Source: Myxococcaceae bacterium
GTDB lineage: Bacteria; Myxococcota; Myxococcia; Myxococcales; Myxococcaceae
DNA length: 51,840 bases
Assembly: GCA_025459425.1 (NCBI GenBank)
Contig: JALOQF010000006.1
Coordinates: forward strand, 1 to 51,840
Reading direction: 5' to 3'
The notes below the pieces were generated by a model. It was not told where the DNA came from and ran no database searches. It saw only the letters and a list, made by a program, of their open reading frames with translations. Each line of letters opens with the position of its first letter. Position 1 is the first letter of the stretch. Position numbers and translations under genes: made by a program. Shown piece by piece: positions 1-51,840 of this stretch.

Positions 1-25
1 CCCAGCACCGCGAAGCGCAGCGCCG

Positions 26-898
26 TCACGTCGAGCGCATCCAGTCTTCCAGGCGGTGCAACAGGCGCCGGCGCTCGGGGCCGAACACCGGCACCAGGGG
101 GTACGCGTGGGGCAGATCGGCGGCCTCGTCGTGCGTCACGTGCACACCCGCGGCTCGCGCCTTCGACACGAAGTCGGCGATCTCACCGCGGAAGGCCTCC
201 TGCCCGCCGCTGGCAAGGAAGATCGGCGGCAGGCCGGCGAGGTTCGCGAAGAGAGGCGAGGCGCGTGGGTCGTCGGGCGTGGTGCCCGCCAGGTACGCCG
301 TCGCGAGGCGGCGCATCACCTCGGCCTCGAGGTAGTCGTGGGGCGCGTCGTCGACGGTGGGGGAGCGGCAGGTGAGGTCGAGCCACGGCGACAGCAGCAC
401 CAGCCGATGCACCTGCGCGGGCCGCTTCGCCAGAAGCGCCCCCAACGCCAGCGTGCCGCCCGCCGAGTCTCCAGCGAGCACCACGTCGTCGGTCTCGGAC
501 ACCACGGCGTCGAGCACCGTGGTGACGTCGTCGAGGCCAGCGGGAAACGGGTGCTCGGGCGCGAGCCGGTAGAGCGGAAAGACGGTGCGCCGGCCGAGCG
601 TCGTGGCGAGCGAGCGCAAGAGGTACGCGTGCGTGGCGAACGAGCCGCCGTGAAAGCCGCCGCCGTGCACGTAGACGAGCAGGCCGCGCGAGGCGCCGTC
701 GGGCAAGAGGAGCCTGCAGGGCACGCCGCCCACGACGGCGTCAGATTCCTTCACCTCGGGCCACGGCATCGAGCGCGAGGCGGCGTCGAGCAGGGCACGG
801 GCGCGCTGTGGATCCTTCGGTAACAGCCGGCTCTGCTGGCGGAGCAGCTCGACCGTGCCCTGGATGCGCAGGCTCGGAGACGACGGGCGGTCGGTCAT
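26..898 (-). CDS. alpha/beta hydrolase, HSL (hormone-sensitive lipase-like) family
   Basis: Probable cytoplasmic carboxylesterase of 290 residues. It carries the HSL-family oxyanion motif HGGG at residues 78-81 and the nucleophile motif GDSAGG with Ser145. A late His sits in LPHAYPL near residue 264. The acid position reads GGQEAF, so Glu may stand in for the usual Asp. The ATG at 898 was chosen over an upstream start at 961 because AGGGAG lies just before it and the protein then begins in family style. It has no signal peptide. Short-chain esters are the usual substrates of the family; the actual substrate cannot be told from sequence. Confidence 0.85.
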   Translation of the reverse strand: MTDRPSSPSLRIQGTVELLRQQSRLLPKDPQRARALLDAASRSMPWPEVKESDAVVGGVPCRLLLPDGASRGLLVYVHGGGFHGGSFATHAYLLRSLATTLGRRTVFPLYRLAPEHPFPAGLDDVTTVLDAVVSETDDVVLAGDSAGGTLALGALLAKRPAQVHRLVLLSPWLDLTCRSPTVDDAPHDYLEAEVMRRLATAYLAGTTPDDPRASPLFANLAGLPPIFLASGGQEAFRGEIADFVSKARAAGVHVTHDEAADLPHAYPLVPVFGPERRRLLHRLEDWMRST

Positions 899-1059
899 GG
901 CGCTCCCTGATGCCGGGCCCGGGCTGCCGGCGCAATCACTTCCGTGTGAGGCCCAGGTCACGTCGAGAGGGCGATGAGGCGCGAGCCGGAGGCTCCCTGG
1001 CAGCTGGTGCAGCGCCGGCCGCCGGCTCCGTCACGAGCGCACGCCCGCTGAGGGGCCGC

Positions 1060-2235
1060 TCAGGGGTCTGGTGTCACCACCGACACGCCCGGGGCCAGCG
1101 TGTCGGCGTTCGCTTGAGTGAGCAGCTCGAGCGAGCCTGGGCTGCCGCGCAGCGTCGCGTTGAAGAGCGCGACGGCGAAGTGGTTCATGAGCGGCTGGGC
1201 CACCGCGGCGCTCGGAGCCGGCGGCGCGCAGCCATCGCTCAACACGCTGCGCACGTTCGCGCCGGGGATGTCGAGGCGAATGTTGTCACTCACCGCGGCG
1301 AGGTCGAACGCGCAGATGTCGGAGAAGGTGAAGTGCCCGCCCTCGGTGATGTCGAGCAGCCAGCGCGGCTTCTGCATCGCGGCCCAGGTGGGCGCGACGT
1401 GCTCGTCCCACTTGAGCGTGCGGTCCTTCCGCGCGCCCTGAATCATCACCGGAATGCCGAGGTTCGGCCGGCCCAGGTCGACGAAGAAGAGGTCGGTCGA
1501 CGGAGGCGCCTGCGGGACGATGACCTTCACGCGCTTGTCGATGGCCGCCACGCGCAACGAGGTGAGCGCGCCGAAGCTGTGGCCGGTGACGCCCACCTTC
1601 TCGGCGTCGACGAGGCCGTAGAGCGGGTCGCTCTCGGGCAGGCGCTGGTACGCGGTGATGAGGTACTGCACGTCGGCGGGCCGGGTGGCGATGCCGATGC
1701 CCACGTCCTGCAGTTGGTTGCGCACCGCGTAGTCGAGCGTGCCGCCTTCGTGATCCGGGGACACCACCACGTACCCGTGCGAGGCGAGCAGCACCGTGTA
1801 GAACGTCGACTGCCAGCGGATCGCGCCCTGGCCGTGGCTGAAGACGATGAGCGGGAACGGGCCGTGCGTCTTCGCAGGCGGCGCGTCGCGCACCGCCGGC
1901 GTCTCGAGCAGGGGCACGCCTCCGGCCGCCACCAGCATGGCGCGCTGCTCGTCGGTGAAGCGCTCCTTGATGTCGTAGCTGACGGTGGGCTGGCCCTTCG
2001 TGTCCTGCGTCGCCGGGTACCAGATCTCGGTCACCAGCAGCCGGGGTGTGCCGTCGGGCTTGGGGCGCCGCCGGTCTTCGTAGGTGACGGTGCGCACGCC
2101 CACCTGGAACGGGCCGAGCGCAGCGGGGTTCGGGGCCGCCGTTGGGCCCGCCGGCGCGAAGGGGAGGGGATCGACCGGCGCGGGCGTGCCGCAGCCGACG
2201 ACGACCAACAGCCCGAGCAGGCAGGCACCGCGCAT
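1060..2235 (-). CDS. lipoprotein alpha/beta hydrolase (PAF-acetylhydrolase / dienelactone-hydrolase-like)
   Basis: Predicted lipid-anchored hydrolase of 391 residues. It opens with a short hydrophobic signal ending in the lipobox VVVGC. The body shows FSHGQG (oxyanion region), the nucleophile elbow GHSFGA, and a late GGHFTF that can supply the catalytic His. This arrangement is typical of PAF-acetylhydrolase and polyester-hydrolase relatives. The start ATG overlaps the stop of the upstream nucleotidase-like gene by one base (TGATG), so the two are translationally coupled and both products are envelope lipoproteins. The substrate is unknown. A longer reading frame extends upstream but has no signal peptide and overlaps the neighbour, so it was not used. 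Confidence 0.82.
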   Translation of the reverse strand: MRGACLLGLLVVVGCGTPAPVDPLPFAPAGPTAAPNPAALGPFQVGVRTVTYEDRRRPKPDGTPRLLVTEIWYPATQDTKGQPTVSYDIKERFTDEQRAMLVAAGGVPLLETPAVRDAPPAKTHGPFPLIVFSHGQGAIRWQSTFYTVLLASHGYVVVSPDHEGGTLDYAVRNQLQDVGIGIATRPADVQYLITAYQRLPESDPLYGLVDAEKVGVTGHSFGALTSLRVAAIDKRVKVIVPQAPPSTDLFFVDLGRPNLGIPVMIQGARKDRTLKWDEHVAPTWAAMQKPRWLLDITEGGHFTFSDICAFDLAAVSDNIRLDIPGANVRSVLSDGCAPPAPSAAVAQPLMNHFAVALFNATLRGSPGSLELLTQANADTLAPGVSVVTPDP

Positions 2236-3770
2236 CACTTCGCCCCCAGCAGGCCCTCGAGGGGCCGCTTCTCGTCCGACTTCTTCGCGGCCGTCCACTC
2301 GATGAGCGCGGCCTGCCACGACGTCTTCGTCTCGAGGGGCGCGGGGTCGGCCTTGTTGAGCGCGAAGCCATCGCCGCCGAGGTACAGGTAGTCCGTCGTC
2401 GCCACCGAGTACGTCTTCTTCGGGTCGATGGCCGTGCCCTTCGCGTCGACCCACCCGTCGCCTTTGGGCTTCACTCCGGCGACGCGCGCTTCGGTGTTGC
2501 CAAGCGCCGTCAGCAGCGCCTCGCCCGTCAGCTTCACCACCACCACCTGGTTGTCGAACGGCACCAGGTCGTACACCGAGGCCTTCGTCACCGGGCCCGG
2601 CGGGAGCGCCTGGCGCACGCCCTTGCGGTTGAGGAGCGCGACGTCGGCCTGGAACTGCTCCTTGAGCGCCGTCGTCAGCCACTGCGTCATCTCCTTCGAC
2701 TCCTGGCCCAGGCCGGCCTTCGTGAAGCCGATGGTGCCGCCGAGCGCGTCGTCGAGCTTCTTCTTCCACCCATCGACGAGCGCCTTCGCCTGCGGCTCTG
2801 CGGCCGGCGCGCCGTCGCCGCCCACCACCTCGACGGTCGACACCGCGCTCGTCACCTGCACGGGCGTCGACGAGAGCGTCACCGTCACGGCCACCTTCGC
2901 GTACGACGACCAACGGCTGCCCGGGTACACCAGGCGCGTGCCGCCCACCGAGTCGGGGAACGGGCCGTCGCACCGCCGCCCGGCGAAGAAGGTGAGGCCG
3001 AAGTCGGCGTGCTTCTCGAGAATGGCCGGCGCGTCGTTGAGGCAGCCGTCGCTCACCACGCCGATGACGTGGGGGTTCGCCTTCTTCACCTCGGCGAGCA
3101 CCTCGGTGAGGGCCGCGGTCTCGTCGACCGCCTCGAGCCCCTTCATGCGGCCGGGCATCGGCGTCACGGTGGCCTTGCGCGCAGCCAGCCCGATGATGGC
3201 CACCGTCACGCCCTTGCGTGACAGCACCCGGAAGTGCCCGAGGCCGAGCGCCTTGCCGTCGTCGTCCTTCGCCGCGAGGTTGGCCGCGAGGTACGGAAAG
3301 CCCGCGCGGGTGCGGTTGGCGACGAACTGGTCACGGCTCCAGTCGAGCTCGCGGTTGCCCAGCGCCGAGGCGGCGTAGCCCATCTGCCGCATCAGCTCTG
3401 CCGTCGGCTCGCCCTTGAAGAAGCTCGAGATGGCCTGGCCGTTGGCGTTGTCTCCGGTCGACGCCACGATGGTGCTGGCGTCCCTGCAGGGCGCGTCGCC
3501 GTTGGGCAGTAGCGGGCCGGGGCAGTGGCCTTCCTTCGCGACCCACCACCCGAGCACTTCGGCCGCGCCGCCGCGCGAGGTGCCCCCCTCGGTGACGGGC
3601 AGCAGGTACCCGTTCTCGGCGCCGGTGATGAGAATCGACACCGTCTCCTGCTTGAGCGTCTTCGCGTCGACGGGCGCGGCGGCGTGGGGTTCTCCATCGG
3701 GCGCCTGCTTCTTGTCGGGGCAGGCGAGCAGCGGCAGAGCAGCGAGCAGGGCGAGGGCGCGACGCGTCAT
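2235..3770 (-). CDS. 5'-nucleotidase/UshA-like lipoprotein with degenerate metal site
   Basis: 511-residue lipoprotein (LLAC17 lipobox) with the two-domain layout of UshA/5'-nucleotidases. The N-terminal calcineurin-like metallophosphoesterase domain covers roughly residues 43-300. The C-terminal substrate-specificity domain holds VYDLVPFDNQVVVVKLTG. STGDNANGQ (Asp107) and GN139 are retained. However, the canonical GNHE is GNRE (His to Arg140), the first DxH metal motif is absent (ITGAENG), and the later His motifs read VVSDGC and AGRRCDG. It is therefore probably a binding protein or an altered enzyme rather than a normal nucleotidase. It is coupled to the downstream lipoprotein hydrolase. 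The ATG at 3770 is preferred over one at 3788 because the signal peptide then starts MTRR. Confidence 0.8.
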   Translation of the reverse strand: MTRRALALLAALPLLACPDKKQAPDGEPHAAAPVDAKTLKQETVSILITGAENGYLLPVTEGGTSRGGAAEVLGWWVAKEGHCPGPLLPNGDAPCRDASTIVASTGDNANGQAISSFFKGEPTAELMRQMGYAASALGNRELDWSRDQFVANRTRAGFPYLAANLAAKDDDGKALGLGHFRVLSRKGVTVAIIGLAARKATVTPMPGRMKGLEAVDETAALTEVLAEVKKANPHVIGVVSDGCLNDAPAILEKHADFGLTFFAGRRCDGPFPDSVGGTRLVYPGSRWSSYAKVAVTVTLSSTPVQVTSAVSTVEVVGGDGAPAAEPQAKALVDGWKKKLDDALGGTIGFTKAGLGQESKEMTQWLTTALKEQFQADVALLNRKGVRQALPPGPVTKASVYDLVPFDNQVVVVKLTGEALLTALGNTEARVAGVKPKGDGWVDAKGTAIDPKKTYSVATTDYLYLGGDGFALNKADPAPLETKTSWQAALIEWTAAKKSDEKRPLEGLLGAK

Positions 3771-3820
3771 GGCGGCGGTCGATAGCACGCGGCCCGCGCA
3801 ACGGGCATCATCGCTCGCCC

Positions 3821-4504
3821 ATGGGCGGCCTCTACCTCGCGCTGTCGTGCCTCCAGGGCCGGCCGATGCGGCAGGCCTTCGACACGCTCGCCGCGCTGGG
3901 CGTCGGCGTGCAGCTCACGCCGGGCAATGAGCCGACGCCGGGGTTCGCCCAGCACGTGGCCGCCAGCGGCATCCCCACGCGCACGCACCACGGGTTCGTC
4001 TTCGAGCGCCGCGCCGGGAAGGTCTGGTCGGACGAGGGCGCGTGTCTGGCCGCGTCCGACAGCGTGCACCCGCCACGTCACGACAGCCCGGCGGCGAGTC
4101 ACTTCGCGCGCTGGCTCGAGGCGAACGCGCAGGCGAAGGTGCTCGAGACGATGTACCCGGGCTACTGCCTCGGCGCTGGAGCCGCCCTCGAGCAGGCGCT
4201 GTCGCTCGCGGTGCCGCTGGCCGTCGACGTCTCGCACCTCTTCATCCAGCGCACGGCCGGGGTCCTGACGGAAGGCACGCTGCGCCGGGTGCTCGACTCG
4301 CCGAACGTCGTCGAGGTGCACGTGTCTCAGAACGACGGCCGCCACGACTCGCATCGCCCGCTGCGCCGCGACAGCTTCGAGCTTGGCTGGGCCCGCGAGC
4401 GGCTCTCGAGTGGGCTGCCGGTCATCTACGAGGCGTACCTGCATCTCCTCTCCGACGACGCGCGGCGTGCGCAGCTCGAACTCGTCCGGCAGGCGCTCGC
4501 GTGA
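3821..4504 (+). CDS. TIM-barrel sugar isomerase/AP-endonuclease-2-like protein
   Basis: 227-residue soluble protein. The alternating hydrophobic strands, the segment VEVHVSQNDGRHDSH (about residues 165-179) and a late EAYLH resemble the metal-binding strands of xylose-isomerase-like / AP endonuclease 2 TIM barrels. Closely spaced His, Asp and Glu residues suggest a divalent-metal site. It is short for the family, which is usually 250-300 residues. It overlaps the next gene by four bases (GTGA), so the two products probably act together. It diverges from the nucleotidase-like gene across a 50-base gap. No specific reaction can be assigned. Confidence 0.65.
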   Translation: MGGLYLALSCLQGRPMRQAFDTLAALGVGVQLTPGNEPTPGFAQHVAASGIPTRTHHGFVFERRAGKVWSDEGACLAASDSVHPPRHDSPAASHFARWLEANAQAKVLETMYPGYCLGAGAALEQALSLAVPLAVDVSHLFIQRTAGVLTEGTLRRVLDSPNVVEVHVSQNDGRHDSHRPLRRDSFELGWARERLSSGLPVIYEAYLHLLSDDARRAQLELVRQALA

Positions 4505-6276
4505 CGACGCCGGCGCCGCCGCCCATCGGCTCGACGCCCTTCGCGCTGCGACGGTGGTCGCTCGAGCACGAGGTGCGCCCGCTCTTCCAGCGCGTCTTCG
4601 ACGAGCGGCCGCAGGTGCGCTCCGTGCTGTTGTGCGTGGCCCAGTACTGGGCGGACGAAGCCGACGACGCCGTGCATGGGCACCTCGTGATGTCCGCGCG
4701 GGACGTGCCCCGCTGGCCACATCGCTGCGCCGACGACGATCAGCCGGGTGATGGAGATCTCTGCTCGTACTGCGCCACGCAGGACTTCGACGACCCCCGC
4801 GCGCGCTGGGTGTCGTGGGACGAGAACGGCCTGGCGATTCGGTGCTGGCAGGCCTTCTGTCTCGAGGGCGCCCACCAGGAGGAAGACCCCAACCAGACGT
4901 CGGCGCCGGTGGTGCTCGGCCACCGCCACGAGCGCGGCGTCGCGCTCGACTTCGTGGGCCGGGTGGTACGGCCGTGGCTCGATCTGCCCACCACGAGCCT
5001 GCCGACGTGGTTCCTGCAGGAAGAGGCGTCGACGCCGCTCGAGCCGGTGGTGGTGACGCCACGGCCGGCGGACGAGGCGCCGTTTCGGCAAGCCATCGCG
5101 GCGGCGCCCTTCGACGACGGCAAACGGCTGGTGTTCGCCGACTGGCTGCAGCAGCGCGGGGATCCGCTCGGCGAGTTCATCTCGTTGTCACTGGCGCGCC
5201 CACGGAGCGGAGCGGCCTCGATGCGACGTCGCGCCCTCGTGCAGGAGCACGCCGAAGCCTGGCTGGGCGAGCTCGTCTCGTGCGTTCCGCCCGGCAGCGC
5301 CGACTTCTCGCGCGGGCTGTTGACGGGCGCGACCGTCTGCTTCGACGAGCAGAACGAGCCGCTCGCGTCGAGCCCGGCGTGGGCCACCGTCGAGCACCTC
5401 GACTTCGCCGACACCAGCCGCATCGTCTTCTCGAGGACGATGACGGCGCTCACCTCGGTGTCGGGCCTGCGTCGCGAGGGAGTCGCGGTGCTCCCGCCGA
5501 CGGTCACCCACGTCGCGTGCCGGCCCGAGGTCGCGCTCGCCGGTTTGCCACCCCAGGTGAAGGCCCTGACCGTCACGGTGCCGTTCTCGGAGGCGGCCCA
5601 CCGGCCGCTGCGGGCCATCATGGAGGACACGGAGCTGACGCGGCTCGAGCACCTGTTGGTCGGCTTCGAAGCGAACGCCGACGACGACAGCCGACCGCCC
5701 TGGGAGCTCGTCCGCGAGGTGCTGACGTGGGCGCGCGCCAGGGCGGTGTCGCTCGGCGGCTGGTCGCCGGGCCACCATCGGGTGGGGTTCTGGCTCGACG
5801 TCCGTGGCGGCGTGGGCCGGCTGTCGCTCGAGGGCCTGGTGGCGTTCCAGTCGAGCGAGGTGCGCGCGGGGCTGCTGCGTGCCTTTCGCGAGCGCGGTGT
5901 CGCGCAGGCGCCCGTGGCCGGGAACGTGGGTGCGAGCCCCGAGCGGGCAGCGCCTCGCATCGTCGCGGTGGCGAACGAGCTGTGGAACCCCTCGGCCGGA
6001 GAGCGGGCGTCGTTCGTTCGAGAAGGCTTCGTCGTCGAGGTCGAGGGGCCTCCACCGGCGCCCGAGCCCGAGCCGCTGCCTCCACCCGAGCGCCCACCAC
6101 CCCGGCCGCTTCCCCTCGTCGTCGATCCCATCTCGCGCGCGGTGTCGCTTCCCGTCGACGTGACGGCTCGATCCGTCGGTGCGAAGCCGGCGAAGCCCTT
6201 CACGCGCTGGTTCGAGCTCGCGCTCCTCGTCGGCGCCGCGGTGGCGTTGGTGCTGCGTGCCTGCGGCTCCGCCTGA
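4501..6276 (+). CDS. TIGR02996 domain protein with C-terminal membrane anchor
   Basis: 591-residue protein starting at a GTG that overlaps the upstream stop. The N-terminal ~185 residues form an unrecognised domain with several Cys/Trp pairs (CSYCATQDF, RCWQAFC). Residues about 190-235 (DGKRLVFADWLQQRGDPLGEFI) match the short TIGR02996 'repeat-companion' domain common in myxobacteria and planctomycetes. A Pro/Glu-rich stretch (about 515-545) follows. A single hydrophobic helix, FELALLVGAAVALVLRACG, ends the chain and would leave the protein tail-anchored with its bulk in the cytoplasm. Function is unknown. Coupling to the TIM-barrel gene suggests a common role. Confidence 0.7.
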   Translation: MTTPAPPPIGSTPFALRRWSLEHEVRPLFQRVFDERPQVRSVLLCVAQYWADEADDAVHGHLVMSARDVPRWPHRCADDDQPGDGDLCSYCATQDFDDPRARWVSWDENGLAIRCWQAFCLEGAHQEEDPNQTSAPVVLGHRHERGVALDFVGRVVRPWLDLPTTSLPTWFLQEEASTPLEPVVVTPRPADEAPFRQAIAAAPFDDGKRLVFADWLQQRGDPLGEFISLSLARPRSGAASMRRRALVQEHAEAWLGELVSCVPPGSADFSRGLLTGATVCFDEQNEPLASSPAWATVEHLDFADTSRIVFSRTMTALTSVSGLRREGVAVLPPTVTHVACRPEVALAGLPPQVKALTVTVPFSEAAHRPLRAIMEDTELTRLEHLLVGFEANADDDSRPPWELVREVLTWARARAVSLGGWSPGHHRVGFWLDVRGGVGRLSLEGLVAFQSSEVRAGLLRAFRERGVAQAPVAGNVGASPERAAPRIVAVANELWNPSAGERASFVREGFVVEVEGPPPAPEPEPLPPPERPPPRPLPLVVDPISRAVSLPVDVTARSVGAKPAKPFTRWFELALLVGAAVALVLRACGSA

Positions 6277-6440
6277 GCGCGAGGTGCGCTCCGGCGCGCG
6301 ACCGCCTCGAATCGTTCGATGCCTCCATGCGGGACGACGAATCGACGATGACGCTGCAGCGGGTGGTGGAGTGGCGTATCGAGCAGTCCGTACCGGGTGC
6401 GGTTCCGTCGAGACTCGACGCTGCTGGAGTGGGCGCGCCC

Positions 6441-6863
6441 TCAGTCGAGCTGCGCGGTGAGCACCACGCTGGCGCCGTGCGGGCCGACGACGGGCATCAG
6501 GGCCAGCTTCTGGGGCCGCGTCGCGAAGAACAGCATCACGGTGCCAGCCGCGAGGCCTGCGAAGCCGAGCGCCGTGATGACGATGGAGACCCGTTGGAGC
6601 GCGAGCGCTGAGCGTGCCTCCTCGAGGTCTCCCCTGGGCTGGAGCGTGCCATCGGGGTTGAGGTGCAGGCCGGCCCCAGAGCGCCCGACGAAGAAGAAGA
6701 CCCCTCCGGAGACCGTCACGGCACCGCCAAGGCCCACGAGCGTGAGCGCGAGCCGTTTCTGGCGGCCCCGTTCGGAGAAGGGGTGATCGCCCACCTCGAG
6801 GGCGCGCGCCGGGGAGGCCAGGAGGGTCAACGCGACGAACGCGGCGGCCGATTTCTTGATCAT
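6441..6863 (-). CDS. small membrane protein with signal peptide, unknown function
   Basis: 140-residue protein. It begins MIKKSAAAFVALTLLASPARA, a convincing signal peptide with an Ala-x-Ala-like cleavage site. Two further hydrophobic stretches (about 38-58 and 93-115) are separated by a charged segment. The ATG at 6863 is fixed by AGGTGGAG immediately upstream. The arrangement resembles small myxobacterial envelope proteins of unknown role. No enzymatic motif is visible. Confidence 0.65.
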   Translation of the reverse strand: MIKKSAAAFVALTLLASPARALEVGDHPFSERGRQKRLALTLVGLGGAVTVSGGVFFFVGRSGAGLHLNPDGTLQPRGDLEEARSALALQRVSIVITALGFAGLAAGTVMLFFATRPQKLALMPVVGPHGASVVLTAQLD

Positions 6864-6930
6864 CGCTCCACCTCGCGTCTGATCGCGCCACATCGCTGTT
6901 CCACCCTGAAGCACACCCGAGGAGCACACC

Positions 6931-7125
6931 ATGTCCACCCCGATCATGACCACCGAGCCCACCCGCACCTGGGACGGCATCGACCGTCGCGGCGGCGCCC
7001 CGAAGGCCCCGCTGTTCGGCGAGCTGCTGGTCGAGTCGAGCTGGCGCCCGTCGGACGTGGTGCCCGCGGCGAGCGAAGGCTGGCTGCGCGCGTTCGGCTA
7101 CGCGAAGGATCGCCGCGAGAAGTGA
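6931..7125 (+). CDS. small conserved-looking protein of 64 residues
   Basis: Short soluble protein, divergent from the preceding membrane protein. GAGGAG lies 6 bases before the ATG. The composition is polar, with no Cys, no signal peptide and no membrane segment. It contains TWDGIDRRGG near residue 13 and LFGELLVESSWRP in the middle. Its stop lies 6 bases from the convergent thioredoxin-like gene. It is unrecognised; the ribosome-binding site and codon use are what support it. Confidence 0.55.
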   Translation: MSTPIMTTEPTRTWDGIDRRGGAPKAPLFGELLVESSWRPSDVVPAASEGWLRAFGYAKDRREK

Positions 7126-7131
7126 GCGGCG

Positions 7132-8391
7132 TCACGGCGCCTTCGGAGCGTCGAGCGCGGTGAGCTGACGCTCGAGGGCCGAGAGCTTCTTCTCCGGGCG
7201 CTGGGCGGTCGGCAGCGAGCGGCCGTACTTCACCGCCTCTTGCAGCGACTTCTTCTGCCCCGCGGCGTCGCCCTTCGCCGAGAGGATCGCCGCCTGCACC
7301 TCGAGCAGGCGGATGCGGCGCGGGCCGCCCGTGTTCTTCGAGAGCGCGCGGCCGATCGCGGCTTCGGCCTGCGGGAGCTGGTTCAGCTCCTTGTGCGCGA
7401 GCGCGAGCCGGGCCGGTGGGTTGAAGTCCTTCGGCAGGTCTTTCTCCGACTGCTCGAGCGCGGGAATGACGCGCTCCACCTGCTTCGACGCCATCGCGGC
7501 GAGCAGCCGGTGCGGATCGAACACCGCGCGCGCGGCCGGCGTGGGCGCCGCCTTCGCAGCCCCTTCGAGGTACTCGAGCCAGCGCTTGCCGAGGGCCAGC
7601 ACCTGCGCGTCGTCCTTCGCGGCCTTGCGCTCCTCGACGAGCAGCTCGTACAGGCCCGACACGTCGTCGGCCATCGCGCCGGGGAGCGCCGTCGCCTCGG
7701 TGGCCTGCTTCACCAGCGCCGCGGTGAGCGTCGCCTTGTCCTTGACCTCGGCTGGCAGCTCGAGCGCGCAGCCCAGGCCCCAGGTGAGCGCGTTGATGCG
7801 ATCGGACGTGGCGACGAGGGTCGCCGCCTGCTCGGTGGCGGTGCGGGCGCACGACTCGTACTGCTTCGAGGCGTGGAGCGCGCTCAGCAGCGACAGCGTG
7901 CCCCGCACCGAGGGGTCGCCCTTGAGGCCCGCGACGTACTTGTCGGCGGCCTCCTGCGCGCGGCCCTGCGCCATCAGCGCGTCGGCCTCGGAGATCGCGC
8001 CGTCCTTCCGGCGCGCGGCGTCGAGCAGGCCCTTCATCTGCGCCGCGTCGGCGCTGCCGATCCACTTGAAGACGAGCGTCTCGGTGGCCGGGTCGATGAA
8101 GAAGAGCGTCGGCCACACCGACACGGGGAACTTGTCGAGGAAGGGCGCGTTCGACGTCTTCTCGGTGTCGATGCCGGCGAACACCACGTCCTTCTCGAAG
8201 GCCGCGAAGGCCGGCTGGTTCAGCACGTGCTCGCGCATGAAGACGCAGGTGTGGCACCACGGCGCCCACGCATCGACGAAGAGCAACCGCTTCGACTTCT
8301 TCGCCGCGGCGAGGGCCTTCGCGTAGTCGTCTTCGATGACGGCGGGGCCCGACGACGCGGTCAGCGTGAGGGCGATCAGGAGCGCGTGCAT
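7132..8391 (-). CDS. secreted thioredoxin-like protein with helical-repeat tail
   Basis: 419 residues. A short N-terminal hydrophobic segment (MHALLIALTLTASSG) suggests export. A thioredoxin-fold domain follows (about 18-130) with active site WCHTC (Cys46, Cys49) and the cis-Pro strand VSVWPTLFF. The DsbD C-terminal or thioredoxin_7 families look similar. The rest is Ala/Leu-rich helical sequence resembling TPR repeats (for example ALAHKELNQLPQAEAAIGRAL). The likely role is periplasmic disulfide reduction or exchange, or as a chaperone. It lies 33 bases downstream of the lptG-like gene on the same strand and may belong to that envelope operon. Confidence 0.78.
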   Translation of the reverse strand: MHALLIALTLTASSGPAVIEDDYAKALAAAKKSKRLLFVDAWAPWCHTCVFMREHVLNQPAFAAFEKDVVFAGIDTEKTSNAPFLDKFPVSVWPTLFFIDPATETLVFKWIGSADAAQMKGLLDAARRKDGAISEADALMAQGRAQEAADKYVAGLKGDPSVRGTLSLLSALHASKQYESCARTATEQAATLVATSDRINALTWGLGCALELPAEVKDKATLTAALVKQATEATALPGAMADDVSGLYELLVEERKAAKDDAQVLALGKRWLEYLEGAAKAAPTPAARAVFDPHRLLAAMASKQVERVIPALEQSEKDLPKDFNPPARLALAHKELNQLPQAEAAIGRALSKNTGGPRRIRLLEVQAAILSAKGDAAGQKKSLQEAVKYGRSLPTAQRPEKKLSALERQLTALDAPKAP

Positions 8392-8424
8392 GCGCAGGGG
8401 TATGGCACAGCCGCCGATGGGCTG

Positions 8425-9531
8425 TCAGGCCGCCACGACGCGCGGGCGGGGGGCGCGCTCCTCGAGCCGCCACAGCAGGGCGCCCAGGCTGGTCAGCATC
8501 GCCACCGGCGCCCAGGCGGCCACCCACGCGGGCAGGTGCTCGCCCATCACCAGGCCGCGGGCGACGAGGGTGACGGTGAAGAGCACCACGCTGACGAGCA
8601 GCCCCTCGAAGAGCGCCTGCGTGAGGTAGCCCTTGCGGCCCCGGCGCAGCGCGAGCGTCAGGGCGAACAGCGCCGCGGCGACGCCAGTGAACGGGTAGGC
8701 GAACCGGTTGTGCAGCGCGAGCAGGTACTGCTGCGAGGGGAGGCCCACGCGCGCGCGCAGGGCCTGCTGCTCGATGAGCGTCACCGTCGGCATCAGCTCG
8801 GGCCGGCCCTGGCGAATGGCGAAGGACAGCGGGTCTGAGCCGGCGAGCGTCACCTCGAGGGTGTCGAAGCGTTCGCTCGTCAGCGCCCCGCCAGGGTCGA
8901 ACGTGCGCCGCGTCACGTCGGTGAGGCGCCAGGCCGCGCCCCGGGCCGACTCCATGGTGACGGCATCGGCGCGCCACGCGAGGCGGAAGCGCTCGTCGAC
9001 GTGGTAGACCGAGACGTCCGAGAGCCGGCCGGCGTCGTCGCGGCCGCGCACCTGCACGATGGCGTCGCCCACGCGGTACCACTGCTTGGGCAGGTAGTAG
9101 AGGCCGTAGTCACCCCAGCGGCCGAACACGTGCAGCATCATGTGGTCGACCTTCTCGCCCGACTTCGTCACCACGAGCTCGTCGAAGGCCACCATGCCGC
9201 CGGCGCTCAAGCCCGCGCACACCAGCACCGGGGCCACCAGCGTCCACCGCGAGCCGCCGAGCGCCTGAATCGCCGTCCACTCGCTCGTCTTGCGCAGCAC
9301 CGAGGCGGTGGCGCCGGCCGCGAGCAGCATCGCCGCCGGGGCGAGCTGGTGCGAGGTCTGCATCAGCTTGTGCCAGTACAGCTCGCCGATGGCCGACAGC
9401 GGCTTGTCGAGGAAGACGTTGAGCCGGTCGCCGAAGTCGGCCACCAGGTACACCAACGCGATGCCGGCGAGCAGGCCGAGGAAGAGGCTCGCATAGAGCC
9501 GCGCGACGAGGCGGAAGAGCAGGCCCCTCAC
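8425..9531 (-). CDS. lptG: LptG-like LPS export permease
   Basis: 368-residue inner-membrane protein of the LptF/LptG (YjgP/YjgQ) family. These proteins form the LptB2FG ABC transporter that extracts lipopolysaccharide from the inner membrane. The N-terminal helices contain LFLGLLAGIALVYLVADF, a coupling region with TASVLRKTSEWTAIQALG, a central periplasmic beta domain (about 120-250) and three C-terminal membrane segments. The start is a GTG overlapping the upstream lptF-like stop (GTGA), which fits co-translation of the two halves. Which of the pair is F and which G was decided from order only. Confidence 0.85.
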   Translation of the reverse strand: MRGLLFRLVARLYASLFLGLLAGIALVYLVADFGDRLNVFLDKPLSAIGELYWHKLMQTSHQLAPAAMLLAAGATASVLRKTSEWTAIQALGGSRWTLVAPVLVCAGLSAGGMVAFDELVVTKSGEKVDHMMLHVFGRWGDYGLYYLPKQWYRVGDAIVQVRGRDDAGRLSDVSVYHVDERFRLAWRADAVTMESARGAAWRLTDVTRRTFDPGGALTSERFDTLEVTLAGSDPLSFAIRQGRPELMPTVTLIEQQALRARVGLPSQQYLLALHNRFAYPFTGVAAALFALTLALRRGRKGYLTQALFEGLLVSVVLFTVTLVARGLVMGEHLPAWVAAWAPVAMLTSLGALLWRLEERAPRPRVVAA

Positions 9532-10628
9532 GCCACGCCCCGCCGCGTGACGCGCCACAGGAGCAACAGCCCCACCGCGAAGAAGAGCAGGTTCGGCAGC
9601 TGGCCCGACAGCCATGGCGGGAACTCTCCGCGCTCGGCGAACTGCGAGGCGGTGCGCCACGACAGGTAGAACGCGAGGTAGGCGCCGATGGTGAAGAAGA
9701 AGCTCCAGCCGCGCGCGCCCCGGCGTCGCGACAGGGCCAGCGGCGTTCCCAGCACCGCGAAGGCGAGCGGCATGAAGACCTGCCCGAGGCGCCAGTGGAG
9801 CGTCACCTCGGCGGTCAGGTTCACCTCGTTGCGCGCGCGCGCCGCGTCCCGGGCCTCGAGCACGTCGAAGAGCGTCTGCTCCTCACGGTTCGAGCGGAAG
9901 TTGTTCTTGCGGAAGAACGTCTCGCCGACGTCGGCGCGGAAGTCGGCACGCGAGAAGGTGACGAGCGAGTACTCCTCGGTGTCACGCCGCGCCTGGTGCA
10001 GGCTGCCGTCTTCGAGCACGAAGGCGATGGTCTCGAGCACCTCGGAGTTCTGCACCGTGCCGCGCCGCCCGAAGGCCAGTTGCGGGTTGTTCGGGTCGCG
10101 CCCGTCGAAGAGAAAGACGTTGGTCCACTTGCCGCCGGCCTCGACGCCCTGGGCGTAGAGCGTGAGATCGCGCAGCTCGTCGTGGAAGACGCCGGGCTTC
10201 ACGTCGCTGACGAGGTTGCGGCGGATGATGTCGTGGGCCACCTGCCGCAGCGTGCGCATGCCCCAGGGTTGGGCCGTGTTTGCCAGCACCCCGAGCACCA
10301 CCGACAGCACCGCGCCGAGGAGCAGCGGGCCCCGCACGAACTCGAAGGGCGAGATGCCGAGCGCCTGCATCGCCACCACCTCGCGGTCCTCGGACAGGCG
10401 GCCGAGGCCCAGGAGAATCGCGAGCAGCAGCGCGACGGGAATGCCCTGCACGAGGAACTGCGGCAACAGCGCGAGGGTGAAGCGACCGACGTCCCACGCG
10501 GTGACGGCGCTGCCGAGGAGGAAGTCGGTGCTCCGCAGGAAGGCCATCACGAAGAAGATGACGCACAAGAGCCCGACCCAGCCGAGGAACGGCCCGAGCA
10601 CCTCGCGGAACAGGTAGCGGCGCAGCAT
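9528..10628 (-). CDS. lptF: LptF-like LPS export permease
   Basis: 366-residue partner of the neighbouring permease. The ATG at 10628 gives MLRRYLFREVLGPFLGW, the usual N-terminus of the family. Six membrane segments are visible, three on each side of a periplasmic domain, together with the coupling-helix motif EDREVVAMQALGISPFEF and the C-terminal helix cluster GTPLALSRRRGARGW. With the lptG-like gene and a separately encoded LptB ATPase it should transport LPS to the LptC/A bridge. It is divergent from an ATPase gene of very different composition across a 152-base region. Confidence 0.85.
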   Translation of the reverse strand: MLRRYLFREVLGPFLGWVGLLCVIFFVMAFLRSTDFLLGSAVTAWDVGRFTLALLPQFLVQGIPVALLLAILLGLGRLSEDREVVAMQALGISPFEFVRGPLLLGAVLSVVLGVLANTAQPWGMRTLRQVAHDIIRRNLVSDVKPGVFHDELRDLTLYAQGVEAGGKWTNVFLFDGRDPNNPQLAFGRRGTVQNSEVLETIAFVLEDGSLHQARRDTEEYSLVTFSRADFRADVGETFFRKNNFRSNREEQTLFDVLEARDAARARNEVNLTAEVTLHWRLGQVFMPLAFAVLGTPLALSRRRGARGWSFFFTIGAYLAFYLSWRTASQFAERGEFPPWLSGQLPNLLFFAVGLLLLWRVTRRGVA

Positions 10629-10752
10629 CGGAAGGCAGGGGTCGATATCGCACGTGGCCCTGGCGCTGTCATGGCGCTGGTGACGGGCGTTCACGCAGCA
10701 GGCCAGTCACGAACAACGGCACAGCTCCTGCGGCCACGGGACTTCTTGCTCG

Positions 10753-10769
10753 ATCACAGCGCCTGTGAT
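10753..10769. promoter_or_regulatory. perfect palindrome upstream of ATPase gene (candidate operator)
   Basis: Seven-base perfect arms ATCACAG / CTGTGAT are separated by CGC. The palindrome ends 11 bases before the ATG of the ATPase at 10781, so it overlaps or abuts the ribosome-binding region. It could be a protein-binding operator or an RNA hairpin controlling translation of the module. Confidence 0.45.
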
Positions 10770-10780
10770 GCGGTCGAGAC

Positions 10781-11932
10781 ATGAAGCACCTCAGCGAGTT
10801 CGAGGTTCGTTCGTTCAGAAATGTTCGGCAGACCACGCTCAAGTTTCGGCCTGGCATCAACGTGGTGCTCGGGAAGAACGCCGCCGGGAAGACGACGCTC
10901 CTGAAGCTCTTGGCAGATTCTATCCGGCTCTTTCCGGCTCCCCAGGACGAGCTGAGTACGCGCCATGTCCTGACGGACGGAACGCAGACATTGCGCCGAG
11001 AGACGAAGGCAACCGCGAGGAAGAGCTTCGACCGAAACCGGCCGTTGGAGTTCAGCACCGTTGACCGATTCGAGGCGGAGTTCTCCGAGGGGAACTTCAG
11101 CGCCTTGGTCGGGGATGGCGTGCTCGAGATCGACGGCAAGCCGCAGCCCATGATGGCGCCGGGGGACTTCCCGCTATCCAGGCTCGTGCGCGAACTCAGG
11201 TCGCGCTCTCCGGAACTCTTGATGCACTTCTTTTCGTTCCAGCCTGACACTCGGCGTTTGGACGAATCGCTCGACTACTTGAATGAGCTTCTGGCGTTCT
11301 CTCAGACGAGGAAGAAGGGCTCGCCGACAGAGAGCAGCATGTGGCTTGGTCTCCCGGCCAGTTTCCAGGACTTCAACATTCAGAACGACTCTCAGGTGGG
11401 GCCCTTTTTCAGCGCACCATTCCTGGACCGGGTCGCGGCCGTGATGGGCTACCAGCATGCGCAGTGCCGTGTCGACGTCGACAGCAAGACAACGGGCGGC
11501 ACTGTCGAAACCCGATACTACAACCTTCGGTTCGCATTTCGCGCCGGTCAGGACTCCTTCACCCACGCCAGCCTTTCGTACGGCGAGAAACGCTTGCTTG
11601 CCTTCTTCGCGATGAGCGACGCCTGCCCGGACATCGTCATTGCAGATGAACTGGTGAACGGCCTCCACCACGATTGGATTCGTGCCTGCATCGAAGAGAT
11701 TGGCAAACGGCAGGCCTTCCTCACGAGCCAGAACCCGCTTCTTCTCGATTACATGGAGTTCGAATCAGTCTCCGACGTTCAGCACGGCTTCGTCCTCTGC
11801 GAGCGTTCAGTGGGGCGTGGGGAGTTGGTCTGGCGCAACCCGACCGAGGACGAAGCCAGAGAGTTCTTCAGCGCCTACGAGACGGGCATTCAGACCGTCT
11901 CCGAGATCCTCATCGCAAAGGGGTTCTGGTGA
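10781..11932 (+). CDS. AAA/ABC-type ATPase, module 1 (candidate defence gene)
   Basis: 383-residue RecF/OLD-like ATPase. Residues 1-40 hold the N-terminal strand pair and the Walker A motif GKNAAGKT (31-38). The ABC signature appears as SYGEK near 266, and Walker B as DIVIADE near 284-290, followed by NGLHHDW. The usual H-switch (TTHSP) is replaced by TSQNP. The protein is soluble, with no other recognisable domain, and is short for the OLD family because there is no fused TOPRIM. That function is probably supplied by the next gene, which overlaps by 4 bases (GTGA). Base composition is visibly less GC-rich than in neighbouring genes, suggesting acquisition. The ATG at 10781 is supported by the N-terminal motif layout. 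Confidence 0.8.
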   Translation: MKHLSEFEVRSFRNVRQTTLKFRPGINVVLGKNAAGKTTLLKLLADSIRLFPAPQDELSTRHVLTDGTQTLRRETKATARKSFDRNRPLEFSTVDRFEAEFSEGNFSALVGDGVLEIDGKPQPMMAPGDFPLSRLVRELRSRSPELLMHFFSFQPDTRRLDESLDYLNELLAFSQTRKKGSPTESSMWLGLPASFQDFNIQNDSQVGPFFSAPFLDRVAAVMGYQHAQCRVDVDSKTTGGTVETRYYNLRFAFRAGQDSFTHASLSYGEKRLLAFFAMSDACPDIVIADELVNGLHHDWIRACIEEIGKRQAFLTSQNPLLLDYMEFESVSDVQHGFVLCERSVGRGELVWRNPTEDEAREFFSAYETGIQTVSEILIAKGFW

Positions 11933-12693
11933 CTGCGAGGTTCCTGCTCCTGTCCGAAGACTCAGGAAAGCAGGCGCAGCCGACGATTCGTTCGCTGATG
12001 ACCGCGGCCGCCAAGCTCTTGAAGCCCAATCTCGACACCCGGCTCCTCGAACTTCGGCCGCTTGCAGAGGGTGATCTGGCGGCGAACGCACTTCGCGCGA
12101 ACGCCTGGAAGCAACGCCGGCTCAGCCCCGAGAAGGCGGCGCTGATTCGCACCATTGCCAACGAACTCGAGCAACGCCGTTTCGTCGTTCTCCATTTCGA
12201 CAGTGACACGACCTGGTCGAAGCGAAGGACGAGCGAGAACCGCATCAAGTTTGCCAATCAGCTGCGGGCCGACGTCAGGCTGACGCTCACGACGCCGCGG
12301 GCGAACCCGAAGTTCGTACCGCTCTCGACCGAGGCGGCGGACGAGCGAATGAGCCGGTTTTTCGCGATGTCGCCCTGCTACTCGATCGAAGCCTGGCTGT
12401 ACCAAGCGAACGACGCCTTGCGGAGCTTCTGCCGCGAGCGCCACGAGAAGCGGACCCATCTCGTCCTGATTGAGAGGTGGAAGTCCGATCGAGCGCTCCT
12501 TGATGAGGTCGATCGGCCCAAGGACGATGAGTTCTCGGACTGCGTTGGCGATCGACACAACGCGGAGCTCGCCGCGGCTTTCCCTGCGGCAGAGGTATTC
12601 GCTGTGGAGAAGTCCTGGCATGAGTTCGTCGAGGTGCTTCGCCAGTCAGGACCTCTGCGCGCGGCTCTTGGCCTCGACGACACGTCGTTCTGA
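11929..12693 (+). CDS. TOPRIM-like partner protein, module 1 (candidate effector nuclease)
   Basis: 254-residue soluble protein starting at a GTG inside the ATPase stop. It contains SED at residues 9-11 after a hydrophobic strand, a second strand ending HFDSD (Asp91, Asp93), and YSIEAWL with Glu154. This E...DxD...ExW order resembles TOPRIM-like and DUF4276/RloB-like proteins, which accompany OLD-type ATPases in phage-defence loci. A C-terminal charged region includes DRHNAEL and KSWHEF. No exact family is claimed. The partner of module 2 carries the same three motifs. Predicted role: metal-dependent nuclease or RNA-cleaving toxin controlled by the ATPase. Confidence 0.7.
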   Translation: MTARFLLLSEDSGKQAQPTIRSLMTAAAKLLKPNLDTRLLELRPLAEGDLAANALRANAWKQRRLSPEKAALIRTIANELEQRRFVVLHFDSDTTWSKRRTSENRIKFANQLRADVRLTLTTPRANPKFVPLSTEAADERMSRFFAMSPCYSIEAWLYQANDALRSFCRERHEKRTHLVLIERWKSDRALLDEVDRPKDDEFSDCVGDRHNAELAAAFPAAEVFAVEKSWHEFVEVLRQSGPLRAALGLDDTSF

Positions 12694-12886
12694 GCCGGTC
12701 GAGGGCATGATCGCTCCCGAGGGAGCCCCGGAGGGCATTCGACTTCCTGCCGACTGCCGACCCGCTTCTTCAGCCTGCATCGGTCGACGCGAGCAGGCCC
12801 TGGCTCTCGTGACACCTGACCACTGCGCGAAGTCGCACACGTCGGGATGACCGACGGCTCGCGATGTCGTGGCCATGTCGAGGCCG

Positions 12887-13312
12887 TCACTGTCGCGCGC
12901 GCCGGCCGACCTCCTTCACCTTGTTCACGAGCCCCAGCATCACCTGCCGCTGCAGGGCGGGCTGGCTGCGCAGCGCTGCGTGGAGGTCGCGGGTCGACAG
13001 GCGCAGCACCTCGCACGACGTCTCACAGAGGGCGTCGGCGCTGCGGGGCTCTTCCGCGAGCGCGCCGAGCTCACCGAAACACTCGGGCTGGGCGACGCGG
13101 CTCAGGGTGGTCCCGCCGTCGCGAATCGCCACGGTGCCCCGCGCCACGACGAAGAGCGCGTCAGAGGGGTCTCCGGCACGGAACACGGCGGCGCCCTTGT
13201 CGAACGAGCGCTCCGTGACGAGGCGCGCGAGCTGGGCCACGTCGCCCTCGGGCAGCCCGTGAAAGAAGGCGCACCGCGCCAACAGCGCCGCGCGCTCGTC
13301 GAGCGTCGTCAT
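12887..13312 (-). CDS. stand-alone cyclic nucleotide-binding domain protein
   Basis: 141-residue protein made of a single cNMP-binding (Crp-type) beta-roll. Recognisable segments are FFHGLPEGDVAQLA, GAAVFRAGDPSDALFVVARGTV and the phosphate-binding-cassette region CFGELGALAEEPRSADA, where FGE and RSA match the family. There is no helix-turn-helix after the roll, so it is unlikely to be a transcription factor by itself. The ATG overlaps the stop of the upstream gene (ATGA), so the two are coupled. Possible role: a cAMP or c-di-GMP sensing subunit of another protein. Confidence 0.78.
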   Translation of the reverse strand: MTTLDERAALLARCAFFHGLPEGDVAQLARLVTERSFDKGAAVFRAGDPSDALFVVARGTVAIRDGGTTLSRVAQPECFGELGALAEEPRSADALCETSCEVLRLSTRDLHAALRSQPALQRQVMLGLVNKVKEVGRRARQ

Positions 13313-14706
13313 GGCACCCCCGCGTCGCTGGCCGAGGCAGGCTTCGGCGAGAGCGCCCAGGTGAGTTGCCCGCGCAGCCCCGCGGTCGAGCCGTCGAGCC
13401 ACCCGCGCACCCGCTGCGTCAGGCCGAGCAACGGGCCGAGCTCGGTCGCTGCCACCAGCACCGCCGACAGCTCCGGTGATTGCACCACCTCGAGGAGCGG
13501 CACCGCCGCCAACGCCCGCGAGAGCGCCTGCGGGTCGACGTCGAACTCGGCCCCGTGCTTCTGCGCGCCGCTGGCCTTGCCGAGCGCGCCGAGCACCGCG
13601 TCACGAGACTCGGGCTCGTTCGAGAGCCACACCACGCCGTCGCGGGCGCCCGCCTCGAGGGTGCCTTCCCGGAAGGTGAGCGCCTTGCCGTCGAGCCTGG
13701 CGATGGCCGCCGAGGCCCCTGCGGCGTCCGCCGTCTCGGCGACCAGCGTGAAGCGGGCGGCGAAGAAGCGCGCGGTGGGCGTGCGGAGCCCCGAGGTGAC
13801 CTTCACCCGCGAGAAGACGAGCGCGACGTTGCCCGTCAGCGTCGGCGCCAGCTGCTGCCCGGCGGCCTTGAGCGTCGCCGCGCCCGGCAGCTGCGCGAGC
13901 ACCTGGTCGACCAGCGCTGGCACCTGCCGCTTCGACACGCGCAGGCGCAGCACGAGCACACCCGGCACCGAGAGCGCGCCGAAGGGTGACGGGCCCGCGC
14001 CGTCGAACGACGCGACCGGCAGCCCCTTCGCCTTGACGTCGACCGTCAGGGCCTCGCCCTTCGCGTTGAGCGCCGCGGCGGCCCAGCCCTGCAGCCGCGC
14101 GCCTTCGGGGACCAGGAAGTACTGCGCCGCCGGCAGCTCGCCCGCGGCCTTCACCCACGGGCCACCCAGCGGCTTGCCCGAAAGGGCCTTCACCACGTCG
14201 GGGAGCTGCTTCTCGACGGTCTGCCCCGCCGCGTGCACCGCGCAGGCTTCCTTCCCCTTCCACACCACCGCGCCTTGCACCCGGTTGAGCGCGTCGCGCG
14301 AGAGGAGCGTCGTGACGCCGCCGCGCTCCTCCTTCGTCACCGGGCCGTAGCGGTCGAGGCGCGCACGGCACGCGGCCTCGAACACCTTCAGGTCGCTCAC
14401 GCCGTGACAGGCGACCGACACGGGCCCGCGCGTCGACAGGGCCAGCCCCTGCGTGACGTCGATGCCCACGGCCGTGGCCGACTCGGGCCGCGTCACGTCG
14501 AAGGGCACGAGCGGGTGCGCGCTCTCACGCCACGAGGCCGGCGCCAGCATCACCGAGCCCTCACCGGCCCGCGTGAAGAAGGGCAGCAGCGTGCCAACCT
14601 CCGACAGCTTCGGCGCCCAGGTGACGAGCTCGGCGTCGGCGAGCCCCTTCGGCGCACCGCCCATCACGAGCGCGGTGACGAGTTCGATGACCATGCACCC
14701 GCTCAT
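13309..14706 (-). CDS. hypothetical protein, 465 residues
   Basis: Unrecognised. It begins with a moderately hydrophobic segment (VIELVTALVMGGAPKG) that could be a weak signal. The rest is a long Ala/Leu/Val-rich body of alternating strands and helices. Only two Cys are visible, near residues 99 and 112, within VACHGVSDLKVFEAACRARL, and another in GKEACAV. The C-terminus ends in a Ser/Ala/Pro tail. An ATG at 14694 is an equally possible start. It is translationally coupled to the downstream cNMP-binding protein, which suggests that protein regulates or assists it. The overall feel is like large secreted myxobacterial proteins related to DUF3352, but this is not secure. Confidence 0.6.
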   Translation of the reverse strand: MSGCMVIELVTALVMGGAPKGLADAELVTWAPKLSEVGTLLPFFTRAGEGSVMLAPASWRESAHPLVPFDVTRPESATAVGIDVTQGLALSTRGPVSVACHGVSDLKVFEAACRARLDRYGPVTKEERGGVTTLLSRDALNRVQGAVVWKGKEACAVHAAGQTVEKQLPDVVKALSGKPLGGPWVKAAGELPAAQYFLVPEGARLQGWAAAALNAKGEALTVDVKAKGLPVASFDGAGPSPFGALSVPGVLVLRLRVSKRQVPALVDQVLAQLPGAATLKAAGQQLAPTLTGNVALVFSRVKVTSGLRTPTARFFAARFTLVAETADAAGASAAIARLDGKALTFREGTLEAGARDGVVWLSNEPESRDAVLGALGKASGAQKHGAEFDVDPQALSRALAAVPLLEVVQSPELSAVLVAATELGPLLGLTQRVRGWLDGSTAGLRGQLTWALSPKPASASDAGVP

Positions 14707-14819
14707 AGTCCGAAGTCGCTCCGTTCGCGCCGAGGCCGATTTTTCGGGCTTCCGCGCGGTTGGGTGTCTGCTAGAGCGTCGCGCTTCGGTCGCATCGTTT
14801 CGCCGGAGGGAAGACAGAC

Positions 14820-15341
14820 ATGGCGTTCAAGGCGCAGCAGCTGAAGAAGGGGCTCTTCGACATCCACGGCCTCGAGGACTTCGTCGAGCGCAAGGTGCAC
14901 GAGGTGATGCAGGCCCTCGGCCTCGGCGCGAAGTCGAAGCCGGCCGTTGCCCGGCCCGCGCCCGCGAAGGTGAAGGCGCCCGCGCCGAAGAAGGCGAAGG
15001 TGGCCGCGGTGAAGGCTCCGGCCGTCGACGCGCTCGCGGTCGTCCTCTCTGCGCTCGACGCGAGCCCGAAGAAGGCCGCCCTGGTGAAGGCCGGCAAGCA
15101 GAAGGACCAGCTGCTGCGCTCGCTCATTCCGCTCTACCTGACGCGCGACGCGCAGGTCGAAGTGAGCTCGGGCGTCACGTCGCGCTTCTGGGCGAAGTTC
15201 GGCGTCACCTTCGCGGCTCCCAACGCGGCCAAGGCGCTGCGTGAGCACGCGGGCTACTCGAAGCGCACGAAGTCGGGGAACCAGATCACCCCGAATGGCG
15301 TGAAGTACGTCGAGGGCGCGCTCGCCGGCAAGAAGGGCTGA
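14820..15341 (+). CDS. Lys/Ala/Pro-linker protein of unknown function
   Basis: 173-residue basic protein. GGAGGGAAG lies 8 bases before the ATG. It has three parts: an N-terminal helical segment (GLFDIHGLEDFVERKVHEVM), a low-complexity Lys/Ala/Pro/Val linker (about 40-70, histone-tail-like), and a C-terminal domain (about 85-173) with RDAQVEVSSGVTSRFWAKF and KSGNQITPNGVKYVEGAL. It may bind nucleic acid, given the basic linker. Family unknown. Confidence 0.6.
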   Translation: MAFKAQQLKKGLFDIHGLEDFVERKVHEVMQALGLGAKSKPAVARPAPAKVKAPAPKKAKVAAVKAPAVDALAVVLSALDASPKKAALVKAGKQKDQLLRSLIPLYLTRDAQVEVSSGVTSRFWAKFGVTFAAPNAAKALREHAGYSKRTKSGNQITPNGVKYVEGALAGKKG

Positions 15342-15357
15342 CGCCCGGGCGTCCGTC

Positions 15358-16014
15358 GTGTCGTCGCCGCCGTTGCCACCGAAGTCGACGAAGGGCACGC
15401 CCGCCTGGGTGGTGCTGGCCATCTTCGTGGTGGTGCCGCTCGTGCTCGCCTTCGTCATCTCGCGGCAGGCCGGCGCGCAGCAGATCCGCCGCAAGGCCAT
15501 CGCGAAGTCCTACAACTGGGCCGTCGAGAACAAGAACGAGGGCCAGGTCGGGTGGATTCTGCGCGGCTTCCATCGGGACAGGCCGTTCGAGGCCGTGGCC
15601 CTGTTGCGGGAAGGTGGCGGCGACGCCTGGCGCGCGCGCATCGCCGTCAGACAGCCCTTCGGCTCGTGGGCCCTGGTCGCCTCGAAGGACGGCGCCTGGC
15701 AGGCGAAGGACTTCGGCACCATCTCGACGTTGGTGACGCGCACGGCGCTCCCCCCCGCCGCGAGCCTCGACGCGCCGGAAGGCTTCGACGTGTACGCGCA
15801 GCCCGGTGACGCCGTGTTCGCGCTCGACGCGCTGAAGCGCGTGCTGCCCCGCGCGCCCGAGGGGCTGCGGCCGCTGGCCGTTTCGTTCGTCGACGACGGC
15901 GTGGTGCTCGACGGGCGCGGCCCGTTGCCCGAGGGGCAGGCGCTGATCCCCGCGCTCGACTACCTCGTCGATCTCGTCGACTGCTTCGAGCCCCGAGACG
16001 CTGGCGCGCCCTGA
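15358..16014 (+). CDS. membrane-anchored hypothetical protein
   Basis: 218-residue protein with one N-terminal membrane helix (WVVLAIFVVVPLVLAFVI, about 17-34) after a short Pro-rich cytoplasmic start. The soluble domain that follows would be periplasmic. The start is a GTG 16 bases after the preceding stop, so the two genes are likely co-transcribed. No family was recognised. Its last 55 bases overlap the convergent HxlR regulator gene. Confidence 0.6.
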   Translation: MSSPPLPPKSTKGTPAWVVLAIFVVVPLVLAFVISRQAGAQQIRRKAIAKSYNWAVENKNEGQVGWILRGFHRDRPFEAVALLREGGGDAWRARIAVRQPFGSWALVASKDGAWQAKDFGTISTLVTRTALPPAASLDAPEGFDVYAQPGDAVFALDALKRVLPRAPEGLRPLAVSFVDDGVVLDGRGPLPEGQALIPALDYLVDLVDCFEPRDAGAP

Positions 16015-16517
16015 GCGGTGCGGGCGCCGAACCGCTCGGCCATCGCCGGCTCGCCGAGCCGCCGCTTCGGAAATCCGGGGCCCGGGCGCGCCACCACCGC
16101 GCGCGGGTCGATGGGCGCGAGGGTGTGTCGGTCGACCACCATCGGCTCCACCACCCGGCCCGAGGCGCGATCGACGAGCTCGATGGGCGCGCCCGCCTCG
16201 CCCGAGAGCCAGTCATCACCCCAGCGCATCATCACCAGAATGACGTCGAAGAACGCCCGGCCCTTGTCGGTGAGCCGGTACTCGTAGCGGAGCGGCGCCT
16301 CCGAGTAGGGCTCCTTGCGCAGGAGCCCCTCGTCGCACAGCCGCGTCAGCCGCTCGGTGAGAATGTTCCGCGCCACCCCGAGGCCCTGCTGAAAGTCGTC
16401 GAACCGCCGCACCCCGTAGAAGGCCTCGCGCAGCACCAGCGGCGTCCACCAGTCGCCGAGCAGGTCGACCGTCCGCGCCACCGAGCAGGGCCAGTCCTGA
16501 AAGCGGGTTCGTCGCAT
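15960..16517 (-). CDS. HxlR-family transcriptional regulator
   Basis: 185-residue winged-helix regulator. The segment WPCSVARTVDLLGDWWTPLVLRE, with Cys11 in the family's redox-sensitive position, is diagnostic for HxlR. So are FDDFQQGLGVARNILTERL and the wing YEYRLTDKGRAF. A longer-than-usual C-terminal tail (about 110-185) contains ELVDRASGRVVEPMVV. It is divergent from an alpha/beta hydrolase, and two matching inverted repeats lie between them, so it probably represses itself and the hydrolase. The ATG at 16517 gives the usual family N-terminus. The 3' end overlaps the convergent neighbour by 55 bases. Confidence 0.88.
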   Translation of the reverse strand: MRRTRFQDWPCSVARTVDLLGDWWTPLVLREAFYGVRRFDDFQQGLGVARNILTERLTRLCDEGLLRKEPYSEAPLRYEYRLTDKGRAFFDVILVMMRWGDDWLSGEAGAPIELVDRASGRVVEPMVVDRHTLAPIDPRAVVARPGPGFPKRRLGEPAMAERFGARTAQGAPASRGSKQSTRSTR

Positions 16518-16530
16518 GCCGCGACCGTAG

Positions 16531-16551
16531 TGAGTTGCGTGAAACAACTCA
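16531..16551. promoter_or_regulatory. HxlR operator site 1
   Basis: Perfect 7-base inverted repeat TGAGTTG-(7)-CAACTCA, 13 bases upstream of the regulator start. It matches the second site 32 bases away, about three helical turns. Confidence 0.6.
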
Positions 16552-16562
16552 ATCGGGGTAAG

Positions 16563-16583
16563 TCAGTTGCGTCGTGCAACTCA
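16563..16583. promoter_or_regulatory. HxlR operator site 2
   Basis: Second copy, TCAGTTG-(7)-CAACTCA, with one arm mismatch at its outer edge and the same 7-base spacer. It ends 11 bases before the hydrolase ATG, so occupancy would block its ribosome-binding site or transcription start. Confidence 0.6.
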
Positions 16584-16594
16584 ATGGAGGCTTC

Positions 16595-17479
16595 ATGCGG
16601 CTGGTGCGGCTCACGAATCAGGTGTTGGGGCGCGTGGCGCCCGGTGTGGTGGGCGAGCGGGCCCGGCAGATCTTCATGCGCCCCCGGCCCGGGCGCCCTT
16701 CGTCACTGCCGGACGCCGAGCGGCTGGTGCTGGCCTCGGGGGTGGTGGCCTGGCGTCTTTCGCCGTCGGGCACGGCGCGGGCGCGAGTGCTGGCGCTGCA
16801 CGGCTGGGAATCACGCGCGGCCCACCTGCGCAGCTTGTCGCGGCCGTTGGTCGAAGCGGGCGCCGAGGTGGTCGCGCTCGATGCGCCGGCCCATGGTGAG
16901 TCTCCGGGCCGCGAAGCGCACCCCGTCGTGTTCGCCGAGGCCCTGCACCTGGCCGCGGCCACGCTCGGTCCGTTCGACGGGGCCTTCGGGCACTCGATGG
17001 GTGGAGGCGCGCTGCTGGTGGCGTTGGCCGAAGGCCTGCCCGTCGCGCGGGCGGCGGTGCTGGGGGCGCCCGCGTCGATCGACGGCGTGCTCCAACGTTT
17101 CGCTGGCTTCATCGGCCTCCCGCTTCCAGCGGAGCGCGCCTTCGTCGAGATCGTCGAGCGCACCGTGGGGCGCAGCCCGGCCGCGGTGAGCGCACCGGCG
17201 TTGGCGCCGCGCGTCCGCCAGCCGGTGCTGGTCGTTCACGACGAGGGCGATCTCGAGGTGCCCTTCACCGACGCGACCGAGCTCGTTCGACTGCTGCCCT
17301 CGGCGAGCTTGCTGGCGACCCGCGGGTTGGGCCACCGGCGCCTGCTGAAGGACCCAGCCGTGGCGCAGGCGCTCGTCCGTTTCCTGGTCGAGCCGGGCCG
17401 TGACGAGGCCACGCGCCCCGGGCAGGCGTCAGGGGCGCCCGTGGAGCCGTTGCCGTCGGGCCTCGAGGCACTCCGCTGA
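16595..17479 (+). CDS. alpha/beta hydrolase, HxlR-controlled
   Basis: 294-residue cytoplasmic hydrolase. It shows LALHGWESRAAHLRSL (oxyanion region), DAPAHGES, the nucleophile elbow GHSMGGG, a late acid in VVHDEGDLEVPF and the catalytic His in RGLGHRRLLKD. This is the standard Ser-Asp-His arrangement. GGAGG lies 5 bases before the ATG. The substrate is unknown. Divergence from an HxlR regulator suggests induction by a small, possibly reactive or aromatic, compound. The last 51 bases overlap the convergent YkgJ-type gene. Confidence 0.85.
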   Translation: MRLVRLTNQVLGRVAPGVVGERARQIFMRPRPGRPSSLPDAERLVLASGVVAWRLSPSGTARARVLALHGWESRAAHLRSLSRPLVEAGAEVVALDAPAHGESPGREAHPVVFAEALHLAAATLGPFDGAFGHSMGGGALLVALAEGLPVARAAVLGAPASIDGVLQRFAGFIGLPLPAERAFVEIVERTVGRSPAAVSAPALAPRVRQPVLVVHDEGDLEVPFTDATELVRLLPSASLLATRGLGHRRLLKDPAVAQALVRFLVEPGRDEATRPGQASGAPVEPLPSGLEALR

Positions 17480-17776
17480 GCCCGCCGTCACGACCCGGCA
17501 CCCGCGCGGCCTGAAGGCGTACACCACGCAGCTCACGTCGACGCCGAGCCGGCCCACCAGCGCCGTGCATCGACCCGACGGGTCGAGCCGCAGGTGTGGC
17601 ACGCCGGCGTCGTCCTTCACGGTGTAGCGCTTGCGAAGGTCGTCGCGCGCGAGGAGCTTGCTCCGCGGGTCGTCGATCTCGACGTAGAAGGGCACCCCCG
17701 CGGCGCGGTTCTCGTCGCGGTTGCAGCAGCAGGCGCCGCAGCGCTGGCAGTCGTCCTGCGTCGGGAGCCGCTCCAC
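17429..17776 (-). CDS. YkgJ-type Cys-cluster protein (zinc/iron-chelating family)
   Basis: 115-residue protein with an N-terminal cluster CQRCGACCC (Cys10, 13, 16, 17, 18) and later Cys in DVSCVVYAFRPRGC and AECLEARR. This is the signature of the CxxCxxCC (YkgJ) family, thought to bind zinc or an iron-sulfur cluster. The start is a GTG at 17776; a TTG at 17830 is possible but has a weak leader. It is divergent from eutB and convergent with the hydrolase, overlapping it by 51 bases. Exact role unknown. Confidence 0.75.
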   Translation of the reverse strand: MERLPTQDDCQRCGACCCNRDENRAAGVPFYVEIDDPRSKLLARDDLRKRYTVKDDAGVPHLRLDPSGRCTALVGRLGVDVSCVVYAFRPRGCRVVTAGSAECLEARRQRLHGRP

Positions 17777-17844
17777 GGGCCCGTCATACCACCCGGGTTC
17801 CCTTGACCGAGCGCCCCGACGGATCGACAACCTCGCCCTTGAAC

Positions 17845-19221
17845 GTGGCCTTCTCGACCCGACTCCACGGTGAACACTTCACCTTCAAGGACCTCAAGGA
17901 GGTTCTCGGTCGCGCGAACGAGCCGCGCTCGGGCGACCGCCAGGCCGGCCTCGCGGCCCGCTCGATGCGCGAGATGGCGGCCGCCAAGCAGGTGCTGGCC
18001 GACGTCACGCTCAAGCAGCTCTACGAAGCCCCGTCGGTGCCCTTCGAGCACGACGAGGTGACGCGCGTCATCGTCGACGGCGTGCAGCCCCACGTGCTCC
18101 AGCGCGTGCAGGGGTGGACCGTCGGCGCCTTTCGCGAGTGGCTGCTCGACGATCGCACGACGGGTGAAGACATCGCAGGCGTCTCACCCGGCCTCACCGC
18201 CGAGATGATCGCCGCCGTGGCCAAGCTCATGTCCAACATGGACCTGGTCATCGCCGGCAAGAAGATGCGGGTGGTGGCCCGGTGCAACAACACCATCGGG
18301 CTCAAGGGGCGCATCTCGTCGCGCCTGCAGCCGAACCACCCGACCGACGACGTCGCGGGCGTGCTCGCGGCCGTGAAGGACGGCCTGAGCTTCGGCAACG
18401 GTGACGCCGTCATCGGCGTCAACCCGTCGACCGGCGACATCCAGGGAACGGTCGACATCCTCTCCGCGGTGAAGGACCTCATGCGCCGGTTCCGCGTGCC
18501 GACGCAGAACTGCGTGCTCTCGCACATCACCATTCAGATGGCCGCCGTGCGCCGCGGCGCGCCGCTCGACCTCATGTTCCAGTCGATCGCCGGCAGCCAG
18601 GGCGCCAACCAGAACTTCGGCGTGTCGGTGTCGGTGCTCGACGAGGCGTACGATCTCGCGCGGCGTGAGGGCACGGCCCAGGGCCCCAACGTCATGTACT
18701 TCGAGACTGGGCAGGGCACTGCGCTGTCGGCGAACGCGCACCACGACACCGACCAGGTCACGATGGAGGCCCGCGCCTACGGGCTCGCCCGGCGCTACCA
18801 GCCGTTCCTGGTCAACAGCGTGGTGGGGTTCATCGGCCCCGAGTACCTGCGCGACGCCAAGGAGATCACCCGCGCCGGCCTGGAAGACCACTTCATGGGC
18901 AAGCTCACCGGCATCTCGATGGGGTGCGACGCTTGCTACACGAACCACGCGATCGCCGATCAGAACGACCAGGAGAACCTCGAGATGCTGCTGGCGGCCG
19001 CCGGGGTGAACTACCTGATGGGCATCCCCATGGGCGACGACGTGATGCTCAACTACCAGACGACGAGCTTTCACAACAACGCGGCGCTCCGCGAGCTGTT
19101 CGCGCTCAAGCCCGCGCCCGAGTTCGAGGCGTGGCTCGAGCGCATGGGCCTGTGGCGCAACGGCCGGTTGACCGATCGCGCCGGCGACGCGAGCGTGTTC
19201 GAGCGGGAGTTCGGCCGATGA
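17845..19221 (+). CDS. eutB: ethanolamine ammonia-lyase heavy chain
   Basis: Catalytic large subunit of adenosylcobalamin-dependent ethanolamine ammonia-lyase, which converts ethanolamine to acetaldehyde and ammonia. It aligns by eye with E. coli EutB along its length: FKDLKEVLGRANEPRSGD, SFGNGDAVIGVNP, YFETGQGTALSAN, ADQNDQENLEMLLAAAG and GRLTDRAGDASVFE. At 458 residues from the GTG it is close to the usual ~453. In-frame TTG codons at 17839 and 17803 are alternative starts, and no strong ribosome-binding site decides between them. It overlaps eutC by 4 bases. No reactivase, transporter or aldehyde dehydrogenase gene is adjacent. Confidence 0.97.
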   Translation: MAFSTRLHGEHFTFKDLKEVLGRANEPRSGDRQAGLAARSMREMAAAKQVLADVTLKQLYEAPSVPFEHDEVTRVIVDGVQPHVLQRVQGWTVGAFREWLLDDRTTGEDIAGVSPGLTAEMIAAVAKLMSNMDLVIAGKKMRVVARCNNTIGLKGRISSRLQPNHPTDDVAGVLAAVKDGLSFGNGDAVIGVNPSTGDIQGTVDILSAVKDLMRRFRVPTQNCVLSHITIQMAAVRRGAPLDLMFQSIAGSQGANQNFGVSVSVLDEAYDLARREGTAQGPNVMYFETGQGTALSANAHHDTDQVTMEARAYGLARRYQPFLVNSVVGFIGPEYLRDAKEITRAGLEDHFMGKLTGISMGCDACYTNHAIADQNDQENLEMLLAAAGVNYLMGIPMGDDVMLNYQTTSFHNNAALRELFALKPAPEFEAWLERMGLWRNGRLTDRAGDASVFEREFGR

Positions 19222-20102
19222 CGGAAGACGAGCTGCGCAAGCTGGTGGCGGACGTCGTGCGTGAAGTCGTGCAGACTGCGGCGCCGACGCCGGCCGGGCA
19301 GGGCGCAGTGGTGCGGGAAGAACCACCCCGGAGGGGGCCGCATCACCGACCGTTGCCCGCGCCGCGCGTCGCTTCGGCCCTCGAAGCCATGAAGGCCTCG
19401 ACGCCGGCCCGCATCGTCACCGGCCGCACCGGCACGCGCTACCTCACCACGAGCTACCTGGGCCTGCGCGCCGACCACGCCATCGCGCTCGACGCGGTCG
19501 AGTCCGAGATCGCCGAGGGGTGGCCCGAGCAGCAGGGCTGGCTCCCCTTGCGCACGCGCGCGAAGGACCACGCCGAGTTCTTCCTTCACCCCGACCAGGG
19601 GCGCCGGCTCGACGACGCCTCGAAGGCGCGCTGCGAGAAGGAAGCCGACCGCGGCGTCGACGTGCAGCTGATCGCCGGTGATGGCTTGTCGGCCTTCGCG
19701 CTGAAGACGAACGGCCCGGCGCTGATGCAGGCGCTCCAGCGGCACCTGAGCGGCGCCGGCTTTCGCGTCGGCAGGCCGCTCTTCGTGAAGTACGCGCGCA
19801 TCGGCGTGCAGGACGAGATCGGCGTGCTCACCCAGGCGAAGTCCACCATCATCATCGTCGGCGAGCGGCCGGGCCTGGGCACTGGAGACTCGTTGAGCAT
19901 CTACACGGCGTACGGGCCGAAGCTGGGCCAGGACAACGCCGAGAAGGACTGCATCTCGAACGTGCGCGATCTGGGCTTCGCGCCCGAGCGCGCCGCGGCC
20001 CGCTGCGCAGCCCTCATGAAGGACACCTTCAAGGCCGGTGGCGGCGGCGTGAAGCTCACCGGCGGCGACCCGGCGTTCCGGCCGCACGTCATCAACCATT
20101 GA
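19218..20102 (+). CDS. eutC: ethanolamine ammonia-lyase light chain
   Basis: Small, cobalamin-binding subunit of ethanolamine ammonia-lyase; 294 residues, the usual length. The first ~20 residues (TEDELRKLVADVVREVVQ) form the short amphipathic helix that in other EutC proteins targets the enzyme to a bacterial microcompartment. It is followed by a Pro-rich linker and the main domain, with RIVTGRTGTRYLTTSYLG, GDGLSAFA, RPLFVKYARIGVQDEIG and NVRDLGFAPERAA. The ATG overlaps the eutB stop and eutL follows after 3 bases, so the three are one operon. Confidence 0.97.
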   Translation: MTEDELRKLVADVVREVVQTAAPTPAGQGAVVREEPPRRGPHHRPLPAPRVASALEAMKASTPARIVTGRTGTRYLTTSYLGLRADHAIALDAVESEIAEGWPEQQGWLPLRTRAKDHAEFFLHPDQGRRLDDASKARCEKEADRGVDVQLIAGDGLSAFALKTNGPALMQALQRHLSGAGFRVGRPLFVKYARIGVQDEIGVLTQAKSTIIIVGERPGLGTGDSLSIYTAYGPKLGQDNAEKDCISNVRDLGFAPERAAARCAALMKDTFKAGGGGVKLTGGDPAFRPHVINH

Positions 20103-20105
20103 TCG

Positions 20106-20789
20106 ATGACGACGCTCCGGCCCTCGCCTCCACGGTTGTTGTCGGTCCGGCTGCTCGAGCAGATCGAGCCGTCGCTCGGGCGCGCGCTGGGCTGCGGGGA
20201 GCGGCACGTCTCGGTCGGGCTCGTCACCTGCGACCAGGACGACTCGCTCTACGCGGCGCTCGATCACGCCACCAAGTTCGCCGACGTCGACGTGGTGTAC
20301 GCGAAGAGCTTCTACGCGGGTTCGGCGCACGCCTCGGGGCCGCTCTCGGGAGAGATCCTCGGGGTGCTGGCGGGACCCAACCCAGACGAGGTGAAGGAAG
20401 GGCTGTGGGCGCTGCGCGAGGCGCTCAACCGGAGCATCCACTTCGTCACCCTCGACGGCACCACCGGCCCGGCGTTCTTCCCGCACGTCATCGAAGAGAC
20501 CGGCCGCTACCTGGCGCCACTTGCGGGCGTGCCCGTGGGCAGTCCCCTCGCGTACCTCATCGCACCTCCGACCGAGGCGCTGGTGGGGCTCGACGCGGCG
20601 CTCAAGTCGGCGAACGTGAAGCTCGTGAAGTTCTTCGGGCCGCCGACCGAGACGAACTTCGCCGGCGGGTACCTCTCGGGCTCCGTGGCCGACGTGCACG
20701 CGGCGGCGCGCGCGTTCACCGAGGCGGTCGTGTCGGTGATCCGCGCACCTCAAGCCGGTCTGGTGCGCCCCGAGCGCGAACGCCGCTAG
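20106..20789 (+). CDS. eutL: EutL-like microcompartment shell protein (BMC-T)
   Basis: 227-residue tandem-BMC-fold shell protein. It matches EutL at YAKSFYAGSAHASGPLSGE, LAGPNPDEVKEGLWALREAL, GSPLAYLIAPPTEALVGLDAALKSA and PPTETNFAGGYLSGS. EutL forms trimers in the shell of the ethanolamine-utilisation microcompartment and is thought to pass substrates. It lies 3 bases after eutC. It is the only shell protein in the window: no EutM/K/S-type or EutN-type gene lies nearby. Confidence 0.93.
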   Translation: MTTLRPSPPRLLSVRLLEQIEPSLGRALGCGERHVSVGLVTCDQDDSLYAALDHATKFADVDVVYAKSFYAGSAHASGPLSGEILGVLAGPNPDEVKEGLWALREALNRSIHFVTLDGTTGPAFFPHVIEETGRYLAPLAGVPVGSPLAYLIAPPTEALVGLDAALKSANVKLVKFFGPPTETNFAGGYLSGSVADVHAAARAFTEAVVSVIRAPQAGLVRPERERR

Positions 20790-20925
20790 AGGCGAGCTCC
20801 CTCGGCAAGAGTTGTTCCTCGGCCCCGGGCTTCACCCCTTCGGCGCTCGGCGAGCCTTCACCGCCGCGCGACGGTCAAACGTGAGACCCGTTCGGGCGCC
20901 ATCGGGCCTCTGAAACGCATGGGAG

Positions 20926-20965
20926 TCGACAGGCACCCCCTCCGTGACAGGAGGCCACCTGTCGA
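20926..20965 (+). repeat. imperfect 40-base hairpin upstream of the GYF-like gene
   Basis: Outer arms TCGACAGG (20926-20933) and CCTGTCGA (20958-20965) pair perfectly. Inside them, CCTCC (20939-20943) and GGAGG (20950-20954) form a second stem around a 6-base loop. There is no T-run, so it is not a classical terminator. It sits 34 bases before the downstream start and could be a 5'-leader structure or end the eut transcript. Confidence 0.4.
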
Positions 20966-20999
20966 TCGACACTTTCGACCTCACTGCTGGGGGGATGAC

Positions 21000-21203
21000 A
21001 TGCAGCACCTGCGTTTCTTCATCGAGGGCCGTGACAGCGGCGCGCTGAGCGCCGATGAGATTCGTTCACTCCACCGATCGGGCGAAGTGACCGCCACCAC
21101 CCGCTTGTCCCGCGACGGCAAGCAGTGGTTCCCGGCGGCCCAGCTCCTCAACCGCATGCCGGACGAAGAGAAGCCCCGCCCGCCGACGCCCGTGCTGCGC
21201 TGA
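21000..21203 (+). CDS. GYF_2/DUF4339-like small protein
   Basis: 67-residue protein consisting of one small domain: FFIEGRDSGALSADEIRSLHRSGEV followed by TRLSRDGKQWFPAAQLL. This resembles GYF_2 (DUF4339) domains, which have a GP-selection loop and the terminal W-x-P-A signature and often bind peptides or sit on membrane proteins. Here it stands alone. GGGGGG lies 5 bases upstream of the ATG at 21000. The preceding 200 bases hold the hairpin at 20926-20965 and no other gene. Confidence 0.6.
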   Translation: MQHLRFFIEGRDSGALSADEIRSLHRSGEVTATTRLSRDGKQWFPAAQLLNRMPDEEKPRPPTPVLR

Positions 21204-21289
21204 GGCCCGCGCGGCCCCGGCGGCCGGTCCCGTGCGATGCTCGACGAAGGCGCCTTTGACCTTTCCCGCGCCCGGGGGTTGTCGACTTC

Positions 21290-21919
21290 GTGACGTCGCG
21301 TCGCCCGCACGCTCTCCGCCTGGTGCCGACCGAGGCCCCCTCCGATGGGGACCTCTGTCGCGCCTTCCTCGCGGGCGACCGGCAGGCCTTCGGAGTGCTC
21401 GTCGGTCGCTACCAGCTGCCGGTCTTCGCCGTCGTCCGGCGCTTCGCGAGCACGCCTGAAGAGGCGAAGGACCTGACGCAGCGGGCCTTCCTCCAGGCCT
21501 TCGAAGCGGCGCAGCGCACCCTCCCAAAGCTGATCGCCACGGCTGGCGAGGTGCCCTTCAAGGCGTGGGTGCTGCGCATCGCGGTGAACCTCGGCAAGAA
21601 CCAGGCGCGCGACGGCGCGAGGTGGCCCCTCGCGCCCGTCGAGACCATCGACGAGACGGCCTCGAGCCGGCCCCAGGCCCTCGAAGCCCTCGAGAAGGCC
21701 GAGGCCGAGGCCCTCACGCGCAAGGCCGTCGAGCGGCTGCCGCCCCGCCAACGCGAGGTCTTCTCGCTGCGCATCGACGCGGGCCTGCCCTTCGCCGAGG
21801 TGGCCGAGGTACTGGGCATCAGCGAAGGCAACGCGAAGTCCCACTTTCACTACGCCGTGAAGCGCCTGCGCGACGAGGTGCGCGCTCTCTCGGCCACGCC
21901 AGGAGGAGAAGGCCCATGA
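21290..21919 (+). CDS. ECF-type RNA polymerase sigma factor
   Basis: 209-residue group-4 sigma factor. Region 2 spans about 18-85 (FLAGDRQAFGVLVGRYQLPVF, DLTQRAFLQAF). Region 4 lies at about 140-200 (ERLPPRQREVFSLRI, PFAEVAEVLGISEGNAKSHF). The start is a GTG. The stop overlaps the anti-sigma ATG (ATGA) and a third periplasmic protein follows the same way, the usual autoregulated envelope-stress arrangement. The signal sensed is unknown. Confidence 0.92.
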   Translation: MTSRRPHALRLVPTEAPSDGDLCRAFLAGDRQAFGVLVGRYQLPVFAVVRRFASTPEEAKDLTQRAFLQAFEAAQRTLPKLIATAGEVPFKAWVLRIAVNLGKNQARDGARWPLAPVETIDETASSRPQALEALEKAEAEALTRKAVERLPPRQREVFSLRIDAGLPFAEVAEVLGISEGNAKSHFHYAVKRLRDEVRALSATPGGEGP

Positions 21920-22344
21920 CGTGTGACGACATCGAAGGGCGCCTCATCGAGGGTGACTCGAGCGCCGAGGTGAACGAACACCTCGCGGGCTGCGCCGCGT
22001 GCCGCGCGTTCGCCGACGAGCTCGGCGTGTTGACGGCGCCCGTCTCCTTGTCAGCGGCCGATCGCGCGGCGCTCGCGTCGCTCGAAGCCGACACCTGGAA
22101 GGCCTGGCAGCAACGCCAGGCGCGCGCGCGGCCGTCGTGGTTCGGTTACGCCGCGGCGGCGGCGTGTGGTGCCCTGGTGGCGTCGGCCGGCTTCTGGACC
22201 GCCCGGCCCGTGCGAGAGGTCGTCGTCGAGCGCGTCGTTGAGGCACCTGCGCTGGTGGCCGAGGCCGAAGAACCCAACCTCGGGCCCGACGAGGTGTTCT
22301 TCGAGGTGACGTGGCCGGACTTCCCCGAAGGAGAGACTCCATGA
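21916..22344 (+). CDS. membrane-bound zinc-finger anti-sigma factor
   Basis: 142-residue protein with an N-terminal zinc-binding anti-sigma motif, His22-xxx-Cys26-xx-Cys29, within EHLAGCAACR. One membrane helix (about 78-97, FGYAAAAACGALVASAGFW) is followed by a short acidic periplasmic tail. It should hold the preceding sigma factor at the membrane until a signal arrives. It overlaps both neighbours by 4 bases. Confidence 0.88.
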   Translation: MTCDDIEGRLIEGDSSAEVNEHLAGCAACRAFADELGVLTAPVSLSAADRAALASLEADTWKAWQQRQARARPSWFGYAAAAACGALVASAGFWTARPVREVVVERVVEAPALVAEAEEPNLGPDEVFFEVTWPDFPEGETP

Positions 22345-22847
22345 AGAAGAGCGTGTTGGTGGTGACCCTGTTGTCGTCGGCGCTGGCCCTGGCGGGCCCG
22401 AAGAAGGACCCCGCCCGCTGGGAAGCGATGGACCCCGAAGAGCGCGCCGAGCGGCAGGAAGAGCGCGCGAAGCAGGCCCGCATGGTGCTGCTGGTGGCCG
22501 TCGCCGAAGCGCTCGAGCTGAACGAAGCGCAGGCGCTCAAGCTGTCCGAGACGCTCAAGGCGCTCGACGAGAAGCGCCGCCCGGTGCGCGAGGCGATGCA
22601 CGAGGCGATGCGCCAGGTGAAGGCCGCCGCTGACGGAGACCCCGCCGCGCTCGCGAACGTCGACCAGAACATGCAGCGGGTGCTCGACGGCCGCGCGCAG
22701 ATGGCCCAGCTCGACAAGGAGCTGTTCGCGACGTTGTCTCAAGGGCAGCCGGCGCAGAAGAAGGCGAAGCTCGCGCTGGTGCTGGCGAAGGTCGGTGACG
22801 AGCTGCGCCGCATGAAGGGCAACAAGGGCCGGCGCCACGAGGGCTGA
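22341..22847 (+). CDS. periplasmic helical protein, Spy/LTXXQ-like
   Basis: 168-residue exported protein. The signal peptide MKKSVLVVTLLSSALALA is followed by a highly charged, all-helical Glu/Arg/Lys/Ala-rich body (EERAERQEERAKQARM, LNEAQALKLSETLKALDEKRRP). This resembles Spy/CpxP-type periplasmic stress sensors or chaperones, although a clean LTxxQ pair is not evident. It is third in an ATGA-coupled operon with the sigma and anti-sigma genes. It may sense envelope damage and signal to the anti-sigma, as CpxP or CnrX-like proteins do in other systems; that role is inferred from position. Confidence 0.75.
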   Translation: MKKSVLVVTLLSSALALAGPKKDPARWEAMDPEERAERQEERAKQARMVLLVAVAEALELNEAQALKLSETLKALDEKRRPVREAMHEAMRQVKAAADGDPAALANVDQNMQRVLDGRAQMAQLDKELFATLSQGQPAQKKAKLALVLAKVGDELRRMKGNKGRRHEG

Positions 22848-22868
22848 AAGCGGCTACACCCCCACCGC

Positions 22869-23849
22869 ATGAACCGGCTCGTGGTGCGTGTCCGTGCGGT
22901 GGGTGGGCCCGACGTGCTCGAGGTCGAAGAAGACGCCGCGCCGCTGCCAGGCCCCGGCGAGGTGCAGCTGACGCAGACGGCCATTGGCCTCAACTTCCTC
23001 GACACCTACCAGCGCAGCGGCCTGTACCCGATGCCGCTCCCCTTCGTCCCCGGCTCGGAAGGGGCGGGCGTGGTGAGCGCCATCGGCGCAGGCGTCGACG
23101 AGACGCTGCTGGGCCGCCGGGTGGCCTACGCGGGCGTGCTGGGCGCGTACGCATCGGTGCGAACGCTGCCCGCGGAGCGGGTGGTGCCGCTGCCCGATGG
23201 CCTCTCGGACCTGCTCGCGGCCGCGATGATGCTCAAGGGCATGACGGCCGAGTACCTCGTCCGCCGGCTCCACGTGGTGCACCCCGGTGAGGTGGTGGTG
23301 GTGCACGCGGCGGCGGGTGGGGTGGGGCAGCTCCTCTGTCAGTGGGCGAGCCACCTGGGAGCCACCGTCATCGGCGTGGTGGGCTCCGAAGCGAAGGCCG
23401 CCATCGCGCGCCGCTGCGGTGCCCAGCACGTGGTGGTGACGCCGGGCCAGTCGCTGGTCGACGAAGTCAAGCGCCTGACGGGCGGGCGAGGCGTCGATGT
23501 CGTCTACGACTCGGTGGGCAAGGCCACGCTCGACGCCTCGCTCGACGCGCTCAAGGCCCGCGGCCTGCTGGTGAGCTTCGGGCAGTCGTCGGGAATGCCG
23601 GCACCGCTGAGCCTGGCCGCGCTCGGCGGCGCACGCTCGTTGTTCGTCACCCGGCCATCGCTGCACGCGTACGTGCACACCCGCGCCGAGCTCGAGGCGT
23701 CGGCCAGCGCGCTCTTCGACGTCGTCACGCGCGGGGTGGTGACGGTGGCCGAGCCCACCCGGTTCTCGTTGCGAGACGTGGCCGCGGCCCACCGGGCGCT
23801 CGAGGGCCGGCAGACGACGGGCTCGGTGGTGCTCGTTCCATCGGCCTGA
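22869..23849 (+). CDS. NADPH:quinone oxidoreductase (zeta-crystallin type, MDR family)
   Basis: 326-residue medium-chain dehydrogenase/reductase without the zinc ligands of alcohol dehydrogenases. Diagnostic segments are GLNFLDTYQRSGLYP, FVPGSEGAGVV, AAMMLKGMTAEYLVRR and the NADPH-binding AAAGGVGQLLCQWA (AxxGGxG). It is likely cytoplasmic and reduces quinones or enals with NADPH. It is 21 bases downstream of the Spy-like gene and may be read through from that operon. It ends 2 bases from a convergent gene. Confidence 0.9.
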   Translation: MNRLVVRVRAVGGPDVLEVEEDAAPLPGPGEVQLTQTAIGLNFLDTYQRSGLYPMPLPFVPGSEGAGVVSAIGAGVDETLLGRRVAYAGVLGAYASVRTLPAERVVPLPDGLSDLLAAAMMLKGMTAEYLVRRLHVVHPGEVVVVHAAAGGVGQLLCQWASHLGATVIGVVGSEAKAAIARRCGAQHVVVTPGQSLVDEVKRLTGGRGVDVVYDSVGKATLDASLDALKARGLLVSFGQSSGMPAPLSLAALGGARSLFVTRPSLHAYVHTRAELEASASALFDVVTRGVVTVAEPTRFSLRDVAAAHRALEGRQTTGSVVLVPSA

Positions 23850-23851
23850 TG

Positions 23852-24298
23852 TCAGCGCACCGCGGCCAGCAGCGCCGTGGCCTGTCGCTCGAACCCACGT
23901 TGCACGCTGGCGAGGGGAACGAAGGGCGCGAGCAGCCCGTGGAACGTCTCGACGGTCTCGTAGCGCGTGCGTGACGCATCGAGGCGGGTGAGGGTCTGCA
24001 GCCGCTCCGCGCGGACGAGCCCGAGCCCGGGGAGCACGCCCGCGAAACGCCAGGCGAGCGTCGCCGAGGTGCCCGGGGGCTCGACCCGCGTCACCTGCTC
24101 GCCAGAGGCGAAGGTGCCCCAGTCGAACAGCTTGACGTGCAGCACGAGGCGCTGGCCCACCACGGGAACGGCCGCGCCGTCGACGCGGACGATGAAGGGG
24201 TTCCAGTCGCCGTAGCGGTCGAGCGCAGACAGGCGCTCCCAGACGCGCTCGATGCTGGCCGGGAGCTCGATTGACGTGCGCGCTTCAGGGTGACTCAC
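23852..24298 (-). CDS. SRPBCC (START-like) domain protein
   Basis: 148-residue protein with the typical opening of polyketide-cyclase/SRPBCC proteins: SIELPASIERVWERLSALDRYGDWNPF. This is followed by a long beta sheet (GQRLVLHVKL, ATLAWRF) and a C-terminal helix (PFVPLASVQRGFERQATALL). The fold makes a cavity for hydrophobic ligands. The ligand is unknown. It is 49 bases downstream of the kinase gene on the same strand. Confidence 0.82.
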   Translation of the reverse strand: MSHPEARTSIELPASIERVWERLSALDRYGDWNPFIVRVDGAAVPVVGQRLVLHVKLFDWGTFASGEQVTRVEPPGTSATLAWRFAGVLPGLGLVRAERLQTLTRLDASRTRYETVETFHGLLAPFVPLASVQRGFERQATALLAAVR

Positions 24299-24347
24299 GG
24301 CGGTCCGCTCTTTCTGCGAAGCACCGAGCCAGCCCCGGTGCCGCGTA

Positions 24348-27300
24348 CTACAGCTGCTCGGCCTGCACGCGGCCTTCGTCCCAGCCGACGTCGACGGAGA
24401 GCAGGCGTGCCTTCGCCGCGAGCTGCTTCGCCTGCGCTGCCTGGCCCTGCTTCTTCGCCACCTTCGCCTGTTGCAGCAGCATCTTCGCCTGGAAGAGCAG
24501 GTCGCCCGACGCCGCCGCTGCGACGCCAGCGTGGTCGAAGTGCTGAGACGCCTCGGCGAGCTGACTCGAGTGCACGCACAGCGTGCCCAGGTTCGCGAGC
24601 ACCCGCGCCTCGGCCGACGGCCAGTTGGTGGTGCGCCAGCGCGTGAGGGATGACTCGAGCAGCCCGCGGGCCCCGGCCACCTCCTTGCGGAGCAGCTTCA
24701 CGCCCGCCAGCCGCGCCTCGACGCGCGCCGTGAGGTTCACCTCGCCGTGCCAGCGGCCCAGCTCCTCGGCGGCGGGTGCCAGCGACAGGCTCGTCTCCCA
24801 GGCCAGCACCGCGCCGGGGAGATCGTTCTCCTGCTCTCGCGCCTCGGCCTTCTCGGCCTCGACGAGCGCGAGGAACGCCGTCTTGCCCGCCCGTTGCTCC
24901 GCGAGGCCGAGCGCTTCGGCGGCGCGCGCGCGTCGGGCTTCGCTCCGGTGCACCCGCGCGAGCGACAGCGCCAGCTCCGGAGAGCCGAGCTCCTGGCCCT
25001 GCTGGAGCGCGACCGCCTCGTCCACCAGCGTGCGGGCCAGCGCCGCGTCCTGCAGCGACAGCGCCATGCCCGCGGCCCGTGCCAGCGCATCGACCCGCGC
25101 CCGGGTGAGCTCGGCGGTGACGGGCGTCGTCTGCCCGAGCGCCTCGACCCACCCGCGCACCGCGGCGATGGCGTCTCGCAGGGCCCGGCCCGCCAGCGCC
25201 GTCTCGGCCGCGTGCTTCCACAGGGCCGCCGCGCGTACCCCGTCCTTCGCTGCGTTGAGGTGCTGGCCGAGCTTCACCGGGTCGATGGAAGCCGGGGCGC
25301 TGCGCGCCTGCTCGACGAGCTGCGCGGCGAGGCGCTGGTGCATGAGCGGCCGCTCCGGACTGCCGGCCTCGAGCACGAGCTGCTGCAACCGCGTCGCCGC
25401 GAAGGCCCAACGCCGGTTCGGCAGGCTGCGCAACAGCCGCCCCTGGACGGCCTGCTGTAAGGCCTGCGGGTTCACCTTCGGGAGCGCCACGCTCACCGTC
25501 GGCCCGTCGAAGGTGTCGCCACACAGCGCCGCGGCCTCGAGGAGCCGCACCACCTCGAGCGGCATCACCGCCAGCCGCGCCCGCACCAGCCCGTCGACGT
25601 CGAAGCCCGGCACGTCGCCGGTCAGCACCGACTGCCCACCCTGCTGGCGGAGCAGCCCGCGGTCGTGCAGCCACCACGTCAGGTCCACCATGCGCCCGGG
25701 AACGCCGGCCGACATGGTGAAGACCTTCTCGGTGAGCGACGCCGCGGGCGGGGCCGCGAGGGCGCTCGTGAGCCACTGCGCCACGTCGGCGCGGGTCAAC
25801 GGGGTGACGTCGACGGACGGGATCGACCCGAGCCGCTCGAGCGGTACCTCGGGGTCGACGAAGCCGATGGTGAGCTCCTTCGGCGCCGCGCGGGTGAGCA
25901 GCTCGCGCACCGTCTCGAGGCTCGGCCCGTCGTACGACTCCATGCCATCGAAGAGCAGCACCACGGGGCGGCCCGCGGCCCCGGCCTTCAGCACCGCCCG
26001 CAGCGCGTGCGCCGCCTGCCCCGCCGTGAACGGGTGGGGCAGCTGCACCACGCCGGCGATGACGAGCGCCGCCGTGAGCGTCGAGTCGCTCAGGCCGAGC
26101 TTCTCGAGCGCGGGCTTGAGCTGCCGGTGCCGCGCCTCGGGCGCCACGCCGGTCATCGCGCAGATCACCTCGATGATGGCGCCGAAGGGCACGCCGCGCA
26201 GCGACAGCGGCGACCGGCCGATGCCCACGACGGTGCCGCGCGGGCGGGCGCGGTTGGCCAGCTCGGCGATGAGGCTCGAGCGGCCCGATCCACGGGGCGC
26301 GCGCACGACGAAGGGCGCGACCACCCCGGCGGCGAGGCTCGAGAGGCGCTTGTCGAGCAGCTGCAGCACGCCCTCGCGGCCCACCATTCCGGCCGGCGCC
26401 GACGCCATGCGCGACCGCCGGCCCAGCACTTCGATCGCCTCGGCCTGGTCGAGTGAGCGCGTCTCGACGAGATCGGCCACCTCGGTGCCCAGCTGGCGCT
26501 CGAGCAGCAGCCCTCCCGCCGAGGCGGCGGCGGCCAGCGCCCGGGCCTTCTGCGCCACGCGTGGGTCGAGCGGCTTGTCGAGCTCCGAGCTCGTCGAGGC
26601 CTGGAGCACCGATGCGCGCAGGGTGGCCGGCCCTGCGTCACTGCCGCGGGTCGCCTCGTCGGCGATGGCCTCGCGCATCGCCACCAGGGCCAGGGCCGCG
26701 CGCGCCGAGGTGGCCAGCGCCTCGCCACCGAGCAGCAGGAAGGCGCGGTCGGCCTCGACGGCGTCGACGACGAGGTTCCAGCCGCGCGCCACCATCAGCG
26801 CCCGCGCGAGGCAGCGCAGCGCTCGCGGTGAGCCCGGGGCCGCGCCGATCACCTCGACGTGGACCACCAGCAGGCGGTTGCCGGTGACGCCAAAGGCCTC
26901 GCGCGACTTCGCCAGCTCGTCGAGCACCTGGGCCGTGAGCGGCAGCCGGCTCGCCTCGAGGCGCGCGCGACGCTCCGACGCCGGGGCCCGTGTCGACGGC
27001 CCGGCGCGGGTGGCCGGCAGGGGCGACTTCGTCGAGAAGAAGTCGTCTGCCGAATCGGGGGGCGCGATGGCCGGGCCTGGTGGCGGCACCGGCGTGGGCG
27101 CCTTCGTGACGGCCGCGACTGGAGCGCTCGATGGCGCAGGTGGCCAGACGTCTTCGGCGGCCGGCGCGGGTGGCCAGATCTCGGTGGGCGCCGCAGACGC
27201 TGCGGTCGCGAGCGCCTGGGTGAGGGCCTTCGAGAGCTCCGAGACGTTGGCGAAGCGGTCGGCCTTGCTCTTCGCGAGCGCCTTCAAGACGACGTCGCAC

Positions 27301-28505
27301 AGCGCCCGGTAGCGCGAAAGCTCGGGCCGGCGCGAGATCAGGTCGTCGGGCGCCTGGGTGAGGTGCAGGCTGATGACCTTCGCGAGCTCGGGCGCGACGA
27401 AGGGCGGCTGGCCGGTGAGCAGCTCGTACGCCACGCAGCCGAGCGCGTAGATGTCGGTGCGCTCGTCGAGCGCCGCGGCGAGGGCCTGCTCGGGCGCGAG
27501 GTACATCGGCGTGCCCACCACCATGCCAAGCTGGGTGACGCGGCCGTCGGGGCTCGCGCCCTTGTCCGTCTCGCGGGCGATGCCGAAGTCGAGGATCTTC
27601 GCCAGCTCGGTGCCGTCGCGGCGCTTGCCCAGCACGATGTTGGCGGGCTTGAGATCGCGGTGGACGACGCCGAGGTGGTGGGCTTCGACGAGGCCCTCAC
27701 ACACCTGCCGGAGGATCTCGACCACGCGGGCGGGCTCGAGCGGCCCGCGCGCCACCTCGCTGTCGAGCGCCGCGCCCTCGACGTACTCCATGGCCAGGAA
27801 GGGCTGACCGGACGAGGTGCGCCCGAAGTCGAACACCCGCACGATGTGGGGGCTCTCGAGCTGGCTGACGAGCTCGGCCTCGCGTTGAAAGCGCGCCCAC
27901 ATCTCGGGGTCGGCGGCCAGCGCGCGCTTGAGCAGCTTGAGCGCGACCGGCCGCTTGAGGTGCACGTGCGCGGCCCGGTAGACCTCGCCCATGCCTCCCG
28001 AGGCGATGTGCGCCTCGATGCGGAAGCGCTCTTCGAGCAGCGTGCCGGGCTCGAGCAGCTTCTCGTCGGCGTCGGGCGGGAACGTCACTTCCTGCCCGTC
28101 CTTCGTGCGCACCGTCTTCGGCCGGGTGAAGCGCGTGGTGGCGAACAGGCCCGAGGGGACCGACTCGGTGGGCGCCAGCAGCGCGGCGATGAAGCCCTTG
28201 AGCGCGATGGCCGAGTCTTCCGACAGCTGCACCAGCACGCCGGTGTTGCCGCGATCGTCGAAGTCGGGGCCCTTCACCGTGCCGTCGAGCTCGGCCTTGG
28301 CGCCCGACTCGAGCATCACGTCGACGAAGGCCTCGGTCCCGGTGGCGACGTCGTCGGGGTAGGGGACGAAGATCTCTCCGTGCTCGAGGCGCGGCCCGAC
28401 CGCCGACTGGAGTTCAGCCGGCGTGTCGTACATCACCCCGCAGCGCACCTGGTCCGCCATGAAGTCCGGCGCAGTGTGTCCCAACGGCAGATCCGTTCCC
28501 AGCAC
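24348..28505 (-). CDS. giant Ser/Thr protein kinase with PilZ-like, STAND-like ATPase and TPR regions
   Basis: 1385-residue signalling protein. Residues about 20-115 resemble the short PilZ domain found in myxobacterial kinases. The Hanks-type kinase domain (about 160-430) carries ASGGMGEVY, VALK (Lys190), HRDLKPAN (282-289), DFG (306-308) and APEQ, and should be active. A Pro/Ala linker follows. From about 720 comes an AAA_16/STAND-like module whose P-loop reads APRGSGRSS, with Arg in place of the essential Lys, and whose Walker B is LLFDGME. The last ~450 residues are TPR-like helices. The start is a GTG at 28505; ATGs at 28460 and 28433 are alternatives that would trim the N-terminal extension. 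Confidence 0.85.
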   Translation of the reverse strand: MLGTDLPLGHTAPDFMADQVRCGVMYDTPAELQSAVGPRLEHGEIFVPYPDDVATGTEAFVDVMLESGAKAELDGTVKGPDFDDRGNTGVLVQLSEDSAIALKGFIAALLAPTESVPSGLFATTRFTRPKTVRTKDGQEVTFPPDADEKLLEPGTLLEERFRIEAHIASGGMGEVYRAAHVHLKRPVALKLLKRALAADPEMWARFQREAELVSQLESPHIVRVFDFGRTSSGQPFLAMEYVEGAALDSEVARGPLEPARVVEILRQVCEGLVEAHHLGVVHRDLKPANIVLGKRRDGTELAKILDFGIARETDKGASPDGRVTQLGMVVGTPMYLAPEQALAAALDERTDIYALGCVAYELLTGQPPFVAPELAKVISLHLTQAPDDLISRRPELSRYRALCDVVLKALAKSKADRFANVSELSKALTQALATAASAAPTEIWPPAPAAEDVWPPAPSSAPVAAVTKAPTPVPPPGPAIAPPDSADDFFSTKSPLPATRAGPSTRAPASERRARLEASRLPLTAQVLDELAKSREAFGVTGNRLLVVHVEVIGAAPGSPRALRCLARALMVARGWNLVVDAVEADRAFLLLGGEALATSARAALALVAMREAIADEATRGSDAGPATLRASVLQASTSSELDKPLDPRVAQKARALAAAASAGGLLLERQLGTEVADLVETRSLDQAEAIEVLGRRSRMASAPAGMVGREGVLQLLDKRLSSLAAGVVAPFVVRAPRGSGRSSLIAELANRARPRGTVVGIGRSPLSLRGVPFGAIIEVICAMTGVAPEARHRQLKPALEKLGLSDSTLTAALVIAGVVQLPHPFTAGQAAHALRAVLKAGAAGRPVVLLFDGMESYDGPSLETVRELLTRAAPKELTIGFVDPEVPLERLGSIPSVDVTPLTRADVAQWLTSALAAPPAASLTEKVFTMSAGVPGRMVDLTWWLHDRGLLRQQGGQSVLTGDVPGFDVDGLVRARLAVMPLEVVRLLEAAALCGDTFDGPTVSVALPKVNPQALQQAVQGRLLRSLPNRRWAFAATRLQQLVLEAGSPERPLMHQRLAAQLVEQARSAPASIDPVKLGQHLNAAKDGVRAAALWKHAAETALAGRALRDAIAAVRGWVEALGQTTPVTAELTRARVDALARAAGMALSLQDAALARTLVDEAVALQQGQELGSPELALSLARVHRSEARRARAAEALGLAEQRAGKTAFLALVEAEKAEAREQENDLPGAVLAWETSLSLAPAAEELGRWHGEVNLTARVEARLAGVKLLRKEVAGARGLLESSLTRWRTTNWPSAEARVLANLGTLCVHSSQLAEASQHFDHAGVAAAASGDLLFQAKMLLQQAKVAKKQGQAAQAKQLAAKARLLSVDVGWDEGRVQAEQL

Positions 28506-28508
28506 GAA

Positions 28509-28532
28509 CCAAAGACCCGCGCAGGTCTTTGG
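28509..28532. repeat. perfect 9-base inverted repeat near kinase start
   Basis: Arms CCAAAGACC (28509-28517) and GGTCTTTGG (28524-28532) flank a 6-base loop. The repeat lies 3 bases upstream of the candidate GTG start of the giant kinase and within the divergent gap to the lipoprotein esterase. No T-run follows. It may be an operator or a translation-control hairpin. Confidence 0.45.
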
Positions 28533-28579
28533 GGGCCACCTTTCGCCCGGCGCTCGAGCTGCGGTAAGCGGCGCGCGCC

Positions 28580-29827
28580 ATGCGTCCCACCTCTGCCTTC
28601 ATGCTGCTGCTCCTGGCGACGGCCTGCGGCGCGCCCGGGCCGGCGAGTGACGGCGGGGCGGGCGGCGGGACAGCGGGAGGGCTGGGCCCCGGCGGCGGAG
28701 TCGCGGGAGGTGAGGGTGGGGGCGGCCGCTCCGACGCCGGAGCGGTCGACGGTGGCTCCTTCGACGCGGGGATCGTCGACGCGGGCGTCCGGCTGACGAC
28801 GATTCGGGTGCACTACCCGACGGGCACCCGCCGTATGCACCTGCGCGGGGCGCTGCCGCCGCTCTCGTGGACGACGGGCGTGGCGATGCAGCCCGTCGAC
28901 GCCGACACGTGGACGTACTCGATGCCCGCGCACGCTGGCCCGCTCGAGTTCAAGCCCAGGCTCGACGAGCAGGAGTGGTCGAAGGGGCCCAACTTCGTGG
29001 TGCAACCGGGTGAGACGGTCGACGTGTACCCGCGCTTCTTTCGCGACGTGGGCGAGGTGCGCCGGCCGTGGGTCGACTTCCGCTCGAACGTGCTCGGGAA
29101 CGTGCGGGTCGTGTGGGTGTACCTGCCGCCGACGTACCTCGAGAACACGAGCTACCGCGCGCCGGTGGTCTACATGCACGATGGCCAGAACCTCTTCGAC
29201 GCGCAGACGGCCTTCGGCGGGACCGAGTGGCAGGTCGACGAGACGATGAACCGGGCCGCGAACGATGGCTCCATTTCCGAGGCGATCGTCGTGGGCCCCG
29301 AGAACGGGGGAGCGGCGCGCCTCGACGAGTACACGCCCACCAGCACCACGATGTACGGCGGCGGGCGCGGCGATCTGTACCTGCGCTTCCTCGTCGAGGA
29401 GCTCAAGCCGGTGGTCGATCGTGACTACCGGACACGCCCCGGGCGTGAGTCGACGGCCGTCATGGGCTCGTCCCTCGGCGGCCTCATCTCGACGTACGCA
29501 GGCGTCAGTCGGCCCGAGACGTTCGGCCTCGTCGGGGCGCTGTCGCCGTCGACGTGGTGGGACGGCCGGTGGATTCTCGGCTCGGTCGGTGGGCTTCGCG
29601 CAGCGCCCGCCCGGCCGCTCAAGGTGTACGTCGACAGCGGTAATGCGGGCGCCTCGATGGACGACGCGGCCAACACCGCCCAGCTCGCGCAGGCCTGGCG
29701 GGACCGCGGGTACGCCGACGAGGTGACGCTCAAGTACGTGGTGCAGAGCGGCGCGACGCACAGCGAGCGCTACTGGGCCGAGCGACTGCCGGGCGCGCTG
29801 CGGTTCCTCCTCGGGCCAGGGCGCTGA
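28580..29827 (+). CDS. esterase-D-like lipoprotein with Gly/Asp-Ala-Gly linker
   Basis: 415-residue exported lipoprotein. The signal ends LLLLATAC. About 45 residues of Gly-rich sequence with repeated DAG triplets (SDAGAVDGG, FDAGIVDAG) follow, a linker style common in myxobacterial surface lipoproteins. Next comes a beta-sandwich (about 70-150), then an alpha/beta domain of the putative-esterase (PF00756) type: VVYMHDGQNLFD, the nucleophile elbow MGSSLGG and a late His in SGATHSERYW. Family members include enterobactin esterase (Fes) and esterase D. The substrate is unknown. It is divergent from the kinase. Confidence 0.85.
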   Translation: MRPTSAFMLLLLATACGAPGPASDGGAGGGTAGGLGPGGGVAGGEGGGGRSDAGAVDGGSFDAGIVDAGVRLTTIRVHYPTGTRRMHLRGALPPLSWTTGVAMQPVDADTWTYSMPAHAGPLEFKPRLDEQEWSKGPNFVVQPGETVDVYPRFFRDVGEVRRPWVDFRSNVLGNVRVVWVYLPPTYLENTSYRAPVVYMHDGQNLFDAQTAFGGTEWQVDETMNRAANDGSISEAIVVGPENGGAARLDEYTPTSTTMYGGGRGDLYLRFLVEELKPVVDRDYRTRPGRESTAVMGSSLGGLISTYAGVSRPETFGLVGALSPSTWWDGRWILGSVGGLRAAPARPLKVYVDSGNAGASMDDAANTAQLAQAWRDRGYADEVTLKYVVQSGATHSERYWAERLPGALRFLLGPGR

Positions 29828-29854
29828 ACCGGCTGCCCACGCGAGCGTTCGAGG

Positions 29855-30508
29855 TCACGCAGGTGGCGGCGGCGTCCAGCCAAGCACCGCTCGATGGGCT
29901 CGGATCAGCTCGTCACGGAACCAGGCGAACGAGGGGCTCTCGGTCGTCAGTCGAGGAATGTCTGCGTTCTGAACGATCGTTTTCCCACGTTCGATCATCA
30001 GCTCTCGCGTCGGGCGCTCCTCGCGCCACAGGGCAAACTTCAGCGCACGGCGCTCCGCACTGTTTCGGCCGTAGACGAGGGAACTCTCGTTTCTGGGGAA
30101 GGTTCCGGTCGCGACGAGCAGCCACGTCTCGAGCATTCGAACCGGGACGCCGATGACACACTGGAGCGGCGGGAGCATCGGGCGCTCCCAGGCGAGCACG
30201 GTGGCGACATCGGCGGCGCGAGCAAGCTCGCAATGCCTGCAGCCGCGCGCTGGTTGGCCGACGTGGCCCTTGTCATGCGGGAGCGTCTCGTCGCAGTCGA
30301 TGACGAGGACGGCGCCGTGCGCGTCGGAGTTGAAGACGTTGCGAACCACTTTTGGCGCAAGTGCGAGGGCTTTGCTCCACCCGCCCTGCCGCGACGGCAG
30401 CGCCGCAGGGAGGTTGGCCGTCTCGACCGGCTCGCCGACACAACGCTCGACCAACGCGTGGAGGATGACGATGTCAGTTCGATCTTCGCTGCAGAAGGCG
30501 AGCTTCAC
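29855..30508 (-). CDS. TOPRIM-like partner protein, module 2 (candidate effector nuclease)
   Basis: 217-residue soluble protein starting at a GTG that overlaps the ATPase stop (GTGA). It has CSEDRTD (Ser7-Glu8-Asp9) after the first strand, VLVIDCDE (Asp71, Asp73, Glu74) and VRMLETWLL (Glu127). It also has a CRHC pair at 90-93 not seen in module 1. The Glu...DxD...ExW order is that of TOPRIM-like or DUF4276/RloB-like partners of OLD-type ATPases. A metal-dependent nuclease activity is inferred, not shown. Base composition is less GC-rich than in the flanking housekeeping genes. Confidence 0.68.
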   Translation of the reverse strand: MKLAFCSEDRTDIVILHALVERCVGEPVETANLPAALPSRQGGWSKALALAPKVVRNVFNSDAHGAVLVIDCDETLPHDKGHVGQPARGCRHCELARAADVATVLAWERPMLPPLQCVIGVPVRMLETWLLVATGTFPRNESSLVYGRNSAERRALKFALWREERPTRELMIERGKTIVQNADIPRLTTESPSFAWFRDELIRAHRAVLGWTPPPPA

Positions 30509-31623
30509 GGCGTCGGAACGCCTCCGAGAACTCCGGAGTACCAGAGGTCTCCGAGCTGCACGTCACGGAGCTGCTCTTCGATGTTCGGCATGTCACTCAG
30601 GCGCTTGGCGACCGTGCCCCTGTCACCCCTGTCGACGATCAATACGGACTCCGGGAAATCCCGGAATGCGTTCAGCAGAACCGGAGAGTGTGTGGTGATC
30701 AGGAACTGCGTGCCCTGATTCGCGATTCGGTTGACCTGATCGATGATGTCGACGATGCGCCGGGGATGAATACCCTTGTCGGGTTCCTCCAGCGCGATGA
30801 CGGTCTTCCCGCCACTCATTTGGCTCACTGTCGTGATCGCGATGAACAGGAGGACGCCGTCTGAGACGTGCCGGGCCCGATAGGCCGTGTTTCCCTCGGC
30901 TACCCCAACGACCTTGTACCCCGGCTTGTCGTCAGGCAGCGTTACCACCGCGCTCACGGAAGGAATCGCTTGTCGGATCGCCTCATCGATCGCCGCCCGC
31001 ATGAGCGGCTTGCTCTGGAGCCCATCAAGGACTGCAGCGAGGCCGCGACCAGAAGGGTGGAGCGTTGGCAACGGAACGATCTCACTTGGTTCCCGAATGG
31101 AGTCAGCCGAAAGGTCGGCGATGATCATTCCAGACAGGAATGAGTGGAAAGCAGTGACTTCTTCCGTCGAACCCCATCGGCCCACCGCGTTGAGAAGCTC
31201 TCCCGGAGTCGATGCTCCTGGCGGGCGTTCAGCAACGCCGTTCACCTGCAACTGAGACCCCTGCGGCGTCCACCAGCACTGGATGAGACGCTTTCCATGG
31301 ACGGTCAGTGATTCCTTCGGTTGCCCTCCAGACCATGGGCCGTTCGGGCAGAACTCGTAGGTGTACTTCGAGCCGGCAAGTTCGGCCTCGATCAAGAAGC
31401 TCGGGCTCTGTCTCCGGCCGCGCGTCGTCAGTTCTTCGACACCACCGGCGGCGCTATCGGCAGCGATTGAGCCTGCTCGTGCGACGTCACTGAGGTACCC
31501 CAACGCCTTGAGGATGTTGGACTTGCCCGCGTTGTTCGGGCCGACAAGGACGGTCACCTTCGAAAGCGGTGCGTCGAAGTCGATCAGCGTCTTGAAGCCC
31601 TGCACTTTCAGGCGCGTCAGCAC
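30505..31623 (-). CDS. OLD-like AAA15 ATPase, module 2 (candidate defence gene)
   Basis: 372-residue ABC/SMC-type ATPase. Walker A is GPNNAGKS (28-35). The signature is VSDGV (253-257, Asp-Gly in place of the common SGG). Walker B is TVIALEEPD (274-282) and the H-switch is TTHSPVLL (His312). It has the layout of AAA15/OLD ATPases but lacks a fused TOPRIM domain; the adjacent coupled gene probably provides it. It is the upstream gene of a two-gene unit lying between an esterase and argC. The gap to argC holds a palindrome at 31685-31703. The pair resembles known phage-defence architecture, but its target is unknown. Confidence 0.82.
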   Translation of the reverse strand: MLTRLKVQGFKTLIDFDAPLSKVTVLVGPNNAGKSNILKALGYLSDVARAGSIAADSAAGGVEELTTRGRRQSPSFLIEAELAGSKYTYEFCPNGPWSGGQPKESLTVHGKRLIQCWWTPQGSQLQVNGVAERPPGASTPGELLNAVGRWGSTEEVTAFHSFLSGMIIADLSADSIREPSEIVPLPTLHPSGRGLAAVLDGLQSKPLMRAAIDEAIRQAIPSVSAVVTLPDDKPGYKVVGVAEGNTAYRARHVSDGVLLFIAITTVSQMSGGKTVIALEEPDKGIHPRRIVDIIDQVNRIANQGTQFLITTHSPVLLNAFRDFPESVLIVDRGDRGTVAKRLSDMPNIEEQLRDVQLGDLWYSGVLGGVPTP

Positions 31624-31684
31624 CCCCTCATCCTCTCGCGGCCCGGGAAAAAGTCACGCTTCCGCCCCGCGCGCCGCCTCGACG

Positions 31685-31703
31685 CAGTTCGACAGTTGAA
31701 CTG
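31685..31703. promoter_or_regulatory. inverted repeat between module 2 and argC
   Basis: CAGTTC-(7)-GAACTG, six-base perfect arms, 28 bases before the argC ATG. It does not match the ArgR box. It could regulate argC, the divergent ATPase or both. Confidence 0.3.
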
Positions 31704-31731
31704 ATCGTCGGCCGCTGCGTATGTGCCCCGC

Positions 31732-32760
31732 ATGACCCTCGCGCGCGTCGGCATCATCGGGGCCTCTGGCTACTCGGGCCTCGACCTCACCAAACTCCTC
31801 TGGAGCCACGGACAGGTCGTCATCGACTTCCTCACGTCCGACCGCTGGGTCGGCCAGGCCGTGAGCGCGCGCGCCGGCGTCTCACCGCGCGACGGGCACG
31901 CAGCGACGTACGTCTCGGTAGAAGAGGGCCTGCAGCGCGCAGCCGGCTGCGCCGCCGTGTTCCTCGCGACGCCCGCTGAGACCTCCCTCGAGCTCGCGCC
32001 GAAGCTGCTCGCGGCGGGCCCACGCGTCATCGATCTCGCCGGCACGTTCCGGCTCAAGGACGCCTCGCTCTACCCCTCGTTCTACAAGCTCACGCACCCC
32101 GAGCCGGCCCTCCTGGCGCAGGCGGTGTACGGCCTGCCCGAGCTGTTCCGCGAGCGCGTGGTCGGTCAGCGCTTCATCGCCAACCCGGGCTGCTACCCGA
32201 CGGCCGCCGCGCTCTCGGTGGCGCCGCTGCTTCGGGCCGGCCTGGTCGAACTCGACTCCATCGTCATCAACGCCGCGTCGGGCGTCTCGGGCGCGGGCCG
32301 CAAGGCGAGCGAGGACTACACCTTCATGGAGATCGACGCCGACTTCCGCGCCTACAAGGTGCTCGGCCACCAGCACACGCCGGAGATCGAACAGACGCTC
32401 TCGACCGTCGCCGGCGCGCCGGTGTCCCTCGTCTTCACGCCGCACCTCTTGCCGATGAAGCGCGGCATTCTCTCGACGGCCACGGTGCTCCTCAAGCCCG
32501 GCGTCGACGAGGCCCAGGTGCGTGGCGCCTTCGAGCGCGCCTTCGCGAAGGAACCGCTGGTGCGCCTGCTCGCCTCGGCCGATGCGGTGCGCATCGCCGA
32601 CGTCGCCAACACCCCGCGCTGCCTCGTTGGCGTGTCGGTCAAAGGCCGACGGTGCGTGTCCATCGCGGCCATCGACAACCTGCTCAAGGGCGCGGCGAGC
32701 CAGGCCGTGCAGAACCTCAACCTCGCGCTCGGCTTCCCCGAGACGGTGGGCCTGGCCTGA
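31732..32760 (+). CDS. argC: N-acetyl-gamma-glutamyl-phosphate reductase
   Basis: Third step of arginine biosynthesis: NADPH-dependent reduction of N-acetylglutamyl phosphate to the semialdehyde. 342 residues from the ATG. NADP-binding GIIGASGYSGLDL lies at the N-terminus. The catalytic Cys is in ANPGCYPTAA, and KVLGHQHTPEIEQ and FTPHLLPMKRGI are typical. It is the first gene of an arginine cluster followed by argJB, argH and argF on the same strand. A GTG three codons upstream gives an equally short extension. Confidence 0.95.
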   Translation: MTLARVGIIGASGYSGLDLTKLLWSHGQVVIDFLTSDRWVGQAVSARAGVSPRDGHAATYVSVEEGLQRAAGCAAVFLATPAETSLELAPKLLAAGPRVIDLAGTFRLKDASLYPSFYKLTHPEPALLAQAVYGLPELFRERVVGQRFIANPGCYPTAAALSVAPLLRAGLVELDSIVINAASGVSGAGRKASEDYTFMEIDADFRAYKVLGHQHTPEIEQTLSTVAGAPVSLVFTPHLLPMKRGILSTATVLLKPGVDEAQVRGAFERAFAKEPLVRLLASADAVRIADVANTPRCLVGVSVKGRRCVSIAAIDNLLKGAASQAVQNLNLALGFPETVGLA

Positions 32761-32832
32761 GGCGTCACCAGACCGTGGCCTGCCAAGCGGCTTGAAGCCG
32801 TCGGCGTCTGTCCGTATGTCGCGGCCACCTCG

Positions 32833-34917
32833 ATGCCGATCGCGCGCGGTTTCACCTTTGCGGGCCTGCACTGCGGCATCAAGCCGTTCAAGAAGGACCT
32901 CGCCCTCATCGTCTCGGAGCGGCCGTGCGCCGCGGCCGCGACCATCACCATCAACGCCGCGAAGGCCGCGCCCATCATCGATCTCGAGCGTCGCCTGCCG
33001 CTGGCGCCCGTGCGGGCGGTGCTGATCAACTCTGGCAACGCGAACGCGCTCACGGGGCCCGAAGGCGTGGCCGACGTCGCCGAGCTGTGCGCCGCGGCGG
33101 CGAAGAGCCTCGAGCTCGACCCGGCGCAGGTGGTGATGGCGTCGACCGGCGTCATCGGTCAGCGCCTGCCGAAGCAGAAGATCGTCGACGCGCTCCCGCG
33201 CCTCAAGGGGCAGCTCAAGGCGGCGGTCGAGACGGCCGCCGAGGCCATTCTCACCACCGACACGCACATCAAGGTCGCCTCGCGCACGGTGCGCCTCGGC
33301 CGCAAGGAAGGCCGCATCACGGCGCTCTGCAAGGGCTCGGGCATGATCGCCCCGCAGCTCGCCAGCACGCTCGCCTTCATCTGCACCGACGTCGCCATCT
33401 CCCGCGAGCTGCTCCAGCGCGCTCTCTCGGCCGCGATGGACGGCAGCTTCAACAACCTCACCGTCGACAACGACATGAGCACCAACGACGTGGTGCTCGC
33501 GCTCGCCAACGGCGCGGTGGGCAACCCCGAGCTCGTCGAGCCGGGGCCCGACTTCGAGCTCTTCGCGTCGCACCTGCAGTCGGTGTGCGCCGAGCTGGCG
33601 AAAGAGGTCGCGCGCGACGGTGAGGGCGCCACCAAGCTGCTCGAGGTGCGGGTGAGCGGCGCGCCGTCGAAGCCCATCGCGGTCGACCTCGCGCGCTCCA
33701 TCGCCGGCTCGACCCTCGTGAAGGCCGCCATCTTCGGCGCCGACCCGAACTGGGGCCGCATTCTCGCCACCGTCGGCGCGCGCTGCGGCAGCCAGAAGTA
33801 CCCGGTCGACCCCGCGAAGGCGAAGGTCACCGTGCAGAGCGTCTGCGTCTACGACGAGCGGCCGATGTTCGACCCGCGCACGCCGCCCGGGCCCTTCATC
33901 GCGAACGACGCGAACGAGGGGCCGACGGTGCCGGGGCACAAGGGCCTGCGCGCGCGCATGCGGGCGCCCGAGGTGCTCGTCGAGGTCGATCTGCGCCAGG
34001 GCGGAGAAGCCTCCGTCGGGTGGGGCTGCGACCTCTCGTACGACTACGTGAAGATCAACGCCGACTACACCTCGCTGCTCGTCCCGACGTCGGACGGCAG
34101 CGTCGCGAAGGACGATCGGCTCACCAACTACTCGCCCAAGTTCAAGGTGAACCTCGTCACCGAGGCGCTGACGTACATCTCGCGCTTCGCGGGCAAACGG
34201 GTGGTGCTCAAGCTCGGCCGCCAGGCGATGGGCAAAGACTCGCTGCGTACCTCGATCGCGCAGGACGTGTCGCTGCTGCGCGCCGTAGGCATGGTGCCGA
34301 TCATCGTGCACGGCGAGAGCCCCGAAGGCGCCTCGAAGGGAGACTCGCGCAGCCGCGAGATGGTGCTCAACGGCCAGACGAACACCGAGCTCGTCACGCT
34401 CCTCAACCGCTCGGGCACGCACGCCATCGGCCTGTCGGGCATGGACGCGTCGTTCCTGCGCTCGAAGCTCTCGGCCGACTCGAGCGTCGACGCGCCCCGT
34501 GGAGAGGTGACGAGCATCAACGGCGAGCTGCTCGAGCTGTTCCTCCAGCGCAACTACGTGCCGGTCATCTCGCCGGTGGGGTTCCTCGACGACGGCACCA
34601 CGGTGCCGCTCGAGCCCGATCAGGTGGCGAGTGAGATCGCGGTGGCGGCCAGGGCGTCGAAGCTCGTGTACCTGGTGGGCGTGCCGGGCTTCACCGAAGA
34701 CGACTCGCTGCTCGGCCAGATCAACACCACCACCCTCGCCGCGAAGATCGCCGCGGGCACCTTCAAGACGAACATCGCGCGCAAGGGCCGCTGCGCCATC
34801 ACCGCGCTCGAGCGGGGCGTCGAGCGGGTGCACGTCATCGACTCGCGCACCCCGCACAGCATCATCGCCGAGTTCTTCACCGACCAGGGCATCGGCAGCC
34901 TCGTCACCCTGGGTTGA
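32833..34917 (+). CDS. argJB: ArgJ-ArgB fusion: ornithine/glutamate acetyltransferase with acetylglutamate-kinase-like domain
   Basis: 694-residue fusion. Residues 1-~412 are ArgJ, which moves acetyl from acetylornithine to glutamate. Motifs are NSGNANALTG, ASTGVIG (oxyanion Thr105-Gly106), GSGMIAP, then LASTL, ending WGCDLSYDYVKINADY. ArgJ normally cleaves itself at Ala-Thr; here the position is Ala177-Ser178, with Thr at 179. Residues about 437-694 resemble ArgB (ALTYISRFAGKRVVLK, SGTHAIGLSGMDA, VIDSRTPHSIIAEFFTDQGIGS). That half lacks several conserved motifs: GGNAM is GRQAM, HGGGPQ is HGESPE, the LTD strand is LVGVPGF, and about 25 residues after HGGGP are missing. It may be a sensor rather than an active kinase. 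Confidence 0.9.
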   Translation: MPIARGFTFAGLHCGIKPFKKDLALIVSERPCAAAATITINAAKAAPIIDLERRLPLAPVRAVLINSGNANALTGPEGVADVAELCAAAAKSLELDPAQVVMASTGVIGQRLPKQKIVDALPRLKGQLKAAVETAAEAILTTDTHIKVASRTVRLGRKEGRITALCKGSGMIAPQLASTLAFICTDVAISRELLQRALSAAMDGSFNNLTVDNDMSTNDVVLALANGAVGNPELVEPGPDFELFASHLQSVCAELAKEVARDGEGATKLLEVRVSGAPSKPIAVDLARSIAGSTLVKAAIFGADPNWGRILATVGARCGSQKYPVDPAKAKVTVQSVCVYDERPMFDPRTPPGPFIANDANEGPTVPGHKGLRARMRAPEVLVEVDLRQGGEASVGWGCDLSYDYVKINADYTSLLVPTSDGSVAKDDRLTNYSPKFKVNLVTEALTYISRFAGKRVVLKLGRQAMGKDSLRTSIAQDVSLLRAVGMVPIIVHGESPEGASKGDSRSREMVLNGQTNTELVTLLNRSGTHAIGLSGMDASFLRSKLSADSSVDAPRGEVTSINGELLELFLQRNYVPVISPVGFLDDGTTVPLEPDQVASEIAVAARASKLVYLVGVPGFTEDDSLLGQINTTTLAAKIAAGTFKTNIARKGRCAITALERGVERVHVIDSRTPHSIIAEFFTDQGIGSLVTLG

Positions 34918-34950
34918 GCCACGTCGCTTTTTTCGAAGAGGAGTCACACC

Positions 34951-36396
34951 ATGGCGCTCGCCAAGACCGATGCTTCTGGAGGCTCCGGGCTCTTGCCCGA
35001 GGTGCTCGCGTTCTCGAGCTCGTTGTCGCTCGACCGGCAGCTGCTGAAGGAAGATCTGCTCGGCTCGATGGCGCACGTCACGATGCTGGGCCGCACGGGC
35101 GTCATCCCGAAGGCCGAGGCGAAGGCGATTCGTGACGGGCTCGTCGACCTCTGGAAGCGCGACGCCGCCGGCACGCTGGTGCTGCCCGACGAGGAAGACG
35201 TGCACATGGCCGTCGAGGTCGAGCTCAACCGCACCATCGGGGCGCCGGCCGCGCTGCTCCACTCGGCGCGGAGCCGGAACGATCAGGTCGCGACGGATCT
35301 GCGCCTGCACGTGCGGGACGCGCTGGGGAGCGCCCTCGCGTCGCTGTGTGGCCTCGTGGCCGATTTGGTCGAGCGCGCGAAGAAGGACGGGCACGTGCTG
35401 ATGCCCTCGTACACGCACCGGCAGCGCGCGCAGCCGATCTCGCTGGGGTACTGGCTGGCGTCGTACGGCGCGGCCTTTCTGCGGGACGCGCAGGCGTTCG
35501 CGTTCGCGCTCGACCAGGCCGACGCGCTGGCGCTGGGGAGCGGCGCCATCTCGGGCAGCTCGCTCGGCATCGACCGCGAGATCACCCGCGGCCTGCTGGG
35601 CTTCTCGCGGCTGACGCTCAACGGGCTCGACACGGTGGGTGAGCGGGACTTCGCGCTCGACTACCTCTACTCGACGGCGCGCTTCCTCGTGCACGCGAGC
35701 AGGCTGTCGACCGACCTCATCGACTTCACCACGCCCGAGTTCGGCTTCGCCTCGCTCTCGGGCGACATCTCGATGGGCAGCTCGATGATGCCGCAGAAGA
35801 AGAACCCCGACGTGTTCGAGCTCATTCGCGGGAAGTCGGGCCGGGCGGTGGGCAACCTCATGGGGCTCCTCACCACCGTGAAGGGGCTGCCCGGCGGCTA
35901 CAACCGCGACCTGCAGGAAGACCGCGGGCCGCTCCTCGAGACGAGGCCGCTGCTGACGGGCGTGCTGTCGGTGCTCCGGCTGTCGCTGCCGCACGTCACG
36001 TTCCACCCCGAGAAGTGCCGCGTGGGGCTCGACGAGGGCTTCACCCAGGCGACCGATCTCGCCGAGGCGCTGGTGAAGAAGGGCATGCCGTTTCGCGTGG
36101 CGTACAAGCACGTCGGGGCGCTCGTGCGAAAGTGCCAGGAGCTCGGCCTGCCCCTGACGAAGGCGACGGTCGAGCTGGCGAAGTCCATCGACCCGGCCAT
36201 CGACGCCGACGCCTTGTCGGTGCTCGAGCCCGCGGGCGCGGTGGCGCGCAAGCTGTCGGCCGGCAGCACGGGGCCGAAGGCGGTCGAGGTGCAGCTGTCG
36301 GCGCTGTCGTCACAGGCCGGCGCGCGGGCGACGAAGGCGGCGGCGGTGCCGAGCCTGCCCTCGTTGTTCGAGCAGTTGTCCGTTGCAGCGATCTGA
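34951..36396 (+). CDS. argH: argininosuccinate lyase
   Basis: Final arginine enzyme, splitting argininosuccinate to arginine and fumarate; 481 residues, family length. Superfamily signatures are SARSRNDQVATDLRL, YTHRQRAQPISLGYWL and the mobile-loop GSSMMPQKKNPDVFEL with the catalytic Ser. GAAGAGGAG precedes the ATG by 7 bases, a strong ribosome-binding site. It lies 33 bases after argJB and 24 bases before argF. No argG gene is in the window. Confidence 0.95.
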   Translation: MALAKTDASGGSGLLPEVLAFSSSLSLDRQLLKEDLLGSMAHVTMLGRTGVIPKAEAKAIRDGLVDLWKRDAAGTLVLPDEEDVHMAVEVELNRTIGAPAALLHSARSRNDQVATDLRLHVRDALGSALASLCGLVADLVERAKKDGHVLMPSYTHRQRAQPISLGYWLASYGAAFLRDAQAFAFALDQADALALGSGAISGSSLGIDREITRGLLGFSRLTLNGLDTVGERDFALDYLYSTARFLVHASRLSTDLIDFTTPEFGFASLSGDISMGSSMMPQKKNPDVFELIRGKSGRAVGNLMGLLTTVKGLPGGYNRDLQEDRGPLLETRPLLTGVLSVLRLSLPHVTFHPEKCRVGLDEGFTQATDLAEALVKKGMPFRVAYKHVGALVRKCQELGLPLTKATVELAKSIDPAIDADALSVLEPAGAVARKLSAGSTGPKAVEVQLSALSSQAGARATKAAAVPSLPSLFEQLSVAAI

Positions 36397-36420
36397 AACC
36401 CTGACCCGACTGGACGTGCC

Positions 36421-37374
36421 ATGAAGCGCGACTTCCTCAACCTGTTCGACCTCTCCAGCGACGAGCACAAGGCGCTGTTCCACCGCGCCCGCACGCTGAA
36501 GGAGGCCCGCTGTCAGCGCCGCGTGGTGTCGACGATGGCCGGGCGCACGCTGGTGATGATCTTCGAGAAGGCGTCGACGCGCACGCGCCTGTCCTTCGAG
36601 GCGGCGATGACGCAGCTCGGTGGCTCGGCGATCGATCTCTCGGCCGCCAACAGCCAGATGGCGCGCGGCGAGCCGCTCGCGGACACGGCGCGGGTGACGG
36701 GCCGCTACTGCGACGTGGTGATGATGCGCACCTTCGGCGACGAGCGGCTGGCCGAGTTCGCGAAGCACTGCGAGGTGCCGGTCATCAACGGGCTCACCGA
36801 CGGCGGCCACCCGGTGCAGATCCTCACCGATCTGTTCACCATCGAGGAGCGCCTGGGCACCGTCGCCGGCAAGCGGCTGGCCTTCATCGGTGACACCGCG
36901 AGCAACATGGGGCGCAGCTTCACCGAGGGCGCGAAGCTGTTCGGTTACCAGCTCGTGCTGGCGTCTCCGAAGGGGTACCACCCGGCCGACGACGTGCTGA
37001 AGCACTCGCCGGGGCATGTGCACCTCGTGAGCGACCCGAGAGAGGCCGTGCGCGGCGCCGACGTCGTCATCACCGACGTGTGGACCTCGATGGGCCAGGA
37101 GGCCGAGTCGAAGAAGCGCCTCGCCGATCTCGCGGGCTACCAGGTCGACCGCGCGTTGATGGCTCACGCGAAGCCCGAGGCGATCTTCCTGCACTGCCTG
37201 CCAGCGCACCGGGGGGAAGAGGTCGAGGCCGAGGTCATCGACGGAGCCCAGAGCGCGGTGTGGGACGAGGCCGAGAACCGGCTGCACGTGCAGAAGGCGC
37301 TCATCGAGACGCTGGTGCAGGCGAGCGAGCGGCTGCGCGAGATGGAGCCGGCGCTGAAGGCCGCGCGCGGCTGA
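36421..37374 (+). CDS. argF: ornithine carbamoyltransferase
   Basis: 317-residue enzyme that makes citrulline from ornithine and carbamoyl phosphate. The carbamoyl-phosphate loop is ASTRTRLSFEAAMTQLGG, followed by GRYCDVVMMRTF, GGHPVQILTDLFTI, DVWTSMGQE (the ornithine SMG loop) and HCLPAHRGEEV (catalytic Cys). Fourth gene of the arginine cluster. It ends 4 bases from the convergent mfd stop, and no terminator is visible between the two. Confidence 0.95.
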   Translation: MKRDFLNLFDLSSDEHKALFHRARTLKEARCQRRVVSTMAGRTLVMIFEKASTRTRLSFEAAMTQLGGSAIDLSAANSQMARGEPLADTARVTGRYCDVVMMRTFGDERLAEFAKHCEVPVINGLTDGGHPVQILTDLFTIEERLGTVAGKRLAFIGDTASNMGRSFTEGAKLFGYQLVLASPKGYHPADDVLKHSPGHVHLVSDPREAVRGADVVITDVWTSMGQEAESKKRLADLAGYQVDRALMAHAKPEAIFLHCLPAHRGEEVEAEVIDGAQSAVWDEAENRLHVQKALIETLVQASERLREMEPALKAARG

Positions 37375-37378
37375 ACGG

Positions 37379-40915
<3,537 letters not shown>

Positions 40916-40971
40916 GCGGGGCCACGGGTAAGGCCGGGCCGCCCCTCACGTCAACCAGAAGGACGGGCCGG

Positions 40972-43506
40972 TTACTCGCAGTAGCCCGACGAGGCGTTGC
41001 ACCGCTGGGGGGCGTCGCAGAAGTCCTGAATGGTGGTGCAGGCCGGAATGCACACGCCCTGTCCGGTGCCGTCGTTTTCGCAGACGTAGTCCTGGCGGCA
41101 GGTCGAGCGGCCGGCGCGCGGGGCCGTGCACGTGTCGAGGCAGAGCGACACCGTCTCACCCGACAGGCACTTCGAGGCCAGCGGACACGACGTGGTGCTG
41201 CAGTCCTGCGTGCAGTAGCCCCCGGGGAAGCCCGTGCCGCAGATGCCACCCTGGCCGCAGGTCGAGTCGTCGGTGCAGGCCGACCCGATGAGGCGCGACT
41301 CGTTGCCCGAGACGTTGCCCTGCGGCGCCACCACGAAGTTGTTGCCGTTCAGCATCTGGCCGTCGGCGAGGACGATCTCTCGCGGCGAGTCGGTGTTCGG
41401 CCACAGCCCCAGCGGCTCGTTGTCCTCGAACTGGCCGTTGCCGTTGGCGTCCTGTGCGCCGAGGAGGAAGTAGCGGCCCGGCGGCGCCGTCACGGTGAAG
41501 GCGAAGTTCTGCGCGGCCTGCGCGTCGACGGCCCCGCCCACCTTCCACTCCTCGCCCTGCTGGAAGACGAGCGCCACCGTCACCGGTCGCCCGCTGGCGC
41601 CGCCCGCGCGCAGCTTCACGCCCACGCTCGCGTTCCCGCCGTTCGACGTCACGCTCACCGTCGCGGCTTCGGCGCGGCCCTCGGTGAGGCCCTGGAGGTT
41701 GGCGGTGATCTGCACGGCGCCCGACTGCCCCGGCGCGATGGTGCGCTGGGTGACGTCGAAGGACAGCCGCGAGCCGTTGGCCCCGCCGCCGGCCACCGTC
41801 ACGGTGAGCGGCATGCCGCCGGTGTTGGTGAGGGTGAGCGTCTGCGTCGTCGAGGCCTGGGTGAAGAAGAGGTCCGACGCGCTCATCGAGAGCCGCGCGG
41901 GGCCAGTGGGCTGGCTGTTGGTGGTGCGCAGGAGCGCCGCGTGCGCGTTGATGAGGCCGGCGCCGCAGCCTTCGTTGCAGCGCGACGCCGGGTTCGCGGT
42001 GTCGACGAGGATCTGCCTTACCTGCGCGAAGGTGAGGGTGGGGTTGCGCGCGCGCATGAGCGAGACGAGCCCGGCCACGTGCGGTGTCGCCATCGAGGTG
42101 CCCTGCTCGAAGACGTAGGTGGGCATGCCCGTGTCGTCGTTGCGGAAGGTCGAGAGCACTCCGTCTGGGTAGCCGTCGCCGTTCGAGTCCTCGGCCGCCT
42201 CACCACCGGGCGCCATCACGTCGATGCGGCTGCCGAAGTTCGAGTAGCTGGCGCGGCGGCCGTTGAAGCGGGTCGCGCCGACGCACAGCACGCCCGACTG
42301 GTTGCAGGGGGTGAAGCGCGAGGCGTCGATGTTGTCGTTGCCCGCGGCCACCACGAAGATGACGTTGCGCGCCGCCGCCTGGTCGATGACGTCCTGGTAG
42401 ACCTGCCGCGGGTCGCCTTCGCCGCCGAGGCTCACGCTCACCACCTGCGCCGGGTTCGGGTTCGCCGGCATTCCCGGCACCGTGAGGCCTGCGGCCCAGG
42501 TCAAGCCAGCCGCGATGTCGGCGGTGGTGCCGCCGCCTTTCCCCAGCACGCGCACCGGCACGATGCGAGCGTTCCAGTTCATGCCGGCGATGCCGTTGCC
42601 GTTGTCGGTGGCCGCGCCGATGGTTCCGGCGCAGTGCGTGCCGTGCCACGACGACTGCCCGTTGGGCAGGTCGCGCCCGGTGTCGGTCGGGTCGTTGTCG
42701 CGGCCGTCGCCGTCGAGCGAGATGGCCGGGTCGCTGATGAGATCGGCGCCCGGGAGGACCCGCGGCGAAAGGTCCGGGTGCGCGAAGATGCCGGTGTCGA
42801 CGACGGCCACGGTGACGGCCGCCGACGCGCCGCGCTCGACGTCCCACGCCGCTGGCATGTTGATGGGAGGCAGGTGCCACATGGCCGGGTAGAGGTTGTC
42901 GTTGGGCACCGCGAGCGGGTGGTGCACGGCGTTGGGCTCGACGAAGACGACGCCGGGCCGCGAGGCCAGTGGGGCGACCAGCTCGAGCGTCTCGCCGACC
43001 GAGAGCGGCTTGAGCGTACCTGGCCGGCGGAACTTGATGAGGTGCAGGTACTCGCTCGAGAAGCCGCCGTGTGAAGCGACGAGGCCCGGCAGCTTCAAGA
43101 GCTCGAGCGCGCGCTCCGCCGGCAGCTTCTCGGTGAGGCGCACGAGCACCTCGCTGGCGACGATGCGCTGGGGTTCGTGGGCGCCGTGCAGGCGACCCGT
43201 CGCGGTCAACACCGGGCGGGGCGGGGTCGAGAGCAACCGGTCGAGCCCACGGACGCGGGAAACCTCGGTCGCCGGCAGCGTGCGGCTCTCGAGGGCGCGT
43301 CGCATGGCGCCGTCGACGCGCGCCTGACCCCGCCAGCTCGTCGCCCCCTGGAACGGCGTCACGGTGCCGGACACGCGGCCGCCGGGGCCTCCCGGGCCCG
43401 CGAGGCCACCACCCGTCGGCGGCGGAGGCTCTTCCTCGAACAAGTCGTCACACGAGCAGCCGGGCACCACGGCCGTCACGGCCAACAGCAACACGAGTCT
43501 TCGCAT
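40972..43506 (-). CDS. subtilisin-like (S8) serine protease lipoprotein with Ig-like and Cys-rich tail
   Basis: 844-residue exported protease. The signal MRRLVLLLAVTAVVPGCSC has a lipobox Cys. A propeptide of about 180 residues includes ASEVLVRL. The S8 catalytic domain carries VVDTGI (Asp237), HGTHCAG (His288) and GTSMATPHVAG (Ser471). An Ig/ASPM-like beta domain (about 535-640) follows, then an EF-like acidic loop DANGNGQFEDNEP. A C-terminal run of Cys-rich EGF-like repeats has more than ten Cys (for example CGQGGICG, YCTQDC, SGYCE). It is probably surface-anchored or released and acts on extracellular proteins. It is third in a run of minus-strand genes ending at mfd. Confidence 0.9.
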   Translation of the reverse strand: MRRLVLLLAVTAVVPGCSCDDLFEEEPPPPTGGGLAGPGGPGGRVSGTVTPFQGATSWRGQARVDGAMRRALESRTLPATEVSRVRGLDRLLSTPPRPVLTATGRLHGAHEPQRIVASEVLVRLTEKLPAERALELLKLPGLVASHGGFSSEYLHLIKFRRPGTLKPLSVGETLELVAPLASRPGVVFVEPNAVHHPLAVPNDNLYPAMWHLPPINMPAAWDVERGASAAVTVAVVDTGIFAHPDLSPRVLPGADLISDPAISLDGDGRDNDPTDTGRDLPNGQSSWHGTHCAGTIGAATDNGNGIAGMNWNARIVPVRVLGKGGGTTADIAAGLTWAAGLTVPGMPANPNPAQVVSVSLGGEGDPRQVYQDVIDQAAARNVIFVVAAGNDNIDASRFTPCNQSGVLCVGATRFNGRRASYSNFGSRIDVMAPGGEAAEDSNGDGYPDGVLSTFRNDDTGMPTYVFEQGTSMATPHVAGLVSLMRARNPTLTFAQVRQILVDTANPASRCNEGCGAGLINAHAALLRTTNSQPTGPARLSMSASDLFFTQASTTQTLTLTNTGGMPLTVTVAGGGANGSRLSFDVTQRTIAPGQSGAVQITANLQGLTEGRAEAATVSVTSNGGNASVGVKLRAGGASGRPVTVALVFQQGEEWKVGGAVDAQAAQNFAFTVTAPPGRYFLLGAQDANGNGQFEDNEPLGLWPNTDSPREIVLADGQMLNGNNFVVAPQGNVSGNESRLIGSACTDDSTCGQGGICGTGFPGGYCTQDCSTTSCPLASKCLSGETVSLCLDTCTAPRAGRSTCRQDYVCENDGTGQGVCIPACTTIQDFCDAPQRCNASSGYCE

Positions 43507-43538
43507 GACCTTGAGTCCCCTTCGCGCCGGCGGTGGCG

Positions 43539-43904
43539 TCACTTCGAGCAGGCGTCGACGTCTTTGAGGGTCTTCGCCTTGAGAATGCACTGCTCGGTCT
43601 TCTTGTCGTAGCGCGACGGACACGCGGTCTTCAGCTCGACCAGCTTCGGGTCGGCGAGCGCCTCGCGGCGGGCGAGCTTCTCGGTCACCTCGCGCTCCTT
43701 CGGCGTCATCTTCTTCACCTCGGGGTCGTTCGCGAGCGCCTCGTCGACCGAGAGGAGGATGATGTGATCTTCCAGCTTGTCGCACTCGGAGGCAGACAGC
43801 TCGGCCAGCTTCCTGGGCGCCGGGGCGCCTGCGTCTTTCGACTGGGCAACGGCGAGGGAGGCCCACAGGGCCGAGAGCATCAGGACGCGCATGCAGAGCA
43901 CCAT
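43539..43904 (-). CDS. small secreted Cys-containing protein
   Basis: 121-residue exported protein. The signal ends near SLAVAQS. The mature part has three Cys (ECDKLED, LKTACPSRYD, QCILKAKTLKDVDAC) and a Lys/Glu-rich helical middle. AGGTCAC lies just before the ATG at 43904, and MRVLM 12 bases later is another possible start. It is 32 bases upstream of the protease and may assist it. No known family. Confidence 0.6.
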   Translation of the reverse strand: MVLCMRVLMLSALWASLAVAQSKDAGAPAPRKLAELSASECDKLEDHIILLSVDEALANDPEVKKMTPKEREVTEKLARREALADPKLVELKTACPSRYDKKTEQCILKAKTLKDVDACSK

Positions 43905-43935
43905 AGTGACCTGCCGTCGGGTTTCAAATGCGGTG

Positions 43936-44616
43936 TCAGGGGGCCGGGGGCGTTTCCACGATGGCGGCGATGACGGCGCCCACCAGCGCTGCGGTCGCCA
44001 GGCCATAGGCGACGTTGGCGCCCGTGGCGTTGGCCCGCGCGGCCGAGGCCTTGTCCTGGAACTCGGCCTCGAAGCGCGCCTCGTTCGCCTGGATCGACAG
44101 GTTGCGCGCGTTCACGCCCAGGCCCACGCCGACGATGAAGGCGATGCCCGTCGACAAGCCCAGCGCGGTGGTGGCGGGCCGGCGCTCGATGAAGGACTTC
44201 GTGTCTCTCGTCGGCGCCGGGACTCCCGGCTCGAGCGTGGTGGCGCGCGGCGCGTCGGGGGGCAGATCGTCCTCGGGCATCGGGGCGGGCGGGGCCAGGA
44301 GCGACTTCTTCACCTTGAGGAACAGGTCGACCGCCTTGGGGCTCGAGTACGGGGGCAGGTCGGCGGCCTCGTCGATGCGCAGCGCGGTCCGGAAGTGCTC
44401 GGCGGCCTCCTTGCGGTGGCCCAGACTCAGGTGACACAGGCCACCGTACAGCTCGATGTCGCGCAGCTCGTCCTTCGTCGACTGCCACTGGGTCGAGGCC
44501 TGCTCGAGGCGGCTCACGCAGCGCTCGAAGTCGAGCGACTGGTACAGCTCCTTCGCCTGCGCGAGGAACGGGTTCGGCTGGGCCGCCAGGAGCGCCGCGA
44601 CGACGAGTCCCGTCAC
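43936..44616 (-). CDS. TPR-type envelope protein
   Basis: 226-residue protein. The GTG start is preceded by GGAG at 8 bases. A short hydrophobic leader (TGLVVAALLAA) precedes TPR-like helices (FLAQAKELYQSLDFERCVSRL, LCHLSLGHRKEAAEHFRTAL). A Pro-rich segment and two membrane helices near the C-terminus (TGIAFIVGVGLGV and LATAALVGAVIAAIV) follow. It is first of a minus-strand run, followed by the small secreted protein and protease 31-32 bases downstream. Function unknown. Confidence 0.65.
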   Translation of the reverse strand: MTGLVVAALLAAQPNPFLAQAKELYQSLDFERCVSRLEQASTQWQSTKDELRDIELYGGLCHLSLGHRKEAAEHFRTALRIDEAADLPPYSSPKAVDLFLKVKKSLLAPPAPMPEDDLPPDAPRATTLEPGVPAPTRDTKSFIERRPATTALGLSTGIAFIVGVGLGVNARNLSIQANEARFEAEFQDKASAARANATGANVAYGLATAALVGAVIAAIVETPPAP

Positions 44617-44765
44617 GGGCGGGGGCTCCACCACACGTCGCGGTCGGCGGTGCTCGGCCAGAGCGTCATCGCGCCCCACAGTATGGCAAAGGCGCGGCGT
44701 CTCCGTGGCCTTCATTTGCGGGCCTTTCGGTGCACGCGCGTCGCGACGGTGTAGAAGCGCACCTC

Positions 44766-45611
44766 GTGGGACTCTCCGACTCCATCAGGCAGCGCTTGCG
44801 TCAGTGGACGCTCTCGATGACGGGCGACGACCTCGACGAGCGCCTCAAGGGGCACCGCCCGCAGAACGAGTACGGCGTCGACCCGTTCGGCTTCTCGCTC
44901 GACTACGCGCTCTCGGCGGTCGGCCCCATCGTCTGGCTCTACAAGCACTACTTCCGCTGCGAGACGTTCGGCATCGAGCACGTCCCGAAGGGGCGGGTGC
45001 TGCTGGTGTCGAACCACGGCGGCCAGCTGCCCTTCGACGGCATGATGATCGGCGTGGCCATGTTGACCGAGGCCCGGCCCCCGCGCGCCATTCGGTCGAT
45101 GGTCGAGAAGTGGGTCGGCTCGCTGCCCTTCGTGTCGACGTTCTTCTCGCGCGTCGGGCAGATCGTCGGCACGCCCGAGAACTGCCGGCGCCTGCTCAAC
45201 AACGACGAGGCCATTCTCGTCTTCCCCGAGGGCCTCAAGGGCATCACCAAGCTGTACTCGCAGCGCTACCAGCTGCAGGAGTTCGGCCTGGGCTTCATGC
45301 GGCTGGCGCTCGAGACGAAGACGCCGGTGGTGCCCGTGGCCGTCGTCGGGAGCGAGGAGCAGGCGCCCGCGCTGGTGAACCTCGAGACGGTGGGCAAGCT
45401 GCTGGGCATGCCAGCGCTCCCGCTGACGCCGTACGGGGTGCCGTTTCCGCTACCGACGAAGTACCGCATTCACTTCGGCGAGCCGCTCACCTTCACCGGC
45501 CGGCCCGACGACGACGACGCCGAGCTCGAGAAGAAGGTGAAGGTGGTGAAGGCGTCGATTCAGGCGATGCTCGAGAAGGGCCTCGCCGAGCGCACCGGGG
45601 TCTTCTTTTGA
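44766..45611 (+). CDS. phospholipid/glycerol acyltransferase (PlsC-like)
   Basis: Membrane-associated acyltransferase of the 1-acylglycerol-3-phosphate acyltransferase superfamily; 281 residues from the GTG at 44766. The catalytic block is SNHGGQLPFDGMM (His and Asp). The family's third block is FPEGLKGI, and the substrate region VPVAVVGSEE follows. An earlier GTG (44730) and a later ATG (44817) are possible starts. It overlaps the SDR gene by four bases (TTGA), so the two products may modify the same lipid or cofactor. Confidence 0.85.
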   Translation: MGLSDSIRQRLRQWTLSMTGDDLDERLKGHRPQNEYGVDPFGFSLDYALSAVGPIVWLYKHYFRCETFGIEHVPKGRVLLVSNHGGQLPFDGMMIGVAMLTEARPPRAIRSMVEKWVGSLPFVSTFFSRVGQIVGTPENCRRLLNNDEAILVFPEGLKGITKLYSQRYQLQEFGLGFMRLALETKTPVVPVAVVGSEEQAPALVNLETVGKLLGMPALPLTPYGVPFPLPTKYRIHFGEPLTFTGRPDDDDAELEKKVKVVKASIQAMLEKGLAERTGVFF

Positions 45612-46543
45612 GCGGCGACGGCGCGGTGGTGGTGACGGGCATCTCGGGGAACCTGGGCCGCGTGGTGGCCAAGCTGCTGCACCGCACCCAGCAGGTCGTC
45701 GGCATCGACCGGCGACCCTTCGTCGGCAAGCCGAAGGACGTCGAGCACTTCCAGATCGACCTGCGCAAGAAGAAGACCGAAGAGGTGTTTCGACGGCTGC
45801 CGGTCAAGGCCATCGTGCACATGGGCATCATGCACGACCCGCGCATGAGCGCCGAGGACCACCACAGCTTCAACGTGCTCGGCACCACCCGCATCCTCGA
45901 TTGCGCGGCGAAGTACGGCGTCAAGAAGCTGATCGTGCTGTCGAGCGCGAACGTCTACGGGCCCTCGCCCGAGAACTCGAACTTCCTCTCGGAAGAGGCG
46001 CCGCTCATGGCGGCCAGCCGGTTTCCGTCGGTGCGCGATCTCATCGAGGTCGACATGCTGGCGCACGGCTTCTTCTGGCGGCAGCCGTCGGTCGAGACGG
46101 TGGTGCTCCGGCCCGTACACATCGTCGGGCCCACCATCAAGAACGCACCGTCGAACTACCTGCGCCTGAAGCGGCCCATGACGCTGCTCGGGTTCGACCC
46201 GATGGTGCAGCTCATTCACATGCACGACGTGGGCGAGGCGCTCGTCGCCGCCCTCAAGCCCGGCCTCAAGGGCGTCTACAACGTGGTGGGCCCCGGGGAG
46301 GTGCCGCTGTCGGCCTGCTTCAAGGAGCTCGGCGCCGCGCCGCTGCCCGTACCGCACCCCCTCGCCCGTGGGCTCGTCAGCCGCCTCTTCAAGTACCGCC
46401 TCGCCAGCTACCCGCCCGAAGAGCTCGACCACATTCAGTTCCTCTGCATGGTCGACGGGAGTCGATGGAAGGCCGAGTCGGGCTGGAGCCCCCGCTTCAG
46501 CATGCGCGAGACGATCCGCGCCGTGCTGTCGGATCTCACCTGA
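45608..46543 (+). CDS. atypical extended SDR / NAD-dependent epimerase-like protein
   Basis: 311-residue Rossmann protein starting at TTG inside the acyltransferase stop. The dinucleotide motif GISGNLG lies at 11-17, Asp51 and LSSANVYGP at about 111-119. The usual catalytic Tyr-x3-Lys is not present: the corresponding segment reads Phe139-PSV-Arg143. It has no membrane segment. It may bind a nucleotide-sugar or lipid without redox chemistry, or work as an SDR of the divergent type found with PlsC-like genes. Confidence 0.8.
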   Translation: MSGDGAVVVTGISGNLGRVVAKLLHRTQQVVGIDRRPFVGKPKDVEHFQIDLRKKKTEEVFRRLPVKAIVHMGIMHDPRMSAEDHHSFNVLGTTRILDCAAKYGVKKLIVLSSANVYGPSPENSNFLSEEAPLMAASRFPSVRDLIEVDMLAHGFFWRQPSVETVVLRPVHIVGPTIKNAPSNYLRLKRPMTLLGFDPMVQLIHMHDVGEALVAALKPGLKGVYNVVGPGEVPLSACFKELGAAPLPVPHPLARGLVSRLFKYRLASYPPEELDHIQFLCMVDGSRWKAESGWSPRFSMRETIRAVLSDLT

Positions 46544-46620
46544 TCTCCACCGGGTTTCGGTCGAACCCTGACGCCGTTGTCATGATCTGCCGGCGGAATG
46601 TCGCAGTTCTCACGGGTGGG

Positions 46621-46652
46621 TTGACGACAACCCCCCGGAACGACGGCATAAA
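46621..46652 (+). promoter_or_regulatory. weak sigma-70-like promoter for the candidate small RNA
   Basis: TTGACG at 46621-46626 is a good -35. The best -10-like hexamer is CATAAA at 46647-46652, but the 20-base spacer is long. The match is weak and is useful only with the terminator that follows. Confidence 0.25.
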
Positions 46653-46659
46653 CACGGCG

Positions 46660-46772
46660 TCATGGGCGTGGCACCGCGGTTGCTCTCTCTTCCGCCCGGT
46701 AAGGGGGTTCCATAGGGGAACTCCCGACGCCCGTCGCCTCGGCCGGCCCCGAGACGACGGGCGCTTTTTTTT
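46660..46772 (+). ncRNA. candidate small RNA with two hairpins
   Basis: A ~113-base transcript is proposed in the 336-base gap between the SDR and sigma genes. The first hairpin is GGGGGTTCC (46703-46711) pairing with GGAACTCCC (46717-46725), one G-U pair and a 5-base loop. The terminator hairpin (46728-46772) follows after two bases. No reading frame with a ribosome-binding site is seen in this stretch. The 5' end is guessed from the weak promoter. It could also be the attenuated 3' end or leader of a neighbouring gene. Confidence 0.4.
46728..46772 (+). terminator. intrinsic terminator
   Basis: CGCCCGTCG and CTCGG, separated by one unpaired C, pair with CCGAG, one unpaired A, and CGACGGGCG around a 6-base loop. 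A C and then eight T residues follow. It is the clearest terminator in the window. Confidence 0.85.
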
Positions 46773-46879
46773 GCCTGCGCGGGCGGCTGGGGTCGAGCCT
46801 CTGGTAACCAGGCTCCCCCGATCCTGCGTACCGCTTGTCGATGACGGTCGGCGCGCTCGCGTGGGAAGAGGCTTCGTCG

Positions 46880-47425
46880 ATGGCCGATGACGCCGGCTCC
46901 GACGAGGCGTTGATGGTGCGCTTTCGTGGCGGCGATCGCCAGGCGTTCGACGAGCTGTTCCGGCGCCATGCGGCGCCGCTCACGAGCTACCTCACCCGGC
47001 TCACCGGGAGCGCGGCGGCAGCGGAGGACGCGGTGCAGCTCACCTTCTTGTCGGTGATTCGTTCGAGAGATCAGTTCCTCTCGGGGTCGCGCGTGAAGCC
47101 CTGGCTCTACGCCATCGCCTCGAACGCCGCGCGCGATCGCCACCGGCGGACGCGTCGGGAGTCGAGCGGGCCGGACGATGCCGTCGAAGCCGGGCTCGAC
47201 GCCGTGCACGGAGACGCGGGCCTGCGCCGACGCCTGCTCGAGGCGCTGCAACGCCTGCCGGAGCCACAGCGCGAGGCCGTCATCCTCCACCGGCTCGAGG
47301 GGTGGAGCTTCGCGGAGATCGCCGAGGCCGTCGGCGCGAGTGAGACGGCCGTCAAGGTGAGGGCCTTTCGTGGCACCCAGGTGCTGCGCGAGGAGCTGAA
47401 GGACGTCTGGGAGTTCGAGTCATGA
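46880..47425 (+). CDS. ECF-type RNA polymerase sigma factor
   Basis: 181-residue sigma factor. Region 2 is FRGGDRQAFDELFRRHAAPLTSYLTRL through AEDAVQLTFLSVI. Region 4 is LQRLPEPQREAVILHRLEGWSFAEIAEAVGASETAVKVRAFRG. Upstream in-frame starts exist at 46841 (ATG) and 46835 (TTG); 46880 is chosen because of GAAGAGG before it and the family-like N-terminus. It overlaps the NrsF-like gene by four bases, so sigma and anti-sigma are made together. Confidence 0.9.
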   Translation: MADDAGSDEALMVRFRGGDRQAFDELFRRHAAPLTSYLTRLTGSAAAAEDAVQLTFLSVIRSRDQFLSGSRVKPWLYAIASNAARDRHRRTRRESSGPDDAVEAGLDAVHGDAGLRRRLLEALQRLPEPQREAVILHRLEGWSFAEIAEAVGASETAVKVRAFRGTQVLREELKDVWEFES

Positions 47426-48072
47426 GTGCACCTGCTCCATTCGGCCGCTCTCCCGCCAGGCTCCCGCCGGAGCTGGAGGCACGGCTGTCGTCGTCGATCG
47501 AGGCCGAGTTGGCGCGCCCGGCCCGGCCCTGGTGGCGTGACGCAGTCGTGTTCGTCGGCGTCACGCTCGCGCTGTTCGCGGTGGGTTGCTTCGCGTTTCA
47601 ACGAAGTGTCTCGCCCCTGGCCCTCGACGCCGGCGTGTGGACGCAGGCGCTGGCGCTCCTGGCGGCTTCGTTGGTGGCTGGCGTCGCGGGCCTGGCGCCG
47701 TGGCCGCAGCGCACCTCGCGGCCCCTGGTGCTGGGCACGCTCGTCGCGGGCACCGTGCTGGTGACGCAGGTGGTGTCGATGGAGCTGGCGCCCTTCACTC
47801 CGAAGCTCGGCTGCTTCGTCTGGGAGCTGGTCGCGTCGCTGGTGCCGGCCACCGTGGCCATCGTCGCGGCGCGGCACTACGCCCCGCGGCTCTCTCGCGC
47901 GATGGTGCTCGGCTGGGCGGCGGGCACGCTGTCGCTCGCCGTCATGCAGCTCAAGTGTCCGCACCGGGACGTCGGCCACCTGCTGGTGTTCCACCTGTTG
48001 CCCCTCGTGCTGGTGGTCGTCGCGACGGTGCTGGTGCGGCGGCGGGTGTCGACGACCTCGTACGCCCCGTGA
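47422..48072 (+). CDS. NrsF/DUF1109-like anti-sigma factor
   Basis: 216-residue inner-membrane protein with six hydrophobic helices after a cytoplasmic N-terminus (about 1-36). Helices include VVFVGVTLALFAVGCFAF, ALLAASLVAGVAGLAPW and LVLGTLVAGTVLVTQVV. Conserved Cys are in CFVWELVASL and QLKCPHRDVGHLLVFHLLP, which match NrsF (DUF1109) anti-sigma proteins thought to sense metal or redox stress through Cys pairs. It is ATGA-coupled to the preceding sigma factor. Confidence 0.85.
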   Translation: MSAPAPFGRSPARLPPELEARLSSSIEAELARPARPWWRDAVVFVGVTLALFAVGCFAFQRSVSPLALDAGVWTQALALLAASLVAGVAGLAPWPQRTSRPLVLGTLVAGTVLVTQVVSMELAPFTPKLGCFVWELVASLVPATVAIVAARHYAPRLSRAMVLGWAAGTLSLAVMQLKCPHRDVGHLLVFHLLPLVLVVVATVLVRRRVSTTSYAP

Positions 48073-48525
48073 TGGGGCTCCTTCTCGGCGCGGTGCTCGA
48101 CGACCCGCAGGTCCTCGACGCGCGTTGCCTCGCGCTCGAGGTCGATGCGCGTGCTGCCCAAACCTACGAGCGCCCCGTCTCGTGGCCGACGGAGCGCCCG
48201 AAGCCGGGCAGGGCGCGCAGCCCGTCGACGTCGTCGGGCCAGCGGCCTGCGTGGCGCTCGGGCGGGGGGCACGGCCCCGGGTCCTCCACGCGAGCCCGCA
48301 ACCTGGCGGTCACCTGGGCGCTCCGGCGTCGGGTGCTCGACGACGTCGCCCACCGGCGAGCGGCTGCTCGACGTGCACGCGGCGCCGGGCCACGTGACGT
48401 GGCTGCAGCTGCCCGACGAGCGGCCCTTGTCCGTGCGCTCGCAGCGGCCGAGGCGCTGGCCGGCCGGCAGCCGCTCATCGAGTGCGAGCGCTCAGCCGCT
48501 CGACCGTCACGTCGACTGCGCGTGC
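48072..48525 (+). pseudogene. possible decayed gene with a methyltransferase-like motif
   Basis: No intact reading frame fits this 450-base stretch, but codon-like bias (G/C in third positions) appears to move between frames. The first frame starts with an ATG overlapping the NrsF stop: MGLLLGAVLDDPQVLDARCL and onward. A second covers about 48195-48290. A third covers about 48345-48430 and includes GERLLDVHAAPGHVTWLQLP, which looks like the SAM-binding motif I of an rRNA methyltransferase. Two frameshifts, real or from sequencing, would explain it. Confidence 0.3.
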
Positions 48526-48529
48526 CGGC

Positions 48530-49060
48530 TCACCACGGGTCTCCTGAGCGCGCGTCGCAGGTCAGCTCGCCGTCGAAGGGTGGCGTCGCTCGCACGACGA
48601 AGACGTACACGTTGCCGTCTTCGTCGGGCGTTCGCGTTGCGTGCGCGCCAGCCGAGGCGAAGGTGGGCCCGCGCCACGGCTGCCAGCCCCGTGCGCGGTA
48701 GAGCGCCAGCGCGTCGTCGCTCGGGCTCAGCGCGCCCAGCTCGAAGTTCGCCCGAAGGTCCTCCTCGAGGCGCTCCATGATGGCCGAGGCCAGCCCGCGT
48801 CGCCGATGGCTCGGCCGCACCGCCACCGCTTCGACGTAGCCGGTGTGCCAGGCGCGCCCGGCGGTGAGCAGCGTGCGGGGCACCAGCGCGCCGTGGCCGA
48901 CGAGCAGCGCACCGTCCCACGCGAGCACGTGCAGCCCGCCGAGGGCGTGGGCCCAGTCGTCGGCCGAGAAGTCTCCGAGGTACGCCAGCTCGAGCAGCTC
49001 CCGCAGCGCGCCGAGGAGGCTTCTGGGCAGCGCCGCGGTGGTCGAACGCTCGAGCCTCAC
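48530..49060 (-). CDS. aminoglycoside 2'-N-acetyltransferase (AAC(2')-I-like) GNAT protein
   Basis: 176-residue GNAT acetyltransferase. By eye it follows mycobacterial AAC(2')-I throughout: GDFSADDWAHALGGLHVLAW, HTGYVEAVAVRPSHRRRGLA (acetyl-CoA binding region), LGALSPSDDALALYRARGW, PWRGPT, RTPDEDGNVYVF, and the C-terminal ELTCDARSGDPW. It acetylates the 2'-amine of aminoglycosides such as gentamicin in known family members, and mycobacterial AAC(2') may also have housekeeping substrates. The GTG overlaps the stop of the upstream lipoprotein gene (GTGA). No mobile-element signature flanks it. Confidence 0.88.
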   Translation of the reverse strand: MRLERSTTAALPRSLLGALRELLELAYLGDFSADDWAHALGGLHVLAWDGALLVGHGALVPRTLLTAGRAWHTGYVEAVAVRPSHRRRGLASAIMERLEEDLRANFELGALSPSDDALALYRARGWQPWRGPTFASAGAHATRTPDEDGNVYVFVVRATPPFDGELTCDARSGDPW

Positions 49061-49497
49061 GCCCCGCCGTCGGCGCGAGGCGTCGCCGCCAGCTCCGGAA
49101 AGGGCCCGTCTTCCTGGCTCTCGAGCCACCACTTGCCCTCGCGCCAGACGAAGACGCTCACCACCACCGTCGTCTTCGCGCTCGCCGACGGGAGCCGGTA
49201 CCACGTCATCTTCGACACCACCTCGGCGGTGCCATCGCCCGAGAGCTTCGCGTCTTCGAGCTCGTAGTCGGTGATGAACAGGTCGCGCTCGTCGTCGGTC
49301 TTCAGCCGCGCCTTCACGTACGAGGTGCGCCGCTCGGGCACGATGAGGTCGGCTGCAGCGCGAAAGTCCTTCCAGCGGGCGCGCTGGTGGAACGCCTCGA
49401 TGGTGGGCTTGAGCTCTTCGACGTCGGGCTTGCTGCGCATGGTGGCACAGGCCGACAGAGCGGCGCAGGCCAGGGCTGAAAGGACCCGATTCGTCAT
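49057..49497 (-). CDS. lipoprotein of unknown function
   Basis: 146-residue lipoprotein. The signal ends ALACAALSAC (lipobox). The mature domain includes DVEELKPTIEAFHQRARWKDF, DLIVPERRTSYVKARL and a C-terminal EGKWWLESQEDGPFP. This resembles small SnoaL/NTF2-like secreted proteins, but the match is loose. The ATG at 49497 is preferred to one 21 bases upstream, though no good ribosome-binding site is visible. Translationally coupled to the AAC(2')-like gene. Confidence 0.7.
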   Translation of the reverse strand: MTNRVLSALACAALSACATMRSKPDVEELKPTIEAFHQRARWKDFRAAADLIVPERRTSYVKARLKTDDERDLFITDYELEDAKLSGDGTAEVVSKMTWYRLPSASAKTTVVVSVFVWREGKWWLESQEDGPFPELAATPRADGGA

Positions 49498-49632
49498 GGG
49501 GAGGCACGGTACCATTCGACCCGCTCCGGGCGAGTTTTGGGCCCCGGTCTCACTGGGCGCTAGAGCGCTGGCAGGTCGTTGATAGAGTCCGCCCGCCTCT
49601 CGTTGTGCCGCCCCCGTTTCGCCCGAGCGCCC

Positions 49633-51840
49633 ATGTCGAAGTCGATGGTTGAGAAGTATGAGCAGATGCTCTCGCAGGACCCCGCGTCGACCGTCTTCGT
49701 CGAGCTCGCGCGCGCCTACCTGGACAAGGGCGAGAACGAGAAGGCCATCGAGGTGTGCCGGTCGGGCTGCACGCACCACCCTGCGTCGGTCGCGGGCCGC
49801 GTGCTCTGGGGCAAGGCCCTCATCAACGCCGGCAAGGCCGCCGAGGCGATGCAGCAGTTCGACGCCGCGGTGAACATCGACAAAGAAAACCCCCACGCCT
49901 ACAACCTCATCAGCGAGGTGCTGCTGCGCAAAGGGCTCTACCGCTCGGCGCTGCCCATCTTGCGCAAGGCCTCGGCGCTGCAGCCCAACGACGGCCGCAT
50001 CAAGCAGTGGCTCGAGCAGGCGCGCACGGCCCTGTCCGGTGGCCCGGCGCCCGTGCTGTACGACGAGACGAGCGTCAGCACGCAGGCGCTGTCGCCCGAG
50101 CCGAAGACCGACGCCGCCGCTGCGGCCGCGCCGCCAGCTCCGCCCGCGCCGTCGGCCCCGCAGCCCGCACCGGCTCCTCCCAAGGCGAGCGGACCGCGCG
50201 CGGCCAGGGCCTCTGCGCCGACGCCCGCGCCGCCCGCGCCCGTCTCGAGCCCGTCGGGTGAGTTCCCCAACGCCGACCCTGACGTGTTCGCCGCCTTCAC
50301 GCCCGCGAAGGCCGATCCGCGCGCGGAGCCGACGGTGCTGATGAGCGCCTACACGCCGGCCGCGACCGATGGCCGGCCGACGCTCGAGGTGCCCACGCAG
50401 ACCGGGCAGATTCCCGGGGCCTGGCCGTCGGCGCCCCGGCCGATGGATCACAAGCCAGGGCCTCCGGTGCCGACGACCGAGATGCCCGCCGTCCTCGCGC
50501 AGGCCCGCGCCGAGGACTTCCGGCCGACGATGGAGATCCCCGCCCCGCCCCCGGGCCCGGCTACCGGTGAACTGCCGATGGTGGTGGGCACGCTGGAAGA
50601 TCGCACCTCCACCGCCGAGCTCCCCCTGGCCCAGGGCGCGGTCGCCGAGGCGCCCGACCCGTTCACCGCGCTGATGGGCGGCCGCACCGAGTCCACCGAG
50701 ACCTTCCGCGGGCTCACCAGCACCTTCCAGGCGCTCGAGGAGGCCGAGGCTGCGCCGCTCCCCGTGCCCCTGGGCCCGCCGCCCGGTCCACCGGTTCCCA
50801 GCCAGCCCGAGGTGCCGTCCGTCATTCCCTCGGACGAGCTGAAGCTGCCGGCGTCTTCGTCGGCCGAGATCCCAGCGGCGAGCGGCGGCGGCCTGCTCGA
50901 CGAGGTGGTGTCGGCGCAGTCCGAGATGCCGACGAGTGAGTTCCAGCTGCCGGGCATGAAGCCGGCGCCCGAGGCCCCCCGCGCCGCGCCGCCGAGGTCG
51001 TCGGGCGGCCTGCTCGACGAGATCCCCGACGAGTCTCTCGAGCCGCCCTCGGCGAACGTCGAAGCCCCGCGCGTCGAGTTCTCGACCCAGGCCACCGAGG
51101 CCATCGCCAAGGAGTACGAGCGCGAGCTGCGCGAGAAGCTCAAGGCCAGGCAGCAGGAAAAGACGTTCTTCCAGAAGCACGGGCTCAAGGTGGGGCTGGC
51201 GGTCGGCCTCGTCGTCGTCGTCGTCGCGCTCGCGGGCTCGTTCCTCGCGACCCGGCAGCGGCACGGCGGCGAGAGCCTCGATGGCGCGCTGTCGAAGGGC
51301 AAGGCGGCCATCAACGCCGACACGAAGGAGCAGTACGGGCTTTCGCTCCAGTCGCTCGACCTCGCGCTGTCGATGGACGAGACGAACGTCGACGCGTTCG
51401 CGTACCAGGCGCTCGCGCGGGCGTTCCTCTACGCCGAGCACGGCGGGGCGCTGGCCGACCGGGAGGCCGCGCGGAAGGCGCTCGACCAGCCGAAGGTGCG
51501 TGAAGCCCACCCGGCCATCGTCACGGTGGTGGAATACCTCGTCGCCGACGCGGCCGAGCTGACGGGCCGCAAGCAGCAGCTGCTCGGCTCCGATGGAAGC
51601 TCGAGCCTGGTCGAGGCGCAGGCCGGGCGCGTGCTGCTCGCCGAGAAGAAGCTCGACGAGGCCTTCAAGCACCTCGAGAAGGCCACCCAGCTCGACAGCC
51701 GCAACCTCCGCGCCCTCGTGGGCCTGGGCGAGTACTACCTGGCCTCGGAAGACTACGAGAGCGCGTCGAACATTCTGTCGACGGCCGAGACGCTCTCGCG
51801 GTTTCACCCCCAGCGCGTGATGGGGCTCGCCGAGGCGCGG
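49633..51840 (+). CDS. TPR membrane protein with repeated short motif linker (partial, no stop in window)
   Basis: 736 codons are read without a stop, so the gene continues beyond the window. The N-terminal ~135 residues are TPR repeats (FVELARAYLDKGENEKAIEV, VLWGKALINAGKAAEAMQQF, NLISEVLLRKGLYRSALPIL). A Pro/Ala/Ser-rich disordered linker follows (about 136-490). It contains at least seven copies of a Thr/Ser-x-Glu-hydrophobic-Pro motif (LEVP, TTEMP, MEIP, TGELP, TAELP, AEIP, SEMP) and two GGLLDE motifs. A membrane helix lies at about 516-540 (LKVGLAVGLVVVVVALAGSFLA). More TPR repeats follow (ALSMDETNVDAFAYQALARA, AFKHLEKATQLDSRNLRALVG). The arrangement recalls GltE/AglT-like or FrzS-like scaffolds, but is not assignable. 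Confidence 0.85.
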   Translation, partial: MSKSMVEKYEQMLSQDPASTVFVELARAYLDKGENEKAIEVCRSGCTHHPASVAGRVLWGKALINAGKAAEAMQQFDAAVNIDKENPHAYNLISEVLLRKGLYRSALPILRKASALQPNDGRIKQWLEQARTALSGGPAPVLYDETSVSTQALSPEPKTDAAAAAAPPAPPAPSAPQPAPAPPKASGPRAARASAPTPAPPAPVSSPSGEFPNADPDVFAAFTPAKADPRAEPTVLMSAYTPAATDGRPTLEVPTQTGQIPGAWPSAPRPMDHKPGPPVPTTEMPAVLAQARAEDFRPTMEIPAPPPGPATGELPMVVGTLEDRTSTAELPLAQGAVAEAPDPFTALMGGRTESTETFRGLTSTFQALEEAEAAPLPVPLGPPPGPPVPSQPEVPSVIPSDELKLPASSSAEIPAASGGGLLDEVVSAQSEMPTSEFQLPGMKPAPEAPRAAPPRSSGGLLDEIPDESLEPPSANVEAPRVEFSTQATEAIAKEYERELREKLKARQQEKTFFQKHGLKVGLAVGLVVVVVALAGSFLATRQRHGGESLDGALSKGKAAINADTKEQYGLSLQSLDLALSMDETNVDAFAYQALARAFLYAEHGGALADREAARKALDQPKVREAHPAIVTVVEYLVADAAELTGRKQQLLGSDGSSSLVEAQAGRVLLAEKKLDEAFKHLEKATQLDSRNLRALVGLGEYYLASEDYESASNILSTAETLSRFHPQRVMGLAEAR

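What the first reader, a model, noticed from the sequence alone, without database searches (positions are those of the whole stretch)
10781..12693. Module 1: two-gene ATPase + TOPRIM-like candidate defence system
A RecF/OLD-like ATPase (GKNAAGKT, SYGEK, DIVIADE) overlaps by GTGA a 254-residue protein with the Glu10 / Asp91-x-Asp93 / Glu154-x-Trp order of TOPRIM-like nucleases. Composition is visibly less GC-rich than in the flanking lptF and cNMP-protein genes. The ATPase H-switch position is TSQNP instead of TTHSP. No exact known system fits.
Basis: partly seen in the sequence, partly recalled or inferred. Interest (0 to 1): 0.75.

Follow-up and report, generated by a model that had tools for sequence, protein, structure and literature searches.

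The report
ATPase-gated TOPRIM-like nuclease gene pair
A small two-gene unit in a soil-type bacterium pairs an ATP-powered gatekeeper with a probable nucleic-acid-cutting enzyme; it looks like a new branch of a known kind of bacterial anti-virus system, and related bacteria keep gatekeeper copies that stand without the cutter and have lost part of their own ATP-using motif.

Summary
An AAA_21 ABC-type ATPase (10781-11932) overlaps by GTGA a 254-residue protein (11929-12693). Of 39 distinct loci carrying a gene-B relative, 36 have the ATPase directly upstream. Glu10, Asp91-x-Asp93 and Glu154-x-Trp156 are invariant in 18 diverse members. A confident model (pLDDT 93.9) has TOPRIM-like strand order, and a profile comparison links gene B to DUF4276 (score 45.9; best of 60 shuffles 17.0). 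Foldseek found no significant match, so the nuclease reading remains inferred. The same-genus genome with the most similar flank lacks the segment.

Two results point to a PARIS-like gatekeeper/effector logic. All 3 gene-B copies without an ATPase are N-terminally truncated. ATPase relatives without gene B exist (60 loci read, 0 with gene B) under purifying selection; 55 of 60 carry Gly for the ABC signature Ser, which is Ser or Thr in 34 of 34 paired copies. That is about three independent events, too few for significance.

The pair is not PARIS, Gabija, classical OLD, RloB or a Pfam-threshold DUF4276. I read it as a new variant of the ABC-ATPase + TOPRIM kind, probably an abortive-infection module. 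Defence function is untested, and neighbourhood enrichment is weak.

The parts
10781..11932 (+). Gene A: AAA_21 ABC-type ATPase, 383 aa, C-terminus GFW-stop
   Evidence: Pfam PF13304 E 1.5e-14; best solved relative by profile is AriA, E 1.3e-11
10871..10894 (+). Walker A, GKNAAGKT (residues 31-38)
   Evidence: K37 is Lys in 34 of 34 paired copies
11573..11593 (+). ABC signature LSYGEKR (residues 265-271); S266 is the column that best separates paired from solitary copies
11630..11650 (+). Walker B, DIVIADE (residues 284-290)
11723..11737 (+). TSQNP at the H-loop position (residues 315-319), Gln in place of His
   Evidence: Gln in 33 of 34 paired copies
11929..12693 (+). Gene B: TOPRIM-like, distant DUF4276-related protein, 254 aa, GTG start overlapping gene A by 4 bp
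11956..11958 (+). Glu10 codon (first acidic residue of the TOPRIM-like set)
   Evidence: Invariant
12199..12207 (+). Asp91-Ser-Asp93 codons
   Evidence: D91 invariant; position 93 invariant Asp and Asp or Glu
12388..12396 (+). Glu154-Ala-Trp156 codons
   Evidence: Invariant; lines up with the DUF4276 E-x-W
10677..13318 (.). Segment absent from the same-genus genome with the most similar lptF (G002), where the flanks lie 20 bp apart; it holds genes A and B and the cNMP-binding gene 12887-13312
   Evidence: direction of change not resolved

Best explanation
An ATPase-gated, TOPRIM-type effector pair that works like PARIS. Gene A is an SMC/OLD-type ABC ATPase that binds and restrains gene B and uses ATP binding or hydrolysis to release it when infection is sensed. 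Gene B is a metal-dependent TOPRIM-like nuclease (E10, D91/D93 and probably E154 as metal ligands) that then cuts a nucleic acid, most likely host RNA such as tRNA and less likely DNA, and stops growth so the phage is lost. Shown by sequence: the pairing, the invariant residues, a confident fold model with TOPRIM-like strand order, a distant DUF4276 relationship, and patchy presence. Inferred: nuclease activity, restraint by A, the trigger, the RNA substrate, and defence itself.
For: Adjacency in 36 of 39 distinct loci, with a junction of -4 or +6 bp in 20 of 21 pairs measured and -7 in one. Invariant acidic set. Model pLDDT 93.9, pTM 0.91, strands 3-9, 40-43, 85-89 and 144-147; E10 and D91/D93 lie just after strands 1 and 3, E154 seven residues after strand 4. 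hhalign against 22 DUF4276 rows: score 45.9, probability 86.7 (global 91.3), best of 60 column shuffles 17.0, reversed 11.7. Gene A matches defence ATPases among solved structures: AriA first by profile; retron PtuA, Septu PtuA and AriA by fold, mixed with Rad50 and SMC heads. One-sided dependence: the 3 gene-B copies without an ATPase (L050, L052, L067) are N-terminally truncated, whereas a full-length ATPase frame is found beside a damaged B (L051) and with no B (L199, L200). The signature Ser is kept in paired copies (33 Ser, 1 Thr of 34) and is Gly in 55 of 60 solitary ones. Presence is patchy: 18 of 195 genomes of the phylum, 0 of 6 other same-genus genomes, and missing at this site in G002.
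Against: No experiment. Foldseek gives no match below E 0.08 for gene B, and its top hits are not TOPRIM proteins (GajA ranks 9 at E 0.23). Pfam DUF4276 scores 15.9 bits against a cut-off of 30.2. Neighbour enrichment for defence families is weak. No clear flanking repeats at this locus. Truncated B copies may simply be neutral decay. L199 is full-length but has changed motifs (S266G, E290D, H297P). The paired/solitary contrast rests on about three independent changes, on a tree whose root is not fixed, and cannot reach significance.
Confidence: 0.5

Rival explanations
1. The ATPase is an activator or DNA sensor rather than an inhibitor: A and B form an OLD- or Gabija-like complex that grips and cuts phage DNA, and neither is toxic alone.
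For: Fold similarity of A to Rad50, SMC and PtuA heads, and the ABC-TOPRIM logic of Gabija and OLD proteins (review PMC10568477: abstract, future-considerations section). Obligate pairing fits equally well.
Against: If B were inert alone, ATPase-less B copies would not need to be truncated (3 of 3), although neutral decay also explains that. The B model shows no significant match to DNA-cutting OLD TOPRIM domains.
Confidence: 0.27
2. Not defence: a selfish toxin-antitoxin-like pair, or a chromosomal RNA or DNA maintenance module, carried patchily.
For: Weak defence neighbourhood; the pair sits between housekeeping-type genes in the window; solitary ATPases are kept in repeated gene contexts under purifying selection, which suggests that the ATPase family can have a non-defence role.
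Against: Patchy distribution, lower GC, and resemblance of A to the ATPases of PARIS, Septu and retrons.
Confidence: 0.15
3. Gene B is not a TOPRIM nuclease; the E / DxD / ExW order is coincidental or serves another metal-dependent reaction.
For: No significant Foldseek match; Pfam match below the cut-off.
Against: Strict invariance of the set, the DUF4276 profile match with controls, and the strand order of the model.
Confidence: 0.08

Closest known systems
PARIS (AriA-AriB)
   Same: Separate adjacent genes for an AAA_21 ABC ATPase and a TOPRIM-type protein; AriA is the best solved profile match of gene A
   Different: No AriB or DUF4435 match for gene B in Pfam or PADLOC. The PADLOC AriA hit PDLC02980 has the same model length and nearly the same match as generic AAA_21. 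Gene B leans to DUF4276.
DUF4276 proteins (PF14103)
   Same: Profile relationship, probability 87-91, with the first Glu and E-x-W lined up
   Different: 15.9 bits against the 30.2 cut-off for the window protein; best E among 23 members only 0.0099
RloB (PF13707)
   Same: E-x-W region lines up weakly; DUF4276 and RloB match each other (probability 89.7)
   Different: Probability only 13 with 3 RloB rows; no Pfam RloB match
PADLOC candidate HEC-01
   Same: 3 of 23 gene-B members match HEC-01B, best E 1.1e-4; gene A matches HEC-01A models around its P-loop
   Different: The window's gene B does not match. I found no description of HEC-01: one search ranked no paper with that term among those shown, and PMC9252829 has no 'HEC' in its text.
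OLD proteins and Gabija GajA
   Same: ABC ATPase plus TOPRIM logic
   Different: There the two domains are one protein (PMC10568477 abstract); here they are two genes, and no UvrD-type GajB gene is next to the pair in the window
Septu and retron PtuA
   Same: Among the closest ATPase folds
   Different: Their effector is an HNH protein (titles name an HNH nuclease in the retron complex; Septu recalled); gene B is not

Membership tests
PARIS | Adjacent ABC ATPase and TOPRIM genes | tested here: met
   36 of 39 distinct gene-B loci; that gene B is a TOPRIM protein is itself inferred
PARIS | AriB-type (DUF4435, recalled) TOPRIM protein | tested here: not met
   No DUF4435 or AriB match among families listed for 23 members
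PARIS | Restraint of AriB by an AriA hexamer and release by Ocr-like triggers | not testable with these tools
   Needs biochemistry
DUF4276 (PF14103) | Score over Pfam's gathering threshold | tested here: not met
   15.9 against 30.2 bits; best E among 23 members 0.0099
DUF4276 (PF14103) | Shared profile over the whole length with the E / E-x-W positions aligned | tested here: met
   hhalign with shuffle and reverse controls for the local score; full-length alignment, for which no shuffles were run
TOPRIM superfamily | Acidic set E, DxD and a further acidic residue, invariant | tested here: met
TOPRIM superfamily | TOPRIM fold by structure comparison | tested here: inconclusive
   Strand order fits; Foldseek E 0.08 or worse; VIA-align library not available; side-chain geometry not measured
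RloB (PF13707) | Pfam RloB match | tested here: not met
   hhalign probability 13
Gabija / OLD class 1-2 | ATPase and TOPRIM fused in one protein | tested here: not met
   Two separate genes in the window and in the 21 other pairs measured
HEC-01 (PADLOC candidate) | HEC-01B match | tested here: inconclusive
   3 of 23 members, best E 1.1e-4; not the window protein
Defence-island gene | Neighbours enriched for defence families | tested here: inconclusive
   131 near genes: 56 PADLOC families at E 1e-15 or better, at most 4 genes per family; 131 control genes: 33 families, at most 2 genes per family

The most novel reading that the evidence does not exclude
The ATPase has repeatedly been turned into a solitary, ATP-cycle-dead guardian. 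Lineages of Myxococcaceae without the TOPRIM gene carry Gly in place of the ABC signature Ser, plus H297P and often K37R, yet keep the protein under purifying selection. Such locked ATPases would hold a TOPRIM effector without being able to release it: chromosomal antitoxins or anti-addiction proteins against incoming copies of this same defence pair. This would make it testable whether the ATP cycle of this ATPase class exists only to release the effector.
Probability: 0.15. Interest if true: 0.8.

Novelty: new variant of a known kind. Interest (0 to 1): 0.5.

Why it matters
ABC-ATPase + TOPRIM pairs are a recurring answer to phage, but only a few have known triggers and substrates. Gene B here is a separate sequence family, mostly myxobacterial with one copy in a planctomycete MAG, that the four profile libraries searched do not name. 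The natural set of partner-less ATPases with a changed signature Ser is an evolutionary experiment on what the ATP cycle does in such systems.

Tried and rejected
PARIS membership: rejected, because gene B matches no AriB or DUF4435 model. Gabija or OLD fusion: rejected (two genes). Plasmid and phage collections: no tblastn match to gene B in 72,556 plasmid and 50,697 phage records, nor a close relative in viral contigs (a search that reaches close relatives only). A first genome-contig scan with the single protein found nothing; the alignment found 19 loci. Fold comparison of gene B with PDB and BFVD gave nothing significant. Flanking repeats or target-site duplication: only short or imperfect matches, no convincing terminal repeat. 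No Rfam match in 10400-13400. A link to RNA repair through RtcB was considered: an RtcB gene (HGAGR motif; Pfam RtcB in 3 neighbour genes) lies beside gene B in L038, L040 and L041, which share gene context and group together in the tree, so it counts as one event; RtcB also does not seal 3'-OH/5'-P ends (recalled), the ends AriB leaves (PMC12409363). Relation to the window's second ATPase pair: not close. DUF4435 was sought in 60 related genomes and not found, so no AriB profile could be compared.

Rows dropped and limits: 131 of 192 neighbour genes were scanned and the other 61 were not; genes came from a simple caller of my own, and a few calls are doubtful (in L061 two short calls lie over gene B). 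Loci L029 and L071 gave no called pair genes and were left out of the neighbour set; L050, L052 and L067 were not in it. Many PADLOC models hit the same gene, so family counts overstate genes. For DUF4276, 22 of the 30 loci returned were used, the 8 others being partial or below the cut-off; a first extraction with wrong orientation was discarded. The 34 paired ATPases are 34 of the 36 pairs: L043 (= L060) and L069 were left out because their ATPase matches came in separate stretches. L058 and L067 were left out of A3; L060, L067 and L069 out of A4. For the solitary ATPases, 60 places that I picked from the list across lineages were read; the other weaker places listed there were not, and the tree holds 20 of the 60. 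The paired-versus-solitary contrast fails a strict test: 4 independent pairs, 1-3 in the expected direction and 0 against, which cannot reach 0.05.

Literature: no paper in the held library has both DUF4276 and ATPase. Listings showed me no title or abstract start on this pair or on solitary signature-less relatives. Papers opened: PMC10568477 (outline with abstract, one section), PMC12839542, PMC12409363, PMC10853773 and PMC9252829 (passages), PMC11455837 (whole text). The ABC-ATPase classification paper (10.1093/nar/gkaa726, known to me from recall) and the PARIS structure paper (PMC11479591) are not held, so prior description of this exact family there is not excluded.

Full report
OBSERVATION. 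The window is G000:C446, a contig of an 8.4-Mb genome. Its family includes genomes whose contigs have the same lengths as named Archangium and Corallococcus contigs, so I take it as Myxococcaceae, phylum Myxococcota. Gene A (10781-11932, 383 aa) and gene B (11929-12693, 254 aa, GTG start) overlap by 4 bp. Gene A carries Walker A GKNAAGKT, signature LSYGEKR, Walker B DIVIADE and TSQNP. GC is 0.598 and 0.627 and GC3 is 0.79 and 0.78. Neighbours have GC 0.694-0.743, and six other genes have GC3 0.87-0.95.

FAMILY SEARCHES. Gene A is AAA_21 (PF13304, E 1.5e-14), with weaker hits to many ABC-type ATPases. By profile the best solved protein is AriA of PARIS (E 1.3e-11). Below it come repeat-protein rows with no stretch passing on its own, then SMC3, PtuA-type ATPases, Rad50 and RecF. 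By fold its model (pLDDT 83.9) matches retron and Septu PtuA, Rad50 and AriA. Gene B has only a sub-threshold DUF4276 hit (E 0.016, 15.9 of 30.2 bits) and nothing in PADLOC, NCBIfam or PHROGs, and no significant PDB sequence match. Among 23 family members, 3 match PADLOC HEC-01B (best E 1.1e-4).

DISTRIBUTION AND PAIRING. Gene-B relatives were found in 18 of 195 genomes of the phylum, 26 places (a first look is), and in 0 of 6 other same-genus genomes. A profile-guided scan of genome contigs (84,980 species) gave 19 loci, one of them titled Planctomycetota and two without a stated phylum (L066, L071). An ATPase relative lies directly upstream in the window, in 23 of 25 other loci and in 12 of the 13 new ones (18 of all 19): 36 of 39. 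Of 21 pairs measured, 9 have a +6 bp gap, 11 a -4 overlap and 1 a -7 overlap. The own genome holds a second, divergent pair (L047). No relative was found in phage and plasmid records, and no close one in viral contigs.

GENE B AS TOPRIM-LIKE. E10, D11, W60, H89, D91, D93, W96, P149, E154, W156, N211, L214, S229 and L243 are invariant in 18 diverse members. The AlphaFold2 model has mean pLDDT 93.9 and pTM 0.91. Its strands are 3-9, 40-43, 85-89 and 144-147; E10 and D91/D93 follow strands 1 and 3 directly and E154 lies seven residues after strand 4, which fits a TOPRIM core (recalled). Foldseek against PDB and BFVD found nothing below E 0.08. GajA is rank 9 in PDB at E 0.23; in BFVD an RloB-like phage protein, two topoisomerases and a DnaG-type TOPRIM primase appear at E 0.5-0.9 among unrelated hits. 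An independent test supports the link. hhalign of 36 gene-B rows with 22 DUF4276 rows from related genomes gives score 45.9 and probability 86.7 (91.3 global). The best of 60 column-shuffled controls is 17.0, the reversed profile 11.7, and the ATPase family 13.2. The full-length alignment pairs E10 with the DUF4276 VEG Glu and E154-x-W156 with its E-x-W. Gene B is therefore most likely a distant member of the RloB/DUF4276-like TOPRIM group, below the Pfam threshold. Nuclease activity is inferred.

INSERTION. In G002, the same-genus genome with the most similar lptF (86-87% identity), DNA is collinear up to window 10676 and again from 13319, with 20 bp between. The 2.64-kb difference includes both genes and a cNMP-binding gene (12887-13312). 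Direction is unresolved: the best cNMP-gene relatives (G005, G006) are not beside the same neighbour within the stretch held. No convincing terminal repeats were found.

NEIGHBOURS. The 131 nearest genes called around 34 pair loci match 56 PADLOC families at E 1e-15 or better, at most 4 genes per family; 131 genes from 19 arbitrary stretches of the same genomes match 33, at most 2 genes per family. The long helicase-type neighbours (RecQ-like and NERD/UvrD-like, assigned from motif and size) sit in L043, L044 and L048, all from one genus (g26). This is weak and does not establish a defence island.

ONE-SIDED DEPENDENCE. The three gene-B copies without an ATPase (L050, L052, L067) all lack the N-terminal part that holds E10. 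Conversely L051 has an open ATPase frame beside a gene B lacking about residues 60-101 (numbering of its relative in L040), L058 has one in-frame stop in B, and L199 and L200 have a close, full-length ATPase relative and no gene B. This is what a restrained toxic effector would give. Neutral decay of a broken pair would also give it.

SOLITARY ATPASES. Searching gene A itself finds relatives in 66 of 189 genomes of the phylum. I read 60 places from that list that are not gene-B places: 0 of 60 have gene B in the stretch. Many sit in repeated gene contexts (for example beside what looks like an alpha/beta hydrolase); median dN/dS is 0.25 and the maximum 0.38 over 131 pairs. At S266 the paired copies have Ser 33 and Thr 1 of 34; the solitary ones have Gly 55 and Ser 5 of 60. 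At H297: paired His 30, Tyr 3, Pro 1; solitary Pro 56, His 4. At K37: paired Lys 34 of 34; solitary Arg 40, Lys 20. Walker B E290 is kept in 59 of 60 and the C-terminal Trp in 51 of 60. On an IQ-TREE of 54 rows (34 paired, 20 solitary; root not fixed) the paired/solitary label needs 4 changes (0 of 500 shuffles as low) and S266 needs 4, one of which is the Thr of L071; that leaves about three separate Ser-to-Gly events, all in solitary lineages. Independent pairs number only 4, so this is a consistent pattern and not a statistical proof. In ABC ATPases the signature Ser contacts ATP across the dimer (established knowledge, recalled). The simple reading is that the ATP-closed dimer is needed only when the TOPRIM partner is present, fitting a role in releasing or loading gene B.

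MECHANISM. PARIS provides the template: a hexameric ABC ATPase holds the TOPRIM toxin, releases it on sensing an anti-restriction protein, and the toxin cuts tRNA-Lys (PMC11455837, whole text; AriB leaves 3'-OH and 5'-P ends and its E26A mutant does not cut, PMC12409363, passages). A 2026 survey places PARIS and Gabija within a wider set of OLD-ABC/TOPRIM systems (PMC12839542, passages). I assign the pair to this kind, with ATP-gated release of a TOPRIM-like nuclease as the best explanation (0.5), and keep a Gabija/OLD-like DNA-cutting complex (0.27), a non-defence role (0.15) and a non-TOPRIM gene B (0.08) as rivals.

VERDICT. A real, conserved two-gene module; a new sequence variant of a known kind; defence role probable but untested. 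The most interesting by-product is the set of solitary ATPases with a changed signature Ser.

Noticed in passing
window 29855-31623 (-): A second ATPase + small-protein pair: AAA_21 ATPase 30505-31623 (E 1.7e-26, TTHSP kept) overlapping by 4 bp a 217-aa protein 29855-30508 with a sub-threshold DUF4276 hit (E 0.061) and an ETWL motif. It is not closely related to module 1 (profile probability 1.2), and GC dips there too.
   Followed up: partly
L047 (G000:C424), 1876-3878: A divergent second copy of the module-1 type pair in the same genome, with ATQHP instead of TSQNP.
   Followed up: partly
L043 / L060, between about 5466 and 6598 of L060: The ATPase gene of one Corallococcus pair matches in two pieces separated by about 1.1 kb, as if something had inserted.
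   Followed up: no
L038, L040, L041: An RtcB-type RNA ligase gene (474 codons, HGAGR motif) lies next to gene B, converging on it, in one lineage.
   Followed up: partly
window 12887-13312 (-): A small cNMP-binding-domain gene overlaps the gene before it by 4 bp and is absent from the same site in G002; its best relatives are about 50% identical and lie in two same-genus genomes, not beside the same neighbour.
   Followed up: partly
Paired ATPases, C-terminus (window residue 383): All 34 paired ATPases examined end exactly in Trp before the stop codon, and 51 of 60 solitary ones have Trp there too; role unknown, perhaps a docking tail.
   Followed up: partly
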